A stretch of 64,000 nucleotides of DNA from an uncultured Holophagaceae bacterium. GTDB lineage: Bacteria; Acidobacteriota; Holophagae; Holophagales; Holophagaceae. Positions 1-64,000 of this stretch are shown in pieces. The stretch is taken from positions 186,001 to 250,000 of the forward strand of contig CAIZZF010000026.1 of assembly GCA_903937385.1 (NCBI GenBank), written 5' to 3'. Made by a program: the position numbers and the translations under genes. The notes beneath the pieces are model-generated. The model saw nothing but the letters and a program-made list of their open reading frames with translations, searched no databases and was not told the origin of the DNA. The stretch's first letter is position 1. Each line of letters opens with the position of its first letter.

Positions 1-1056
1 ATCCCGACCCCCCACGGCCCGCAGGTCGTCGGCCCCTTCAACTGGGGCCAGGTGGGGCTTGAGGCCCACGTCTCGCTCTTCGACCTGAGCCTCTGGAAGA
101 AGTGGCGGGCCGCCCAGTACGGCGAAGCCTCGGCCAAGGCCCAGAACCGCGCCGTGCGGGAGGAAGTCGCCGCCCTGGTGGTGGGTCAGTACCTCCGGAC
201 CCTGCGCGCCCAGGCTTCGGTGAAGGCCGGGGAGTCCCGGGTCGAGCTGGCCGCAGCCCTGGCCCAGCTGGCTGAGAACCAGCAGAAGCAGGGCGTAGGG
301 ACCAAGCTCGACACCCTGCGCGCCCAGCTGCAGCTGCAGACCGAGAAACAGCGGCTGATCCAGGCCCAGACCCAGCGCCTCACGTCCCTGGCGGGCCTGG
401 GCCGCCTGCTGGACCTGGAGCCCACCACGCGCATCGAGCTGCTGGACACCCTGGCAGCCCCGGTGCTGCCTCAGATCGGCTTCCCGGAGGCCTACCAGAC
501 CGGCCTGACCCAGCGACCGGAGCTGGCCGTGCTGGAGGCCCGGGAGCAGATCGCCGAGAACCTGCGCCAGGCCGCCCAGGGCCTGCGTCTACCCACCTTG
601 GTCGCCACCGGCGCGTACAGCACCACGGGGCTCCAGTCCCAGCCCTGGGCCACCACCTACCAGCTGACCCTCGGAGTCCGGGTGCCGCTCTTCACGGGCG
701 GCCTCGTGAGTTCCCGCATCTCCCGCGCCAAGTCCGAGCTGGACCGCGTCCAGGACACCCGGCGAGAGGTCCGCGCCCAGGTGGGCTATGAGGTCCAGGT
801 GGCCCAGGCCGAGCAGGAGGCCGCCGCCAATGAGGTCCAGGTGGGCAACCTCGCCGTGAGCCTGAGCACCGAGGCGCTCAGCCAGGCGCGGCACCGCTTC
901 GAGGCGGGCGTCAGCAGCAACATCGAAGTGATCAACGCCCAGGACGAGCTGGCCCGCGCCACGGACAACCAGATCAGCGCCCTCTATCGCCTGAACCAGG
1001 CCCGGGCAGACCTGGCCCGCGCCACCGGCCAGCTCGAAGCCTTCCTCGCCCGATGA
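1..1056 (+). CDS. TolC-family outer membrane efflux protein (5' partial)
   Basis: This is the outer membrane channel of a tripartite efflux pump, which opens a path from periplasm to exterior. The reading frame is open from base 1, so the N-terminus and signal peptide lie outside the window; 351 codons remain. The visible part is rich in long Ala/Gln/Glu/Leu amphipathic helices, and it has the two-fold OEP repeat pattern: a helix-rich stretch, a beta segment (GAYSTTGLQSQPW region), a second helix-rich stretch and a typical C-terminal end. The stop overlaps an ATGA with a possible upstream start of the next gene, so it is almost certainly co-transcribed with the EmrA-like and EmrB-like genes. 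Substrate cannot be told from sequence. Confidence 0.9.
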   Translation: MPTPHGPQVVGPFNWGQVGLEAHVSLFDLSLWKKWRAAQYGEASAKAQNRAVREEVAALVVGQYLRTLRAQASVKAGESRVELAAALAQLAENQQKQGVGTKLDTLRAQLQLQTEKQRLIQAQTQRLTSLAGLGRLLDLEPTTRIELLDTLAAPVLPQIGFPEAYQTGLTQRPELAVLEAREQIAENLRQAAQGLRLPTLVATGAYSTTGLQSQPWATTYQLTLGVRVPLFTGGLVSSRISRAKSELDRVQDTRREVRAQVGYEVQVAQAEQEAAANEVQVGNLAVSLSTEALSQARHRFEAGVSSNIEVINAQDELARATDNQISALYRLNQARADLARATGQLEAFLAR

Positions 1057-1067
1057 CGGAGACACCC

Positions 1068-2186
1068 ATGAACCAAGATGCATCCAACACGCCGGACAGT
1101 CCCGTCGAGGAAACCTCTGCCGCTGCGGGCACCTCCAAGGCCATGCGGGCGCTGCTGATCGGCACCCCCATCGCCCTGCTGCTGCTCGGCGGGGTGTGGT
1201 TCGTGAACCGCAACCACGTGAGCACCGACGATGCCCAGGTGGACGGCCACCTGGTGCCCGTCTCCAGCCGTGTCTATGGCAGCGTGGAGAAGGTGCTGGT
1301 GGAGGACAACCAGGCCGTGAAGGCCGGGGATCCCCTGGTGGCCATCGATCCCCGCGACATCCAGGCGCGCCTGGACCAGGCCAAGGCCGCCATGGCCCAG
1401 GCCAAGGCCCAGGTCGAGGGCGCCAAGGCCGAGCTGGAGCGCGGCAAGGTGGCCTTCCAGCAGGCCCGGGGCTCGGACCAGGAGACCGCCAAGGCCAACC
1501 TCGATGCCCGGAAGGCCAGCCTCGACAAGGCCAAGATGGATGTCCAGCGCATGAAGCCCCTGGCGGAGCGGGAAGAGATCTCCGCCCAGCAGTTCGACGG
1601 CTACCGCACCCAGGCCGACGTGGCCGATGGCGAGTGGCGCGCCGCCCAGCAGCGACTGGCCTCCCTCCAGCGGGAAGCGGACATCCGCAAGGTCGCCGTG
1701 AGCGCTGCCGAGGCGCGGCTGACCTCGGCCCTGGCCCAGGTGGACGCGGCCCGCGCCAACCAGGACGGCCTCGAGCTGCAGCTGGGCTACACCAAGATCC
1801 TCGCGCCAGTGGAGGGCGTGGTGACCCGCCGCTTCGTGGAGCAGGGCCAGACCATCCAGCCGGGTCAGGGCCTGCTGACGCTTATCCCCCTGCACCGCAC
1901 CTGGGTCACGGCCAACTTCAAGGAGACTCAGATCGCCCGCATGCGGCCCGGCCAGGAAGTCGAGATCAAGGTGGACATGACCGGCACCACCCTCAAGGGC
2001 CGCGTGGACTCCATCGCCGGCTCCACCGGCTCACGCATGAGCCTGCTGCCCCCCGAGAACGCCGTGGGCAACTTCGTGAAGGTGGTCCAGCGCATCCCCG
2101 TGAAGATCCGCATCGACGACGCCGAAGCCGGCAAAGTCACCCTGCGCCCCGGCATGAACGTCGAAGCGACGGTCATCCTGAAGTAA
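1068..2186 (+). CDS. emrA: HlyD/EmrA-family periplasmic adaptor subunit
   Basis: Membrane fusion protein linking an inner membrane MFS pump to the TolC-like channel. The 372-residue product has one N-terminal membrane anchor (ALLIGTPIALLLLGG), then the biotinyl-lipoyl-like beta domain (VSTDDAQVDGHLVPVSSRVYG), a long coiled-coil hairpin rich in Ala/Lys/Gln, the second lipoyl half (GYTKILAPVEGVVTRR) and a beta-barrel end. I chose ATG 1068 because GGAG lies six bases upstream at 1058-1061. An in-frame ATG at 1053 overlaps the upstream stop but has no comparable ribosome binding site. The EmrB-like gene follows after 16 bases. Confidence 0.93.
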   Translation: MNQDASNTPDSPVEETSAAAGTSKAMRALLIGTPIALLLLGGVWFVNRNHVSTDDAQVDGHLVPVSSRVYGSVEKVLVEDNQAVKAGDPLVAIDPRDIQARLDQAKAAMAQAKAQVEGAKAELERGKVAFQQARGSDQETAKANLDARKASLDKAKMDVQRMKPLAEREEISAQQFDGYRTQADVADGEWRAAQQRLASLQREADIRKVAVSAAEARLTSALAQVDAARANQDGLELQLGYTKILAPVEGVVTRRFVEQGQTIQPGQGLLTLIPLHRTWVTANFKETQIARMRPGQEVEIKVDMTGTTLKGRVDSIAGSTGSRMSLLPPENAVGNFVKVVQRIPVKIRIDDAEAGKVTLRPGMNVEATVILK

Positions 2187-2202
2187 ATCGGCCCAACCAT
2201 TC

Positions 2203-3765
2203 ATGAATTCCACCCGCGCCATCAACCCCTGGATCATCGCCCTCACGGTGATGATCGCGACGTTCATGGAGGTGCTGGACACCAGCGTGGCGAACGTGGC
2301 GCTGCCGCACATCGCGGGGAACCTGTCGGCCACGGTGGAGGAGACCACCTGGGTGCTGACCTCCTACCTGGTGGCCAACGCGGTGGTGCTGCCCCTGGGC
2401 GGCTACTTCTCCAGCCTCATGGGGCGCAAGCGGTTCTACCTCACCTGCGTGACCATCTTCACGGTGGCCTCGTTCCTCTGCGGCATCGCACCGTCCCTGG
2501 GCTGGCTCATCTTCTTCCGCTTGCTGCAGGGCCTGGGCGGCGGCGGGCTGCAGCCCATCTCGCAGGCCATCCTGGTTGAGACCTTCCCGCATGAGAAGCG
2601 CGGCGCCGCCATGGCCGTGTACGGCATGGGCGTGGTGCTGGCCCCCATCATCGGCCCGGTGCTGGGCGGGTGGATCACCGACAACTTCAGCTGGCACTGG
2701 ATCTTCCTCATCAACATTCCGGTCGGCATCCTGTCCTTCACCCTCACCAGCGCCCTGGTGAAGGACCCGCCGAATTTCCACCGCATCTCGCTCAAGGAAG
2801 GCGCCCGCTTCGACTACCTGGGCATCGGCGTCCTCACCCTGGGCCTCGCCTCGCTGGAGATCGTGCTGGATGAAGGCCAGCGGAAGGACTGGTTCTCCTC
2901 GGGCTTCATCATCTTCTTCGCCATCGTGGCCGTGGTGGCGCTGCTCTTCGCGGTCATCTACGAGCTGGGCAAGGAGCGGCCCATCGTGGACCTGCGCCTG
3001 CTGAAGGACCGCACCTTCGCGGTGGCCATCCTGATGCTGTTCGTGCTGGGCTTCGTCCTCTACGGCAGCCTGGCGCTGCTGCCCATCTTCCTCCAGACCC
3101 TGCTGGGCTACACGGCCCTGCTCAGCGGCTGGGTGCTCAGTCCGGGCGGCCTGGCGGTCATGTTCATGATGCCGGTGGTGGCGATGCTGCTGAAGAAAGT
3201 GGACACCCGATGGCTCATCGGCATCGGCTTCACGGTCTGCGGGCTGGGCCTCATCCAGATGTCAGGCTTCAACCTGCAGGTGGACTTCCAGACGGCCATG
3301 ACCTCCCGCATCGTGCAGAGCCTCGGCTTCGCCTTCCTGTTCATCCCCATCAACGTACTCGCCTTCCAGCACATCCCGCCGCACAAGACCGCCTACGCTG
3401 CGGGCCTCATGAACCTGGTGCGCAACATCGGCGGCAGCACGGGCATCGCCATCGTCACGACGCTGCTGTCGCGTCGCTCCCAGTTCCACCAGGCCAACCT
3501 GGTGGGGAACCTGGCTCCGGGCAGCCCGGCCTACCAGGGCTTCCTGGACCGGGCCACGCAGCTGGGCATCACCAATGGCGGCCTCTCACCGGTGGATGCC
3601 GGCCACATGGCCCAGGGCGCGGTCTACGGCACCATGGCCAAGCAGTCCGCCATGATGGCCTTCTCGGATACGTTCTGGTTCATGGGCATCATGTGCTTCC
3701 TGCTCTTCCCCCTGCTCTTCCTTATGCGCCAGGGCAAGTCCGCAGGCCCCGTCGCCATCGACTGA
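2203..3765 (+). CDS. emrB: DHA2-family MFS drug efflux pump (EmrB-like)
   Basis: Proton-driven inner membrane exporter. The 520-residue, strongly hydrophobic protein fits the 14-helix DHA2 (EmrB/QacA) family. Diagnostic segments include the motif C-like start (EVLDTSVANVALPHIAGNL), the loop GGYFSSLMGRKRFY (motif A), RLLQGLGGGGLQP (motif B) and VLAPIIGPVLGGWI (motif C). Position after TolC-like and EmrA-like genes shows a complete tripartite pump that would carry substrates across both membranes. No local repressor gene is visible within the window; it could lie before base 1. Substrate range is unknown. Confidence 0.94.
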   Translation: MNSTRAINPWIIALTVMIATFMEVLDTSVANVALPHIAGNLSATVEETTWVLTSYLVANAVVLPLGGYFSSLMGRKRFYLTCVTIFTVASFLCGIAPSLGWLIFFRLLQGLGGGGLQPISQAILVETFPHEKRGAAMAVYGMGVVLAPIIGPVLGGWITDNFSWHWIFLINIPVGILSFTLTSALVKDPPNFHRISLKEGARFDYLGIGVLTLGLASLEIVLDEGQRKDWFSSGFIIFFAIVAVVALLFAVIYELGKERPIVDLRLLKDRTFAVAILMLFVLGFVLYGSLALLPIFLQTLLGYTALLSGWVLSPGGLAVMFMMPVVAMLLKKVDTRWLIGIGFTVCGLGLIQMSGFNLQVDFQTAMTSRIVQSLGFAFLFIPINVLAFQHIPPHKTAYAAGLMNLVRNIGGSTGIAIVTTLLSRRSQFHQANLVGNLAPGSPAYQGFLDRATQLGITNGGLSPVDAGHMAQGAVYGTMAKQSAMMAFSDTFWFMGIMCFLLFPLLFLMRQGKSAGPVAID

Positions 3766-3796
3766 AACCCGCAGAGGCCGCTTACTGAAAAAGGGG

Positions 3797-3877
3797 TCAC
3801 CACGAAGACCGCTAAGACCATGAAGAAAGACAAGTCCTGCTGTCTTGTTCTTCTTGATCATCCTGTATTCGCGGTGA
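3797..3877. repeat. Degenerate inverted-repeat element, copy A
   Basis: The 123-base gap between the convergent emrB-like and methyltransferase genes carries a purine-rich arm (3797-3834) with periodic GAAGA/AAGAC words and a complementary pyrimidine-rich arm (3844-3877). The first 29 bases match the reverse complement of the right arm of the element at 43529-43612 in 26 positions. This looks like a dispersed intergenic repeat that can fold into a long imperfect hairpin. Whether it ends transcription is not clear; there is no run of T. Confidence 0.55.
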
Positions 3878-3888
3878 AGCGTTCTGCT

Positions 3889-4488
3889 TCAGTCCCGCCG
3901 AGCCACGGCCAGGAACACGGGATAGAGTCGGCTGTCCTTCTCGACTTCGCAGACGGTCTCGAGGTGGATGTCGTGGAAACCGGCCTGAGTGAGCTGCGCC
4001 CGGAGGGCTTCGCGGTCGAAGCCACGGTGCACGTCGGCTTCGGGGCCATGGAAGGAGCCATCCTCGGCCTCTAGGTCCGCCAGGGCCACCCAGCCACCGG
4101 GGGCCAGCACCTCGCGGAAGCGGCCCAGGATGCCCTGGGTGTCGGGGACATGGTGGAGGGTCATGAGGCTGCAGACGAGGTCGTAGTGGGCCTCAGGCAC
4201 GGGCTCCACGAGAAGGTCCAGGCGGACGGGGGTCATGTTCAGCGCGCCAGCTGCGGCGATCTTGGCGCGCAGTACCGCCAGCATGCCTTCGGAGGTGTCG
4301 GCGAGGGTCACCCAGGCCACCTGGGGCTGGAGCGCGAAACCCAGGAGCCCCGTGCCGCAGCCATACTCCAGGACCCGCAGGCCCGCCAGGGGCACGGCCT
4401 TGGCAATGGCGTGGCCCACGGTCTGGGCCCGCGCCACTTTGGCGGGGTCCTGGTCCCAAGTACCAGCCCGGGCGTCGAACTCACTCAT
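3889..4488 (-). CDS. Class I SAM-dependent methyltransferase
   Basis: Small (199 residues) Rossmann-fold methyltransferase. Motif I is LEYGCGTGLLGFAL; the acidic post-I residue lies in VTLADTSEGML, and the LVCSLMTLHHV segment with LAPGGWVALADL matches motifs IV-V of UbiE/type 11 enzymes. The start ATG at 4488 follows GAGGGAGA and avoids overlap with the divergent gene at 4521; longer in-frame starts further upstream would run into that gene. The acceptor substrate cannot be predicted. It is a single gene facing the efflux operon. Confidence 0.88.
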   Translation of the reverse strand: MSEFDARAGTWDQDPAKVARAQTVGHAIAKAVPLAGLRVLEYGCGTGLLGFALQPQVAWVTLADTSEGMLAVLRAKIAAAGALNMTPVRLDLLVEPVPEAHYDLVCSLMTLHHVPDTQGILGRFREVLAPGGWVALADLEAEDGSFHGPEADVHRGFDREALRAQLTQAGFHDIHLETVCEVEKDSRLYPVFLAVARRD

Positions 4489-4520
4489 GCGGTCTCCCTC
4501 GATGCACCTACCATGGTCCC

Positions 4521-5174
4521 ATGCCCACCAGCGCCCTGCGGTCGTCAAAGCGCCTCCCTGCCCTCTCCGCCCTGCTGGGACTGCTGGTGCTGTTCACGCT
4601 GACCCTGGTCCTGGTGGGCCTGCGGGAGCTGCTGCCCGCCGAGCGGCCAGCGGCGCAGTCTCGTCTCCTGGCGGTGCTGGACGGCTCCATGGCCGTGAAC
4701 ACGACACCCGCTGAACGACAGCGCATCAGGGCCTGGCTGGAGGCAGGCTCCCCTCGCGAGGGACTGCCAGCCATGGAGGCCGTGGCAGCCAACAACTGCG
4801 CGAGCTGCCACGCCAGCGGGGGCGAATACCCTCGACTCACAGGCGCCGAACACCTCCAGCACCTTGGCTGCCTGAGGGAACCCTCACCCGCCACGGCGCT
4901 CCTGCCCACGCGAGTGCTCCACCTGCTGGTATTCCCTCTGCTCTTCCTGTGGGCCGGTGGCCTGCTGGCCCGCAGCCCCTGGCCCCACCGCCGCGCCCTC
5001 ACGGCTGCCTGCGCGCTGGCCGTGATCCTGGACGCGGGCCAGTGGTGGCTGGGCGCGGGCCGCCCCGAATTCCTCTGGGTAGCCCGCGCCGCTGCCCTGC
5101 TGCTAACCGTCGCCATGGCCGTGCTGGCGGCGGTGGTAATCCGGGAACCTGGGCGCAGTCCATCCCGGCCCTGA
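4521..5174 (+). CDS. Membrane protein with a single haem c motif
   Basis: 217-residue protein without a recognised family. It has an N-terminal hydrophobic helix (about residues 13-35), a polar segment with one CxxCH haem c site (CASCH, residues 93-97) and three more hydrophobic helices (about 130-150, 160-178 and 185-207). If the N-terminal helix acts as a signal anchor, the CxxCH segment would face the periplasm, where cytochrome c is matured. The downstream H111 or a Met could be the other haem ligand, but this is only inference. A role in electron transfer at the inner membrane is likely. It is divergent from the methyltransferase with a 32-base gap. Confidence 0.7.
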   Translation: MPTSALRSSKRLPALSALLGLLVLFTLTLVLVGLRELLPAERPAAQSRLLAVLDGSMAVNTTPAERQRIRAWLEAGSPREGLPAMEAVAANNCASCHASGGEYPRLTGAEHLQHLGCLREPSPATALLPTRVLHLLVFPLLFLWAGGLLARSPWPHRRALTAACALAVILDAGQWWLGAGRPEFLWVARAAALLLTVAMAVLAAVVIREPGRSPSRP

Positions 5175-5228
5175 AACGCGGTGCATGACCAGGCATCCCC
5201 GGCTCTTTTCAGGAGCGGCCGAAACGCA

Positions 5229-5261
5229 CACCGCCAGGAACCCGAGGGCTGCCTGGCGGTG
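5229..5261. terminator. Hairpin between convergent genes, possible bidirectional terminator
   Basis: Arms caccgccagg (5229-5238) and cctggcggtg (5252-5261) are perfectly complementary around a 13-base loop. The hairpin lies between the ends of the haem c membrane protein (5174) and the rubrerythrin-like gene (5289). Only short T runs follow on either strand, so strength is uncertain. Confidence 0.5.
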
Positions 5262-5288
5262 CGGGGTTTGCTGAACGGGGTGGCCGGC

Positions 5289-5813
5289 CTACTGGGCGGC
5301 GGGCTCGTCCACGAAGTCCTCGTCGGAGAGGCCGCTGTCCGGGGGCAGCTTGGCCAGCTCGGCGGTGACGAGGTTGGTGTGGTGCACTTCCTCGTCGCGC
5401 AGCTCCTCGAAGAGGGCCTTCACGCCGGCATCCTTCAGGGCGGGCAGGGCCGCCACGAAGAAGGCGTGGGCCTTCACCTCGGAGGCCAGGGCGGCTTTCA
5501 TGGCCTGGCGCGGGCTCATGAAGGCGCGGGCCGCATCAAAGTCCGGGGCTTCGATGTCGTAGATCATCTCCCGGGTCACGGCCTTGGGCTCGGCGCCGAA
5601 GAGCGTGCTGCGCCGGGTGGCCAGCTCCTCGCCGTGCTTGGCTTCGTTCTGCGCCATGAGGCGGAAGAAGGTCGCCGCCTCGGGGGTCCGGTGCTGCTCC
5701 ATCTGCGCCGCGAAGTCCTCGTAGCGCTCCTGAGCCTCTTCCTCGATGAGGACGGCCAGATCGAGGGCGTCCTTCAGTGAGAGGTTCGCGTAGTCAATGC
5801 CGCGGGTGGTCAT
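5289..5813 (-). CDS. Rubrerythrin/ferritin-like di-iron protein
   Basis: 174-residue four-helix ferritin-like protein. Likely iron ligands are visible in helix motifs EEEAQERYEDFA, NEAKHGEEL (ExxH), SEVKAHAFF and EELRDEEVHH, the spacing expected for a rubrerythrin di-iron centre. The C-terminal rubredoxin domain of classical rubrerythrin is absent; the protein ends in an acidic tail. It starts 11 bases after the korB stop, so it is in the same transcript as the 2-oxoacid:ferredoxin oxidoreductase. Protection of that oxygen-sensitive enzyme from peroxide is a reasonable inference. Confidence 0.82.
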   Translation of the reverse strand: MTTRGIDYANLSLKDALDLAVLIEEEAQERYEDFAAQMEQHRTPEAATFFRLMAQNEAKHGEELATRRSTLFGAEPKAVTREMIYDIEAPDFDAARAFMSPRQAMKAALASEVKAHAFFVAALPALKDAGVKALFEELRDEEVHHTNLVTAELAKLPPDSGLSDEDFVDEPAAQ

Positions 5814-5824
5814 CGGATCCTCTC

Positions 5825-6700
5825 TTACTTCTTGATGAAGAGGTCGAGGATGTTCTCCGCAGGAGGGGCATCCTTGGACAGCAGGGCCTGCCGCTCACGC
5901 ACGAGGCCATCGTAGGTGGGCGCCGGCTCGGGGTTGCGGTAGAACACGCCGAGGTGCAGCTTCTCGCCATAGTGCTGGGCCAGATCCATGGCAGCCAGGC
6001 GGTCGGCGGGGTTGTGGCCCAGCGCCGTGAGGTTCTCGCTGATGGCCTTGAGGCCCTTGATCTGCTGGGCTTCTTCGCCGTAGGTGACGCAGGGAGACTG
6101 GATGTTCACGAAGGCGAACCCGGGGTAGCGGATGGCTTCCTCAATGGTGGCCGCCATGCCAGCCAGATCCGTGGGGGAGGCCTGGGCCACGAAGCCCGCG
6201 CCGTAGGCCAGCACGTAGAGCAGCGGGTTCACCGGCTCCTCGAGGCTGCCGTAGCGGGAGGTGCAGGTGGTGCGCCCCTTCTGCGACGTGGGGGACAGCT
6301 GGCCCTTGGTGAGGCCGTAGATCTGGTTGTCCATCACGATGTAGGTGATGTCCATGTTGCGGCGGATCAGGTGGGCGATGTGACCACCACCGATGGAGAA
6401 GCCGTCACCGTCGCCGCCGGCGGCCAGCACCAGCAGGTCGGGATTCGCGAGCTTGATGCCCTGGGCGATGGGCAGCGAGCGGCCGTGGACGCTGTTGAAG
6501 CCGTAGGCCGTGGTGTAGCCGGGGATGCGGCTGGAGCAGCCGATGCCGGACACGAAGGCGATCTCATGGGGCGGGCGGCCGATGGCGGCCAGGGCGCGGT
6601 AGATGCCCTGGACCACGGAGAAGTCACCGCAACCGGGGCACCAGATGGGCTTGAGGTCGCTCTTGTAGTCTTTTGCTTGGTATTCGCAGGTTGCGCTCAT
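5825..6700 (-). CDS. korB: 2-oxoacid:ferredoxin oxidoreductase, beta subunit
   Basis: Thiamine diphosphate-binding beta subunit of the KorAB-type enzyme that oxidatively decarboxylates a 2-oxoacid (probably 2-oxoglutarate) to the CoA ester, reducing ferredoxin. The 291-residue product has the cluster motif CPGCGD (residues 21-26), the SGIGCSSR motif and the thiamine site GGDGDGFSIGGGH. I chose ATG 6700, which has GAGG upstream; a GTG four codons earlier overlaps the korA stop and has no better site. It lies eight bases after korA. Confidence 0.9.
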   Translation of the reverse strand: MSATCEYQAKDYKSDLKPIWCPGCGDFSVVQGIYRALAAIGRPPHEIAFVSGIGCSSRIPGYTTAYGFNSVHGRSLPIAQGIKLANPDLLVLAAGGDGDGFSIGGGHIAHLIRRNMDITYIVMDNQIYGLTKGQLSPTSQKGRTTCTSRYGSLEEPVNPLLYVLAYGAGFVAQASPTDLAGMAATIEEAIRYPGFAFVNIQSPCVTYGEEAQQIKGLKAISENLTALGHNPADRLAAMDLAQHYGEKLHLGVFYRNPEPAPTYDGLVRERQALLSKDAPPAENILDLFIKK

Positions 6701-6708
6701 GGTGGACC

Positions 6709-8499
6709 TCACTCCTGGGGCTGAAGCTGGCCCTCGTGGCTGCGCTGCAGCTCCGAGAGGAGACGATGGAGAGCCTCGACGATGTCGGTGGGCAGGAAGG
6801 GGTTGGCACCGCTGCGGGCGAGGGACTGGACGCCCTTGGGCAGGTCGATGTGCATGCGGAGCAGCTTGAAGGTCTGGGCCAGGTGGGTCTGCTCGACGAT
6901 CAGGCCCTTCTGCACCGACTGGAAGAACTCGTTGTAGATGCCCTCAGCCACGGGATACAGCAGGTAGGGAACCATCAGCTTGACGTTGATGCCCTCGGCC
7001 TGAGCCATCTCCAAGGCCTCACGGCAGACGCCGGCGACGCTGCCCCAGGCCAGGATGGCGATGGGCGCATCGGGGTTGCCCGTCACTTCGAACAGGTCCT
7101 TGCGCTCCTTCAGCGGATCGAACTTCTTGGTGCGCTTGTCGTTCATGCGCTGGTGGACCGAGCCGCTGTTGGTCGGCGCGCCGGACTCCACGTGCTCGAT
7201 GCCAGAGGCCAGGTAGGTGCCGCCGAGCATGCCCGGGTGGCTGATGGGGCTGATGTGGTTGTCCGTCTGCTTGAAGCGCTTGTAGTCCACCAGGTCAGTG
7301 CCCGTGGGCACCACCCGGTTGATGATCTTGAACTGGGTGGTGTCGATGGGATCCAGGGTCTCCTTGCGCGAGGCGATCTCCTGGTCGGAGAGGACGATCA
7401 CCGGCGTCTGGTAGTACTCGGCGATGTTGAAGGCCTCGATGGTGATGCGGAAGGTGTCGGCCACCGAAGTGGGGGCCAGGACCGGCCGGATCACGTCGCC
7501 GTGGGCGGAGAAGGCCGCCGCGAAGAGATCGGACTGCTCGGTCTTGGTGGGCAGGCCCGTGGAGGGACCGCCGCGCTGGACGTCCACGATCACCAGGGGC
7601 AGCTCGGCGATGCTGGCGAGGCCCATCATCTCGGACTTCAGGGAGAGGCCGGGGCCGCTGGTGGCAGTCATGGCCTTGGTGCCCGCGAAGGAGGCACCCA
7701 CGGCCGCGCCGATGCCGGCGATCTCATCCTCGGCCTGCAGCACCGCGCCGTTGTACTTCCAGACGTGGTCCGTGAAGAACTGCATCACCTCGGTGGAGGG
7801 GGTGATGGGGTAGCCGCCGAAGAACCGGCAGCCCGCAAAGATCGCCGCTGCGGCGCACATGTCGTTGCCGTCGGTGATGAGCTTGACCTGGCCCTTGGTG
7901 GCCGAGGCCGCGACGTTCATGCTGACCTTGAGCGGGTGCTCCATGGCGAAGGCGCGGCCCGCGTCGAAGGCGCGCTGGTTGGCGTCCACTAGCTCCTCGC
8001 CCTTCTTGGCCAGCTTCTTCCGGATGCCCTTCATCACGGCAACGGCCCCAATGCCGAACCAGCCGGCGATGAGACCCAGCACCACGGTGTTCTTGGCGCG
8101 CTCGGTGCCAGCGGTGGCCTTGGCCATCTCGGCGATGGGCACCGCGATCACCTGCAGCGGCGTCACGCCCACCAGGGGAATGTCCGCCTCGAGGATCTTG
8201 GTGGCGGCCTCGTAGATCACCACGGTGTTGCCACTGACGGGCAGCTCTGCGCCGAACTTGAGGAAGTCTTCCCAGTTCAGGGCCACAGCCACATCGAGGT
8301 TGCCGCCGGGGTTGAGGATGGGGGTCGTGCTGATGCGCACGCGGCAGGAGGACTCGCCGCCGCGGATCTGGGAGCCGAAGCTCTTGGTCATGACCCCGTG
8401 GTATCCCTCGGCGGCCGCGGCCTGGAGCAGTGAATCACCGGCGGAGACGATGCCATCTCCTCCCGAACCGGCCATTCCGAAGACTAGATCCTTGCGCAT
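6709..8499 (-). CDS. korA: 2-oxoacid:ferredoxin oxidoreductase, fused gamma-alpha subunit
   Basis: 596-residue subunit combining an N-terminal gamma domain (GMAGSGGDGIVSAGD, then KSFGSQIRGGESS) and a C-terminal alpha domain beginning near residue 210 (GGYPITPSTEVM motif). Such fused subunits are typical of 2-oxoglutarate:acceptor oxidoreductases. The start ATG 8499 follows a strong GGAGG; longer in-frame starts lack one. Substrate 2-oxoglutarate is the likeliest, but other 2-oxoacids cannot be excluded. Reduced ferredoxin made here could feed the complex I lacking an NADH module found further along. Confidence 0.9.
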   Translation of the reverse strand: MRKDLVFGMAGSGGDGIVSAGDSLLQAAAAEGYHGVMTKSFGSQIRGGESSCRVRISTTPILNPGGNLDVAVALNWEDFLKFGAELPVSGNTVVIYEAATKILEADIPLVGVTPLQVIAVPIAEMAKATAGTERAKNTVVLGLIAGWFGIGAVAVMKGIRKKLAKKGEELVDANQRAFDAGRAFAMEHPLKVSMNVAASATKGQVKLITDGNDMCAAAAIFAGCRFFGGYPITPSTEVMQFFTDHVWKYNGAVLQAEDEIAGIGAAVGASFAGTKAMTATSGPGLSLKSEMMGLASIAELPLVIVDVQRGGPSTGLPTKTEQSDLFAAAFSAHGDVIRPVLAPTSVADTFRITIEAFNIAEYYQTPVIVLSDQEIASRKETLDPIDTTQFKIINRVVPTGTDLVDYKRFKQTDNHISPISHPGMLGGTYLASGIEHVESGAPTNSGSVHQRMNDKRTKKFDPLKERKDLFEVTGNPDAPIAILAWGSVAGVCREALEMAQAEGINVKLMVPYLLYPVAEGIYNEFFQSVQKGLIVEQTHLAQTFKLLRMHIDLPKGVQSLARSGANPFLPTDIVEALHRLLSELQRSHEGQLQPQE

Positions 8500-8539
8500 G
8501 AGCACCTCCAGGCTGGGAGTGGATGGGGGATGGCGAGAT

Positions 8540-8553
8540 GGCTGCGCGCAGCC
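8540..8553. other. Perfect 14-bp palindrome upstream of korA
   Basis: The sequence ggctgcgcgcagcc is its own reverse complement and sits 41 bases before the korA start codon. It could be a repressor or activator site for the kor operon. GC-rich palindromes also arise by chance in such DNA, so this is only a candidate. Confidence 0.3.
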
Positions 8554-8659
8554 CAACATCCCACACACGAAACCGTGATCGCGGCGTTTATTTACCCTAA
8601 CGTTGAAGGGCGTTGCTTTCCATCACACCTTCCCCGGAAACCAGCCTCCCAGGGGGGTG

Positions 8660-9598
8660 TCAGGCCAGCTGAAGCAGATCTTCGGGAGCGCCCAGGCTGA
8701 GGGCGGTCACCTCCAGGCCCCGCTCCTTGGCCTGGCGCTTGACCAGACCCGCCAGGACCTTGCCGGGGCCCAGCTCCAGGAAGGTGGTCACGCCCTGGTC
8801 CAGGAGCAGGTCCAGGGTGGCCTGCCAGCGCACCGCGCCGGGGATCTGGCGCACCAGGCCGTCCCGCAGGGCCTCGGGATCGGCCACGGCGGCGGCGTCC
8901 ACGTTGTTCACCAGGGGACAGAGGGGAGCCCGGAAGCTCAGGCCACGCAGGACCGGCTCCATGTGGGCCTGGGCCGGCTCCATGAGGGGGGAGTGGAACG
9001 GGGCGCTCACGGGCAGCTTCATGGCCTTCCGGCACCCCCGGGCCTTGACGGCCTCCAGGGCAGCGTCCACGGCCTCGGCGTGTCCGGCGATGACGATCTG
9101 GCCGGGGCCATTGAAGTTGGCGGGCACCACAATCTTGCCGGTGGCGGCCTGGGCCTCGGCGCAGCTGGCCTCCACATCCGCCTGGCTCATGCTCAGGATG
9201 GCCGCCATGGCGCCCACGCCCACGGGCACGGCCACCTGCATGGCCCGGCCGCGCTCACGCACCGTGCGAACCGCGTCCTGGAAGTCGAGGGCGCCCAGGG
9301 CCACCAGGGCGCTGTATTCCCCCAGTGAGTGGCCCGCGGCGAAGTTGGGGCGCGGCAGCCGGTCCCCCAGGGCCCGCACCACCATGATGCTGTGGGTCAG
9401 GATGGCGGGCTGGGTGTGCTCCGTGAGCTTGAGGGTCTCTTCCGGCCCTTCGGCCATCAGCGCCGACAGGGCGAACCCGAGGGCCGCATCGGCCTCCTGG
9501 AGCACAGCCTGGGCCGCCGGTTCCGCCGCGGCCAGCGCCATGCCCATGCCCACCGCCTGGGACCCCTGCCCCGGAAACAGCCAAGCCACCTTGCCCAT
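8660..9598 (-). CDS. fabD: Malonyl-CoA:ACP transacylase
   Basis: Loads malonyl groups onto acyl carrier protein for fatty acid synthesis. The 312-residue protein has FPGQGSQ at residues 8-14, the catalytic nucleophile in GHSLGEYSAL (Ser91), and a second active-site histidine in the VSAPFHSPLM segment. Length and motifs are typical. It follows plsX by 11 bases, completing a yceD-rpmF-plsX-fabD operon. Unlike many bacteria, fabH, fabG and acpP do not follow; the next genes downstream are korA and korB. Confidence 0.96.
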   Translation of the reverse strand: MGKVAWLFPGQGSQAVGMGMALAAAEPAAQAVLQEADAALGFALSALMAEGPEETLKLTEHTQPAILTHSIMVVRALGDRLPRPNFAAGHSLGEYSALVALGALDFQDAVRTVRERGRAMQVAVPVGVGAMAAILSMSQADVEASCAEAQAATGKIVVPANFNGPGQIVIAGHAEAVDAALEAVKARGCRKAMKLPVSAPFHSPLMEPAQAHMEPVLRGLSFRAPLCPLVNNVDAAAVADPEALRDGLVRQIPGAVRWQATLDLLLDQGVTTFLELGPGKVLAGLVKRQAKERGLEVTALSLGAPEDLLQLA

Positions 9599-9609
9599 GG
9601 AATCCTCCG

Positions 9610-10635
9610 TCAGTCCTGGGGCAGGAGCAGGGCGACGCGCTCCTGGATGCGCTGGTGCAGGTTGTGCTCGGCGGCGCGGAGGGCGGCGCGGATGGCGTTG
9701 CGCACGGCCTTGGCGTCGCTGCGGCCGTGGCCGATGATGCTCACGCCCTTGACGCCCAGCAGTGGGGCCCCGCCGTATTCCGAGTAGTCCAGCTTCTTCT
9801 TGAAGCTCTTCATGGCCGGCTTGGCCAGCAGGCCCGCGAACTTGGTCAGGGCGCTCTGCATGAAGCTCTCGCGCAGGCCGGAGATGATGCCCTCCGCCAG
9901 GGCCTCGCTGGACTTGAGCACGATGTTGCCCACAAAGCCGTCGCAGGCGATGACCTCGAAGTTGCCGTTCCAGATGTCGCGCCCCTCGGCGTTGCCTTCG
10001 AAGTTGATCTCCATCTGCCGCAGCATGGCGGAGGCGTCCTTGGTCACGTCCGTGCCCTTGCCGTCCTCCTCGCCCACGCTGAGGATGCCCACCCGGGGCC
10101 GCTCCAGACCCAGCACCTCTTCGGCGTAGACCGAGCCCATGACCGCGAACTGGGCGATGTGGACCGCGCGGCAGTCCACGTTGGCGCCGACGTCCAGCAG
10201 CACCGTGGGGGTGCCCTTCATGTTCGGCAGGACGCTGGCCAGGGCGGGCCGGTCCACGCCGTCGAGCTTGCCGATCACCAGGCTGGAGGCCACCATGGCG
10301 GCCCCGGTGTGACCCATGGACACGACGCCGTGGGCCCGCCCCTCGCGGACCAGCTGGGCTGCCACCCGGATGGAGCTGTCCTTCTTCTCCTTGAGGATGC
10401 AGGTAGCCTTGTCCTCCATCCCCACGGTGTGGAAGGCATGCACCAGCTCCACCCGCGCCATGAGCGCCGGGGTGAACCCGTGCTTCGCCAGCTCAGGGCG
10501 GATCACGCCCTCATTGCCAACAAGGAACAAGTAGAGCCCGGGCCAGGCCTCAAGAGCCTCCCGGGCGCCTTGCAAAGTAGCATGGGGGGCAAAATCCCCC
10601 CCCATGACATCCAGTGCAATGCGGTGGCTGTCCAC
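9610..10635 (-). CDS. plsX: Phosphate acyltransferase PlsX
   Basis: Converts acyl-ACP to acyl phosphate, the first step of membrane phospholipid synthesis by the PlsX/PlsY route. The 341-residue protein opens with RIALDVMGGDFAP and contains SMGHTGAAMVAS, LLDVGANVDC and CDGFVGNIVLKS, all diagnostic. It begins 10 bases after rpmF. The C-terminal GAPLLGVKG segment is also conserved. Confidence 0.96.
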   Translation of the reverse strand: MDSHRIALDVMGGDFAPHATLQGAREALEAWPGLYLFLVGNEGVIRPELAKHGFTPALMARVELVHAFHTVGMEDKATCILKEKKDSSIRVAAQLVREGRAHGVVSMGHTGAAMVASSLVIGKLDGVDRPALASVLPNMKGTPTVLLDVGANVDCRAVHIAQFAVMGSVYAEEVLGLERPRVGILSVGEEDGKGTDVTKDASAMLRQMEINFEGNAEGRDIWNGNFEVIACDGFVGNIVLKSSEALAEGIISGLRESFMQSALTKFAGLLAKPAMKSFKKKLDYSEYGGAPLLGVKGVSIIGHGRSDAKAVRNAIRAALRAAEHNLHQRIQERVALLLPQD

Positions 10636-10645
10636 CGAAGTGTTC

Positions 10646-10831
10646 TTAAGCCGTCGCGGCGACGCGGACGGCCAGCTTGCCGCGGTAGAAGCCGCAGCTG
10701 GGGCACACGCGGTGCGGCAGCTTGGGCGTCTGGCAGTTCGGGCAGGTGCTGGCGCTCATGACCTCGAGCGAGTCATGGGTGCGCCGGCGGTCGCGGCGGG
10801 CCTTGGAATGGCGGCGCTTGGGATTCGGCAT
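10646..10831 (-). CDS. rpmF: Large ribosomal subunit protein bL32
   Basis: 61-residue basic ribosomal protein starting with the hallmark MPNPKRRHSKARRDRRR. It keeps the zinc-binding pairs C30/C33 and C43/C46, so it is the zinc-containing form. The gene is between yceD and plsX, its usual place. Confidence 0.97.
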   Translation of the reverse strand: MPNPKRRHSKARRDRRRTHDSLEVMSASTCPNCQTPKLPHRVCPSCGFYRGKLAVRVAATA

Positions 10832-10875
10832 GGCTTGCTCCTAGGGGTAGAACACAAAGTTCCAGGTTAAGGGGT

Positions 10876-11409
10876 TCAGGATTGCGGGTCCAGCTTGATT
10901 CCCGCCAGGGCCCTGGCAAGGGCCTGGTTGAGGGCGGAAGGGGTGGTGGCGGTCTCAGGCTGGCAATGGCAGGGACCCTTGTTCCAGTTCTTGCCGCAGG
11001 TGGGGCAGAGCCCCTGGCAGTTTTCGGTGCAGAGCGGATGCATGGGTGCCTGGAGCTCGAACTGCTCGCGCACCAGCTCCGCCTCATCTAGGGTGTCCTC
11101 GGGCAGGAAGACCACGTCAAGATCCTGGGAACCCAGCGTATGGCAGCCCCGGGCCACCAGCTCTGCGTCCTTGCTGCCCAGGAACTGGCTCTCGACCGTA
11201 AGGGGCCGGTCCAGGTGGGCCAGACAGCGGCTGCAGGCGCCCTGCCACACGGCCTGGCCCTTCACCTCGAGGAACACGTCGCCATCCGAAGCCAGGGCAA
11301 AGACGGACCAGGTGAGGTCCCGCAGGGACACGTCCCCCTCCAGCGCCAGCTGTTCAGTGGTGCCGGTCAGGCGGAGGCCCTCCTGGGGCAGCTTGTAGAG
11401 GTGGATCAC
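10876..11409 (-). CDS. yceD: YceD/DUF177 family protein
   Basis: 177-residue protein of the DUF177 family, linked in other bacteria to 23S rRNA accumulation and always found beside rpmF. The ACSRCL motif and a C-terminal cysteine cluster (CTENCQGLCPTCGKNWN) may bind zinc. I place the start at GTG 11409, which overlaps the stop of the upstream pseudopilin gene (GTGA); a longer in-frame start lies inside that gene and is unlikely. The exact role is unknown. Confidence 0.87.
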   Translation of the reverse strand: MIHLYKLPQEGLRLTGTTEQLALEGDVSLRDLTWSVFALASDGDVFLEVKGQAVWQGACSRCLAHLDRPLTVESQFLGSKDAELVARGCHTLGSQDLDVVFLPEDTLDEAELVREQFELQAPMHPLCTENCQGLCPTCGKNWNKGPCHCQPETATTPSALNQALARALAGIKLDPQS

Positions 11410-11903
11410 TTCTTGGCTCCGCCATCGGCGGGCGCGCCACCGGCCTTGGGACCGCTCACGGGCGAGGAGCTCGTTGCACCCTGGCCGGGCGTGCGGGTGA
11501 TGGGACCGGCATCCTCGGGGTTGGCCGGATCGCCACCGCACTTCAGCTCGTAGTCGAGCCGGGTGGACTTGCCCTCGTAGGGCTGACCGAAGGGATCCTG
11601 GGCGGACATGCCCGCCTTGATGAGGTTCCCCTTCACCAGGACCGAGTTGCCATCCACCATGGCGTCATAGCTGCCGAAGTCAGGGTAGTGGCCGCTCCGA
11701 AGGTAGAACTGATCGAGGCCCTCGGCCACGATCTTCAGGTCGTCCTGGGCCTTGAGGTAGCGGGCCTGAGCCGAGTGCTTGCGGTACTGGGAGAACCCCA
11801 GGGTCCCCAGCACGGCGATGATCATCATGGCCACCAGCAGTTCCAGCAGCGAGAAGCCACGGCTCTTCAGGCGGGACTTGCGGCGGGCGGGAGCGGGGGT
11901 CAT
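11406..11903 (-). CDS. Type IV pilin-like/pseudopilin protein
   Basis: 165-residue protein with a class III signal: a basic leader, then the cleavage site at RG/FSLLELLVAMMIIAVLG with the conserved Glu5 of mature pilins. The C-terminal part contains YLRSGHYPDF and a DPFGQPY segment, as in GspG-type major pseudopilins, and ends in a Gly/Pro/Ala-rich tail. I chose ATG 11903 because it gives a short leader; a longer frame runs up to 11996 toward the sigma-54 activator gene. It overlaps yceD by four bases, so a pilin-like gene is coupled to the ribosomal/lipid operon. Confidence 0.85.
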   Translation of the reverse strand: MTPAPARRKSRLKSRGFSLLELLVAMMIIAVLGTLGFSQYRKHSAQARYLKAQDDLKIVAEGLDQFYLRSGHYPDFGSYDAMVDGNSVLVKGNLIKAGMSAQDPFGQPYEGKSTRLDYELKCGGDPANPEDAGPITRTPGQGATSSSPVSGPKAGGAPADGGAKK

Positions 11904-11992
11904 GGTCGGGATCCGGGAAAAGGGCTCGGCGGTGGTGCACCCGAGCGTTCCAGTGTGCCTGGAATGGCTGAAAAAGCAAGCATTCATGGGCA

Positions 11993-13447
11993 TCATGCCT
12001 CCTTTGAGCTTTCGGTTCCCCCGGATTCTTCCACCGCCGGCGCGGGGAAGTCCCCCGGCCAGGGGAAGTCCGTCGGCAGAGCGTCCAGACCCCCCAGCTC
12101 GGCCAGCCAGTAGCGGTAGGCGCGGAAGCTCATGCCCAGCCGCTTGCCCGCCTTGGTCTTGACGCCGCCCACCTCGTCCAGGGCCCGCCGGAGGAAGTAG
12201 CCCTTCATGGCCTGGACCCAGGCCTCCAGGTCGAAGCCCTCCGCCGGGATGGCCAGAGGCGCCACCCGCTCAGCGGGAGCCACCCCCCCGGCTAGGCCGA
12301 AGCCCTCGGGCAACAGGTCCCGGGTGATGGGGCCGCCGGGGTTGAGCGCCACGCAGCGCTCCATGAGGTTCTCCAGCTCCCGCACGTTGCCCGGGAACCG
12401 GTAGCTGAGCAGCAGGCCCATGGCCTCGGGGTGCAACTGCATGGGGGCCTTGCCCAGCTTGTGGCAGAAGCGGCGGATGAAGTGCTCGGCCAGGACGGGC
12501 AGGTCCTCCGGCCGATCCCGCAGGGGCGGCATCTGGATCTGCAGGATGTTGACCCGGTAGAAGAGGTCCTCGCGGAAGGCGCCGGACTCGGCCCGGGCGC
12601 GGAGGTCCCGGTTGGTGGCGGCGATGACCCGCACATCCACGGCCCGCTCCTCCGTGGCCCCAATGCGGCGGACCTTGCGCTCCTGGAGCACGCGGAGCAG
12701 CTTCACCTGGAGCGCCAGCGGCATCTCGCCGATCTCGTCCAGGAAGAGGATGCCGCCGCCCGCCTCCTCGAAGAGGCCGCGCTTCAGGGCGCTGGCCCCC
12801 GTGAAGGCACCCTTCTCGAAGCCGAACAGCTCGCTCTCCAGGAGGGCCTCGGGCAGCGCGCCGCAGTTGATGGGCACGAAGGGTCCCCTGGCGCGGTCAG
12901 AGTAGCGGTGGATGAGCCGGGCCACCACCTCCTTGCCCGTGCCGCTCTCGCCCGTGAGCAGCACCGTGGTGTCGGCCCGGGAGACCTTGCCGATGAGGGC
13001 ATTGATCTTGCGCATCATCGGACCCACGCCCACCAGCTCGCCCAGGTCCTGGGGTGGGGGCGCCTCGGGCTCGGCCGCGGCCAGCAGCCCCTTCAGTGTG
13101 GCGATGAGGTCCTCGTGCTTGAAGGGCTTGGTGATGAAGTCCACCGCCCCCTGGTTGAGGGCCTGCACCGTGGTCTCCGTGGTGGCGTAGGCGGTCATGA
13201 TCACCACCGGCGTCTCCAGAGCCTGCTCCTTCATCCAGGTGAGCAGCTCGATGCCTGAGCCATCCTTGAGCTTGAGGTCCGAGAGCACCCCGTCGAAGGT
13301 GGCCTCCCGCAGGGCACGCTGGGCTTCCTGGATGCCCGGGGTGGCCTCGCACTGGAACCCCGCCCCCTCCAGGGCCAGGGTCAGGACCTCCCGGAGGCTC
13401 GGTTCATCCTCTACCAGCAGGATCCGTTGGGTCGAGGCAAGAGACAT
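11993..13447 (-). CDS. Sigma-54-dependent response regulator (NtrC/PilR family)
   Basis: 484-residue transcription activator. The receiver domain (1-120) has the acidic pocket at 14-15 and phosphoacceptor Asp57. The AAA+ domain has Walker A GESGTGKE, the sigma-54 contact loop GAFTGA, Walker [11 protein letters not shown] and the [11 protein letters not shown] segment. The C-terminus holds a short helix-turn-helix ([17 protein letters not shown]) resembling PilR more than Fis-like regulators. No partner kinase gene is adjacent. It precedes a pseudopilin gene by 90 bases, and a candidate sigma-54 promoter lies before the pilin gene at 48505, so control of pilins is a reasonable inference. Confidence 0.9.
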
Positions 13448-13544
13448 GGCAACCTGTGAGTGTGACGCGCTGGGTCAGCCATCCTATCCTGAACCCATCT
13501 CCCGCTCGCATCCATTCCGAAGTCAGACCCTCTCCTGGAGTCCT

Positions 13545-14648
13545 GTGAAGCATGTCGTGTTCGCCCACCGGAAGCTGTCCTTCGGGGGCGGCGAGCGGGT
13601 GCTCATCGAGCAGGTGGCGGCCCTGGCCGGGCTGCCCGTCAAGGTGTCCGTGCTCTTCCGGAAGGAGCCGGGCAAGCGGGACATCGAGCCGGAGCTGCGG
13701 GCGCGGAACCCGAACGTGGCGGAAGTGGTCCATCTGCCTGGAGCCCTGGGCGCCTTCCGCTGGCTCTGGCGCAGCCGCCCGGACCTGCTGGTGCTCTGCA
13801 ACCACAAGGGCGTGCAGCGGGCCCTGCCCTGGCTGGCCCGCCTGGGCCAGCGGCTGCCCACGGTGCTCACCCTCCACGAGCACTACGAGCGCCACCTGCG
13901 CAAGTATCGAGGCGTCCGGGGCCTCGTGGACCGCTGGCTCTGCACCTACGACTTCACCGCCGCCGTCCGGGAGCACCTCAGCAGCGCCCCCTGCAGCATC
14001 ATCCACCCCCTCTATCCGCGACCCGAGGCGGCGGCCACCACCCAGGCGGAGCGGCAGGCTGCCCGGCGGCAGCTGGGTCTGCCCGAGGACGCTACCGTGG
14101 TGGGCTACGTGGGGCAGATCGACGCCCGCAAGGATCCCCTGGGCGTGGTCCGGTTCGCGGAGGAGCTCGGCGCGGTCCACCTGCTCTTCGCGGGGCGGGA
14201 GGACACCGCCACCGCCGCCAGCCTGGCGGCCCGCCTGGCGAACTCGCCCCTGCGGGACTGCACCCTGCGCCTGGGGCCCCAGGCCGACCTCGGCCCCGCC
14301 TTCGCCGCCCTCGACCTCTACGTGATGACCAGCAAGAACGAGGGCTTCTTCCCCCTGGCCCTCATCGAGGCCATGGAGCGGGGCGTGCCCGTGCTGGCCC
14401 CCAGCGTCGGCGGCATTGGCACCGTCATCCGGGATGGCGAGGGGGCCTTCCTGATCCCCAAGCCCGATGACCGGCGCTCCATCGATGAGGCCCTGCTGGT
14501 GACCGCCGCGGACCGCCTGAGGCCGCTGCTGGCCGATCCCGCCGCCTGGGAAGTCAAGCGCCAGCAGGCCCACGCCTTCGGTACCGCCCTCACCCGCGGC
14601 TATGACGCCGCCGCAGCCTTCCGCGAGGCGGTGGCGCCGTGGCTGTGA
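13545..14648 (+). CDS. Glycosyltransferase family 4 protein
   Basis: 367-residue GT-B glycosyltransferase. The N-terminal domain starts HVVFAHRKLSFGGGERV, the usual nucleotide-sugar enzyme glycine loop. The C-terminal domain has GYVGQIDARKDPLG and the EX7E-like ENEGFFPLALIEAMERGVPV motif. The start is GTG 13545 with GGAG four bases upstream; upstream in-frame codons have no similarity to the family. It overlaps the GT9 gene by ten bases, so the two probably act in one LPS or surface glycan pathway. Sugar and acceptor are unknown. Confidence 0.88.
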   Translation: MKHVVFAHRKLSFGGGERVLIEQVAALAGLPVKVSVLFRKEPGKRDIEPELRARNPNVAEVVHLPGALGAFRWLWRSRPDLLVLCNHKGVQRALPWLARLGQRLPTVLTLHEHYERHLRKYRGVRGLVDRWLCTYDFTAAVREHLSSAPCSIIHPLYPRPEAAATTQAERQAARRQLGLPEDATVVGYVGQIDARKDPLGVVRFAEELGAVHLLFAGREDTATAASLAARLANSPLRDCTLRLGPQADLGPAFAALDLYVMTSKNEGFFPLALIEAMERGVPVLAPSVGGIGTVIRDGEGAFLIPKPDDRRSIDEALLVTAADRLRPLLADPAAWEVKRQQAHAFGTALTRGYDAAAAFREAVAPWL

Positions 14649-15616
14649 TCCCCCCCCACGCCACCTGGCTCCGCTTCCCGCGGTTCGTGGGCGACGCCGC
14701 CATGCAGCTGCCGGTGCTGCGGCTGCTGAGGCAGATTGGCGAGGGTCCCCTCGTGGTCTGGGGGCCGAAGACCACCGTGGGCCTGGTGGAGGACACCTGG
14801 TTCTGTGACGCGACCTTGCCCGACGTGGGCAAGCCCAGCCCCTTTGCCATGGCCCGGGTGCTGCGGGAGCACCAGGCCGCCCGCAGCATCCACTTCCCCA
14901 AGTCCCTGCGCCCGGCCCTGGCGGCCTGGCTGGCGCGGGTGCCCGAGCGCATCGGCGTGGACGAAAGCCTGGCCGGTCCCTTCAACACCCACAGCGGCCC
15001 CTTCTGGGACGCGCCGGGTCCCTTCCTGCTGCGGTATCACGCGGTGCTGCAGCGGCGCTGGCCGGACCTTCCCCCCATGCCCTTCGCGGACTTCGATCCG
15101 GGCGTCGCTGTGGACCTGCCCGGGCAGCGCCATCTCTGCCTCATGCCCGGCTCCACCTGGCCCTCCAAGGCCTGGCCCGTGGCCCACTACCGGACCCTGC
15201 TGCTGCGGGCCCGGGCGGAGGGCTTCGCCGTGGCGGTGCTGGGCACACCGGACGAGGCGGCCACCTGCGCGGCCGTGGCCGGCAGCGAGGGCATCAACCT
15301 CTGCGGCCGCACGACCCTGAAGGAAGCCGCGGCCTGGATGCGGGCTGCCACGGCGGTGCTGGGCAACGACTCGGGCCTCAGCCATCTGGCCGCCGCCTGC
15401 GGTGTCCCGGTGCTGGCCCTCTACGGCGCCACAGATCCGGGCGGCTCCACCCCCTGGGGACCCCACAGCCGGGGGCTCCGCAAGGAAGGGGTGCCCTGCG
15501 CGCCCTGCTTCAAGCCCGTCTGCTTCACCCCGGGGCACCCGTGCCTGGAAGACATCGGACCGGAGCAGGTCTGGACCGAGCTGCTGGCGACCCTCCCGAA
15601 GTGTCCGGCTCCTTAG
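14639..15616 (+). CDS. Glycosyltransferase family 9 (heptosyltransferase-like)
   Basis: 325-residue protein with the GT9 pattern: an N-terminal RFVGDAAMQLPVLRLL helix, CLMPGSTWPSKAWPV at the sugar-nucleotide site and NDSGLSHLAAACGVPVLALYG near the end. This matches WaaC/WaaF/WaaQ-type enzymes that add heptose to lipid A core. The start is GTG 14639, overlapping the GT4 gene. HldD, which makes the ADP-heptose donor, lies three genes downstream and supports LPS core synthesis. Confidence 0.88.
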   Translation: MAVIPPHATWLRFPRFVGDAAMQLPVLRLLRQIGEGPLVVWGPKTTVGLVEDTWFCDATLPDVGKPSPFAMARVLREHQAARSIHFPKSLRPALAAWLARVPERIGVDESLAGPFNTHSGPFWDAPGPFLLRYHAVLQRRWPDLPPMPFADFDPGVAVDLPGQRHLCLMPGSTWPSKAWPVAHYRTLLLRARAEGFAVAVLGTPDEAATCAAVAGSEGINLCGRTTLKEAAAWMRAATAVLGNDSGLSHLAAACGVPVLALYGATDPGGSTPWGPHSRGLRKEGVPCAPCFKPVCFTPGHPCLEDIGPEQVWTELLATLPKCPAP

Positions 15617-15692
15617 TCCGGGTCCCTGAGGGCCCGCGCAAGCCGGGACTGGGGCTAGAATCGTGGAGCCCTTCTTCTGCGAGGTCATCTTG

Positions 15693-16658
15693 ATGCGCTT
15701 CCGGCACGTACTCCCCTTCCTGGTCCCCGCCCTGCTGCTGGCCCAGGCTCCCGCCATCACCTTCGACAAGACGCACCACAACTTCGGTCGCATCACGCCG
15801 GATCGGAAGGTCGCGGCCAAGTATCACGTGACCAACACTGGCAACGCCTTCCTGAACATCACCCAGCTGCGTCCGGCCTGCGGCTGCACCTACACCATGC
15901 TGGGCAAGTGGTCCCTGGCCCCGGGCGAGTCCACGGACATCGAGGCCACCTTCGATCCCAAGGGCATGCGCGGCGCGGTGCGGAAGTCCATCACGGTGGT
16001 CTCGGACGACCCCAAGAACCAGGCGGCCAGCCTCACACTGGAAGCCGAGGTGGTGCAGGAGATCATGCCGTCCGTGGAGACGGTCTACTTCTTCCAGGCG
16101 CCCAAGTCCACCACGACCCGCAGCGTGGTCCGCTACGCCACCGGCAACGGTGAGCCCGTGCAGATCGTGGACGTGAAGGCCCCGGGCGCGGCGTTCCTCA
16201 CCTTCAGCCACCGGGCGGAGGGCAAGGACCAGGTGCTGGAGGTCGTGCTGGACGGCCGCAAGGTGCCCACCGGCCAGCTGCGCGGCGTCGAGCAGGCCAC
16301 GGTGCGCTTCACGAACCCTCGGCTGGCCCAGCTGCCCCTGAACATCCAGTGGGACCTCAAGCCATCGATCCTGGCCACTCCCGCAGAGCTGGTCTTCCAG
16401 GATGCCGCGGGAAAAGAGGTGCGCCAGAAGCTGAACCTCAAGCAGGCCGAGGGCCGGGCCTTCCGCGTGACGTCCGCCCAGCCATCCCTGGCAGGCATGC
16501 GGGTGGAGGGCCTGAACCAGAAGGCCGGCGCCCAGGACTTGACCGTGGTCCTGCCCGCCTCTCTCAAGCCCGGCCGCTACAACGAGCTGGTGGTGCTCGC
16601 CACAGACGATCCCGATCAGCCCGAGTTGACGGTTCGGGTTGTCGCCATCCTGAAATAG
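15693..16658 (+). CDS. Exported DUF1573 protein
   Basis: 321-residue protein with a clear signal peptide (FRHVLPFLVPALLLAQA). The mature part starts with a DUF1573 immunoglobulin-like domain: FDKTHHNFGRI, VTNTGNAFLNI, PACGCTY, LAPGES and a closing SDDPKNQ strand. A second similar beta domain ends with VVLATDDPDQPELTVRV. Such domains are periplasmic or surface beta-sandwiches of unknown role. I chose ATG 15693, with GAGG eight bases upstream and a normal signal peptide, over the start ten codons earlier. Confidence 0.85.
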   Translation: MRFRHVLPFLVPALLLAQAPAITFDKTHHNFGRITPDRKVAAKYHVTNTGNAFLNITQLRPACGCTYTMLGKWSLAPGESTDIEATFDPKGMRGAVRKSITVVSDDPKNQAASLTLEAEVVQEIMPSVETVYFFQAPKSTTTRSVVRYATGNGEPVQIVDVKAPGAAFLTFSHRAEGKDQVLEVVLDGRKVPTGQLRGVEQATVRFTNPRLAQLPLNIQWDLKPSILATPAELVFQDAAGKEVRQKLNLKQAEGRAFRVTSAQPSLAGMRVEGLNQKAGAQDLTVVLPASLKPGRYNELVVLATDDPDQPELTVRVVAILK

Positions 16659-16756
16659 GCCCAGTCGGGGGGTTCCAGGCACCCCGTGTTGACAGTTCGC
16701 CGGGTGGATTGGCAGAAAGCCCCTCGCCCGGGGCGTCTGGGCGTTAGCCTGGAAGG

Positions 16757-17707
16757 ATGCCGCAATCCCAGCGTTCCCACCTGACCGCCGTCCTGGCCCT
16801 CGCGGCCATCGCCCTTGTCTGGGCAGGCGGCTTCCCGGCGGCCAAGTATTCCCTGCAGGCAGGTTTGTCCGTCGGCTCCCTGCTGAGCATCCGCTTCGCC
16901 ATCGGCGCCGCCGGGCTGGGCTTCATGCTGCTCCTCCTGAAGATCCCCATCCGCCGGCAGGACGCCCTGGATGGACTCTGGCTGGGCCTGATCCTGGTCA
17001 CCCTGTTCTGGCTCCAGACCGACGGCCTGCGCTTCACCAGCACCTCGAAGTCCGGCTTCATCACCGGCCTCTACGTGATCTTCACACCCATCGTGGCCCT
17101 GCTGGTGGGCGACCGGCTGCGCCTGTTCCACGGCCTGGGCGCCCTGGTGGCCCTGGCTGGCCTGACCCTCCTGGTGCGGGAGCCCGGCGTGGCCTGGGGC
17201 GGCTGGAACCGGGGCGACTCGGAGACCCTGCTGGCAGCCATCCTCTGCGGCTTCCACATCGTGATGACCGGACACTTCTCCCGCCGGTCCTCTGGCTGGG
17301 TGCTGGCCTTCATTCAGGTGGCCGTGACCGGGGCCGTGTCCCTGGCCATCACCCTCGCCCTGCCCGCCCCCTACGGCTTCCAGAATGCCGGGACAGCCCT
17401 CGCGCAGCCCGGCACCTGGGTGGCCCTCGGCTTCATGGGCCTGCTGGCCACGACCCTGGCCTTCTATGTGCAGAGCACCTTCCAGTCGCGGGTGGGCGCC
17501 ACGGAGTGCGGGGTGATCTTCTCCATGGAACCCGTCTGGACGGCCCTGCTGGCCATCAGCGGCTGGGTGCCGGGCATCCGGGAGCACCTCAGCCCGGTCC
17601 AGTTCCTGGGGGGCGGCCTCATCCTCGCGGCCACCTTCGTGGCGGAGCTGGGCCCGAGGCTGCTGCGCAAGGCTTCGGCCACCGAGACCGAAGACGTCAT
17701 CGGATAG
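16757..17707 (+). CDS. EamA/DMT-family transporter
   Basis: 316-residue inner membrane protein with about ten hydrophobic helices in two repeated halves, as in drug/metabolite transporters. Recognisable EamA features are ALVWAGGFPAAKY at the start, GLRFTSTSKSGFITGLYVIFTPI and ECGVIFSMEPVWTALLA in the second half. Substrate is unknown. It lies between envelope genes and hldD but has its own spacing (98 bases upstream). Confidence 0.9.
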   Translation: MPQSQRSHLTAVLALAAIALVWAGGFPAAKYSLQAGLSVGSLLSIRFAIGAAGLGFMLLLLKIPIRRQDALDGLWLGLILVTLFWLQTDGLRFTSTSKSGFITGLYVIFTPIVALLVGDRLRLFHGLGALVALAGLTLLVREPGVAWGGWNRGDSETLLAAILCGFHIVMTGHFSRRSSGWVLAFIQVAVTGAVSLAITLALPAPYGFQNAGTALAQPGTWVALGFMGLLATTLAFYVQSTFQSRVGATECGVIFSMEPVWTALLAISGWVPGIREHLSPVQFLGGGLILAATFVAELGPRLLRKASATETEDVIG

Positions 17708-17738
17708 CCGCTATCCTGATTCTGGAAGAGGTGACTTC

Positions 17739-18677
17739 ATGTTCATCGTCACGGGCGGCGCGGGATTCGTGGGCAGCAACCTGGTGCGGGAGCTGAACCG
17801 GCGCGGGCACACCGACATCCTCCTGGTGGACAACCTGACCCGGGGCGAGAAGTCCCGGAACCTGGCAGACCTGACGATCTCCGACTACATGGACAAACGG
17901 GAGTTCCGGGCCCGGCTCGACGCCTTCACGCTGGACCTGAACCCGGAGGCCGTGTTCCACAACGGCGCCTGTTCCGACACCATGGAGGCCGACGGCCGCT
18001 ACATGATGGAGAACAACTTCGGGGACTCCCGGGCCCTGCTCCACTGGTGCCTGGCCCGGAAGGTGCCGCTGGTCTACGCGAGCAGCGCTGCCACCTATGG
18101 CGCCAGTTCCGACTTCGAGCCGGTGCCGAGGAACGAAGGCCCCCTGAACGTCTACGGCTACTCGAAGCTGGCCTTCGACCAGCACGTGCGCAGCCTGATG
18201 CCCGCCATCCAGAGTCCCGTGGTGGGCCTGCGCTACTTCAATGTGTTCGGCCCCCGGGAGCACCACAAGGGCCGCATGATGTCCGTGCTGCACCAGCTGC
18301 TGCGCCAGCTCAAGGAGGAGGGCGCCTGCCGCCTCTTCCGCGGCACCGAGGGCTACGGGGACGGCGAGCAGCAGCGGGACTTCATCTTTGTCGGCGATAT
18401 CGTCGCCATCAACCTCCACTTCGGTGCCGGGGGCATGGCCAAGGCCATCGTGAACGCGGGCACGGGCCGGGCCCGCAGCTTCAACGACATCGCGAAGACC
18501 CTCATCGCCCACCTGGGCCGGGGCCGGATCGACTACATCCCCTTCCCCGACGAGCTGCGCGGCAAGTACCAGAGCTTCACCCAGGCCGATGTCCGCAGCC
18601 TGCGCGCGGCGGGCTACACCGCCCCCTTCACCGAGCTCGAAGCCGGTATCGCCGCGACCCTGGCCGAGCTCAGTTAG
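17739..18677 (+). CDS. hldD: ADP-L-glycero-D-manno-heptose 6-epimerase
   Basis: Short-chain dehydrogenase/epimerase that makes ADP-L-glycero-D-manno-heptose for the LPS inner core. The 312-residue protein has the nucleotide site TGGAGFVGSN (5-14), the HNGACSDTME segment specific to HldD, SSAATYG and the catalytic YxxxK (YGYSK). GLRYFNVFGPREHHKGRM is also typical. GAAGAGG precedes the ATG. A Gram-negative cell with heptose-containing LPS is implied. Confidence 0.95.
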   Translation: MFIVTGGAGFVGSNLVRELNRRGHTDILLVDNLTRGEKSRNLADLTISDYMDKREFRARLDAFTLDLNPEAVFHNGACSDTMEADGRYMMENNFGDSRALLHWCLARKVPLVYASSAATYGASSDFEPVPRNEGPLNVYGYSKLAFDQHVRSLMPAIQSPVVGLRYFNVFGPREHHKGRMMSVLHQLLRQLKEEGACRLFRGTEGYGDGEQQRDFIFVGDIVAINLHFGAGGMAKAIVNAGTGRARSFNDIAKTLIAHLGRGRIDYIPFPDELRGKYQSFTQADVRSLRAAGYTAPFTELEAGIAATLAELS

Positions 18678-18684
18678 GACCCGC

Positions 18685-19851
18685 TCACTCCATCCGGTCG
18701 AGGATCACCAGGGTGACGTCATCCACGAAGGGCACGGGGCTGTTGAAGGCCCGGGTCTGGGCGATCACCACGTCCGCAGATTCCTCCGCCCCGGCGGGCA
18801 GTTCCGCGCAGATGCGGCGCAGCCCGGCCTCCTCCAGCATGGAGCGGTCCTCCCGCTCCACCTCGACCAGACCGTCTGTGTAGAGCACCAGCCGATCGCC
18901 GGGCAGGAACTCGGATTCGTGCTCGCTGAAGGGCAACTGCGGATCCAACCCCAGCATGAAGCCCTTACCCCGCAGCACCTCGGACCGCTGGAGGCCCCCC
19001 CGGGAGCCCCCGACGATGCGGAACGGAGCGCAGTGGCCAGCCACCACATAGCGCAGCCGGTTGGTGAGCGGGTCGAGCCGGCCCAGCCAGGCAGTGGCGA
19101 ACTGCTCGGCCAGCGTGGAGCGGCAGAGGTCCTCGTTCATGCCCTCAGCCCAGTCCAGGGGGCCGCCGCCCAGGCGCACCTGGTTCTCGAAGGAGGTCTT
19201 CACCATGGCGGAGATGAGGGCCGCCGTCACGCCGTGGCCGCTCACGTCGGCAATCATCATGCCGGTGCAGCCCCCGGGCAGCTGCACCACGGCGTAGATG
19301 TCGCCGCCGATGCCCGCCGCCGGCAGGTAGCGGTGGGTGTAGCGTGCGCCGGTCACCTCGCCCGGGAGCTTGGGCAGCAGCCCCATCTGGAGGGCGGCAG
19401 CCAGCTCCATCTCCTCCTGCACCCGCTGCTGGAAGGTGGTCAGCTCCTTGTTCTGGCGCTTGATCTCCTTCTGCATCTCGATGAGGCGGAAGGTGGAGTC
19501 CACCTTCGCCAGCACCTCCTGCGCATGGAAGGGCTTGGGGATCATGTCGTCGGCGCCCAAGGCGAGGCCGCCGATGCGCGAGGCGGTGCCGTCCAGGGCC
19601 GAGAGGATGATGAAGTAGATGTCGCGGGTGGCCGGATTCGACTTGACGCGCTTGCACAGTTCGTCGCCCGGCAGCTCGGGCATGCGCAGGTCGGAGATGA
19701 TGAGATCAGGCCGCGAGCGATCCATCTCGGCAAGGGCCTCCAAGCCGTTGCCTGCGGTCAGGACCTGGTAGCCCGCCCGCTTGAGATAGAAGCTGAGTAT
19801 GTCCCGGATGGGGGCTTCATCATCCACCACCAGGACCAGGCCCTTGGCCAT
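18685..19851 (-). CDS. Receiver-PP2C (SpoIIE/RsbU-type) serine phosphatase
   Basis: 388-residue response regulator whose output is a PP2C phosphatase. The receiver domain (1-120) has DDE, a phosphoacceptor in LIISDLRMPE and the KPF lysine. A coiled-coil linker (EMQKEIKRQNKELTTFQQR) leads to the SpoIIE domain with metal motifs AAGIGGDIY, IADVSGHGVTAAL, LYTDGLVE and DDVTLVIL. It lies 13 bases after the STAS gene, its likely substrate after phosphorylation. This is the phosphatase arm of a partner-switching system; no RsbW-type kinase is visible here. Confidence 0.93.
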   Translation of the reverse strand: MAKGLVLVVDDEAPIRDILSFYLKRAGYQVLTAGNGLEALAEMDRSRPDLIISDLRMPELPGDELCKRVKSNPATRDIYFIILSALDGTASRIGGLALGADDMIPKPFHAQEVLAKVDSTFRLIEMQKEIKRQNKELTTFQQRVQEEMELAAALQMGLLPKLPGEVTGARYTHRYLPAAGIGGDIYAVVQLPGGCTGMMIADVSGHGVTAALISAMVKTSFENQVRLGGGPLDWAEGMNEDLCRSTLAEQFATAWLGRLDPLTNRLRYVVAGHCAPFRIVGGSRGGLQRSEVLRGKGFMLGLDPQLPFSEHESEFLPGDRLVLYTDGLVEVEREDRSMLEEAGLRRICAELPAGAEESADVVIAQTRAFNSPVPFVDDVTLVILDRME

Positions 19852-19864
19852 GGTGAGGTGCCGC

Positions 19865-20203
19865 TCAGGAGCCGCGGAGGGCGTCCTGCTCCGTGGCGAA
19901 GATGGAGAAATAGTTGGTGAGGTTGGTCTGGTCGAAGGTCTTCTTCACCGTCGCGGGGAGGCAGCACAAGTGCAGCTTGCCGCCGGACTTGTCCACGCTG
20001 TTGCGCGCAGCCACCAGCAGACCGAGGCCCGAGGAGTCGATGAAGCTGACGCCCTCCAGGTTGATCGCCAGGAGCTTGGGCTGCACCGTGGCCACGGTCT
20101 CGCGGATCACGTCCCTGAGCTGCGCGGTCACCTCGAAATTGACCTTGCCCTGGATGGACACGACCGACGCGTTGCCTTCTTGGCGCGTCTGGATGTTCAA
20201 CAT
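19865..20203 (-). CDS. STAS-domain anti-sigma-factor antagonist
   Basis: 112-residue single STAS domain of the SpoIIAA/RsbV type. The conserved segment FIDSSGLGLLVAA carries the serine that a partner kinase normally phosphorylates. It overlaps the upstream RelA/SpoT-like gene by seven bases and is followed by the PP2C phosphatase gene, so the three form one translational unit. Its binding partner (anti-sigma factor or other target) is not encoded nearby. Confidence 0.92.
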   Translation of the reverse strand: MLNIQTRQEGNASVVSIQGKVNFEVTAQLRDVIRETVATVQPKLLAINLEGVSFIDSSGLGLLVAARNSVDKSGGKLHLCCLPATVKKTFDQTNLTNYFSIFATEQDALRGS

Positions 20204-21366
20204 GGATCCTCCTGAAGAATTCCCCTGAGCACTCTTCGCCGCGCGGCATCCCGCTGGCGCTGTTTGTATTCCGAATGTGATGCCGGACCTGAAAGTGAGC
20301 TTTGAAACCCTGATTGTTCCATTACTTGGACTTCATGTGCGAAGAAGAAAGTAAATTCCTCCTGATCCCGGAGCAAGTCCGGAATGCCGGCGAGGTCGGA
20401 TAATTCCGTGTCCCCCATGGTCTGGAGCCGGTCCTGCAGGATCTCCAGGGCCCGGGTGGCAGGACTTGGCAAGCGCACCAGGGTGCGGGCCGTGAACTGG
20501 ATTGCGGCGTAATCCTTGCTGGAAAATGGGTTCTTCTCCTTGCCCTGGGCCTTCAGGGACAGGGAATGGCTGAGGGCACGCCGCTCGGCGGGGTCCATGT
20601 CCTGGAGGCAGAAGGCCGGCGGCAGCTCCTCCATCCACGCCTGGAGGGCCTCCATGTCGATCATGAGGTTCCGGCTCCGGCTGGGCTTGATGTGGGTGGG
20701 CATGAGCACGTGGTGGTCCAGCAGGAACCGGATGACCATGAGCACGCCCAGGTGGTCCTCGGCCACCAGCCGGATGCCGATCTGGTCGTAGATGGTCTCC
20801 GCCACGTTCTCAGGCTTGTGGAGCATCTTGAGCAGCATGGAGACGCGGTCCTTGTTCTCCTTGCGCTCCACGGCCACCAGGGGCACCTCGTAGGCTCCCC
20901 GCAGGCACCAGCGATCCTCCTCGCAGACCAGGAACTGGTCATAGCGGCTGAAGACCTGGTGCTGGATCTCCGGCAGGTAGCGCAGGTTCACGTTGTGGTC
21001 CACGTGGAAGAGGGTGTGCATCAGCCGGAGGATGGCGCAGGACCAGCGCGCCCGCAGGTCCTGGGGGCGCTCCGAGGCCCAGACCAGCAGGTCCAGGGGA
21101 TCCTGGAGATCCATCACTTCCAGCGGGACGTGGAGCTCGGTCCCGTCCAGAATCACGCCCTCCAGGAAGTCCACCGCATCCTCATAGACCCGCAGCACGG
21201 CGGCCCGCTGGACCGGCACTGCCATGTCATAGCCGTAGTTCAGAGCGAAGGACCAGGCCTCATCCGGCGACAGGATGCGGAGCCCGTCCAGATCGATGGG
21301 CGAACCTCCCCCGAGGATCAGCTGAGTGACCTCCAGGGGCATGGGGAACAACGCTAGGTTTTTCAT
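20197..21366 (-). CDS. Uncharacterised protein with a divergent RelA/SpoT-like synthetase fold
   Basis: 389-residue soluble protein with no clear textbook family. By eye, residues 168-202 (ERKE..RVSMLLKML, then ETIYDQIGIRLVAED) line up with the RelA/SpoT synthetase core, including the metal-binding Asp (here D194). Near the C-terminus HEVQVME (E345, Q347) followed by SHSEYK resembles the ExQ motif and the later H/YK region of the same domain. Residues 234-335 would be an insertion. I recall an uncharacterised family named TIGR04552 in delta-proteobacteria that may be the same, but could not check. The start could also be ATG 21405, directly after the atpE terminator; ATG 21366 with GGAAG nearby seems better. 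It is the first gene of the STAS/PP2C operon. Confidence 0.6.
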   Translation of the reverse strand: MKNLALFPMPLEVTQLILGGGSPIDLDGLRILSPDEAWSFALNYGYDMAVPVQRAAVLRVYEDAVDFLEGVILDGTELHVPLEVMDLQDPLDLLVWASERPQDLRARWSCAILRLMHTLFHVDHNVNLRYLPEIQHQVFSRYDQFLVCEEDRWCLRGAYEVPLVAVERKENKDRVSMLLKMLHKPENVAETIYDQIGIRLVAEDHLGVLMVIRFLLDHHVLMPTHIKPSRSRNLMIDMEALQAWMEELPPAFCLQDMDPAERRALSHSLSLKAQGKEKNPFSSKDYAAIQFTARTLVRLPSPATRALEILQDRLQTMGDTELSDLAGIPDLLRDQEEFTFFFAHEVQVMEQSGFQSSLSGPASHSEYKQRQRDAARRRVLRGILQEDPC

Positions 21367-21405
21367 AACTTCCAAGTTCTCTATCGGGCTGCGGCGGGAA
21401 AGCAT

Positions 21406-21438
21406 AAAAAAACGGGGCGCCCTGTCAAAGGGCGCCCC
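21406..21438 (-). terminator. Rho-independent terminator of atpE
   Basis: On the minus strand ggggcgccc (21438-21430) pairs perfectly with gggcgcccc (21422-21414) around a 7-base loop, followed by a T run (21412-21406). It lies 18 bases after the atpE stop and ends the nuo-atp transcript before the RelA/SpoT-like gene. Confidence 0.9.
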
Positions 21439-21455
21439 GCAGGAACCGGATCAGC

Positions 21456-21752
21456 CTACTTGATGGCGAAGGCGGCGACGAGCACGTAGATCACGAGGGC
21501 CTCGATGAGGGCCAGACCGATGATCATGGTGGTGCGGATGTTACCGGCAGCCTGGGGGTTGCGGGCAACGCCTTCGCAGGCGGCCATCACAGCCTTGCCC
21601 TGGCCCAGACCGCAGCCGGCGGCGGCGATGGCGAGGGAGAGGTGAGCGACGTACTGACCTTCGAAGAGGCTCTTCTGCACGACGGGGGCGCCCTGGGCGA
21701 ACGCAACGGCAGCCAGGGTGAAGAGGAAGGCGGTGGTGAGGAACTTCTTCAT
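21456..21752 (-). CDS. atpE: ATP synthase F0 subunit c
   Basis: 98-residue c-ring subunit with two hydrophobic helices. The second has the ion-binding Glu in IEALVIYVL; the positions after it are Ala and Leu rather than the Ser/Thr of Na+-binding rings, so proton coupling is likely. The first helix carries a Gly-rich AAAGCGLGQGKAV motif. An extra N-terminal stretch of about 20 residues (KKFLTTAFLFTLAAVAFAQ) looks like a cleavable signal peptide, making the protein longer than the usual 75-85 residues. It is the last gene of the atp cluster here. Confidence 0.93.
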   Translation of the reverse strand: MKKFLTTAFLFTLAAVAFAQGAPVVQKSLFEGQYVAHLSLAIAAAGCGLGQGKAVMAACEGVARNPQAAGNIRTTMIIGLALIEALVIYVLVAAFAIK

Positions 21753-21847
21753 GGTGGTGCTCCTGTGAGGTTGTCCAGGGGGTTCGGAATCCCCAGAACG
21801 GTTAGAAAGTTTTTTCGAGCGGAAATCGCTACGCGATTTCCGAAGGA

Positions 21848-22579
21848 CTAATGCTCGTGCGAGACGGCGCCACTGAGATAGATCGTGGTCAGCATCGTGA
21901 ACACGAAGGTCTGGATCAGGCCGAAGAACAGGCCGAGGAACATCATGGGCACCGGCAGCAGGATCGGCATCAGGCCGAAGAAGATGCCCGCCACCACGTG
22001 CTCACCGGCAATGTTGCCGAAGAGACGGAGGGAGTGGCTGAGGATGCGGCTGAGCAGCCCCAGGATCTCCAGGGGGAACAGCAGCGGGGCCAGCCACCAG
22101 ATGGGCCCCATGAAGTGCGCCCAGTACTTGAGGAAGCCCTGCTCCCGCATGCCGTGGAAGTTGTAGTAGCCGAAGACCACCAGCGCGGAGCCGAGGGTGA
22201 TGTTCCAGTTGCTGGTGCCAGGGCTCAGGGCCGGGATCAGGCCGAAGAAATTGTTGAAGAAGACGAACAGCGCCATGGTGCCGATGAAAGGCAGGTAGCG
22301 CTCGCCGTGGTGGGCGATGTTGTCGTTGATCATCTCCTTGAGGCCCTCGACGACGCCCTCGAAGATCTGCTGCAGGGGGCCGGGGATGCGGGCCAGGTTC
22401 TTGCGGACCAGGGCCGTGATGAACATGGCCGTGAGGGCCGCCAGGGCCGCGTTCAGAAGGTGGTCATAGCGCTCCAGAACCGACAGGGGCGCCCCGTGGG
22501 CGAAGCCGTGCCAGGCGTACCGGGAGAGTCCCAGGACCTGGGTGAGCCATTGGGCGAGCAGCGATGCGTGATGTTCCAT
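21848..22579 (-). CDS. atpB: ATP synthase F0 subunit a
   Basis: 243-residue membrane protein forming the proton half-channels of F0. The essential arginine lies in the ILSHSLRLFGNIAGEH segment and the final helix region holds GLIQTFVFTMLTTIYLS, both typical of subunit a. Around five to six hydrophobic helices can be seen. It lies 12 bases after the AtpI-like gene and 95 bases before atpE. Confidence 0.95.
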   Translation of the reverse strand: MEHHASLLAQWLTQVLGLSRYAWHGFAHGAPLSVLERYDHLLNAALAALTAMFITALVRKNLARIPGPLQQIFEGVVEGLKEMINDNIAHHGERYLPFIGTMALFVFFNNFFGLIPALSPGTSNWNITLGSALVVFGYYNFHGMREQGFLKYWAHFMGPIWWLAPLLFPLEILGLLSRILSHSLRLFGNIAGEHVVAGIFFGLMPILLPVPMMFLGLFFGLIQTFVFTMLTTIYLSGAVSHEH

Positions 22580-22591
22580 CTCGGTCAGACC

Positions 22592-22993
22592 TCAATCAGG
22601 CGGGGTGTCTTCGGGTTTCTCGAAGCCCAGACGTAGGGCCTCGAGGAGAATGCCGGCCACGAAGAGAAGGACCCCCAGGGCCAGCGGTAAGGCTTCCGCC
22701 GGGTATAGGGCTATCATCCCACGCAACACCAGTGCGATCAACGCCAGTTTGCCCAGGGACAGGAACCCGTAGACCCACCGGAGGCGGACCGAGGGGGTCA
22801 GCATCCGGCCCGTGAGCACCCGGTGGAGCCCCCAAAAGCCGAAGCTGGTCAGACACCCCACCCCGAAGGCCAGGGCAGCGGTCCAGGAGCGGAACAGCCC
22901 CCAGAGAAGCACGCCCAGGAGGCCCACCACCACCATGGCCTGGGTGATCCGCCGCAGGTGGTGCTCACCCTCGCCCATGGGGGTCCTTGCCAT
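22592..22993 (-). CDS. AtpI-like small membrane protein (ATP synthase subunit I)
   Basis: 133-residue protein with four hydrophobic segments and no soluble domain, placed between atpZ and atpB where subunit I usually lies. It resembles AtpI-type proteins in size, helix number and position rather than by a strong motif. The family is associated with F0 assembly or ion supply. AGGAGAA upstream supports ATG 22993, which overlaps atpZ by 29 bases; ATG 22978 is possible. Confidence 0.72.
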   Translation of the reverse strand: MARTPMGEGEHHLRRITQAMVVVGLLGVLLWGLFRSWTAALAFGVGCLTSFGFWGLHRVLTGRMLTPSVRLRWVYGFLSLGKLALIALVLRGMIALYPAEALPLALGVLLFVAGILLEALRLGFEKPEDTPPD

Positions 22994-23267
22994 CGGGCTG
23001 ATTCTCCTCCAGCTTGCGCAGCTCCTCTGCGTCCCGCCGGGCCATGCGCCGGTTCAGCTTGTAGAGCTCCCAGAAGGCTGCGCCGATGCCCCAGATGAGG
23101 CCTACCCACTGCCCCCGGGCCGGGTGGCCGAACCAGCCGCCGATCCAGCGGCCCAGGAAGAAGCCCAGGGCGATGCAGAGCGGAAAGGAGATGCCCAGGG
23201 ACATGAGGTCCCCCCAGAGCGCCCGCTCCCCGGGGTCGGCGTCTTCCTTGCCCGGCTTCAGGATCAC
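22965..23267 (-). CDS. atpZ: AtpZ-type F0F1 ATPase accessory membrane protein
   Basis: 100-residue protein with two hydrophobic helices (GISFPLCIALGFFLGRWIGGWF and QWVGLIWGIGAAFWELY) and a charged C-terminal tail, the AtpZ/DUF-AtpI pattern. The usual call would start two codons earlier at GTG 23273, but that codon directly abuts the GGGGAG. GTG 23267 has GGGGAGG five bases upstream and is the better start. It begins 17 bases after a strong hairpin that ends the nuo part of the cluster. Confidence 0.8.
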   Translation of the reverse strand: MILKPGKEDADPGERALWGDLMSLGISFPLCIALGFFLGRWIGGWFGHPARGQWVGLIWGIGAAFWELYKLNRRMARRDAEELRKLEENQPDGKDPHGRG

Positions 23268-23283
23268 CCGCACCTCCCCAGAA

Positions 23284-23319
23284 AGACTTAAGGCGCGGGT
23301 GGCCCCGCGCCTTAAGTCT
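23284..23319. terminator. Perfect 16-bp hairpin between nuoN and atpZ
   Basis: Arms 23284-23299 (agacttaaggcgcggg) and 23304-23319 are perfect complements with a 4-base loop. On the minus strand the stem is followed only by TTTC and then the atpZ ribosome site. It may act as a terminator, partial attenuator or RNA-processing site between nuo and atp genes. Confidence 0.8.
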
Positions 23320-23343
23320 AATGCAGGAAACCCTGGATACGAC

Positions 23344-24807
23344 CTACGCCAGGAAGACCTTGCCGGCCCAGTCCAGCAGCCAGGGGCCGAAGGCCGTGCC
23401 GACCAGGACCAGGATGCAGGCCAGGGTCACGATGAACACCGAGGCGGCGCCCATGGGGATGGCCTCGCCTTCGGGCTCGCGGAAGTACATCTGGCTGACC
23501 ACGCCCAGGTAGTAATAGGCGCTCACGGCACTGGTGAGCAGGGCGAGGACCGTCAGGGTGACGTAGCCCTGCTCGATGGCCAGCTTGAAGAGGTAGAACT
23601 TCCCGAAGAAGCCCACCAGCGGGGGGATGCCCGCCAGGCTCAGGAGGAACACCATCATGGCGAAGGCCAGCACCGGGCGCTTGCGACCCAGGCCCTTGAA
23701 GTCCTCGATGCGCTCACCCTCACCCTGGCCCTGCAGGTAGATCACCACGGCGAAGGCGCCGGTGTTCATGACGATGTAGATGGCCATGTACAGCCAGACC
23801 GCCTGGGCGCCTGCCTGGGGGTCGCCCGACAGCACGCCCAGCAGCATGTAGCCCACGTGGGCGATGCTGGAGTAGGCGAGCAGGCGCTTCATGCTCTGCT
23901 GGTTCACCGCCGCGATGTTGCCGAGAATCATGCTCGCGCCGGCAATGTAGCTCAGCGGCAAGACCCAGTCGCTGGACACCCCGTGGAAGCCCGTGCCGAA
24001 GACCCGCAGGATGGCGGCCAGGCCCGCGGCCTTGGGAGCCGTGGCCATGAGGGTGGTGATGGGGGTCGGGGCGCCCTCGTAAGCGTCGGGCGACCACATG
24101 TGGAAGGGCACTGCGGCCACCTTGAAGCCCATGCCCACCAGCACCATCAGCACCCCGGAGAAGACCAGCAGGCTGCTGGACTTGGGGGTGAGGGCCAGGG
24201 CCTGGTTCAGGTCCGCCAGGTTGGTGGTCGTGCCACCGGCCGCCCCGTAGAGCAGGCTGATGCCGTAGACGAGGATGCCGCTGGAGAAGGCCCCCAGCAG
24301 GAAGTACTTCATGCCGGCTTCCACGCTGGTGGCGCGGTCCCGGAGGTAGGCCACCAGGATATAGATGCAGATCGCCATGAGCTCGACGCTGAAGTAGATC
24401 GAGATCAGGTCGGAAGCGCCGCAGAGGAACAGCATGCCCGAGAGGGAGAACAGGATCAGGGCGTAGTACTCGACGGTCTGCTGCTTGAGGCTGTCCAGCA
24501 GCCGCACGCTCAGGGCCACGGCCCCCGCGCAGCCGAGCACGCAGAGCATCTGGAAGCCCCGGGTGAGGCCATCCATGCGGAACATGCGGGAGAAGCCCTC
24601 ACCTTCCGTGGTCCGGGTCACCAGCACGGCGGTGATGGCGAGCACCAGCAGCGTGATGGGCGCCCACTTGTGCTTCTCGGCCCGGCTGAACATCAGGTCC
24701 CCGGGCCAGAGCATGAGCGTGGCCACGGTCATCAGGAAGAGTTGGGGCAGGATCAGATGCGTGTCCCGAAGGAGCGCATCCAGAAGCCCCTGAGAGAAGC
24801 CGGTCAT
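23344..24807 (-). CDS. nuoN: Complex I subunit N
   Basis: 487-residue antiporter-like membrane subunit of respiratory complex I. The protein is almost wholly hydrophobic with about 14 helices and contains the proton-translocation segment FFSVELMAICIYILV with its key Glu and the RATSVEAGMKYFLLGAFSSG region, followed by FKVAAVPFHMWSPDAYEGAPTP. Its start overlaps the nuoM stop by four bases. It is the last nuo gene before the hairpin and the atp genes. Confidence 0.96.
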   Translation of the reverse strand: MTGFSQGLLDALLRDTHLILPQLFLMTVATLMLWPGDLMFSRAEKHKWAPITLLVLAITAVLVTRTTEGEGFSRMFRMDGLTRGFQMLCVLGCAGAVALSVRLLDSLKQQTVEYYALILFSLSGMLFLCGASDLISIYFSVELMAICIYILVAYLRDRATSVEAGMKYFLLGAFSSGILVYGISLLYGAAGGTTTNLADLNQALALTPKSSSLLVFSGVLMVLVGMGFKVAAVPFHMWSPDAYEGAPTPITTLMATAPKAAGLAAILRVFGTGFHGVSSDWVLPLSYIAGASMILGNIAAVNQQSMKRLLAYSSIAHVGYMLLGVLSGDPQAGAQAVWLYMAIYIVMNTGAFAVVIYLQGQGEGERIEDFKGLGRKRPVLAFAMMVFLLSLAGIPPLVGFFGKFYLFKLAIEQGYVTLTVLALLTSAVSAYYYLGVVSQMYFREPEGEAIPMGAASVFIVTLACILVLVGTAFGPWLLDWAGKVFLA

Positions 24808-26486
24808 TGGTGCCCCCCTCCGTGGGCTGGTGCGCCATGGGCGGGCTCAGCGTGGGGCGCTGCGGGAGCAGCCTCATGGCCTGCGGGAGCGGCATCGTGG
24901 TGGGCGGCCGGGGCGGCCATGCCCTGCATGCCGAGCTTCGCGGCAATGGCCTGCTTGACGGCCAGGTCCTGGGCGGCGTGGAAGCCGGGGGTGACCTGCT
25001 CGACCAGCTTGCGCACCGGGGCATCCATGACGGCCATGATCGGACCGGGGTAGAGGCCGATCCAGAAGGCGGCGACGACCAGCGGGGCAAAGTAGAGGAT
25101 CTCGCGCAGGTTGAGGTCTTCCATCTTCTCGTTGACCTCGGTGATGGGTCCGAACATGACGCGCTGGAACATCCAGAGCATGTAGGCGGCGCCGAGGATG
25201 ATGCCAAGGGTGGCGACCACCGCGGCCCAGGGGAAGGCCTGGAAGGAGCCCATCAGGATGACGCCCTCACCGATGAAGCCGTTGAGCAGCGGCAGGCCGA
25301 TGCTGCTCATGGTCATGATCATGAAGATGGTGGCGAAGATCGGCATGCTCTTCGAGAGTCCACCGAAGTCCGCGATCATGCGGGTGTGCCGGCGCTCGTA
25401 GACGATGCCCACCGCGAGGAAGAGCCCGCTGGTGCTGATGCCGTGGTTGATCATCTGGAACAGGCCGCCCTTGATGCCGTAGGGGTTCAGGGCGAACAGG
25501 CCGAGCATACAGAGGCCTAGGTGACTCACGGAGGAGTAGGCCACCAGCTTCTTCATGTCCTTCTGGATCATGGCCACCAGGGCGCCGTAGATGATGCCGA
25601 TCAGGGACAGACCGATGAACCAGGGCAGCAGCTCCTTGGTGGCGGTGGGCATGATGGGCAGCAGGAAGCGCACGAAGCCGTAGGTGCCCATCTTCAGGAG
25701 GATGGCGGCGAGGATGACGGAACCGGCCGTGGGCGCCTGCACGTGGGCGTCCGGCAGCCAGGTGTGGAAGGGGAACATCGGCACCTTGATGGCGAAGCCG
25801 ACAAAGAAGGCCAGGGCCATGAGGGTCTGGTAGCTCTTGCTCTGCTGAGCGATGACGGGAGCCATGGCCTGGAAGCTGGCCAAGGAGAAGTCGTAGACGC
25901 CCGTCGTCTGGTGCTGGAGGAAGTAGATGGCGAGCAGCGCGACCAGCATCAGGACGGAACCGGCCAGGGTGTAGAGGAACAGCTTGATGGCCGCGTAGAG
26001 CTTCTGGGGGCCGCCCCAGATGGCGATGAGGAAATACATCGGGACGAGCATGACTTCCCAGAACAGGTAGAAGAGGAACATGTCCTGGGTGATGAAGACG
26101 CCCAGCATGGCGGTCTGCAGCACCAGCATCCAGATGTAGTACTCCTTGTGGCGCTCGAGGATGGCGCTGAACGAGCAGGCGATGGCGATGGGCCCGATGA
26201 AGGTCGTCAGCAGCCAGAGCAGGAGGCTGATGCCGTCCATGCCCACGCTGAACTTGACGCCCAGGGCGGGGATCCAGTTCCAGGCGCCGGCCCACTGGAC
26301 CGCGTCGCTGGCCCGGTCATAGCCGAACCAGAAGGGCAGGCTCAGCAGCAGGCTGGCGATCATGATCAGGAGCGAGCCGATCTCGAAGACCCGGCGCTGG
26401 TCCTTGGGCACGAGGAGCAGGACCAACGCGCCCAGGACGGGCAGGAAGGTCGCCACCAGCATCAGTGTCGTGTTTGCGGTGAACAT
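24804..26486 (-). CDS. nuoM: Complex I subunit M with a histidine-rich tail
   Basis: 560-residue antiporter-like subunit. Diagnostic segments are LFYLFWEVMLVPMYFLI, FVGFAIKVPMFPFHTWLPDAHVQAPT and AYSSVSHLGLCMLG. The C-terminal 35 residues or so form an unusual Ala/Pro/His tail (AAHHDAAPAGHEAAPAAPHA and on to GGGHQ) not seen in standard NuoM. ATG 26486, preceded by GGAG, is the better start; a TTG five codons earlier has no support. It overlaps nuoN by four bases. Confidence 0.95.
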   Translation of the reverse strand: MFTANTTLMLVATFLPVLGALVLLLVPKDQRRVFEIGSLLIMIASLLLSLPFWFGYDRASDAVQWAGAWNWIPALGVKFSVGMDGISLLLWLLTTFIGPIAIACSFSAILERHKEYYIWMLVLQTAMLGVFITQDMFLFYLFWEVMLVPMYFLIAIWGGPQKLYAAIKLFLYTLAGSVLMLVALLAIYFLQHQTTGVYDFSLASFQAMAPVIAQQSKSYQTLMALAFFVGFAIKVPMFPFHTWLPDAHVQAPTAGSVILAAILLKMGTYGFVRFLLPIMPTATKELLPWFIGLSLIGIIYGALVAMIQKDMKKLVAYSSVSHLGLCMLGLFALNPYGIKGGLFQMINHGISTSGLFLAVGIVYERRHTRMIADFGGLSKSMPIFATIFMIMTMSSIGLPLLNGFIGEGVILMGSFQAFPWAAVVATLGIILGAAYMLWMFQRVMFGPITEVNEKMEDLNLREILYFAPLVVAAFWIGLYPGPIMAVMDAPVRKLVEQVTPGFHAAQDLAVKQAIAAKLGMQGMAAPAAHHDAAPAGHEAAPAAPHAEPAHGAPAHGGGHQ

Positions 26487-26507
26487 GGGGACTCCAACCA
26501 ATGAGGA

Positions 26508-28877
26508 CTAGGCGATGAATTTCCAGAAGGCGAACACGAGGAAGCCGATGAACATCACGAAGGCGTAGTGCTGGACCCGGCCCGTCTGGAGGCCGCGGAA
26601 GACCGCGCTGGTCTCCTGCACCATGTATTCGACCAAGTCGACGCTGCCGTCGATGAGGTACTCGTCCACCCAGTGCATGAGATTGGCCCAGATCAGGGTC
26701 ACGCGAGCTGCCCCGTTCACCATGCCGTCCACAACCCAGGTGTCGAAGCTCCAGAGCTGGGCGGAGAAGCGCTTGAGGGGCTCGATGATCGCCGCGTCGT
26801 AGAACTCGTCCACGTAGTACTTGGCGTTCACCCAGCGGAACAGGTTCGGGAAGCGCTCCACGAAGGCGATGGCGCGGCTCCAGGTGGGATCCACCTTGTA
26901 GATCCACCAGGCCAGCAGCATGGCGCCGGGGGCCCAGATCAGGGTGGCCCAGGCCATGAGCCCGTATTCCATGGCGGGCGGGATGTGCTCGCCGTGGTGG
27001 GGGGCCGAGACCTGATAGAGCAGCGGCTCGAGCCACTTGCTGAACAGCTCCGCCGGCACGATGGGCAGGACCCGGTGCAGGCTCTCGGGATAGTTCAGGA
27101 AGCCGCCGACCACCGCCAACCCAGCCAGGACCGCCACCGGAAGCCACATGCGCCAGGTGACTTCATGGGGATGGTGACCAGGGACGATGTCGTGGTCCTC
27201 GGGATCGTCCACATGGTGGTCGTGGGGCTTGTCCAGCTCGTGGATGTGGTTCTCCTGGGCGTGCACGGGTGCATGGGCGCCGTGGCCGTGGTCGTCATGC
27301 GCACCGTGGGCGGCATGGTCGTCGTGGCCATGGGCCTCGGACTGGACCGTGTGCCCGTAGGGATCATCGCCGCCGCCGCGGTAGTTGCCATAGAAGGTCA
27401 TGGCGATGAGGCGGGTCATGTAGAAGGCGGTGCAGAAGGCACCCAGCATGCCCAGGATCCAGGCCACCAGGTTCAGGATGGGACCGGTGTAGTGGCCGTG
27501 CTGATACCAGCCCTCGAACACCTTCCAGAGGATCTCGTCCTTCGAGAAGAAGCCGGAGAAGGGGAAGATGCCGGCGATGGCGAAGGTGGCCAGGATCATG
27601 CTCATGGCCGTGATGGGCATGAGCTTCTTGAGGCCGCCCATGTTGCGCATGTCCTGCTCGTGGTGGCAGGCGGCGATCACCGCGCCGGATCCGAGGAAGA
27701 GGCTGGCCTTGAAGAAGGCGTGCGTGAAGACGTGGAACATGCCGGCGCTGAAGGCCCCGGCGCCCATGCCCATGAACATGAAGCCCAGCTGGGACACGGT
27801 GGAGTAGGCCAGCACCTTCTTGATGTCGTACTGGGCGAGGCCCATGGTGGCGGCGACGAAGGCGGTGAGGGATCCGAAGGCCAGCACCACGGCCAAGGCC
27901 ATGGGGGCGTTCACGTAGATGAAGTTCAGGCGGGTGATCATGTAGAGGCCGCTGGTCACCATGGTCGCGGCATGGATCAGGGCGGACACGGGCGTCGGAC
28001 CGGCCATGGCATCCGGCAGCCAGACATACAGGGGGATCTGCGCGGACTTGCCCATGGCGCCCACGAAGAGGCAGCAGCCGATGAGGTTGAACCACCAGGT
28101 GGGCGAGGCGGTGTGCCCGTAGAGGGTGATGAGCGGCAGGTTGGCGACCTCGCGGACCGAGCCCATGAGGGTGTCGTAGTCGAGGCTGCCGAAGACCTGG
28201 AAGATCAGGAAGAACCCGATCATGAAGCCGAAGTCGCCGATGCGGTTGGTGACGAAGGCCTTCTTGCCCGCGGCGGCGGCGAACTCCTTCTCGAAGTAGA
28301 AGCCAATGAGCAGGTAGGAGCAGAGACCCACACCCTCCCAGCCCAGGAACATCATCATGATGTTGGCGCCCAGCACCAGATTCAGCATGCTGAACACGAA
28401 CAGGTTCAGGTAGGCCATGAAGCGGTAGTAGCGGCCGTCGTTGCGTTCCTCGGCCATGTAGCCGGTGCTGAAGAGGTGGATGAGGAAGCCAGCGCCGGAG
28501 ACCAGGAGGGCCATGCAGCCACTCAGGACATCGAACTTGTAGGCCCACTCAATCTTGTAGGTACTCATCCCGCCCAGCACGTGGGCGCCGCCCACGTTGA
28601 ACCAGGTCCAGAGGCTTTGGTGCAGCGAGCGGCCCTCGGCGGGCATCCCGATCAGCTGGATGAAGTGCCACAGGGTGAGGAGGAAGGCGAGGCCCACGCT
28701 GCCGAGGGCGAAGAAGTCCACCACCGCGGTGTTCCGCAGCTTGCGGCCGCTGAGGCCGTTGATGAGGAACCCGAAGAAGGGCAGGAAGGGGATCAGCCAG
28801 AGCAGGCTGCTCGGCTGGGAGGCGGCGGTCGCCGCGGCGTGCGCCAGGGTCATGTCGGCACTCATGATCGTCGTCAT
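26508..28877 (-). CDS. nuoL: Complex I subunit L with a histidine-rich insertion
   Basis: 789-residue terminal antiporter-like subunit, well above the usual 600-690. Core motifs are NLVLGANIMMMFLGWEGVG, GKSAQIPLYVWLPDAMAGPTP and the AYSTVSQLGFMFMG helix. The C-terminal part has the long lateral helix and last membrane segment. Residues about 505-571 (bases 27165-27360) are an insertion with about 19 histidines and many Asp/Glu. The start ATG 28877 overlaps the nuoK stop (ATGA); a longer open frame upstream lies inside nuoK and is not real. Confidence 0.94.
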   Translation of the reverse strand: MTTIMSADMTLAHAAATAASQPSSLLWLIPFLPFFGFLINGLSGRKLRNTAVVDFFALGSVGLAFLLTLWHFIQLIGMPAEGRSLHQSLWTWFNVGGAHVLGGMSTYKIEWAYKFDVLSGCMALLVSGAGFLIHLFSTGYMAEERNDGRYYRFMAYLNLFVFSMLNLVLGANIMMMFLGWEGVGLCSYLLIGFYFEKEFAAAAGKKAFVTNRIGDFGFMIGFFLIFQVFGSLDYDTLMGSVREVANLPLITLYGHTASPTWWFNLIGCCLFVGAMGKSAQIPLYVWLPDAMAGPTPVSALIHAATMVTSGLYMITRLNFIYVNAPMALAVVLAFGSLTAFVAATMGLAQYDIKKVLAYSTVSQLGFMFMGMGAGAFSAGMFHVFTHAFFKASLFLGSGAVIAACHHEQDMRNMGGLKKLMPITAMSMILATFAIAGIFPFSGFFSKDEILWKVFEGWYQHGHYTGPILNLVAWILGMLGAFCTAFYMTRLIAMTFYGNYRGGGDDPYGHTVQSEAHGHDDHAAHGAHDDHGHGAHAPVHAQENHIHELDKPHDHHVDDPEDHDIVPGHHPHEVTWRMWLPVAVLAGLAVVGGFLNYPESLHRVLPIVPAELFSKWLEPLLYQVSAPHHGEHIPPAMEYGLMAWATLIWAPGAMLLAWWIYKVDPTWSRAIAFVERFPNLFRWVNAKYYVDEFYDAAIIEPLKRFSAQLWSFDTWVVDGMVNGAARVTLIWANLMHWVDEYLIDGSVDLVEYMVQETSAVFRGLQTGRVQHYAFVMFIGFLVFAFWKFIA

Positions 28878-29179
28878 CCCTTCAGCAGGTTGATGTCGTC
28901 CACCTGGACGGTGTCGCGCTTGCGGTAGAGGGCCACCACCAGCGCGAGGCCCACGGCCACCTCGGCCGCGGCGAAGCCCATGACCAGCAGGGCGAAGGCC
29001 TGGCCGGAGACGGACCCGCTGTGGCGGGCGAAGGCGATGAAGTTCAGGTTCGCGGCGTTGAGCATGAGCTCTACGCACATGAGGATCACCAGGGCGTTGC
29101 GGCGGATGAGCACGCCGGCGATGCCGATGGAGAACAGCGCGAAGGAGATGAGGAGGACCGCGTTGAGGTTGACCATCAC
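28874..29179 (-). CDS. nuoK: Complex I subunit K
   Basis: 101-residue, three-helix membrane subunit. It has the conserved glutamates in MCVELMLNAANLNFIAF and in FAAAEVAVGLALVVALYR that line the proton path. The length is exactly that of the family. It overlaps nuoJ by four bases and nuoL by four bases. Confidence 0.96.
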   Translation of the reverse strand: MMVNLNAVLLISFALFSIGIAGVLIRRNALVILMCVELMLNAANLNFIAFARHSGSVSGQAFALLVMGFAAAEVAVGLALVVALYRKRDTVQVDDINLLKG

Positions 29180-29727
29180 ACCCGCTCCGTTTTCGCCAGC
29201 ACCACGGCGCCCACCAGGGCGACCAGCAGCACCACGCTGAGGATCTCGAAGGGCAGCAGGTAGCCTGCGAAGAGGCCCCGGCTCACGGCCTGGGCGTTCT
29301 GCTTGGCGACGTCAAGGCCCTGGGCCAGATTGTCCGAAAGCTTCAGGGCCTGGGGAGAAGCCGCGCCAAAGATGACCTTGCGGAACACCGCAGAGAAGGC
29401 GGCGACACCCAGCAGCACCGCGCCGATGGCGTAGCGGGACTGGAGCTGGAAGACCTCCTTCTCCTTGGCCTTGCTTACCTCGACGAGCATGACCACGAAG
29501 AGGAAGAGCACCACGATGCCCCCGGCGTAGACCAGGATCTGCGCCATGCCCAGGAACTCAGCTTCCAGGGAGAGGAAGCAGCCGGCGATGCAGAGCATCG
29601 CGAAGAGGAAGGCCAGTACGCTGTGCACGGCGCTCCGGGAGGCGACCACCACGGCGGCGCCGCCCAGGGCCATGACGCCAAAGATGGCGAACATGTTCCG
29701 GCCGATCGTTTCGATGAAATGTTCCAT
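29176..29727 (-). CDS. nuoJ: Complex I subunit J
   Basis: 183-residue membrane subunit with five hydrophobic helices. The third helix region LGMAQILVYAGGIVVLFLFVVML is the family hallmark, containing the conserved Tyr and the pi-bulge area. It sits between nuoI (32-base gap) and nuoK (overlap). Confidence 0.95.
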   Translation of the reverse strand: MEHFIETIGRNMFAIFGVMALGGAAVVVASRSAVHSVLAFLFAMLCIAGCFLSLEAEFLGMAQILVYAGGIVVLFLFVVMLVEVSKAKEKEVFQLQSRYAIGAVLLGVAAFSAVFRKVIFGAASPQALKLSDNLAQGLDVAKQNAQAVSRGLFAGYLLPFEILSVVLLVALVGAVVLAKTERV

Positions 29728-29759
29728 GGGGCGTCCTCGGGTTGCTCGGAAGATGGGGG

Positions 29760-30263
29760 TCAGTCGTCAGCCACGCTGAACTTGCCCACGGGAGAGGGCT
29801 CGAACATGTTCTGGCTCAGCCCCTCCATGCCCAGCGAGAAGTCCTCCCGGTTGTAGGTGGCCAGCTCGAACTGGTGGTTCAGGATGATGGAGTCGAAGCC
29901 GCAGCTCTCCACGCAGAACTCGCAGAAGATGCAGCGCTCCATCTCGAAGTCGTAGCGCACGGGATAGGGCATCTTGCGCCCTTCCTTCTTGCCCTTCTCG
30001 ATGGTGATGACCTGGGTGGGGCAGATCTTTTCGCAGGCCAGGCAGCACACGCACTTGATCTCGCCCTGCTCATCTTTCAGCAGGGTGAGGCGGCCGCGGT
30101 AGCGGGGCTGGACCTTGGCCACCACCTCGGGATACTCCGAGACGATGTGGAAGGGCACCTTCCGACGGTTGGCCGTGAAGAACACCTTGCAGAAGTGCTT
30201 GCCGGTGATGGCCATGCCCTTGGCGATGTCGAAGGGGATCAGGGTCCTCAAGAACTTGTTCAT
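29760..30263 (-). CDS. nuoI: Complex I subunit I (two [4Fe-4S] clusters)
   Basis: 167-residue ferredoxin-like subunit carrying clusters N6a and N6b that pass electrons toward NuoB. The first motif is CVCCLACEKICP. The second is CIFCEFCVESCG, which keeps all four cysteines but has Gly where most NuoI proteins have Pro after the last cysteine. Electron input from ferredoxin directly to this subunit is possible because NuoE, F and G are absent from the cluster. Confidence 0.95.
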   Translation of the reverse strand: MNKFLRTLIPFDIAKGMAITGKHFCKVFFTANRRKVPFHIVSEYPEVVAKVQPRYRGRLTLLKDEQGEIKCVCCLACEKICPTQVITIEKGKKEGRKMPYPVRYDFEMERCIFCEFCVESCGFDSIILNHQFELATYNREDFSLGMEGLSQNMFEPSPVGKFSVADD

Positions 30264-30273
30264 GGAAGGCCCC

Positions 30274-31434
30274 TTAGACGGCGCAGCGGACGAAGGCCGC
30301 GAGCAGGAGGTTGACCAGCGCCAGGGGGATCAGGTACTTCCAGGCCACGCTCATGACTTGGTCATACCGGTAGCGGGGAATGGTGCCGCGGACCCAGATG
30401 TAGGTGAACAGCAGGAAGATGATCTTCGCCACGAAGAAGATGGCGTGGGGCCCGGCGATCCAGGCGCCCGCGGGCAGGAGCTTATTGACCAGGCCCTGCA
30501 GGCCGAAGGGCAGCAGCCAGGAGCCGCCCAGGAAGAACCCCGCGGCCAGGGCGCTGACAACGGTCATGTTGATGTACTCGGCCAGGTAGAAGAAGCCGAA
30601 CTTCATGCCTGAGTACTCGGTGTGGAAGCCCGCCACCAGCTCGTTCTCGGCCTCGGGCATGTCGAAGGGCAGCCGGTTGGTCTCGGCGAAGCCGCAGGTC
30701 AGGTAGATCAGGAAGCCGAAGACCTGAGGCACCAGACCCCAGGCAGAGGTGCCCGTGGCCATGCGCTGCGCCATCTCGCTGAAGTTGAGGCTGCCCGTCA
30801 GGACCACTGGGGCCAGCAGGCTGATGGCCAGGGGCACTTCGTAGCTGACCATCTGGGCCGCGCTGCGCAGGCCGCCCAGCAGGGGATACTTGGAGTTGGA
30901 CGCCCAACCCGCCAGGACGATGCCATAGACGCCGACGCTGGCCACACCCAGGATCCAGAGCAGGCCCACGTTGATGTCGGCGATGCCGCCGGAGACCGGC
31001 AGACCCGCGAGGCCCGGGAACCAGGACGGGAAGATGAAGAAGGTGCCGGGCACGAAGGAGATGGCGGCAAACACCACCACCGCGGACACCATGCTGATGG
31101 CCGGGGCGATGAAGAACACGAACTTGTCGGCCTTGGCCGGGATGATGTCCTCCTTGAGGATCAGCTTCAGCACGTCGGCCACCAGGCCCGGGATGCCGCG
31201 CCAGTAGGAGAGCACCGGGATGCGACCCCACTTCCACATGCCGCGGTTCATCCAGCCAGTGACGCCGATGTGGCCGCTGGCCACCCGGGTGGAGCCCAGG
31301 CGCTGCTGGAGGTGGCCCAGCACCTTGCGCTCGGCGAACACGGTGAGAGGCACCACGACGAAGACGAAGATTACGACCAGCACGCACTGGATGAGCGTGA
31401 TCGCGATGGACTGTAGGAGGGTCGGAGTCGGCAT
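30274..31434 (-). CDS. nuoH: Complex I subunit H
   Basis: 386-residue membrane subunit forming the quinone entry site with NuoB and NuoD. Recognisable segments are FAERKVLGHLQQRLGSTRV, the GWASNSKYPLLGGLRSAAQM loop and FAETNRLPFDMPEAENELV, followed by YSGMKFGFFYLAEY. ATG 31434 opens with a normal first helix; a longer frame upstream lies inside nuoD. It follows nuoD by 19 bases, so there is no nuoG, nuoE or nuoF between them. Confidence 0.96.
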   Translation of the reverse strand: MPTPTLLQSIAITLIQCVLVVIFVFVVVPLTVFAERKVLGHLQQRLGSTRVASGHIGVTGWMNRGMWKWGRIPVLSYWRGIPGLVADVLKLILKEDIIPAKADKFVFFIAPAISMVSAVVVFAAISFVPGTFFIFPSWFPGLAGLPVSGGIADINVGLLWILGVASVGVYGIVLAGWASNSKYPLLGGLRSAAQMVSYEVPLAISLLAPVVLTGSLNFSEMAQRMATGTSAWGLVPQVFGFLIYLTCGFAETNRLPFDMPEAENELVAGFHTEYSGMKFGFFYLAEYINMTVVSALAAGFFLGGSWLLPFGLQGLVNKLLPAGAWIAGPHAIFFVAKIIFLLFTYIWVRGTIPRYRYDQVMSVAWKYLIPLALVNLLLAAFVRCAV

Positions 31435-31453
31435 GGCTGTTGATCCTCGTCGG

Positions 31454-32554
31454 CTAGCGGTCGATCTCGCCGAGCACGATGTCCAGGGTTCCGATCGCGG
31501 CGACAATGTCGGCGATCAGGCCACCCTCGGCCATCTTGGGCAGGGACTGGAGGTTGATGAAGCCGGGCGCCCGGACGTGGAAGCGGTAGGGGTTGGTGGA
31601 GCCCTTCTCGCCGACGAGGTAGTAGCCGATCTCGCCCTTGGGGGCTTCGGTGGCGTGGTAGACCTCGTTGACCTCGGGCTTGAGGATCTTGGGGATCTTG
31701 GCCATGACGGGCCCTTCGGGCATCCCGTCGAGGCACTGCTGGATGATGCGGGCGCTCTGCCGCATCTCCGCCATGCGCACCAGGTACCGGGCGTAGGTGT
31801 CCGCCGCGGTCTGGGTGGGCACCTCGAAGTCCATCTCGGCGTAGGCGGCGTAGGGGAAGGCCTTCCGGATGTCGTAGGGCACGCCGGCGGCACGCAGCAC
31901 GGGACCGGTGACCCCCAGGGCGATGGCATCCTCGGCGCTCAACATGGCCACGCCGACGGTGCGCTTCTTCCAGATGCGGTTCTCGCTGAGCAGGTTCTCG
32001 TATTCCTCGAGGCAGGTGGGGAACTTGGCCAGGAACTTCCGGGCCATCTTCTCGAAGCCCGGCGGCAGGTCCTCGCGCAGGCCGCCGATGCGGAAGGCCG
32101 TGGTGGTGAGGCGGGAGCCGCAGAAGGCCTCGTTCATGTCGAGGATGTCCTCGCGCTCACGGAAGGCGTAGAGGAAGACCGTCATGGCGCCGATGTCCAG
32201 GGCGTGGGTCGCCAGCCAGATCAGGTGCGACGCCAGGCGGTTGAACTCGTTCAGCAGCGTGCGGATGTACTGGGCGCGGCGGGGCACCGTGATGCCGAAC
32301 AGCTTCTCGTTGGCCTCGGCCCAGCCGAGGTTGTTGGCCACGGCAGAGCAGTAGTCCATGCGATCGGTCCAGACCTGGCCCTGGAAGAAGGTCTGGTTCT
32401 CGCAGATCTTCTCAACGCCCCGGTGGAGGTAGCCGATGACCGGCTTGCAGTGCGTGATCGTCTCACCGTCGAGCCGAAGCTTCACCCGGAGCACGCCGTG
32501 CGTGGACGGGTGCTGCGGGCCCAGGTTGATCTCCATTTCCTCGTTCTTGAACAC
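31454..32554 (-). CDS. nuoD: Complex I subunit D (49-kDa type)
   Basis: 366-residue peripheral subunit that shapes the quinone-binding pocket. It starts with the conserved NLGPQHPSTHGVLRV loop, then GYLHRGVEKICEN, and closes with KGEIGYYLVGEKG and ADIVAAIGTLDIVLGEIDR. The protein is somewhat shorter than usual because the N-terminal extension is minimal, but the quinone-site His and Tyr regions are intact. It is nine bases after nuoC. Confidence 0.96.
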   Translation of the reverse strand: MFKNEEMEINLGPQHPSTHGVLRVKLRLDGETITHCKPVIGYLHRGVEKICENQTFFQGQVWTDRMDYCSAVANNLGWAEANEKLFGITVPRRAQYIRTLLNEFNRLASHLIWLATHALDIGAMTVFLYAFREREDILDMNEAFCGSRLTTTAFRIGGLREDLPPGFEKMARKFLAKFPTCLEEYENLLSENRIWKKRTVGVAMLSAEDAIALGVTGPVLRAAGVPYDIRKAFPYAAYAEMDFEVPTQTAADTYARYLVRMAEMRQSARIIQQCLDGMPEGPVMAKIPKILKPEVNEVYHATEAPKGEIGYYLVGEKGSTNPYRFHVRAPGFINLQSLPKMAEGGLIADIVAAIGTLDIVLGEIDR

Positions 32555-32563
32555 CGTCCGCTC

Positions 32564-33442
32564 CTAGTCCGCCTTGGGTTGCTTCAGGTTGATGCCCAGC
32601 TGGCCGGCCTTCTGGAGGGCGATGCGCTCGATCATGCCGCCCCGGTCTTCCCGGAAGGAGATGTCGCGCTGACCCCAGCCCACCACGGGGTAGTCCTTGC
32701 GCAGGGCGTGGCCCTCCCAGTCGTCGGGGCAGAGGATGCGGGTCATGTCCGGGTGGTTCGCGAACGCGATGCCCAGCATGTCGAAGATCTCGCGCTCCAT
32801 CCAGTTGGCGCTGGGATAGACGGAGCAGGCGCTCTCGGGCACGAAGCCCTCGGGCACGAGGATCCGGAGCCGCAGACGCTTCCTGCGGCTGATGCTGGTC
32901 AGGTGGTAGACCACGCTGTAAGCGAAATCGCTGGCCGCGGGGTAGTGGGTGGCCGACTGGTCCGCGAGCATCTCGTAGTGGAGGTCCTCGTGGTCCCGGC
33001 AGAGGAGCAGGGCCTCATGGAGGGCGCCCTTCTCCAGCTGGCAGGTCAGTTCCCCGGCCTGCTCGAAGATTTCCTGGACCTTGGCACCGAGTAGCTCCTG
33101 GAGCAGCAGCAGGTCGGCGTCCTTCGCCTCCTGGGGCCAGGGGGTCTTCAGGTCGTTGTCGTCCTTGCGGGGCACCGGCCGCACGGGGGGCTTGGGAGCG
33201 TCCTTGCCATCGGCCTCAGCCTTGGCCTTGGCGGTCTCGTAGTCGGCCTGCATCTTCTTCCACTTGGCCTCGTCGGCCTCAGCGGCGGCCTTCACTTCGG
33301 CCAGATAGGTGCGGTAGCTCGGCAGGGGCACCGTCTTGGGCATCACCACCTGCCGCTGGGGCGAGGCAGCGTAGTCGTAAACATAGGGTCCCGCGGGGGC
33401 CTCCGGCACTTCGGGGGCCGGGGGGATGATCGGTTCCGTCAT
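32564..33442 (-). CDS. nuoC: Complex I subunit C with an N-terminal extension
   Basis: 292-residue peripheral subunit. The NuoC domain occupies roughly residues 110-292 and has HYEMLADQSATHYP, LTSISRRKRLRLRI and the signature MEREIFDMLGIAFANHPDMTRIL, ending in LRKDYPV. Before it lies about 105 residues rich in Pro, Ala, Lys and Glu, partly coiled-coil (YLAEVKAAAEADEAKWKKMQ), that ordinary NuoC lacks. The start is ATG 33442, overlapping the nuoB stop. The extension could bind a partner that replaces the NADH module. Confidence 0.93.
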   Translation of the reverse strand: MTEPIIPPAPEVPEAPAGPYVYDYAASPQRQVVMPKTVPLPSYRTYLAEVKAAAEADEAKWKKMQADYETAKAKAEADGKDAPKPPVRPVPRKDDNDLKTPWPQEAKDADLLLLQELLGAKVQEIFEQAGELTCQLEKGALHEALLLCRDHEDLHYEMLADQSATHYPAASDFAYSVVYHLTSISRRKRLRLRILVPEGFVPESACSVYPSANWMEREIFDMLGIAFANHPDMTRILCPDDWEGHALRKDYPVVGWGQRDISFREDRGGMIERIALQKAGQLGINLKQPKAD

Positions 33443-33951
33443 CAGCCGACCTCCTCGAAGATGTCCTTGTACCGGTCAGCCAGGCTGCTGGTCATGATCT
33501 TGTCCTGCAGCTTCATGAACCCGTAGATGAGCGACTCGGGCCGGGGAGGGCAGCCGGGGATGAAGACGTCAACCGGGATGATCTTGTCCACGCCCTGGAT
33601 GGTGTGGTACGAGTCGAAGGGGCCGCCGGCGGTGGCGCAGGAGCCCATGGCGATGACCCACTTGGGCTCGGGCATCTGGTCGTAGAGGGTCTTGATCACC
33701 GGGGCCATCTTGTAGGTGACGGTGCCGGCGATGATCATCAGGTCGGCCTGGCGGGGGGTGGCGCGGAAGATGCCGGCCCCGAAGCGGTCAAAGTCGAAGC
33801 GGCTGGCGCCGGCGGCCATCATCTCGATGGCGCAGCAGGCCAGGCCGAAGGTCACGGGCCACACGCTGGTGGCGCGGGACCAGTTCATGACCTTCTCCAC
33901 CTTGGTGGTGATGAGGATCTGCTCGAAGGCGGAGGGCTGCATTACTCCCAT
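33442..33951 (-). CDS. nuoB: Complex I subunit B (cluster N2)
   Basis: 169-residue subunit holding the terminal [4Fe-4S] cluster N2, which donates electrons to quinone. The ligands are the tandem cysteines in [10 protein letters not shown], the cysteine in MGSCATAGG and that in [12 protein letters not shown] 33951 has GGGAG seven bases upstream; ATG 33942, three codons in, sits too close to its ribosome site. It overlaps nuoA by ten bases and nuoC by four. Confidence 0.96.
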
Positions 33952-34295
33952 GTGAGGGCTCCCTTGGACCAGATGTAGCCGTAGCCAAACAGCAGCAGGA
34001 AGAGGAACAGGCCGAACTCGATGAAGCCGAAGATCGCCAGTTCCTTCATCTGGATCGCCCAGGGCATGAGGAACACCGTTTCCACGTCGAATACGAGGAA
34101 CATCACGGCCACCAGGTAGTAGCGCACCGAGAACTTGGACCTCGCCTCGGACGTGGGCGTGACGCCGCACTCATAGGACGAATATTTCGCCGCACTTGGC
34201 CAGTTAGGCCGCAGCAGCCACGACAAATTCCAGATGATGATCGGCAGGGCCACTGCTACCAGTATCAGCAGCAGGATGGACGCGTACCCACGCAT
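33942..34295 (-). CDS. nuoA: Complex I subunit A
   Basis: 117-residue three-helix membrane subunit, first gene of the complex I operon. The conserved loop [20 protein letters not shown] and the segment [14 protein letters not shown] are diagnostic. I chose ATG 34295, which follows CTGGAGG; ATG 34316 lacks a comparable site. The operon promoter should lie in the 134 bases shared with the divergent PilB/GspE-like gene, but I could not identify it with confidence. Confidence 0.95.
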
Positions 34296-34429
34296 GGAGC
34301 CTCCAGGACCAGTCATTGTGGAGCCTCGGTCCCACTAAGGTCAACGCTCGAAGCCAACCCGGCCATCCTTTGTGACCCATGCCCTATTCTCAGCCATCCT
34401 CCCGGCCCCCGATCCGGTAGGATGCTTTC

Positions 34430-36061
34430 ATGTCCGTGCCGAACCCCCCGAGCCCCGCCGATTCTGCCGAGGCAGCCGATCGCGCCTTGACCGACTTCAA
34501 GCCGGCCAAGGAGCTCTACCCCACCCTCGACCTCACCCGCGAGCCGGTGGACTTCGCGCTGTTCCAGGCCCTGCCCCTCGACCTGATGTTCAAGCACCAC
34601 TTCGTGCCGGTGCAGGAGCGGGATGGCGCCCTCTGGCTGGCCATGGCCGATCCCCTGGATATTCCCACCCAGGACATGCTGCGCCAAAGCCTCAAGCGGC
34701 CTCTGCGCTTCGCCGGGGCCCCCCTGGCCCAGATCCAGGAAGTGCTCAAGAAGTCCGAGAGCGGCCAGAAAGTCATGGACGAGGCCGGCGAGGCCCTCAA
34801 GGTCCAGGTGCTCCATGAAGAGGACTGGGACGACGAGGTCCTGGACCTCGAACGCCTGACCGACAAGGACGAGGCCCCGATCGTCCGCCTGGTGGATACC
34901 ACGATCTTCAACGCCCTCCAGCGCCGTGCCTCCGACATCCACCTGGAGACCACGGCCACGGGCTTCCAGATCAAGTACCGCATCGACGGCAGCCTCTACT
35001 CCGCCGCAGACCCCATCGACCGGCGCTTCGCCTCCCCCATCATCAGCCGCATCAAGGTCATGTCCGAGCTGGACATCGCCGAGAAGCGGAAGCCCCAGGA
35101 TGGTCGCTTCAAGCTCAAGGTGAGGGGCCGGGCCATCGACTTCCGCGTCAGCATCATGCCCACCATCCACGGCGAGGACGCGGTCATCCGCATCCTAGAC
35201 AAGGAGAACCTCACCGAAGAATTCCAGTCGCTCACGCTGGAAATCCTTGGATTTTCAGACCACGAGCTGAAGCGGCTTCGCCGTTTCGCCCATGAGCCCT
35301 ATGGCATGTTCCTGGTGACGGGCCCCACAGGCTCCGGCAAGACCACCACCCTCTACGCGGTGCTCAGCGAGATCAGGACGCCCGAGGACAAGATCATCAC
35401 CATCGAGGACCCGGTCGAATACCAGCTCGAAGGCGTCACCCAGATCCCTGTCAATGAGAAGAAGGGCCTGACCTTCGCCCTGGGCCTGCGGTCCATCCTC
35501 CGCCACGACCCCGACAAGATCCTGGTGGGTGAGATCCGCGACCCCGAGACCGCCCAGATCGCCATCCAGTCCGCGCTGACGGGCCATCTCGTGTTCACCA
35601 CGGTCCACGCCAACAACGTCCTGGACGTGCTGGGACGCTTCCAGCACATGGGCGTCGAGGTCTACAACTTCGTTTCTTCCCTGAACTGCATCCTGGCCCA
35701 GCGGCTCATCCGCGTCCTCTGCCCCAAGTGCAAACGGCCGGCCCCCCCACCGACGGCCCAGGAGCTGGAAGAGAATGACGTCGACGCGGCGTGGCTCAGC
35801 GGCGCCAAGCTCTTCGACCGCGTGGGCTGCGTGGACTGCCATGGCACGGGCTTCCGGGGCCGACAGGCCATCATCGAGTTCATGGGCCTCAACGACGAGC
35901 TCCGCGAGCTGCTCATCCAGCGCGCTCCGGTCCGCGAAGTCAAGGCCGCGGCCCGCCGTGGGGGCATGCAGTTCCTGCGGGACAGCGCCCTTGAGAAGGT
36001 TCGGCTGGGTCTCACGACTTTCGCCGAGATCAACAAGGTCACCTTCCGCGACGGGGCCTGA
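34430..36061 (+). CDS. PilB/GspE-family secretion ATPase
   Basis: 543-residue hexameric ATPase that powers pilus or pseudopilus assembly. The N-terminal domain (about 1-150) is followed by the ATPase core with Walker A GPTGSGKTTT, Asp box ITIEDPVEYQ, Walker B ILVGEIRDPETAQ and His box LVFTTVHANN. The zinc-binding CxxC pairs are CPKCKRP and VDCHGTGFRG with the upstream cysteine. It is distinct from the pilB at 54746 and stands alone, so it may serve a type II secretion system or a second pilus. Its TGA abuts the kinase stop on the other strand: the palindrome TGATCA provides both stops. Confidence 0.92.
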   Translation: MSVPNPPSPADSAEAADRALTDFKPAKELYPTLDLTREPVDFALFQALPLDLMFKHHFVPVQERDGALWLAMADPLDIPTQDMLRQSLKRPLRFAGAPLAQIQEVLKKSESGQKVMDEAGEALKVQVLHEEDWDDEVLDLERLTDKDEAPIVRLVDTTIFNALQRRASDIHLETTATGFQIKYRIDGSLYSAADPIDRRFASPIISRIKVMSELDIAEKRKPQDGRFKLKVRGRAIDFRVSIMPTIHGEDAVIRILDKENLTEEFQSLTLEILGFSDHELKRLRRFAHEPYGMFLVTGPTGSGKTTTLYAVLSEIRTPEDKIITIEDPVEYQLEGVTQIPVNEKKGLTFALGLRSILRHDPDKILVGEIRDPETAQIAIQSALTGHLVFTTVHANNVLDVLGRFQHMGVEVYNFVSSLNCILAQRLIRVLCPKCKRPAPPPTAQELEENDVDAAWLSGAKLFDRVGCVDCHGTGFRGRQAIIEFMGLNDELRELLIQRAPVREVKAAARRGGMQFLRDSALEKVRLGLTTFAEINKVTFRDGA

Positions 36062-38866
36062 TCAGGCGCCCTTGCGCCGCAGCACCACCGACAGGTGCGC
36101 CTTCAGCTCCTCCAGGCTGAAGGGCTTCGCCAGGATGCTCACAGCGACAGTGGCCGCCGCCAGGTTGGCCGCCTGCTGGGTGGCCCGACCGGTGGCCAGG
36201 ACCACCGGCAGCTCCGGCCGCAGCTGACGCAGCAGGGGCAGCGTCCCGGCCCCGCCGAGACCGGGCATGTTCAGGTCCAGGATCACCAGGTCGAAGGACG
36301 CTCCGGCCTCCAGCCGCGCCAGGGCCGCTTCCCCGGAAGCGACGGCCTCTGGCGCATGGCCCAGGGTCTCCAGCAAGGTGCACAGGCTCAGCTGCAGCAG
36401 GTCGTCGTCATCCACCACCAGCACGCGCAGTGGCTGGGCGCTGGGAGTGGCCGCCTCCGCCACGGGACCGGAGTCCGGCTCCCATACCGCAGCCGGCAGC
36501 TGGATCGTGATGCAGGTGCCCACGCCCTCGGTGCTGCGCAGGTCCAGGCGCCCGCGGTGAGCCTTGACGGTGCCGTAGACGATCGAGAGCCCCAGTCCGG
36601 TGCCCTTGCCCTGGGGTTTGGTGGTGAAGAACGGGTCCATGGCCCTGGCCATCACCTCCGGGGGCATCCCCATGCCGGAGTCCTGGATCTCCATTTCTAC
36701 CAGCGTGGGGCCTGCGTTCCGGGTCCGCAGCGTGAGGGTGCCGCCCTCGGGCATGGCATCCACGGCGTTGACGCAGAGGTTCATCAGGGCGTGGCCCAGG
36801 GCCGCGGGGTCCCCCAGGACCAGGTTCAGGTCCGGGTCGAGGTCCATCTCAAGGCGGACCCGCTGCAGGGTGGTGTGCTCCAGCAGGGCGGTCTGCTCCC
36901 GCACAACCTCGTTCAGGTTGAGGAGCCGCTCCTCGGCGATGCCCTGCCGGGCGAAGCCAAGCAGCCCCTGCACCAGCGTCCGACCCCGGAGGCAGGCCTT
37001 GGTGATGGTCTCCATGCTGCGCTGCTGGGAGGAGCCCTGGGGCGCCAGGGTCTCCTGGATGGAGGACAGGGCCATGATGGCGCCCAGCACGTTGTTCATG
37101 TCGTGGGCCACCCCACCGGCGAGGCTTCCCAGGCTCTCCATCTTCTGGGCCCGCTGGAACTGCTGCTCCAGCTCAAGCCGCTCAACCTCGAGCCGCTTCC
37201 GGTCGGAGATGTCCCGAAAGGTGACGATGCCGTAGAGCAGCTCGCCCTGTTCGTCATAGATGGGGACACCGCTGTAGGCGCCGTGGAAGGGCTCGTCGGC
37301 GCCCGTCACCTTCAGGGACACTTCGTATTCCGTGAACCGTTCGCCACGCAACACCCGCGCGGAGGGCCGTTCCGTCATCGGCAGGTCGCGATCCCCGGAG
37401 CGGAGCCACTCGATGAGGGGAGTGGTCTCCGTCTGGCTGGCGGGAGGGGCCATCCCCCACCGCTCCCAGATCATGCGTGTGGAACGGTTCGCCAGCATGA
37501 CCCGCCCCTCGGGGTCATAGAGCACCAGGCCCTCGCTCAGGTGGGAGAGGATCGCCTCGTCGCGCTGGGCCACCTGCCGTTGGGCTTCCTCGCTGCTCCG
37601 CAGGGCCTCCTCGGCCCGCTTCCGCGCGGTCACGTCCCGGATGTAGGCCACGAACTGTCCCGTGTCCGGCAGGTGGGTGGTGGACACCTCCACGGGCAGC
37701 GTTGTCCCGTCCCGCCTCCGGTGGAGGGACTCGAAGACGTCCGAGCCCTTTTCGAGGAGAAGCGCGAAGTGAGCCTTGGTTTCCGCCTGGTTCTCCACCG
37801 CATCCAGGTCCCCAGGGGCCTTGCCCAGGAGCTCCTCCCGGCCATACCCCAGCATGAGGCAGGCGGCGTCGTTCACCTCGAGGATCCTGCCCTGGTTATC
37901 CAGCAACCAGACCGCGTCCATGGCCGTGCGCAGCATGCTGCGGTAGCGCGCCTTGCTCTCGCGGAGGGCATCCTCCGTACGCTTCTGCTCAGCCACATCC
38001 CAAGCCAGGTCCGCGAACTGCTGGACGGTCTCCACATCCCTTGGGCCATAGGGGTCGGGCTTGTTGCCCACTCCCAGCAGGGCGACGATGCGCCCCCCCC
38101 GCAGCACGGGCACCACCAGCTCCCGCAGCACGTGGGCGTGACCCGGAGGCAGACCCTTGCGATGGGGCAGGCTGAGATAATCGTTATGGATGACCGGCAT
38201 CCCCTGGCGGACCGCGTCCACCCAGACGCCAGCCTGACTCACGGGGTAGTGGAGGCCGTGGCCCTCCGCCTTGCAGAAGTCCCGGCCCGTGCGGGTGCTC
38301 CAGGCCTGCAGGGTGAGGGCCTCCTGCTCCTGGTCCATGAAGTGGTAGAAGCCGATGCAGCTGCCCGTCAGGAGTTCGGCCTCGTCCAGGGTGGCCCGCA
38401 GGATGGCCTCCAGCGTGGCCGCGGCTGCGAGCTCCCCGATGCGGGTCCGGGCCGTCAGGATGGCCTGGGCATAGTACGCCTCGGTGCAGTCCTCGAAGGT
38501 CAGCAACAAAGCGCCCTCGGCCAGGGGCGTCGTGGAGTATTCCAGCCAGGCATGGATGCCATCCGCCCAGCCCAGCCCGACCATGGCCCGCGCCACCGGA
38601 GTGCCCCGGCCCAGGAGCTGGGTGCCGGGGAAGTCCTCCGGAGCCAGGGCTGTCCCCCCAGCGGCCAGCAGGCGGCAGTCCTCCCGGAACAGGCCCTGGC
38701 TCAGGAGGTTGTTCCGGTCCTGCCGAAGCAGGCGCTGGGCCGCGCCGTTGGCCTCGAGCACCCGGTCAGCGCCATCCAGGAGGACGATCCCCTGGGGCAG
38801 CGCCTCCAGCAACGGATCCCACCCCTGTCGCGCAGGAGGAGGGGGGTTCTGGACCGGTTCAGACAT
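36062..38866 (-). CDS. Hybrid sensor histidine kinase (PAS-GAF-PAS-PAS-HK-REC)
   Basis: 934-residue soluble hybrid kinase without evident membrane helices. In order: PAS about 18-130, GAF about 145-290, PAS about 300-420, PAS about 430-560, HisKA with phosphoacceptor His in GGVAHDMNNVLGAI near 595, HATPase with NLCVNAVDAMPEGG, DSGMGM and FFTTKPQGKGTGLGLSIVYG, and a C-terminal receiver about 812-930 with DLVILDLNMPG. It should sense a cytoplasmic signal and pass phosphate to an unknown regulator, perhaps through its own receiver. No response regulator gene adjoins it. Confidence 0.93.
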   Translation of the reverse strand: MSEPVQNPPPPARQGWDPLLEALPQGIVLLDGADRVLEANGAAQRLLRQDRNNLLSQGLFREDCRLLAAGGTALAPEDFPGTQLLGRGTPVARAMVGLGWADGIHAWLEYSTTPLAEGALLLTFEDCTEAYYAQAILTARTRIGELAAAATLEAILRATLDEAELLTGSCIGFYHFMDQEQEALTLQAWSTRTGRDFCKAEGHGLHYPVSQAGVWVDAVRQGMPVIHNDYLSLPHRKGLPPGHAHVLRELVVPVLRGGRIVALLGVGNKPDPYGPRDVETVQQFADLAWDVAEQKRTEDALRESKARYRSMLRTAMDAVWLLDNQGRILEVNDAACLMLGYGREELLGKAPGDLDAVENQAETKAHFALLLEKGSDVFESLHRRRDGTTLPVEVSTTHLPDTGQFVAYIRDVTARKRAEEALRSSEEAQRQVAQRDEAILSHLSEGLVLYDPEGRVMLANRSTRMIWERWGMAPPASQTETTPLIEWLRSGDRDLPMTERPSARVLRGERFTEYEVSLKVTGADEPFHGAYSGVPIYDEQGELLYGIVTFRDISDRKRLEVERLELEQQFQRAQKMESLGSLAGGVAHDMNNVLGAIMALSSIQETLAPQGSSQQRSMETITKACLRGRTLVQGLLGFARQGIAEERLLNLNEVVREQTALLEHTTLQRVRLEMDLDPDLNLVLGDPAALGHALMNLCVNAVDAMPEGGTLTLRTRNAGPTLVEMEIQDSGMGMPPEVMARAMDPFFTTKPQGKGTGLGLSIVYGTVKAHRGRLDLRSTEGVGTCITIQLPAAVWEPDSGPVAEAATPSAQPLRVLVVDDDDLLQLSLCTLLETLGHAPEAVASGEAALARLEAGASFDLVILDLNMPGLGGAGTLPLLRQLRPELPVVLATGRATQQAANLAAATVAVSILAKPFSLEELKAHLSVVLRRKGA

Positions 38867-38938
38867 GGGACACGCGGAGGAGATCCTGCCCCCCTCCTAT
38901 CGGATCAGATGACCTCCTAATGAGTTTAGAACGGGGAC

Positions 38939-40690
38939 TCAGATCCCCCGCACCAGCTCCCGCTCCAGGCTCTGCAGCTTCCGCAACCGGGCGAACAGCC
39001 CCGGCTGGGCGGCCAGGACTTCCGGCGTGCCCAACTGGACCGTGCGGCCCTCCTCCAGCACCAGCACCCGGGCGCAGGTCTCGGCCACGAACACGCGGTG
39101 GGTGGCGATCACCAGGGTGGACTTCCCCAGGAAGCCGCGCAGGTTCTCAAGGATCCGGCTCTCGGTCTCGGCGTCCACCGCGGAGAGGGCGTCGTCCAGC
39201 AGGAGCAGCCGGGGGCGGCGGAGCAGCGCCCGGGCCAGGGCCGTGCGCTGGCGCTCGCCACCGCTGAGGACCACGCCCCGCTCACCGACCACCGTGTCCA
39301 GCCCGTCGGGTAGCCGGCGGATCAGATCATCCATGGCCACCACCCGGGCGATCTCCCAGATCTCGTCCTCGGTAGCCTCGGGCCGCCCCATGGCCAGGTT
39401 GACGCGCAGGGTGTCTGAGAACAGGAAGGCGTCCTGGGGCACCCAGCCCAGCCCCGCCCAGTGGCGGCGCAGGTTGGCGTCGGTCAGGAGCTCGCCATCC
39501 ACCCGCATCTGGCCGGACTGGGGCTCGCGGAGCCCCGCCAGCACCTGCAACAGCAGAGTCTTGCCGGAGCCGATGCTGCCCACCACCGCGAGGCTGTCGC
39601 CGGGTGCCAGGCTGAGATCCAGAGGCCCGAGGCCCCGGCCCGTCTCGAAGCGGTGGGTGACACCCTCCAGCGCCAGGGACGCGGGGATCTCAGGCAGAGT
39701 GATGGGTTCCGCGGGCGGCAGGGGGCGCTCGGGGCTGTGCAGCAGGTAGTCGAGGCGCTCCTGCCCGGCCCGGGCCCGCTGGAACAGGTTCGCGGACCAG
39801 CCCAGGCTCATGACCGGCCAGGCCAGGGCCACCAGGAACCCGGTGAAGGCCGTGAGATCGCCCAGGGTCAGGGTGCCCTGCACCACCAGCGCGCCGCCGT
39901 AGGCCACCAGCACCAGCGCCGAGGCGCCGCTCATGAAGGCGGACAGGGGCGCGTAGGCGCTGAAGATCACGGACTGCTTCATGCTCAGGGACGCGTGGCG
40001 CCGGCTGAGGGTGTCGAACTGCGCCACCCGGGCATCTTCCAACCCGAAGGCCTGGACGACGCGCTCGCCACTGATGGTCTCGTGGCTGAAGGTGGACAGG
40101 GCCGCGAAGGCGAGCTGCAGCTTCTGCTGCACCAGGTGGCTCCACTTGCCGATGACGTAGAAGCCCATGGCCAGGAAGGAGAAGGGCAGCATCACCGCCA
40201 GAGTGAGCCGCCAGTTGGTGTGGAACATCAGGCCCAGGGTCACGGGCAGGATGGACAGCACCTGCAGGAAGCTCATGAGGCCGGGGCCGGTGGCCATGCG
40301 CACGGTGCCCACGTCGTCCCCGACCCGGCTCATCAGGTCGCCCACCCGCTGCCGCTCGTAGAAGGCGAAGGGCCGCGCCAGCAGGAACCCGTAGAGGGAC
40401 TCGCGCTGCTCCCGTTCCACCTCGCGGCTGAGGCCGATGAGCGTGTTGCGCATAAGGTAGCGCCCGACGCCCGCCGTGGCGGTGAACACCAGCATCCAGG
40501 CCAGGTAGACCCGGGAGCCGTGCCAGTCCTGGTGCTCCAGGGCGTTCACCGCCCGGCCGGACCAGTAGGGCACCACCGACGCCGCCACGCTGCACCAGAC
40601 CGTGGCCAGCAGGCCCCAGTGGAGGGTGCGCCGATGGCGCGCCATCAGAGGCCACCACCACCACAGCGTCGATTTCGAAAGATCCGCCAA
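38939..40690 (-). CDS. ABC exporter, fused permease and ATPase
   Basis: 583-residue half-transporter: six membrane helices (about 1-310) and an ATP-binding domain with Walker A GSIGSGKTLLL, Q-loop GWVPQDAFLFSD, signature LSGGERQRTALARAL, Walker B LLLLDDALSA and the H-loop VIATHR. This is the MdlA/MdlB or MsbA-like architecture; substrate is unknown. The start is TTG 40690, with GGGGAGG five bases upstream and a product that begins just before the first helix; no ATG start nearby has such a site except one inside the helix region (40648). A long upstream in-frame extension is not coding-like. Confidence 0.92.
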   Translation of the reverse strand: MADLSKSTLWWWWPLMARHRRTLHWGLLATVWCSVAASVVPYWSGRAVNALEHQDWHGSRVYLAWMLVFTATAGVGRYLMRNTLIGLSREVEREQRESLYGFLLARPFAFYERQRVGDLMSRVGDDVGTVRMATGPGLMSFLQVLSILPVTLGLMFHTNWRLTLAVMLPFSFLAMGFYVIGKWSHLVQQKLQLAFAALSTFSHETISGERVVQAFGLEDARVAQFDTLSRRHASLSMKQSVIFSAYAPLSAFMSGASALVLVAYGGALVVQGTLTLGDLTAFTGFLVALAWPVMSLGWSANLFQRARAGQERLDYLLHSPERPLPPAEPITLPEIPASLALEGVTHRFETGRGLGPLDLSLAPGDSLAVVGSIGSGKTLLLQVLAGLREPQSGQMRVDGELLTDANLRRHWAGLGWVPQDAFLFSDTLRVNLAMGRPEATEDEIWEIARVVAMDDLIRRLPDGLDTVVGERGVVLSGGERQRTALARALLRRPRLLLLDDALSAVDAETESRILENLRGFLGKSTLVIATHRVFVAETCARVLVLEEGRTVQLGTPEVLAAQPGLFARLRKLQSLERELVRGI

Positions 40691-40820
40691 CGGGTCCTCC
40701 CCCCCGCAATCAGAGTAGCAACACCCATCCGCCCCTGCCGACAGATCTGGACAGGGTTCCTTCGGTCTTTCCCTGGTGCGCCCGCTGGTGCATCTTCGGG
40801 GCTCACCCCCGGAACCCCCC

Positions 40821-42173
40821 ATGCGCTCCCTCCTGCTGGCCCTCGCCCTGGCCCTTGCCACCCTGCTCGCCCCCGCCCAGGTGGTGGAGGAGTCCCTCCA
40901 GGCCGATCCCGGCCCCCTGGACTTCATCCAGGGAGACAGCTACGAGCAGTGGGTGCTCCAGTCCCTGGTGGGGGACGCGCTGGTGGGCATCCGGCCTGAC
41001 GGGACGCTGACGCCGCGCCTGGCCACCGCCTGGACCCGGCTGCCGGACGGCACCCTCAGCTTCATCCTGCGCCCGGACGCCCGGTTCGCGGACGGCAGCG
41101 TGGTCACCGCCGGGGATGTGCTCTGGACCTTCCGCGAGCTCCAGCGCAACCCGCAGGCCAGCGCCACCAAGCGCGCCATCCTCGCCGGCGCGGAGTTCGG
41201 CGAGCATCAGGGCCGACCCTGGCTCCGCTCACCCAAGCCCCCCGGACGGCTGCTCCTGGAGCTGGCCCGGGTACCCATCGCCCAGCGGGGCCAGCCCGGA
41301 CAGGGCTCCGGCCCCTTCGCCTTCCACCGGGAGCCCGGCGCCTGGGTCTTCACCCGGCGGGAGCACTTCCTGCGGCCAGGCATCGACGGCCTCCGCTTCC
41401 GCCTGTTGCCCGATCCCACCGCGGTCCAGACGGCGCTCCGCAAGGGCTGGCTGACCCTCGGCGCGCCCCTGGCTGCTCCCGGGGCCGAGCCGCCCCCCAC
41501 CCACCGCCGCCTGACCCAGCCCCTGCATGCGCAGTTCGTGGTCTGGAGCCGCCTGGGTCCGGGACCGCTGCGGCTGCTGGAGCGCTGGCGGCGGGACGCC
41601 TTCCCTGCCCAGCTCCTGGGCCGGAACGCGCGTCCCAGCCGGGGCCTCTGGCCCGAGACCCTGGGCTTCCCGGTGCGGAGCATCCAGGCGGAGCACACAC
41701 CCCCGCCGCCCGCGCAGCTGGTGCTGCAGCACGCGGCCGGCGACGCCGCCCTCGAGCGCCTGCTCCTGGCCCTCCGGGAGCGGGCGCGGCGGGACGGCTG
41801 CGACCTCCGCCTGCGGCCCCTGGAGCAGGGCCTGCTCCAGGAGCGGCTCCAGAAGGGCGACTTCCAGCTGGCGGGCTCGGTGGTGTTCTTCGAGCCCCAG
41901 CCCTGGGCGGTCCTGGAATACCTGGAACCCGGCGGACCCATGAACTTCACCGGCTGGCGCCATGCGCGGCTGGAGGCCCTGACCGCCCGCCTCCGCCAGC
42001 CCGGCGACGCGGCCTGGGAGGAGCTGCAAGCCCTCTGGTCCCGGGCGCCCGCGGCCCTGCCTCTCCTGGATTTCCAGAGTGTCATCTGGGTGGACCGGCG
42101 GCTCCAGGTGGAACCCAGCCCTATGGGTCTGTATCTGCACACGCCGGGGGCCGCGGGCTGGCGCTGGCGATGA
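40821..42173 (+). CDS. Peptide-type ABC transporter substrate-binding protein
   Basis: 450-residue exported protein of the SBP_bac_5 (OppA/DppA) type. The signal peptide is RSLLLALALALATLLAPAQ. The typical N-terminal pattern follows: GIRPDGTLTPRLATAW, then FILRPDARFADGSVVTAGDVLWTF. The protein is about 50-100 residues shorter than most OppA proteins. It overlaps the first permease gene by four bases (ATGA). Ligand unknown; a peptide or a small organic solute or metal complex is possible. I chose ATG 40821 because it gives a normal signal peptide. Confidence 0.85.
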   Translation: MRSLLLALALALATLLAPAQVVEESLQADPGPLDFIQGDSYEQWVLQSLVGDALVGIRPDGTLTPRLATAWTRLPDGTLSFILRPDARFADGSVVTAGDVLWTFRELQRNPQASATKRAILAGAEFGEHQGRPWLRSPKPPGRLLLELARVPIAQRGQPGQGSGPFAFHREPGAWVFTRREHFLRPGIDGLRFRLLPDPTAVQTALRKGWLTLGAPLAAPGAEPPPTHRRLTQPLHAQFVVWSRLGPGPLRLLERWRRDAFPAQLLGRNARPSRGLWPETLGFPVRSIQAEHTPPPPAQLVLQHAAGDAALERLLLALRERARRDGCDLRLRPLEQGLLQERLQKGDFQLAGSVVFFEPQPWAVLEYLEPGGPMNFTGWRHARLEALTARLRQPGDAAWEELQALWSRAPAALPLLDFQSVIWVDRRLQVEPSPMGLYLHTPGAAGWRWR

Positions 42174-42811
42174 TCCGGCTGCTGCAGGGCCTGGGGATCT
42201 GGGGCCTTGGCTTGGCCCTGGCGCTGAGCCTCCCGGGTTCGGCCTGGAAGGCGGCGGCCCCGCCGGCCTTCCCCTGGGCGGCCCTGGGTCCCGCGGCCCT
42301 GGCCACCGCCAGCCTCGCCCTCCTGGCGCCGCTGCTGGTCTGGCGCGGCGGCCCGGCCCTGGCTTCGCGGCGGTCCCTGGCGCTGCTGGAGGCGCCCCCG
42401 GAGCTGCTGTGGGCCGCGCTGCTGCTGGCGTTGTGGCCCCCGACCTGGGGACCCCCGGCCCAGGCCGCCTGGCTGCTGGCCTTCCTCGCCGCCGCCCTGC
42501 CCGGCGAGGTTCGCTGGCTGGCCCAGGCCCTGCCCGGGGAGCACCCCCTCCCGCAGGCCTGGGGCGAGCGTGCCACGCGGCGTGTGCGGTGGCTCGTGCT
42601 GAGGCGGCTGGTGGTGCGCTGGCTCGCGGCCCGCCTGCCCGTCTGGCTCACGGCCACCCTGGTGCTGGAGCGGATGCTGGGGGTGCCCGGCCTCGGCACG
42701 GACTGGCTGACCCGGGTGGCGGGCCGCGACCGCCGCGGTCTGGCGGTCTGGGTGCTGCTTCTGGCTGGCCTCTGGCTCCTGACCCGGCCCTGGCAGCGGG
42801 AGGCCGTGTGA
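42170..42811 (+). CDS. Shortened DppB-like ABC permease
   Basis: 213-residue membrane protein, extremely rich in Leu/Ala/Trp. The C-terminal segment VLERMLGVPGLGTDWLTRVAGRD matches the end of DppB/OppB permeases (the ExxFxxPGLG signature), and RRVRWLVLRRLVVRWLAA sits at the ATPase-contact loop. It is about 100 residues shorter than normal DppB, lacking much of the N-terminal half. Overlaps on both sides (ATGA and GTGA) show tight coupling to the binding protein and second permease. Confidence 0.7.
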   Translation: MIRLLQGLGIWGLGLALALSLPGSAWKAAAPPAFPWAALGPAALATASLALLAPLLVWRGGPALASRRSLALLEAPPELLWAALLLALWPPTWGPPAQAAWLLAFLAAALPGEVRWLAQALPGEHPLPQAWGERATRRVRWLVLRRLVVRWLAARLPVWLTATLVLERMLGVPGLGTDWLTRVAGRDRRGLAVWVLLLAGLWLLTRPWQREAV

Positions 42812-43521
42812 GAGCCCTCTGGCGGCTTGCCTTCCTCGCGGCCCTGCTGCTGCCGGACCTGGCCCTGGATCCCTTCCGGGGCGGCCAGCCAGTCAGCCTC
42901 CACCACCTCCTCGGCACCGACGAGCTGGGCCGGGATGCCCTGCTGCGGCTGCTGCTGGCCGCGGCGCGGAGCCTGGGCTTCGCCAGCGCCTGCGCCCTGC
43001 TGGCCCTGGCCCTGGGCACACTGCTGGCCTGGCCCGGCCGCTGCCTCGCCGGGGCCTGGTCCGCCCTGCGCGGCCTGCCGCCCCTGCTGTTTCTGCTGCC
43101 CCTGGCCGCCGCCGCGGGAGGCCTCGAGCCCCTGCCCCTGGGGCTGCTGCTGGGAGCCCTGCTGGCGCCGCACCTGGAGCCGGCCCTGCAAACCCGGGTG
43201 GACCTCTTCCGGCGCTCTCCCGCCTGGGCCGCGGAGCGGACCCTGGGCGCAGCTTGGCCCTCGATCCTGCGCCGCTGGGCCCCCTACGGCTGGCAGCAGG
43301 CCGCCGCGCTCTTTCCCAGCGCCTGGCTGGCGGCCCTCTGGGGCGAAGCCACCCTCGGGGCCCTGGGACTTGGGCCAGGGCCGGGCCACGACAGCCTGGG
43401 CCGCCTGCTCGCCGAAGAGCTCCCCCGCCTCAGCGCCGACCCCACCCCCCTCGCCTGGGCCGCCCTCGCCACCGTCCTGATCCTCGCCGCCACGAGCGCG
43501 CAGGGGAAATTGGAGGAATAA
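42808..43521 (+). CDS. Shortened DppC-like ABC permease
   Basis: 237-residue membrane protein beginning at a GTG that overlaps the previous stop. HHLLGTDELGRDALLRLLLAAARSL is the clear DppC/OppC hallmark (GTDxxGRD motif). A weak EAA-like loop (RTLGAAWPSILRRWAPYG) follows, and LWGEATLGALGLGPGPG resembles the family C-terminus. It is about 50 residues shorter than usual. No ATP-binding genes follow, so the ATPase must be encoded elsewhere if the importer works. Confidence 0.75.
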   Translation: MRALWRLAFLAALLLPDLALDPFRGGQPVSLHHLLGTDELGRDALLRLLLAAARSLGFASACALLALALGTLLAWPGRCLAGAWSALRGLPPLLFLLPLAAAAGGLEPLPLGLLLGALLAPHLEPALQTRVDLFRRSPAWAAERTLGAAWPSILRRWAPYGWQQAAALFPSAWLAALWGEATLGALGLGPGPGHDSLGRLLAEELPRLSADPTPLAWAALATVLILAATSAQGKLEE

Positions 43522-43528
43522 ATAGGGA

Positions 43529-43612
43529 TCCACCACGAAGACAGAAAGACCACGAAGTAGTGCCATGGACTCTTCGTGCCCCTTCGTGGTCTTGGTGGTC
43601 TTCGTGGTGATT
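43529..43612. repeat. Inverted-repeat element, copy B
   Basis: The left arm at 43531-43557 repeats the words ACCACGAAG and AAGACC; the right arm (about 43575-43610) is its near reverse complement. The element lies in the 121-base gap between convergent genes. Copy A at 3797-3877 shares 26 of 29 bases with one arm. The product would be a long imperfect hairpin. Confidence 0.6.
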
Positions 43613-43642
43613 CGGTTGTTCTTTCTTAGTGCACTCCGGGCT

Positions 43643-44902
43643 TCAGGCCCTGCCGAGCTTGGCCTGCATGATGTCCAGGATCTCGGTGTCGGCGCCGGCC
43701 ATGCCGCGCTGGGCGAGGCGGCCCAGGTTCTCGAGGGAGGCCGCGCCCCCGGCGCCCACGATGCCGTCTGTGGCGGGGATGCCGAAGCCCGCCAGGGCGA
43801 GGCTGGCCGAGCGGAAGGCCGCCTCCACGCCGGTCATGGCCTTCATGGCGCAGCCGACCTTGGCGCCGTCGCAGATGAGGCCCGCCAGGTTGCCCACCAT
43901 GTTCTGGATGGCCAGGTCCAGCTGGGCCGGCCCGCCGCCGCCCAGGTGCACCAGGCCCGCCGCGATGCCGATGCCCGCGGCGTTGGAGGCGCCGCACACC
44001 GCCGACAGGGTGCCCAGCCGCTGGGTCGTGGCCGTCGTAAAGAGGCAGGCCAGGGCCAGGGCCTCCTCGATGCGCGCCTCGGGATGGCCCTGCTCCCGCG
44101 CCCACAGACCCAGGGCCACGGCCACGGTGATGCCCTTGTTGCCCGACCCCGCCAGGGACATGACCGTGAGCGGCTCGCCTGACATGCGGCCCAGCACGCC
44201 CGCACTCACCAGCCGTGGGATACGCAGCCAGGGCTCACCGCCCGGCGGCGGCACGAACCCCGCTGGAAAGTGCGACACCGAGTGCTCGGCCATGGCCAGG
44301 TTGAGGGCCAGACCCTCCCGCAGCCGGGCCCGGTCGGCCTCGGTCAGGGTGCCCGCCAGGGCCACTAGGTCCGCCAGAGACAGGGCCCCCACCTGCTCGC
44401 GCACAGAGTCCGCCGCCCCGGCGCCGGCCGCGGACGGGGGCACCGGCACGGCCACGCCGTCGGCCTCCAGGCACACCAGCCGCGTGTGCTCCTGCTCCAG
44501 CACCGCCCGGCCCGCGCCACCCGCGCCGACCACCGTGCAGCTGATGTAGAGCTCTGTGCGGGCCGCGTCCACCTCCACCTGCAGTGCCTCCAGGGTGAGC
44601 AGCCGGGCCGCCTGCGCCCGGGCTTCCGGGGTGACGGTCTCGAAGATCTGCAGGGCTGGCAAGGGGTCCGGCAGCACCGCGCCCAGGGCCAGGGCCCAGA
44701 GCACGCCCGACTGGTGGTCGCTGTTGGGAATGCCCACCGCATGGCAGTTCTTGTAGGTGCGGGCATCCAGCACCAGCTGCACCGACTGGGGGCTGCCCCC
44801 GGCCTGCCCGGCCGCGAGGCAGGCCGCGTAGGCCACCGCCGCAGGTTCTGTGCAGCCCAGCGCGGGCCGCCACTCGGCAGACAGATACTCAGTCAGGTTC
44901 AT
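43643..44902 (-). CDS. L-cysteine desulfidase/L-serine ammonia-lyase family protein (CyuA/YhaM, UPF0597)
   Basis: 419-residue cytoplasmic enzyme. The N-terminal ALGCTEPAAVAY and C-terminal GSGNKGI, CLFTTATTQRLGTLSAVCGASN, and LICDGAKVGCAMK segments are typical of the family, with cysteines that bind a [4Fe-4S] cluster in characterised members. These enzymes break L-cysteine (or L-serine) into pyruvate, ammonia and sulfide. ATG 44902 has CGAGG upstream and opens at MNLTEYL; a start 17 codons earlier is less likely. Confidence 0.87.
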   Translation of the reverse strand: MNLTEYLSAEWRPALGCTEPAAVAYAACLAAGQAGGSPQSVQLVLDARTYKNCHAVGIPNSDHQSGVLWALALGAVLPDPLPALQIFETVTPEARAQAARLLTLEALQVEVDAARTELYISCTVVGAGGAGRAVLEQEHTRLVCLEADGVAVPVPPSAAGAGAADSVREQVGALSLADLVALAGTLTEADRARLREGLALNLAMAEHSVSHFPAGFVPPPGGEPWLRIPRLVSAGVLGRMSGEPLTVMSLAGSGNKGITVAVALGLWAREQGHPEARIEEALALACLFTTATTQRLGTLSAVCGASNAAGIGIAAGLVHLGGGGPAQLDLAIQNMVGNLAGLICDGAKVGCAMKAMTGVEAAFRSASLALAGFGIPATDGIVGAGGAASLENLGRLAQRGMAGADTEILDIMQAKLGRA

Positions 44903-44976
44903 GCGCGACCTCGGGAGGCCATTCTCCCCGAATCGGGCCCTGCCCCAGGTCACATGACCTGCGCTAACCTTTCCCC

Positions 44977-45453
44977 ATGAGCAACCTCCTCGGCAAACCC
45001 ATCCCCGCCTTCTCCCTGCAGGACGACCAGGGCGCCACGGTCACGGCCAAGGACCTCAAGGGTCACTGGACCGTGCTCTACGCCTACCCCAAGGACAGCA
45101 CTCCCGGCTGCACCACCGAGTCCTGCGACTTCCGCGACAACCTGGCCCGCGCCCAGGCCCTGGGCGCCCAGGTCTACGGCATCAGCCGCGACAGCCTGAA
45201 GAGCCACCTGAACTTCATCGCCAAGCAGAGCCTGACCTTCCCCCTGCTGTCCGACCCCGAGTGCGCCCTGCTGACCCCCCTCGGCGCCTTCGGCAAGAAG
45301 GTCATGTACGGCAAGGAAGTGCAGGGCATCATCCGCAGCACCTTCCTCATCGACCCCAAGGGCGTCATCCGCCACGTCTGGCCCAAGGTCAGCGTGAAGG
45401 GGCACGTGCTGGAGGTCCTGGAAGTCCTGGCCGAGTTGCAGAAGAAGGCCTAG
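44977..45453 (+). CDS. bcp: Thioredoxin-dependent peroxiredoxin (Bcp/PrxQ type)
   Basis: 158-residue peroxiredoxin that reduces hydrogen peroxide and organic peroxides. The peroxidatic Cys45 and resolving Cys50 lie in STPGCTTESCDFRDN, the PrxQ spacing. The fold is complete, with YPKDSTPG and a C-terminal GVIRHVWPKV strand. It faces away from the cysteine desulfidase gene and converges on fabI. Confidence 0.94.
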   Translation: MSNLLGKPIPAFSLQDDQGATVTAKDLKGHWTVLYAYPKDSTPGCTTESCDFRDNLARAQALGAQVYGISRDSLKSHLNFIAKQSLTFPLLSDPECALLTPLGAFGKKVMYGKEVQGIIRSTFLIDPKGVIRHVWPKVSVKGHVLEVLEVLAELQKKA

Positions 45454-45461
45454 ACGGCCAT

Positions 45462-45532
45462 TGGTGTCTAGACACCAGCAATCAGTTCATCAAGCAATTT
45501 TCGAACGAAAATGGCTCTGTAGACGGTCTACA
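45462..45532. repeat. Three consecutive perfect inverted repeats
   Basis: The gap between convergent bcp and fabI holds a 16-bp palindrome tggtgtctagacacca (45462-45477), arms attttcg/cgaaaat (45497-45512, 2-base loop) and arms tgtagac/gtctaca (45518-45532, 1-base loop). The word TAGAC or GTCTA recurs in the first and third. They may form a bidirectional terminator array or be a relic of a mobile element. Confidence 0.55.
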
Positions 45533-45544
45533 AAAGGGTAATCC

Positions 45545-46324
45545 TCAACCCGCCATGATGCTGAAGCCGCCATCGACGTAGAGCACCTGGCCGGTGATGC
45601 CGCGGCCCATGTCGCTGACCAGGAACACGCCAGCGTCGCCTACTTCGAGCTGGTCCGTGTCCTTCTGCAGCGGGGTATGGGACCGGTGGTGCTTGAGCTT
45701 GGTGCCGATCCCCGGGATGGCCGAGGCGGCCAGGGTCTTGATGGGACCCGCGGAGATGGCGTTCACGCGGATGCCCTGGGGACCCAGGTCCGCGGCCAGG
45801 TAGCGCACGCTGGCTTCCAGGGCGGCCTTGGCCACGCCCATCACGTTGTAGCCAGGCACCACCCGCTCGGCCCCCAGGTAGCTGAGGGTCACGATGGAGC
45901 CGCCCTCGGGCATGAGGGGCTGGGCCGCATGGCTGACCGCCGCCAGGGAGTAGGCGCTGATGTCATGGGCCACCCGGAAGTCCTCGCGGCTGGTGTCCAC
46001 AAAGCGGCCCTCCAGGGCATGGCGCGGCGCGAAGGCCACGGCGTGCACCACGAAGTCGAGCTTGCCCCACTTCTTGCGGATCTCGTCGAAGGCCATGACG
46101 ATCTGGCTGTCGCTGCCCACGTCCATGGGCAGGAGCAGGGGGTTCTCCAGCTCAGCCGCCAGCTCGTGGACATTCTCCCCCAGGCGCTCGTTCTGGTAGG
46201 TCAGACAGAGCTGGGCACCGGCCTCGGACACCCGCTGGGCGATGCCCCAGGCGATGGACCGCTTGTTGGCCACGCCGATGATGAGGCCCCGCTTGCCTTC
46301 CAACAATCCGCCCTTGACCACCAT
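45545..46324 (-). CDS. fabI: Enoyl-ACP reductase (NADH), FabI type
   Basis: Catalyses the last reduction of each fatty acid elongation cycle. The 259-residue SDR protein has GLIIGVANKRSIAWGIA at the cofactor site, the catalytic Y-x6-K in GYNVMGVAKAALE, and the SAGPIKTLAASAIPG substrate loop, all FabI hallmarks. GGAGG lies seven bases before the ATG. This is the triclosan-target family. Confidence 0.96.
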   Translation of the reverse strand: MVVKGGLLEGKRGLIIGVANKRSIAWGIAQRVSEAGAQLCLTYQNERLGENVHELAAELENPLLLPMDVGSDSQIVMAFDEIRKKWGKLDFVVHAVAFAPRHALEGRFVDTSREDFRVAHDISAYSLAAVSHAAQPLMPEGGSIVTLSYLGAERVVPGYNVMGVAKAALEASVRYLAADLGPQGIRVNAISAGPIKTLAASAIPGIGTKLKHHRSHTPLQKDTDQLEVGDAGVFLVSDMGRGITGQVLYVDGGFSIMAG

Positions 46325-46429
46325 GCGCGTGCCTCCGAAGTCGTGTCGAAACAGTCACCCAGGATACCCGTGAACCTTGCCCGGGGACCATAGCCGGGGT
46401 CAGGAGCTTGGGCTGAGCTGCCCGTGCGT

Positions 46430-46747
46430 TCAGAATCCCGTCAGCAGCAGGTCCATGGCACCGAGAATTTCCGCGCGGTGGGCGGCGAGGTCCCCGACCA
46501 CAGGCCCCAGTTCCCGCAGCGGGATGCCCGCCAGCTCGGGCACCACCGCCACCAGGGGCTGGCCCTGGAACGGCAGCACCGGACAGAGCCGGGTGAGGGT
46601 CGGGCCTCCCGCATCCGCTTGCCGGTAGAGGGGCACCACCAGCCGGGTACCCAGCAGGGAGAACACGTCCGATTGCACGTCCAGCAGGAAAGGGACGGCG
46701 GTGTGGGTTCGGGGATTCAGGTTCTTGTGGACCGCGTAGCTCGCCAT
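46430..46747 (-). CDS. ccdB: CcdB-family toxin
   Basis: 105-residue protein matching the CcdB gyrase-poison toxin family: it opens SYAVHKNLNPRTHTAVPFLLDVQSD, with LLGTRLVVPL and LTRLCPVL segments and the typical PELAGIPLRELG near the end. The ATG overlaps the stop of the antitoxin gene (ATGA), the usual arrangement. CcdB proteins inhibit DNA gyrase; that activity is inferred here. Confidence 0.88.
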   Translation of the reverse strand: MASYAVHKNLNPRTHTAVPFLLDVQSDVFSLLGTRLVVPLYRQADAGGPTLTRLCPVLPFQGQPLVAVVPELAGIPLRELGPVVGDLAAHRAEILGAMDLLLTGF

Positions 46748-46992
46748 CAGAAGGACCGGAGGCCGTCGCTGAAGACCCCCGCAGCCTCGACCCGCTGGTT
46801 GTAGCTGGCGATGGCGGCCTGGTTCTCTTCGGTCCAGCGCTCCGCCAGCTTGGCGCTGACAGCATAGGCCAGAGCCTCCTCCGCCACCGCCGACAGGTTC
46901 AGGCCCAGGTCCTTCCCCGCCTGCAGCAGATCGGCGTCCAGGCTGAGGTTCACGGGTCGCTTCGTCCCGTTCCTGGGGTGACCAGTGGACAT
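46747..46992 (-). CDS. ccdA: CcdA-family antitoxin
   Basis: 81-residue antitoxin. The N-terminal half (PVNLSLDADLLQAGKDLGLN) is the ribbon-helix-helix DNA-binding part; the C-terminal half (RWTEENQAAIASYNQRVEA) is the toxin-neutralising region. ATG 46992 has GGAGG four bases upstream; an earlier in-frame ATG lies in the operator. An inverted repeat at 47006-47032 probably serves as operator for autoregulation. Confidence 0.9.
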   Translation of the reverse strand: MSTGHPRNGTKRPVNLSLDADLLQAGKDLGLNLSAVAEEALAYAVSAKLAERWTEENQAAIASYNQRVEAAGVFSDGLRSF

Positions 46993-47005
46993 GCTTCCTC
47001 CATAA

Positions 47006-47032
47006 ATCATACGCATTAAATATGCGCATGAA
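47006..47032 (-). promoter_or_regulatory. Candidate ccdAB operator
   Basis: Arms atcatacgcat (47006-47016) and atgcgcatgaa (47022-47032) are complementary at 9 of 11 positions around taaat. The AT-rich repeat lies 14 bases before the ccdA start and is a plausible CcdA-binding site overlapping the promoter. Confidence 0.55.
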
Positions 47033-47126
47033 TTATGGACGGTCAACCCATCTGCCTGTCAGCCAGATTCCAACAGGCCCACATCATCGACTAAAATTCT
47101 TTAATATCTATTATTATCAGCTTTTA

Positions 47127-47156
47127 ATCGGTGTTTATCGGTGTTCATCGGTGGTT
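47127..47156. repeat. Triple 10-bp tandem repeat in an AT-rich gap
   Basis: The units atcggtgttt, atcggtgttc and atcggtggtt follow each other exactly. The flanking 175-base gap (47047-47221) is far more AT-rich than the rest of the window. I recall similar periodic ATCGGTGTTC words between genes in other genomes; function unknown. Confidence 0.6.
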
Positions 47157-47221
47157 AAATTGCTTTTCCCAGGCTGAGACTTCCCGATAATCGGGTTCTA
47201 CTGATCAGACTCTGGACCCCC

Positions 47222-48304
47222 ATGCTCCCCTTCGTTGCCCCCATCCTGCTCCTGCAGCTCCAGGCCCCGGACCCGGCCTTTCGGGCTGACCTGGACGCGG
47301 GACGCTACCTGGCGGTGCTGGCGGAGTCCTCTCGGCGGGTGGGCCAGAATCCCCGCGACGCTGCGGCCTTGGCCGCCCGATCTCAGGCCCTCTCAAGTCT
47401 CCAGCGCTTCGCCGAGGCCCTGGCCGACGCGGACCGGGCGCTCCAGATGAACCCCCGCCTCGCGGATGCCCTGCTGGCGCGGGGTCTGGCCCGGGCGGGC
47501 CAGGCCATCCGGCAGCGGGACCTGGGCGCCCTGCGGGAGGCCCTCGGCGCCCTGGATGACCTGCGGGCCGCCACCGAGGCCGACCCCAGCCTGGCGCCAG
47601 CCTGGACCAGCCTCGGCCTGGCCTACGAGCTGCTGCCGGGCCTCCTGGGCGGTTCCACGCGCAAAGCCCTCCAGTGCGCCGATAACCTGGCCCGCCTCGT
47701 CCCTGCCCGAGGGGAGCTGCTGCGGGCCCTGATCCTGGTGGAAGAAGGCCGCTGGCGGGACGCGGAACCCGCCTTCCAGCGAGCCCTGGCCCTGGCTCCG
47801 GGTGACCCCGAGGTCGTCGCCCAGTGGCTGGCGGCCCTGGACTCCCGCCCCGCCAAGAAGGCCCTGGGCGAGGCCGGGAAGAATGCCCGGCTCCGGGCCG
47901 AGGCCGCCCGCCTGCTGCCCGCTGCCCGCACCCGGGCCAAGGCCGTGACCGCCGTCAGCGACGCCTACCTGCACGCTGGCCAACCCGAGACCGCCTGGCA
48001 GGTCCTCCAGGAGGCCCTGCCCCACGTGGATGCCCCGACCCTCCTGCGCCTGCAGCTGGGCAAGGTGGCCGCCGTTGGCGGTATCCACCGCGCCGAAGGC
48101 TTGGCCGCCCTGGACCAGGTGCTCCGCGAGCCCCTCGAAGGCGGCTCCGCCGGCGCCCCCGGCGCCTGGTGGCGCAAAGGCCAGATCCTGCGCGACCTCG
48201 GCCGGAATGATGAGGCCCGAAGGGCTGCGCAGGAAGCCCTGAAGCTCGATCCCCGACACCGGGGGACACGGGAGCTGGTGGGGAAGTTGGGTGAGGCCCC
48301 CTGA
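47222..48304 (+). CDS. TPR-repeat protein
   Basis: 360-residue protein with a possible N-terminal signal (LPFVAPILLLQLQA) and several tetratricopeptide repeats: residues about 45-85 (AALAARSQALSSLQRFAEAL and on), 110-140, 170-205 and 300-350 (DLGRNDEARRAAQEALKLDP). It is likely an exported scaffold for protein-protein contacts. It precedes the pilin gene by 200 bases, so a link to pili is possible but unproved. Confidence 0.8.
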   Translation: MLPFVAPILLLQLQAPDPAFRADLDAGRYLAVLAESSRRVGQNPRDAAALAARSQALSSLQRFAEALADADRALQMNPRLADALLARGLARAGQAIRQRDLGALREALGALDDLRAATEADPSLAPAWTSLGLAYELLPGLLGGSTRKALQCADNLARLVPARGELLRALILVEEGRWRDAEPAFQRALALAPGDPEVVAQWLAALDSRPAKKALGEAGKNARLRAEAARLLPAARTRAKAVTAVSDAYLHAGQPETAWQVLQEALPHVDAPTLLRLQLGKVAAVGGIHRAEGLAALDQVLREPLEGGSAGAPGAWWRKGQILRDLGRNDEARRAAQEALKLDPRHRGTRELVGKLGEAP

Positions 48305-48440
48305 AACTGACGCGGTGTAGCCATCCGACTGCCGCAATGCGTCAGTTTCCGGCGTGACATAGTGATAAGTATTAGTGCTTATGGCAGCTAAGTTGACTGA
48401 TTGACTGGGTTTTGGAGGCATTTTCCAGGTTCACGAGAAC

Positions 48441-48456
48441 TGGCACGGGGCTTGAT
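48441..48456 (+). promoter_or_regulatory. Candidate sigma-54 promoter of the pilin gene
   Basis: tggcacggggcttgat matches the -24 element TGGCAC perfectly and the -12 element except for A in place of C (TTGA for TTGC). The spacing of GG to GA is right. It lies about 50 bases before the pilin ATG. PilA genes are often sigma-54 dependent, and a PilR-type activator is encoded at 11993-13447. Confidence 0.6.
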
Positions 48457-48504
48457 GTGTAGTTCCCAGCGGCCAACGCCCACTCACGGTCAAAGGAGAC
48501 CCCC

Positions 48505-49026
48505 ATGAAGAATCAGAAAGGCTTCACCCTCATCGAGCTGCTGCTCGTGCTTGCCATCATCGGCATCATCAGCGCCATTGCCATCCCCGCCCTGCTCGGC
48601 CAGCGTTCTCGCGCCCGGGACAAGTCGGCAGTAGCAAATGCCGATGGCATCGTCGCGGAATTGGTCGGTGGTTATGACAAGGCCCGGGATGCCAACACCG
48701 CCATGGGAACCCCCGCTGCTTTCCAGACCGCCGTCATTGGCGCCGCTGCGGCAACCGCTAATGTTCCGTCATTTTTCACTGCAGCCAACCCATGGGGTGG
48801 CGCATCAACCGCTTACGCTCAGACCGTCGTGACGGAGACCACCGCCCAGGGGGTCTCCACCGCCGCCGCAGCTACAGGTGGGACGCTGGGCCAGACCAGT
48901 GTTGGATTCCTTCCCGTGGCGGCCCCTGCTCCTGGCGCTATCGCGTCTGCCGTTCTGCTGAATACCGCGATCGGTTCCGCTGCCACCACCTCCAAGACTT
49001 ACCTGAAGGTTGCCGGCGTCGAGTAG
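48505..49026 (+). CDS. pilA: Type IV major pilin-like protein
   Basis: 173-residue prepilin with a short leader (MKNQKG) and cleavage before FTLIELLLVLAIIGIISAIAIP, keeping Glu5. The rest is dominated by Ala, Thr, Gly and Val and has no cysteine pair, so no disulfide D-loop. A GGAG-like AAAGGAGA precedes the ATG, and a strong terminator follows, so it is transcribed alone as expected for an abundant pilin. It is longer than the short Geobacter-type pilin. Confidence 0.88.
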   Translation: MKNQKGFTLIELLLVLAIIGIISAIAIPALLGQRSRARDKSAVANADGIVAELVGGYDKARDANTAMGTPAAFQTAVIGAAAATANVPSFFTAANPWGGASTAYAQTVVTETTAQGVSTAAAATGGTLGQTSVGFLPVAAPAPGAIASAVLLNTAIGSAATTSKTYLKVAGVE

Positions 49027-49045
49027 ACTCTACTCTCCAGCCATG

Positions 49046-49072
49046 CGGGGGCCTTTTGGCCCCCGTTTTTTT
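49046..49072 (+). terminator. Rho-independent terminator after pilA
   Basis: Perfect 8-bp GC stem (cgggggcc/ggcccccg), tttt loop, then seven T. It starts 20 bases after the pilin stop. Confidence 0.95.
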
Positions 49073-49097
49073 GGCCTCATTCAGCTTCCCTATCCAG

Positions 49098-49126
49098 TTG
49101 CCCGAGTGGACACGAATTATTACGAT
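49098..49126 (+). promoter_or_regulatory. Weak candidate promoter for the ABC operon
   Basis: ttgccc and tacgat each match a sigma-70 consensus hexamer in four of six positions with a 17-base spacer, and lie just after the pilin terminator and before the ribosome site at 49146. Supported only by position and match. Confidence 0.35.
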
Positions 49127-49154
49127 AGGCGGAAACGACACGCCCGGAGGCAAA

Positions 49155-50081
49155 GTGAGTCTTCCAACAAGGCCGGAGACTGATCCAGAGGCCTGTGTCA
49201 TATCAACCCATGGTCTGACCCATAGCTACGGTCGGCGAGTGGTGGTGGAGAATCTACACTTACAGGTGCGCTCCGGGACAATCACCGGCTTTCTCGGCCC
49301 CAACGGCGCCGGAAAGACCACGACGATCTCTCTGCTGCTGGGATTATTGAAAGCCAGCGCGGGCTCGACTGAGGTGCTGGGCTTACCGCCCGGAGATCCC
49401 AAGGCTTTGGCCCAGATCGGGGCCCTAGTGGAGTCCCCGGCCCTCTACGACCACCTCACCGGCCTGGAGAACCTGGAGATCACCCGGCTCATGCGGGACC
49501 TGCCCTGGGCTGAGGTGGACCGGGTCCTAGGCCTGGTGCACCTAGCCCAGGATGCCCGGCGGCCTGTGCGGGAATACTCCCTGGGTATGCGCCAGCGTCT
49601 CGGCGTGGCTCTGGCCCTGATGGGTCAGCCCCGGCTGCTGATCCTGGACGAGCCCACCAATGGTCTGGATCCTTCGGGCATCCTGGACATGCGCGAGCTG
49701 ATCCGGCGCCTGCCCCTGGAGACCGGGGCTTCAGTGTTTCTCTCGAGCCACATGCTGGCGGAGGTGGAGCAGGTGGCCCAGGACCTGGTGGTCATCCACC
49801 GGGGGAGGCTGAGATACCAGGGCCCCACGGAGCAGCTGGGCGCCCGGGAGCAGACCGAGTTGCTGGTGCGCGTGGGGGATCCCGCTCAGGCCCAGAAGGT
49901 CCTGGCCAGGGAGGGCTTCGCCTGCCAGGAGCGTGACGGCAAGGTGGTGATTCAGGCCGCGCTGGACGAGGCCCCCCGCATCGCGGCCTGCCTGGTGGCC
50001 GGGGGCTGTGATCTCTATGAGCTGAGCCCCCTCAAGGCCAACCTCGAGGCCCGGTTCCTGGCCCTGCTGGAGGCGCCGTGA
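49155..50081 (+). CDS. ABC-2-type transporter ATP-binding protein
   Basis: 308-residue ATPase with Walker A GPNGAGKTTT, signature YSLGMRQRLGVALAL, Walker B LLILDEPTNGLDPSG and H-loop FLSSHML. The C-terminal 90 residues form the extra domain seen in bacitracin/lantibiotic and gliding-type exporters. The start is GTG 49155 with GGAGG four bases upstream; upstream in-frame sequence crosses the pilA terminator. It overlaps the first permease gene (GTGA). Confidence 0.92.
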   Translation: MSLPTRPETDPEACVISTHGLTHSYGRRVVVENLHLQVRSGTITGFLGPNGAGKTTTISLLLGLLKASAGSTEVLGLPPGDPKALAQIGALVESPALYDHLTGLENLEITRLMRDLPWAEVDRVLGLVHLAQDARRPVREYSLGMRQRLGVALALMGQPRLLILDEPTNGLDPSGILDMRELIRRLPLETGASVFLSSHMLAEVEQVAQDLVVIHRGRLRYQGPTEQLGAREQTELLVRVGDPAQAQKVLAREGFACQERDGKVVIQAALDEAPRIAACLVAGGCDLYELSPLKANLEARFLALLEAP

Positions 50082-50842
50082 GCAGCGCCCTGCGGGCCGC
50101 CTTCGCCGCGGAGCGGATCAAGTGGCACAAGAGCTGGGTGCTGGTTGTGGCGGCCCTGGCGCCCCTCTGCCAGCTGGGCTTCCTGGCCATCCTCTTTGGG
50201 TTTTCCGAGAGCCGGATCCAGCCGTTTCGACCGGGCTTCCGCTTCTGGCTGGAGCTCAACTTCGTCGCCTGGAACCTTCTGGTCATGCCCCTGGCCGCAG
50301 CCCTCATCGCAGAGCTTTCCTGGGAGCAGGAGCGGGAGGCTCGGGCCTGGAACCGCCTGCTCCTGCAGCCGCTCCCCCGGCACACCCACTACCTGGTGAA
50401 GGTCCTGGGTCACAGCGTGCTGGTCCTGGGCTCTCTGGGGCTCTTCGTCCTGGTCCTCGGCCTGCTCGGGGGGCTCTTGGTTACGCGACCTCTGCTCCTC
50501 ATGGGGCCCCTGCCCTGGGGCCTCCTGCTGCGCTTCACGGGCTATTCGGCCCTGGCCCTGCTGGGCGTGGTGGCCTTCCAGACCTGGCTGTCCTTGCGCT
50601 TCCCGGGGCTTTGGATCAGCCTAACGGCGGCCCTGGCGGGCAGCTGGCTGGCCGCGCGCCTGGTGGGACAGACCGCCCTAAGCTATGCCCTGCCTTGGGG
50701 GCTGGCCGCCCAGATGGGCACCGTCTTTGAGCGCTGGCGGGTGCTCCCCTGGTCCTGGATGCCAGTGGGCCTGCTGCTGGCGGCGGCGCTGGTGGCCCTG
50801 GGCACCCTGGACTTTGTCCGGCGCCGTGACGCCCGGACCTGA
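50078..50842 (+). CDS. ABC-2-type permease subunit 1
   Basis: 254-residue protein with about six hydrophobic helices, starting with the usual short cytoplasmic helix (LRAAFAAERIKWHKSWVLVV) of lantibiotic-type ABC permeases. It begins at a GTG overlapping the ATPase stop. Substrate unknown. Confidence 0.83.
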   Translation: MSSALRAAFAAERIKWHKSWVLVVAALAPLCQLGFLAILFGFSESRIQPFRPGFRFWLELNFVAWNLLVMPLAAALIAELSWEQEREARAWNRLLLQPLPRHTHYLVKVLGHSVLVLGSLGLFVLVLGLLGGLLVTRPLLLMGPLPWGLLLRFTGYSALALLGVVAFQTWLSLRFPGLWISLTAALAGSWLAARLVGQTALSYALPWGLAAQMGTVFERWRVLPWSWMPVGLLLAAALVALGTLDFVRRRDART

Positions 50843-50851
50843 GGAGCCGCC

Positions 50852-51766
50852 GTGACTGCCTTCCTCCGCCAGCTCCGCGCCGAGACCCTCAAGCTCCGCC
50901 GCTCCCCTGCCCTGCGCACCCTCTGGCTGCTACCCCTGCTCTTCCTGTTGGTGGAGTTTCTGCTCTTCGAGCGGCCCCTCCTGGGGCTGCAGACCCTGAC
51001 GGCCGACACCCGAACCACCCTGGAGACGCTCCAGCCCAAGCTGGTAGTGGCCCTGTGGGGAGGATTCTTCCATCCCCTGCTGCTCGCTCTGCTGCCTGCC
51101 CTGGTCTTCCGACCGGAGCACCGCTTCAAGACTTGGCGGCATCTCCATGCCATGCCCCTCTCCCGGCAGGGCTTCTTCCTGGCCAAGGCCTCGCTGGTGC
51201 TGGTCCTAGTGGCTGTACTGCTGGGGGCCCTCGGACTCCTGCTCTTCGCGGAGCGGAAGCTGCTGGGCTGGGCCAACCCGCTCCTGGCCCAGCCCTACCC
51301 GGGCCTCTTCATGGCCCGGCTCCTGGGCTGGCTGTGGCTGGGCAGCTTGCCCCTGCTGGCCCTCTACCTCTGGGTCTCGGACCGCATCAACAGTCTGGCC
51401 GTGCCCGTGGTCTTCGGCCTGGTGGGGCTGATCCTGACCATCGCCCTCAGCGGCGAGGAGCTGCCCCAGGCCTGGCGCCGGGACCTCATCCCCTGGGTGC
51501 TGCCCTATGCCGCCACGGAGCGCCTGGTCCACAAGGGGCCTGCCCAGCAGGAGGGCCACCTAGCCGGAAAGACCTTCCAGAAAGAGCCCAACGTGCTCCG
51601 GCTACCCAGCGGCAGGAAGATCAAGACTTGGCAGAACATCCCAGACGAGGAGATCTTCGTACCGCCGCCTCCCACGCCGACTTGGCTGCTGGCTGCCTTC
51701 AGTGCCGGGGCGGGATTTTTTCTCTTGGTCCTGGGTTGGGCGGATGCAGGAAGGAACCGGGCCTAA
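50852..51766 (+). CDS. ABC-2-type permease subunit 2
   Basis: 304-residue protein with a similar short N-terminal cytoplasmic helix (FLRQLRAETLKLRRSPALRT) and about six hydrophobic helices. Between the fifth and last helix lies a polar segment of about 55 residues (ATERLVHKGPAQQEGHLAGK and on) that could form an external domain. It starts at GTG 50852 with GAGG upstream, nine bases after the first permease. Together with 49155-50842 it forms a complete exporter. Confidence 0.82.
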   Translation: MTAFLRQLRAETLKLRRSPALRTLWLLPLLFLLVEFLLFERPLLGLQTLTADTRTTLETLQPKLVVALWGGFFHPLLLALLPALVFRPEHRFKTWRHLHAMPLSRQGFFLAKASLVLVLVAVLLGALGLLLFAERKLLGWANPLLAQPYPGLFMARLLGWLWLGSLPLLALYLWVSDRINSLAVPVVFGLVGLILTIALSGEELPQAWRRDLIPWVLPYAATERLVHKGPAQQEGHLAGKTFQKEPNVLRLPSGRKIKTWQNIPDEEIFVPPPPTPTWLLAAFSAGAGFFLLVLGWADAGRNRA

Positions 51767-51799
51767 CGGATTTCATTCCCACCGTGCCCTGGGTTGTCG

Positions 51800-52228
51800 T
51801 CACTTGTTATAGGTGGCGTCCAGAGTCAAATTTCCCGTCTGATCCAGACTGAGGACACTGGCATTTGACATCGACGGGTCCGTCACCGAGATGATGTAGG
51901 CCAGCCCACCATTGGAGATGGCCACGTTGTAGTCCATCTTGGATGACCCCTGAAGGGAGACCGCGGGCAGGAAGGTGGCATCGCTGGCTCCCGCTGCTAC
52001 GGTCCACTTGTAGGGACCGCCGGTGCCATAGATGCCGCTGTCCGCCTTGCGACCTTCCAGGGCCATGGCCAGGATTCGGACATTGCTCTGGGCATCCCCA
52101 ATGACCCGGGCCCGGCGCCGCTGCCCCAGGAAGCTGGGAATGGCAATGCCGCTGAGGATGCCGATGACGGCCAAGACCAGCAGGAGCTCGACCAGGGAGA
52201 AGCCTCGGGACCGGTGGCGCTGGAACAT
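51800..52228 (-). CDS. Type IV pilin-like protein
   Basis: 142-residue prepilin with leader MFQRHRSRG, cleaved before FSLVELLLVLAVIGILSGIAIPS. Glu5 is present. The remainder is a small beta domain with no cysteines. I chose ATG 52228, preceded by GAGGAGG, over a longer frame. It is the last gene of the pilB-pilT-pilC transcript (38 bases after pilC), so it is probably a minor pilin or an alternative major pilin of this machine. Confidence 0.87.
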   Translation of the reverse strand: MFQRHRSRGFSLVELLLVLAVIGILSGIAIPSFLGQRRRARVIGDAQSNVRILAMALEGRKADSGIYGTGGPYKWTVAAGASDATFLPAVSLQGSSKMDYNVAISNGGLAYIISVTDPSMSNASVLSLDQTGNLTLDATYNK

Positions 52229-52266
52229 GGGAACCTCCTCGGCATTCAGTAGCAAGGATCGTGCGG

Positions 52267-53469
52267 CTAGTCCTTGCCGAACACGTTGGCCAGGTTGAAG
52301 ATCGGCAGGTACATGGCAACCACGATGAAGCCGATGATGCCGCCCAGCATGGCGATCATGACCGGTTCCATGAGGCTGGTGAGGTTGGCCACGGCGTTGT
52401 CCACCTCGTCCTCGTAGAAGTCGGCCACCTTGGCGAGCATGGCGTCCAGGGCGCCGGTGGCCTCGCCGACGCCCACCATCTGCACCACCATGGGCGGGAA
52501 GACCTTGGTCTCCGCCAGGGGGCCACTGATGTTGCGGCCCTGCTCCACGGCATCTTTCGACTTGAGGATGGCGTTCTGCACAACCATGTTCCCGGCGGTG
52601 CGGGCGGTGATGTCCATGCCCTCAAGGATGGGCACGCCGGAGCTGATCAGGGTGCCCAGGGTGCGGCAGAACCGGGCCACGGCCACCTTGCGGAGCACAT
52701 CGCCAAGGATGGGCAGTTTGAGCAGGAAGGCATCAATCTGCAGGTGCCCGGGCGGCGTCCGATAGTATTGGCGCAAGCCCACGACCACCAGAACGATGCC
52801 GATGATGATGAGCCAGCTGTAATTAATGAGAGCGCTGGAGAGGCTCATGCAGACCAGGGTGGGGAAGGGCAGCTTGGCGCCCATGCCGTCATACATGGCC
52901 GAGAACACCGGGATCACCTTGACCATGATGATGACCACCACGGAGATGGCGATGGTGATGACCGCCACGGGGTAGGTCATGGCCCCCTTGACCTTGGCCG
53001 TGAGCTTCACAGCCTTCTCGATGTAGGTGGAGAGCCGCTGCAGGATGATGTCCAGGATGCCGCCGCTCTCGCCGGCGCCCACCATGTTCACGTAGAGGTC
53101 GTTGAAGGCCTTGGGGTGCTTGGACAGGGCCGCCTGGAGGGTGGCGCCCTTCTCCACGTCGTCCCGCACGGCCTCGATGACCCGCTGGAAGCCCTTGTGG
53201 TCCTGCTGGGCACCCAGGATCTCCAGGCACTGCACCAGGGGCAGGCCCGCGTCGATCATGACGCTGAACTGCCGGGTGAAGATGGCCAGGGCCTTGGCGG
53301 GCACCTTGCCGAAGGACTTCTTCGTGTCCGAGGCCATGACACGTATATTGTTGACTTCAATGCCGTTGCGCTTGAGGGTGATGGCGGCGGCATCCCGGGA
53401 GTCCGAGACCAGGACGCCCTCCTGGAACTCCCCCATCCGGTTCTTGCCTTTCCATGCATAAGCTGGCAT
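52267..53469 (-). CDS. pilC: Type IV pilus inner membrane platform protein
   Basis: 400-residue GspF/PilC protein with two homologous cytoplasmic domains and about three to four membrane helices. It opens YAWKGKNRMGEFQEGVL and has RQFSVMIDAGLPLVQCLEIL and SGVPILEGMDITARTAGN, the two GspF repeats. It forms the base that the PilB and PilT motors turn against. Lies 82 bases after pilT. Confidence 0.95.
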   Translation of the reverse strand: MPAYAWKGKNRMGEFQEGVLVSDSRDAAAITLKRNGIEVNNIRVMASDTKKSFGKVPAKALAIFTRQFSVMIDAGLPLVQCLEILGAQQDHKGFQRVIEAVRDDVEKGATLQAALSKHPKAFNDLYVNMVGAGESGGILDIILQRLSTYIEKAVKLTAKVKGAMTYPVAVITIAISVVVIIMVKVIPVFSAMYDGMGAKLPFPTLVCMSLSSALINYSWLIIIGIVLVVVGLRQYYRTPPGHLQIDAFLLKLPILGDVLRKVAVARFCRTLGTLISSGVPILEGMDITARTAGNMVVQNAILKSKDAVEQGRNISGPLAETKVFPPMVVQMVGVGEATGALDAMLAKVADFYEDEVDNAVANLTSLMEPVMIAMLGGIIGFIVVAMYLPIFNLANVFGKD

Positions 53470-53551
53470 GAGGACCTCGGCAGACGACTAAGTGCGGTAC
53501 TGGCTTCAGGATAGGGAAAAAAGCGGCTAGTGGAAAGTGCTTAGATCGAGA

Positions 53552-54733
53552 CTAGGTGTATTTGATGTTGGGGTTCCGCCCCCCCGGGGAGGGGCTAGCG
53601 GCCTGGGTTGGGCTGGCGGTGCGGCCACCGGAGGACCCGACCCCGACCCCGCGGTTGATGAGCTCCCGCAGCTCATCGGCGTTGGAGGAGTAATCGAAGG
53701 CCTGCTCCTGGCTGATCTCCCGGCGCATGACCAGGTCCGAGAGGCTCTGGTTGAAGGTCTGCATGCCGTATTTCGTCTGGCCGGCCTGCATGACCCCGTA
53801 GATCTGGTGGATCTTGTCCTCGCGGATGAGGTTCCGGATGGCCGAGTTGGGCAGCATGATCTCCAGCGCCAGGGCGCGGCCCTTGCCGCTGGCCTTGGGA
53901 ATGAGGCTCTGGCAGATGACGCCCTCCAGCACCAGGGACAGCTGGGCGCGGATCTGGGGCTGCTGGTGGCTGGGGAACACGTCGATGATGCGGTTGATGG
54001 TCTGGACGGTGCTGTTGGTGTGCAGGGTGCCGAAGGTGAGGTGGCCGGTCTCGGCGATGGTGAGGGCAGACTCGATGGTCTCCAGGTCGCGCATCTCGCC
54101 CACCAGCACCACGTCCGGGTCCTGGCGCAGGGCCGAGCGCAGGGCCTTCTTGAAGCTGTGGGTGTCGGCGTGGATCTCGCGCTGGTTGACCAGGGCCCGC
54201 TTATGGTGGTGGACGTATTCCACCGGGTCCTCGATGGTGAGGATGTGCAGAGGCTCGTCCGTGTTGATCTTGTCCACCATGGAGGCCAGGGTGGTGGACT
54301 TGCCGGAACCCGTCACGCCCGTCACCAGCACCAGGCCCCGGGGCTTGTTACAGAGGGCCTGCACGGAGGGCGGCAGACCCAGCTGCTCGAAGGTGCGGAT
54401 CTGCTCGGGAATCGTGCGGAAGGCCCCCGCGGTGGCGCCCCGCTGGTTGAAGACATTGGCGCGGAAGCGGGCGATGCCCTGGAGGCCGAAGGAGAAGTCC
54501 ACCTCGAGGTCCTCCTCCAGGCGGTGCTTCTGCTGGTCCGTCATGACGCCATAGCAGAGCCAGCGGGTCTGGGCCGCATCCAGGGGCGGCAGCTTGAGGG
54601 GCACCATCCGGCCGTCGATGCGGATCTGCGGCGCGGAGTCCGTGGTGATGTGGAGGTCCGTCCCGCCGTATTCCACCATGGTCTTGAGCAGCTGCTGAAG
54701 GGAAGCAACATAGTTGGCGCCGATTTCACTCAT
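53552..54733 (-). CDS. pilT: Pilus retraction ATPase
   Basis: 393-residue hexameric ATPase driving pilus disassembly. Walker A is GVTGSGKSTT, Asp box LTIEDPVEYVH, Walker B VVLVGEMRDLET and His box LTFGTLHTNS. The C-terminal AIRNLIREDKIHQIYGVMQ motif is the AIRNLIRE signature of true PilT, needed for retraction. It ends in a Gly/Ser/Pro-rich tail of about 30 residues. It starts 12 bases after pilB. Confidence 0.96.
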   Translation of the reverse strand: MSEIGANYVASLQQLLKTMVEYGGTDLHITTDSAPQIRIDGRMVPLKLPPLDAAQTRWLCYGVMTDQQKHRLEEDLEVDFSFGLQGIARFRANVFNQRGATAGAFRTIPEQIRTFEQLGLPPSVQALCNKPRGLVLVTGVTGSGKSTTLASMVDKINTDEPLHILTIEDPVEYVHHHKRALVNQREIHADTHSFKKALRSALRQDPDVVLVGEMRDLETIESALTIAETGHLTFGTLHTNSTVQTINRIIDVFPSHQQPQIRAQLSLVLEGVICQSLIPKASGKGRALALEIMLPNSAIRNLIREDKIHQIYGVMQAGQTKYGMQTFNQSLSDLVMRREISQEQAFDYSSNADELRELINRGVGVGSSGGRTASPTQAASPSPGGRNPNIKYT

Positions 54734-54745
54734 GGAGCACCTCGC

Positions 54746-56578
54746 CTAGAGAACGGTCTCGCGGATGATTTCTTCGATGGTCGTGACACCGTCCAGGACC
54801 TTGCGGCAGCCGGAGCGGCGGAGGGTGATCATGCCCTCCTTCTGGCCCTGCTCCCGCAGCTCGATGGCCGAGGCGCCGGTGAGGATCATGTCCTTGAGGG
54901 TCTCGGACATCTCCAGCACTTCGTAGAGGCCGACCCGCCCCTTGTAGCCCCGCTTGTTGCAGACCTCGCAGCCCACGGGCTTGTAGAAGGTGATGCCGCG
55001 CTGCACCTCCTCGGGGGTGAAGCCCACCTTGTACAGGGCCTCCTCCGGATGGACGTGGGTGTCCACCGTCTTGCACTGGGCGCAGAGCCGGCGCACCAGG
55101 CGCTGGGCGCAGATGATGTTCACGGAGGTGGCCACCAGGAAAGGCTCCACTCCCATGTTCATCAAGCGGTTGATGGTGCTGGGGGCATCGTTGGTGTGCA
55201 GCGTCGACAGCACCAGGTGGCCCGTCAGCGAGGCCTTGATGGCGATCTCCGCCGTCTCGAAGTCGCGGATCTCACCCACCAGGATGATGTTGGGATCCTG
55301 CCGCAGGAAGGAGCGCAGCGCCGCGGCGAAGTTCAGGCCGATCTGCTCCTTCATCTGCACCTGGTTGATGCCCGGGAAGTTGAACTCCACGGGATCCTCG
55401 GCGGTCATGATGTTGGTGTCCGGGGTGTTGAGCTTGGCGACCGAGGAGTAGAGGGTGTTGGTCTTGCCGGAACCCGTGGGCCCCGTCACCAGCACCATGC
55501 CGTAGGGCTTGGAGATCTGGCGGTCCCAGCGCACGAGGCTCTCGGGCTCGAAGCCCAGCTTGGTCAGGTCCAGCATGAGCTTGTCGCTGTCCAGCAGCCG
55601 CAGCACGATCTTCTCACCAAAGAGGGTCGGCAGGATGCTCACGCGGTAGTCGATGACCTTCTGCTTGCCGCCCATGTTCACGCGCAGCTTGATGCGCCCG
55701 TCCTGGGGCAGCCGCCGCTCGGCGATGTTGAGCTTGGCCAGGATCTTCACGCGGGAGGTGAGGGGATCCTTCAGCTTCAGATTGGGCCGCATGACCTCCT
55801 GGAGGATGCCGTCGATGCGGAACCGGATGCGGTAGGTCTTCTCGTAGGGCTCGATGTGGATGTCGGAGGCGCCGCGCTTGATGGCGTCGATGAGCACCAT
55901 GTTCACGAGCTTGACCACGGGCGCGTCTTCGCTGCCCTTCCGGAGGGAGCCCACGTTGACGCTGTCTTCCTCTTCCTCCGCCGGGTCATACTCGGCGTCC
56001 GCGTCGAGCTCTTGTTCCAGCTCCGCAAGGTCGAAGTGCTCGTCCTCCTCGCTGAAGGGCTCCGCTGGGTTGGCGCCCGCAGGACCGACGCCCGCGCCGC
56101 CACCCTGGGTGGAGCGGGCCGTGCTGCCATCGGCAAGGCGGATGGCGCTGTTGCCGCCATAGTATTTTTCCACGGCCCGGACCAGGCCCATCTCGCTCGA
56201 CACGACAGGATCCACGTTGTAGCCCGTGTGGAAGCGCACATCATCCATGGCGAAGATGTCGGTGGGATCCGACATGGCCAGGGTGAGCACGTTCCCCGTA
56301 CGCTGGAGCGGCAGCACTTTGTGCCGCTGGGCCAGATCCTTGGGGATCAGCGCGATGACGCTGGCATCGATGGGAGGCCACTGCTCCAGGTCGGCGGCGG
56401 GCACTCCGTACTGCATCCCCAGAAAACTGACAATGTCCTGATCGGAGCAGAACCCGGCGCGGACCACGATGCTGCCGAGCTTGCCGCCCTCCCGTCGTTG
56501 GATTTTCATAACCTCGTCAAGCTGGCCATCCGTGATGAGCTGTGCCTTGACGAGCATTTCCCCGAGCTTGCTGACCAC
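54746..56578 (-). CDS. pilB: Pilus extension ATPase with MshEN domain
   Basis: 610-residue motor for pilus polymerisation. The N-terminal region (about 1-150) has the MshEN pattern (KLGEMLVKAQLITDGQL, then KLGSIVVRAGFCSDQDI), a fold that binds c-di-GMP in some homologues. An acidic linker (about 175-210, PFSEEDEHFDLAELEQELDA) precedes the ATPase core: Walker A GPTGSGKTNT, Walker B IILVGEIRDFETAE and zinc pairs CAQCKT and CEVCNKRG. The start is a GTG with GAGG upstream. First gene of the pilB-pilT-pilC-pilin transcript. Confidence 0.95.
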   Translation of the reverse strand: MVSKLGEMLVKAQLITDGQLDEVMKIQRREGGKLGSIVVRAGFCSDQDIVSFLGMQYGVPAADLEQWPPIDASVIALIPKDLAQRHKVLPLQRTGNVLTLAMSDPTDIFAMDDVRFHTGYNVDPVVSSEMGLVRAVEKYYGGNSAIRLADGSTARSTQGGGAGVGPAGANPAEPFSEEDEHFDLAELEQELDADAEYDPAEEEEDSVNVGSLRKGSEDAPVVKLVNMVLIDAIKRGASDIHIEPYEKTYRIRFRIDGILQEVMRPNLKLKDPLTSRVKILAKLNIAERRLPQDGRIKLRVNMGGKQKVIDYRVSILPTLFGEKIVLRLLDSDKLMLDLTKLGFEPESLVRWDRQISKPYGMVLVTGPTGSGKTNTLYSSVAKLNTPDTNIMTAEDPVEFNFPGINQVQMKEQIGLNFAAALRSFLRQDPNIILVGEIRDFETAEIAIKASLTGHLVLSTLHTNDAPSTINRLMNMGVEPFLVATSVNIICAQRLVRRLCAQCKTVDTHVHPEEALYKVGFTPEEVQRGITFYKPVGCEVCNKRGYKGRVGLYEVLEMSETLKDMILTGASAIELREQGQKEGMITLRRSGCRKVLDGVTTIEEIIRETVL

Positions 56579-56658
56579 CTGTTGCCTCCAAATTGGGGTG
56601 AGGGGATGGTATCACCCTGCAAAGCCATTCAAAGTCTTAACCATTGTATGCTTTTGCC

Positions 56659-58617
56659 ATGTCCGCTCCAGGCACACCGCCACAGAGATTGCTGCTCGCC
56701 CGGCAACTGATCCGCGAAAAAGGGCTCTCCCGCACGGACCTGACCCTGCTGGAGGACATCTTCCGGGAGGGGGCCAGGGACCTGGAGCCTTTGCTGGAGG
56801 CTCCTCCGGATCGGACCGTGGCCCGGGAAGAATCCCCGGCCCAGGCCAGCCTCCGCCGCAGCCTTGGCTACTTCCTCGCCTTCCTGCATCAGTTCTCGCC
56901 CCGGCGCCTGGGCGAGACCCGGGCCGCCATGGGCCTGGTGCTGCTGCACAGCCTGGGGCGTCTGGGGCAGCAGGCCGAGGCCGCCCATCGCGAGCTGCTG
57001 GCGGAACAGGCGCAGCCCGAGTGGGTGATCTGCCTGCTGGACCTGCTGGCGGCCCTGCGGGCCATGTCCCTGGCACCCACCGAAGGCGGCAGCGACCTCT
57101 CCCAGCACTGGTCGGCCTTTCTCTCCGACCACCGGGATACCTTTCCGGCGATCCTTGCGGCCCTGCAAGCCAGCGAGGCGGGTGCCAGCGCCGTGACGGG
57201 GCTGAACGCCCAGCTGAAGGCCGTGAACCGGGCGGTCCGGGGCCAGGGGCGCCTGCAGGAGTCCGTCACCCGCCTCGCCGAGCTGCTGGAGGCCTGCATC
57301 CCCTCTGAGATCCATGCCCAGGTGGAGCCCCTGCTGCTGCTCGAGCATGTGGTGTCCAACCTGCGCCTGAGCCTGCAGCGGCCCCTGGACCGGGGCATCC
57401 ACTGGCCTGCGGTGGAGCAGGTCCGGGGCAGCCTGGGCTGGCTCTGGAACCACCTCGGGTGGACCCTGCCCCGCATGGAGGGCGAGCGGTTCCTGGAGAG
57501 CATGCCGCCGGCCCTGCGGCAGTTGCTTGAGCAGCTCCGTGAGCAGGACCGCGCCACCTTCTCCCTGGTGGCCCGGGCCCTGGCCAGTCACATCTCCCTG
57601 CTCGGCCTCCTCGATTCCCTGGACCCCGCCGACCAGGCCGGACTCCAGGAGCGCTACGCGGCGGTACCCAGCTTCCTGGTGCTGGAGTCCGAGCTGGGGC
57701 GCCTGGCCGAGCGCGCCTACGATCCCGCCCAGAGCGACCGGCTCGATCCCTCGCACCCGCAGGCCCTGCGGCTGCGGGCCTTCCTGCGGCAGGCCGTGCT
57801 CAGCCTGCACCAGGACCAGAGCACCCTGCGGAGCATGCTCCAGGAGGCCCTCTCCGGGGGTGACGCCGACCGGCTGGCCCAGACCCTGGACAACCTGCGC
57901 AGCCTGCTCATCAACCACCAGAAGCAGCTCATGGGCGAGCTGGTGGGCATCTTCTCAGCCGAGGTCCAGCAGCGGCTCTTTCCCGAGTCCCCCAGCCTCA
58001 TGGAAGAGGGCGAGCGGCTCCGCCTGCGCCTCCAGCGGCTCTGGGAGCAGGTCCCCCCCCTCCACGGGCAGCTGCACCTGCACCTGGAGCTCCAGGACTG
58101 GCCCCGGCTGGCCCTGGGCCTGGCCCACACCTACCGGCACCTGGTGGCCTTCCGCCAGAGCCCCGAGTTCCCGCTCATGCGGCGGCCCGACCGGGAGGAG
58201 GCCGAGCGGCTCATCCAGGCCATGGGCCGCCTGCTCGAGTCCCCGGAGGACGTCATCCAGGCCCTGCGCGACTGCATGGACCTGCTGGGCGAGCTGCTCC
58301 GCTTCCTGGAGCTCTTCCTGCTCCGGATCAACGCCCGGGTGCCGCTGATCCGGCAGGATCTGGAAGTCACCCAGGCCGCCTTGAAGCTCATCGCCGACCT
58401 GCAGGCAGGGCCCACCGGCCCCGAACGGACCCGGCTCTCCCACAAGCTGATCCAGACCGCGCGGCGGCTCGGGGTGCGGGACACGCAATCGCTGGTCCTG
58501 CTGAAGCGCTGGGTCCGGGCCGAGCGCAGCCAGCGGGACGGGTCCCTGCCCTCCCTGGAGCAGCTGGCGGCCCACCTCGGGCAGCTGGCCCGACGGCTTG
58601 AAGCGGCGCTGGGCTAA
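56659..58617 (+). CDS. Large alpha-helical protein of unknown function
   Basis: 652-residue soluble protein I do not recognise. It lacks signal peptide, membrane helices and known catalytic motifs. Sequence is dominated by Leu, Arg, Ala, Glu and Gln with heptad-like spacing, suggesting tandem helical bundles. It is divergent from pilB (80 bases) and followed after 57 bases by a diguanylate cyclase gene on the same strand, so it may be a scaffold or regulator for the pilus or c-di-GMP. I chose ATG 56659 over one five codons earlier; both are possible. Confidence 0.65.
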   Translation: MSAPGTPPQRLLLARQLIREKGLSRTDLTLLEDIFREGARDLEPLLEAPPDRTVAREESPAQASLRRSLGYFLAFLHQFSPRRLGETRAAMGLVLLHSLGRLGQQAEAAHRELLAEQAQPEWVICLLDLLAALRAMSLAPTEGGSDLSQHWSAFLSDHRDTFPAILAALQASEAGASAVTGLNAQLKAVNRAVRGQGRLQESVTRLAELLEACIPSEIHAQVEPLLLLEHVVSNLRLSLQRPLDRGIHWPAVEQVRGSLGWLWNHLGWTLPRMEGERFLESMPPALRQLLEQLREQDRATFSLVARALASHISLLGLLDSLDPADQAGLQERYAAVPSFLVLESELGRLAERAYDPAQSDRLDPSHPQALRLRAFLRQAVLSLHQDQSTLRSMLQEALSGGDADRLAQTLDNLRSLLINHQKQLMGELVGIFSAEVQQRLFPESPSLMEEGERLRLRLQRLWEQVPPLHGQLHLHLELQDWPRLALGLAHTYRHLVAFRQSPEFPLMRRPDREEAERLIQAMGRLLESPEDVIQALRDCMDLLGELLRFLELFLLRINARVPLIRQDLEVTQAALKLIADLQAGPTGPERTRLSHKLIQTARRLGVRDTQSLVLLKRWVRAERSQRDGSLPSLEQLAAHLGQLARRLEAALG

Positions 58618-58674
58618 GATGCACGCTCACCGCCGGGGCCGGTCCTGCCGATGAGCCAGCCAACAGGGAGCCCC

Positions 58675-59835
58675 ATGCCTCGCATCCACTGGCTGGAAGC
58701 CCACCCCTCCGCGGCGGGGACGGCGCTGCGTGCGGCCCTGGAGCAGTGGGACTTCGAGATTCTGGACGGCCCCGGCTCCGGAACCCTGGTGGTCGTGGCA
58801 GAGCACCCGGACCTGCGCCTGATCCCCCCCGAAGGCACCGAGATCCTCTGGTGGGTCCAGCGGGGCGACCCGGAGCAGGTCAGTGCGGTGCTCAGCGCCC
58901 GACCCGGCTGGGTGCTGCTGCAGGACCGCCCCCTGGAGGCCGCCCGGGAGGCCCTGATCCACCTCCGCCAGCGGGATCTGGGCAGCGAGGGCTGGCTGCG
59001 CCAGATGATGCACCTGGCCACCCTGGACGAATTGCTCCGGCTGGCCCTGAGCCGGGCCATCCGCCTCTCCCAGGCCCGGGGCGGCGCCATCTGGCTGCGG
59101 CGGGAGGACCTGTTCTACCAAAAGGCCGGCGACGGGGCCTTTCCGGAAGCCCCCCTGCCCCGGCAGGTGGCGGCAGAGCTGGTCCGGCGCGGCGAGGCCT
59201 TCCTCCTCGCCCCCTCGGAGCAGCTGGGGATCCTGCGCCTGCTGGAGCCGAAGGAGGGGCCCGAGATCTTCCTCCGCGACTTCGAGGACATGGCCCCGCT
59301 GCTGCTTAACGCCTGGCGGCTGGAGGAGAGCCGGGCGCTCAGCTTCCGGGACGACCTCACCGTGGCCCAGAACCGCCGCTGCCTGGAGGCCGAGCTGCCC
59401 GAGGCGGTGCGGTCCTCGGCAGCCAAGGCCGAGGCCCTGGCACTGCTCTTCATCGATGTGGACGACCTCAAGCGCGTGAACACGCAGTACGGGCATCCCG
59501 CGGGCAGCCTGCTGCTGGAGACCGTGGCCCGCACCGCCCAACGCCTCTGCCGTGCCCATGACCGGCTCTACCGCTATGGGGGCGACGAGTTCTGCATCCT
59601 GATGCCCGGCACCACCACCCAGGGCGCCCGGAAGCTCGGGGAGCGCCTGCTCCAGGTGCTGCGGGACCACCCCCTGGAGCTCGGGGGCGAGCGCCTCACG
59701 GTCTCCCTGAGCGCCGGCGTCGCGGCCTACCCCGAGAACGCCAACGGGGCCAACCCCCTCCTCGAGCAGGCCGACCGGGCCCTCCTCCGCGCCAAGCAGC
59801 AGGGCAAGGGCCGGGTGGTCGTGGCAGGCGGCTAG
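58675..59835 (+). CDS. Diguanylate cyclase (GAF-like plus GGDEF)
   Basis: 386-residue protein that should make c-di-GMP. The catalytic domain (about 215-386) begins DDLTVAQNRR, has FIDVDDLKRVNTQYGH and the intact active site YGGDEF. The inhibitory I-site RxxD (RAHD) sits exactly five residues before GGDEF, so product feedback is likely. Residues about 115-210 look GAF-like; residues 1-100 may be a degenerate receiver. ATG 58675 has GGGAG four bases upstream; ATG 58651 is an alternative. Confidence 0.92.
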   Translation: MPRIHWLEAHPSAAGTALRAALEQWDFEILDGPGSGTLVVVAEHPDLRLIPPEGTEILWWVQRGDPEQVSAVLSARPGWVLLQDRPLEAAREALIHLRQRDLGSEGWLRQMMHLATLDELLRLALSRAIRLSQARGGAIWLRREDLFYQKAGDGAFPEAPLPRQVAAELVRRGEAFLLAPSEQLGILRLLEPKEGPEIFLRDFEDMAPLLLNAWRLEESRALSFRDDLTVAQNRRCLEAELPEAVRSSAAKAEALALLFIDVDDLKRVNTQYGHPAGSLLLETVARTAQRLCRAHDRLYRYGGDEFCILMPGTTTQGARKLGERLLQVLRDHPLELGGERLTVSLSAGVAAYPENANGANPLLEQADRALLRAKQQGKGRVVVAGG

Positions 59836-59915
59836 GGGCCCGGGCCTCTACCGCCCAAACACGTTCTAGGGCAAAGGATCACGTCCCCTGGGCATGCTCC
59901 GCACGCCCCGTGAAA

Positions 59916-60022
59916 AGCAACCACTCTCGCAGAGAAAAGACGAGGGGCGCCGAGGGTTGCGGGTTTCCCGCTGTTCTCTGCGAACCTCAGCCCTCTCCGC
60001 ATCCTCCGCGAGAGTGGTTGCT
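59916..60022. repeat. 107-bp element with perfect 15-bp terminal inverted repeats
   Basis: agcaaccactctcgc at 59916-59930 is repeated inverted at 60008-60022. The inside is also partly complementary: both arms contain GCAGAG/GCGGAG words. It lies in the 276-base gap between convergent diguanylate cyclase and dnaJ genes; I see no gene in that gap. It may fold into a long hairpin or be a small miniature inverted-repeat element. Confidence 0.65.
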
Positions 60023-60111
60023 CTTCCCTCACGAGCTGCATGAATCCGTGGTGAGTTGGCATTCCCAGAAATACAGGAAGAGCCTTTGCTTTTCTTCCAG
60101 GGGGCGCAGGC

Positions 60112-61275
60112 TCAGCTTTTGCCCTTTTTCTTGGCGCCCTTTTCGGAGCCGAAGACCTTGGCGAGGAAGCCCTCGTCCTGGCCGTCCTCGGACTCGCCAT
60201 CGAAGCTGCGGCGGAGCTTCTCCACCAGCTCCCGCTGCTCGGCGGTCAGGGACTTCGGCACGGCCACCCGCAGGTGGAGGAACAGGTCCCCGCGGCCGCT
60301 GCCCTGCAGCCTAGGGACGCCGGCGTTGACCAGCTTCACCACGTGATCGCCAGGCGTGCCCGCCGCCAGCTTGACCTTCTCCGTGCCGTAGGGCGTCTCG
60401 GCCTCCAGGGTGCCGCCGGTCACCAGCAGCGGCCACTGGATCTCCAGTCTCCGGTGGAGGTCGCTGCCGTCCCGCTCGTAGCGGGGATCCTGCTCCACAT
60501 CGAAGACGATGTAGAGATCCCCGGCCCGGCCGCCGGAGCGGCCGGACTCGCCCTGGTTCTGGAGGCGCAGCCGGGTGCCCCGGTCCACGCCGGCCGGCAC
60601 CTTGAAGCTCACCTTGGACTTCTTGTGGACCCGGCCCTCGCCCTTGCACTCGCGGCAGGGCTTGGGAATGATGCGGCCCCGGCCTTCGCAGCGCGGACAG
60701 GGCGTGAGCATCTGGAAGAAGCCCTGGCGCATGGCCACCTGCCCCGCTCCCCGGCACTGGGGGCAGGTCTCGGGGCGGGTGCCCGCCTCGCAGCCGGAGC
60801 CGTGGCAGGTCTCGCAGCCTTCAAGGCGGGGAATGGCAAGCTCCACCGCCTCCTTGCCGAAGATGGCGTCCTTGAAGCTGAGCTTCAGGTTGTACTGCAG
60901 GTCTGAGCCCCGCTCCTCGCCGCTGGCGCGGCGGCGCCCACCCCCGAAGAGGTCGCCGAAGAGCCCCCCCCCGAAGAAGCTGCCCAGGATGTCTTCGAAG
61001 TCCGCGAACTGGTTCGGGTCGAACTGGAACTGCTGCCCGCCGCCGCCCGCACCGCCCAGGCCCGCGTGGCCGTACTGGTCGTAGAGCTTCCGCTTCTCCG
61101 CATCCGAGAGCACGCTGTAGGCCTCGGCGGCCTCCTTGAACTTCTCCTCGGCCTCCTTGTTGCCCGGATTGCGGTCGGGGTGCAGCTCCATGGCCAGCTT
61201 GCGGTAGGCCTTCTTGAGCTCATCCGATCCGGCATCCTTGGAGATGCCCAGCACTTCGTAGTAGTCGCGTTTCAT
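60112..61275 (-). CDS. dnaJ: Chaperone DnaJ (Hsp40)
   Basis: 387-residue co-chaperone that delivers substrates to DnaK and stimulates its ATPase. The J domain has the HPDRN loop; a Gly-rich segment follows, then four zinc repeats: [24 protein letters not shown] and CRECKGEG. The C-terminal substrate-binding domains are complete. It follows dnaK by 39 bases. Confidence 0.96.
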
Positions 61276-61314
61276 GCACCCATCCTGGCTTCCAGGATAG
61301 CCGATGGGAACGCC

Positions 61315-63180
<1,866 letters not shown>

Positions 63181-63258
63181 ACACAGAACTCCGGGGGGGG
63201 TCGCGCCTACATGGTAGTTAGTTCTCGCCAGCCCTTCCAGCACAAGGATTAGGCAAAC

Positions 63259-63957
63259 CTAGGATTTTTCCGGGTCATGCACCCGATTCACCACGACCCT
63301 TGCTGCCCGCAGGAGCTGGCCCCGGAGGTTGTAGCCCCCCTCGAAGATGGCCGCCACCGAGCCATCCGGCAGGTTGGGATCGGTGAAGGTGGTGAGTGCC
63401 TCGGCGTTCAGGGCGTCGAAGGGATCCCCGACCTGCAGCGCCAGTGGCTCGACATTCAGGCGGCGGAGGGCCTCGAGAAACTGCTTCCGGATCAGCTCCA
63501 CCCCGGCACGGAAGGATTCCACGTCCTGGTAGCTGGCCCCGAGGCTGCGCTCGAAATTGTCCAGCATCGGCAGCATCTCCAGCAGGATCTTCCGCTCGGA
63601 CTGGTCCACCGCGAGAGCTATGTCCCGCTGGGCCCGGTTGCGAAAGTTGTTGAAGTCCGCCGCCAGCCGCCGCTGGTGGTCCATCAGCTCGGCCTCACGC
63701 CGAAGCAGGTCCTCCATCTGCCGCTCGGCCTCATTCAGGGCCGACTCCAGGTCGACCTTGCCGCCGGAGCCGCGCACGGGCTCGACCTCATCAAACGCTG
63801 GCACCACCTGAGTGTGGTAACCCGAGGCCACCTCGTCGGCCACCGCCTGGAGGTCCCCCTCCAGACTTTCGTCCAAAGTGAGATCGACCAAATCCTCAGA
63901 CTCGGCCAAAGGTGGAATGGATTCAGGCTCAGGAGCGGCAGGATGATCAGTAGGCAT
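63259..63957 (-). CDS. grpE: Nucleotide exchange factor GrpE
   Basis: 232-residue exchange factor for DnaK. The central coiled coil (ALNEAERQMEDLLRREAELM) leads to DFNNFRNRAQRD, LPMLDNFERSL and the C-terminal VAAIFEGGYNLRGQLLRAARV beta domain, all typical. The N-terminal 75 residues are acidic and poorly conserved. Only 43 bases of upstream DNA lie in the window, so an HrcA gene or CIRCE element cannot be judged. Confidence 0.94.
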   Translation of the reverse strand: MPTDHPAAPEPESIPPLAESEDLVDLTLDESLEGDLQAVADEVASGYHTQVVPAFDEVEPVRGSGGKVDLESALNEAERQMEDLLRREAELMDHQRRLAADFNNFRNRAQRDIALAVDQSERKILLEMLPMLDNFERSLGASYQDVESFRAGVELIRKQFLEALRRLNVEPLALQVGDPFDALNAEALTTFTDPNLPDGSVAAIFEGGYNLRGQLLRAARVVVNRVHDPEKS

Positions 63958-64000
63958 CGCAAAAGTATAGTCCGGTCGGGCCAGCGGGGGGAAATCCGGG

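Follow-up and report, generated by a model that had tools for sequence, protein, structure and literature searches.

The hairpin at the boundary between the complex I (nuo) and ATP synthase (atp) genes of an uncultured Holophagaceae bacterium, which we analysed within a 64,000-nucleotide stretch of DNA (the window), most plausibly acts on transcription. Judging by comparison with related genomes, our preferred reading, to which we give a probability of roughly 0.55, is that a nuo terminator, probably a partial one, overlaps the atp promoter on the same DNA; the two gene sets are probably transcribed separately. Under this reading, polymerases arriving from nuo would copy the whole hairpin and would be stopped there, at least partly, and atpZ-atpI-atpB-atpE would start at their own promoter, with its -10 box at the outermost bases of the 5' arm. 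A start site about 7 nt past this box, inside the arm, would leave the atp mRNA without the outer stem and with a stub of 5-7 bp standing apart from the U-tract, so that this mRNA would escape the signal meant for nuo RNA; the stub may also protect its 5' end. When folded, the read-through hairpin of the window reaches -32.4 kcal/mol, compared with -11.1 kcal/mol for RNA beginning at the predicted start.

Features of the nuo-atp boundary and the end of the atp unit, in window coordinates
Feature	Position	Strand	Basis or details
nuoN, which ends the complex I cluster	23344..24807	minus	ORF of 487 aa
Predicted -10 box for atpZ: TAGACT (relatives: TACACT)	23315..23320	minus	hexamer conservation and placement before genes
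16-bp hairpin	23284..23319	minus	5' arm 23319-23304, loop 23303-23300, 3' arm 23299-23284
Conserved hairpin core GGCGCGGG/CCCGCGCC	23311-23304 and 23299-23292	minus	
Predicted start of atp transcription, within the first arm of the stem	23307..23308	minus	inferred from leaderless genes
Weak U-tract TTTCTGGG, 3' of the stem	23276..23283	minus	sequence; TTTTC or TTTTTT in relatives
GGGGAGG, ribosome-binding site of atpZ	23273..23279	minus	sequence
atpZ	22965..23267, start GTG 23267-23265	minus	ORF; start set by comparison with relatives
Strong intrinsic terminator 3' of atpE, at the close of atpZ-atpI-atpB-atpE	21412..21440	minus	

An inverted-repeat search bore out the perfect 16-bp stem and 4-base loop that had been described from the sequence, with two arms of 16 nt that are 100% complementary, and this was the sole inverted repeat of at least 12 nt reported within positions 23000-23600. 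RNA folding of positions 23230-23350 (minus strand) gave -66.5 kcal/mol compared to -47.2 ± 4.2 kcal/mol for shuffled sequences (z -4.6), none of the 200 shuffles being as low. With its 16 bp, the hairpin has the stable, GC-rich stem of at least 8 pairs and the short loop that characterize intrinsic terminators, and in the window, as in the four relatives nearest to it, the stem reaches outward such that most of TAGACT is itself base-paired. Both the hairpin and its core are present in a single copy in the 3.68-Mb genome, and a repeat or REP element was rejected for the hairpin on the grounds of this single copy. A search of Rfam yielded no match at gathering score within the window, leaving the hairpin without a known RNA family.

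To place the start of atpZ we considered two in-frame GTG codons, at 23273 (giving the longest ORF) and at 23267. Four relatives (L004-L007) carry an in-frame TGA at the position of the first, and in most other relatives atpZ begins with GTG/ATG-ATC-(TTC/CTG) at the counterpart of the second, which therefore identifies the latter as the start codon. The gap between stem and gene does contain GGGGAGG, as originally predicted, but it spans 16 nt to this start codon rather than 17. Likewise, the space separating stem and atpZ is, as originally stated, too small to hold a promoter, but the outer edge of the stem itself incorporates the -10-like TAGACT.

The genus to which the window belongs includes Geothrix paludis, terrae, oryzisoli and fuzhouensis (Holophagaceae). 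A nuoN match was obtained in 58 of 60 related genomes and, within the genus, in 43 of 47, providing a comparison set of 43 loci (the window and 42 relatives), in all of which atpZ follows nuoN in the same order and on the same strand. Nearly all genus loci share a common block 5' of atpZ, consisting of G-n-C-n-TACACT, four bases, GGCGCGGG, a short loop, CCCGCGCC, a T-rich tract and a G-rich ribosome site, and the distance from the hexamer to the stem core is usually 4 nt. The hexamer is the best-conserved part of this block: it reads TACACT in 37 loci, TAGACT in five (the window and the four relatives nearest to it) and TGCACT in one, it overlaps or abuts the stem in every locus except the last (42/43), and across those 42 loci only one of its six positions varies, the other five carrying 2.0 bits each. 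The single TGCACT locus (L008, genome G017) additionally carries about 180 extra bases and another large hairpin between the block and atpZ, and its promoter may have moved. Compensatory changes in the stem, for which the original prediction suggested looking in related genomes, were found: 96% of cells are paired and there are 10 double changes compared to 2.0 in shuffles, showing that the hairpin is conserved. The GCGCGG and CCGCGC blocks stand 6, 7 or 8 nt apart and the loop is often a GNRA tetraloop, and this combination of varying distance and frequent GNRA loops is more in keeping with an RNA than with a DNA operator. In 22 genomes the hexamer-plus-hairpin pattern was found a single time per genome, and of the 31 intergenic terminator-like hairpins identified in sampled stretches of two genomes (864 kb in all), only the one at this locus overlaps a -10 box.

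The promoter half of the explanation is the firmer part. We examined the placement of the hexamer in 464 kb of the bacterium's own genome (L127-L146) and 400 kb of the relative G033 (L147-L166), with background statistics that derive from these samples, in which genes were called by a home-made program. In the former, TAGACT was directed toward a gene 16 times, away from one 3 times and lay within coding sequence 5 times, and TACACT was found 11, 2 and 2 times, respectively; the corresponding numbers in G033 were 14, 2 and 2 for TAGACT and 10, 1 and 3 for TACACT. Both hexamers are thus seldom found within genes; they occupy intergenic DNA and face the following gene, behaving like the -10 box of the genus. 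Many of these hexamers stand 6-7 nt 5' of an ATG in both genomes, which is the layout of leaderless mRNAs and puts the start site seven or eight bases past the hexamer. This pattern suggests that TANACT serves as a -10 motif, and that leaderless mRNAs occur, in Geothrix. Applied to the window, the same spacing puts the predicted start of atp transcription in the first arm of the stem, and atpZ probably has its own promoter there.

The atpZ hexamer is of the TANNNT type and stands at a fixed place, as expected for a sigma-70-type -10 box. Like housekeeping promoters of this type, TAGACT and TACACT share the T, A and final T of TATAAT and precede leaderless starts elsewhere in both genomes, but unlike them the atpZ hexamer has no recognizable -35 hexamer 16-18 nt upstream, where information is low across the relatives, and the conserved G four bases before it is not a TGn extension. 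Promoters of the form TTGAC-N17-20-TACACT are absent from the bacterium's own genome, and a general promoter scan of the window listed none at the atpZ hairpin. With no -35 element, we limit the claim to a -10-reliant, promoter-like function rather than the full sigma-70 class. A narrow literature search returned no promoter study in Geothrix.

The length of the spacer between nuoN and the hexamer divides the loci into a short-spacer class, with the hexamer 10-39 nt past nuoN (22 loci), and a long-spacer class, in which this distance is 87-393 nt (21 loci). Spacers of 10-39 nt leave no space for another element between nuoN and the hexamer, and all 22 short-spacer loci have strong hairpins (-19.6 to -29.2 kcal/mol). 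The 12 hairpins weaker than -19.6 kcal/mol all belong to long-spacer loci, and several of them are broken, with the hexamer kept; overall, long-spacer hairpins are weaker by 3.8-5.9 kcal/mol. A phylogenetic regression, picked after inspection of the data, estimated the long-spacer effect at 3.8 ± 0.9 kcal/mol (p = 2e-4). Spacer state has switched many times on the tree, and the long-spacer member was the weaker in seven of eight sister pairs, a sign test that is marginal by itself. With a relaxed detector, a second terminator-like hairpin was found between nuoN and the hexamer in 18 of the 21 long-spacer relatives, and such hairpins would block read-through from nuo. A strict two-by-two comparison of intact or broken hairpins with a strict terminator detector was not significant (p = 0.40, and p = 0.09 by spacer length); the strict detector missed mismatched stems and was replaced post hoc by the comparison of hairpin energy with spacer length and by the relaxed detector. 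It seems from these comparisons that the hairpin is needed mainly where nothing else ends the nuo transcripts, with the promoter kept everywhere. Alternatively, the weak long-spacer hairpins could have lost another function at the nuo 3' end, such as protection from exonucleases.

In many long-spacer loci (among them L016 and L018), the spacer contains a GC-rich module, CACCCCCGGACCCCCGCG followed by a terminator-like hairpin, for example GCAGAAGCCCGGCGAAGCCGGGCTTCTGC-TTTT. The exact 18-mer is present in 42 of the 47 genus genomes, in 1-12 copies that often form pairs approximately 75-230 bp apart, and the module looks like an interspersed repeat carrying terminators.

The hairpin resembles intrinsic terminators in its GC-rich stem, its short and often GNRA-type loop, the adjoining T-rich tract and its location after the last nuo gene. 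It differs from them in that its 5' arm overlaps the predicted -10 box of the next unit and in that its U-tract is interrupted, reading TTTTC in many relatives (TTTTTT in others) and TTTCT within TTTCTGGGG in the window. The window tract is thus much poorer than the T7 tail of the terminator 3' of atpE, which is present in most genus relatives examined; termination at the hairpin is therefore uncertain in the window, and read-through may be appreciable. The loop of the atpE terminator in the window holds TTGACA, with TATGCT 16 nt on, and we rejected this promoter-like match since it is not conserved in relatives. Outside the genus, two loci (L072 and L073) display TAAACT, 4 nt, a stem and T6, and a third (L075) has a terminator without a clear hexamer, the U-tracts of all three being T6-T7. 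In L076 and L083 a hairpin is located 5' of a different -10-like box, and L071 and L079 have almost no gap between nuoN and atpZ and no hairpin.

The latter two loci, with nuoN and atpZ nearly contiguous, fit an alternative in which the hairpin is a read-through attenuator, such that atpZ-atpI-atpB-atpE would be expressed mainly from nuo, with the nuo:atp ratio governed by the hairpin through partial termination, RNA cleavage or concealment of the ribosome site. The two genes are also codirectional and only 70 nt apart in the window, the weak U-tract makes read-through plausible, and in the read-through RNA of the window, sequence 5' of the stem can base-pair with the region around the atpZ start. 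We nevertheless regard this alternative as unlikely, given that the hexamer is conserved in place and promoter-typical in the sampled genomes, that terminator-like hairpins lie 5' of it in most long-spacer relatives, and that the would-be masking sequence before the stem is variable even within the clade of the window (17/25 sites). The original prediction is therefore supported only in part. It had required transcription of the four atp genes to come by read-through from nuo or from a promoter within nuoN, a claim that is not supported in view of the hexamer in 42 of 43 loci and the upstream hairpins in 18 of 21 long-spacer relatives; its further proposals, that the hairpin directs RNA cleavage or masks the ribosome site, found no comparative support among relatives.

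A different alternative leaves the promoter unchanged and makes the hairpin a 5'-terminal stabilizer or translation aid of the atp mRNA, with no terminator. In agreement with this, the hexamer-to-stem distance of 4 nt in most loci would always place a short hairpin at the extreme 5' end, and the stub in the window still folds at -11.1 kcal/mol. This too appears improbable to us: a function in the leader would not predict the weak or broken stems of several long-spacer relatives in which the promoter persists, and the conserved outer pairs, which account for most compensatory changes, would be missing from an mRNA begun at the predicted start. Finally, a palindromic operator for a DNA-binding repressor is very unlikely, since its symmetric, sequence-conserved core GGCGCGGG/CCCGCGCC in a typical repressor position directly 3' of the -10 box is offset by a half-site distance that varies by two bases, the frequent GNRA loops, the T-rich tract, the dependence of stem strength on spacer length and the lack of a second genomic copy.

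The perfect 16-bp stem is restricted to the clade of the window, within which one of 36 stem sites is variable, compared to 17 of 25 just upstream. In the sister-clade locus L040 the stem is shorter and the core is followed by CCTTCTGTTTC, where the window clade has CCTTAAGTCTTTC; TTAAGTCT, contained within the latter in the 3' arm, is the exact complement of AGACTTAA in the 5' arm. The simplest account is that the perfection of the stem probably arose by copying one arm onto the other, as in quasi-palindrome correction, which works by template switching (PMC7202029). The arm copy in the window clade and the shorter stem of L040 match that process, here inferred from comparison.

The terminator-promoter overlap that we favour could also couple nuo and atp expression, through a leaky terminator and partial read-through or through polymerase recycling. 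After termination in vitro, polymerases can stay bound to the DNA and begin again at promoters close by (PMC6978380, PMC6978322), as demonstrated in single-molecule experiments with other DNA, and a terminator located at a downstream promoter could permit restart by a recycled polymerase in a similar manner. That the arrangement is a dedicated coupling device, in which the first arm of the terminator carries the atp promoter and released polymerases restart on atp, is a long shot, but if true, the output of complex I and ATP synthase would be linked without a shared mRNA. A few narrow literature searches revealed no direct precedent for promoters inside terminators or for hairpins in atp operon leaders.

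Taken together, the long-spacer relatives provide a natural experiment, combining a weaker hairpin and, mostly, another terminator-like hairpin with a promoter box that is kept. What had been suspected to be a read-through attenuator thereby becomes a testable, predicted overlap of terminator and promoter between two main energy-conserving complexes.
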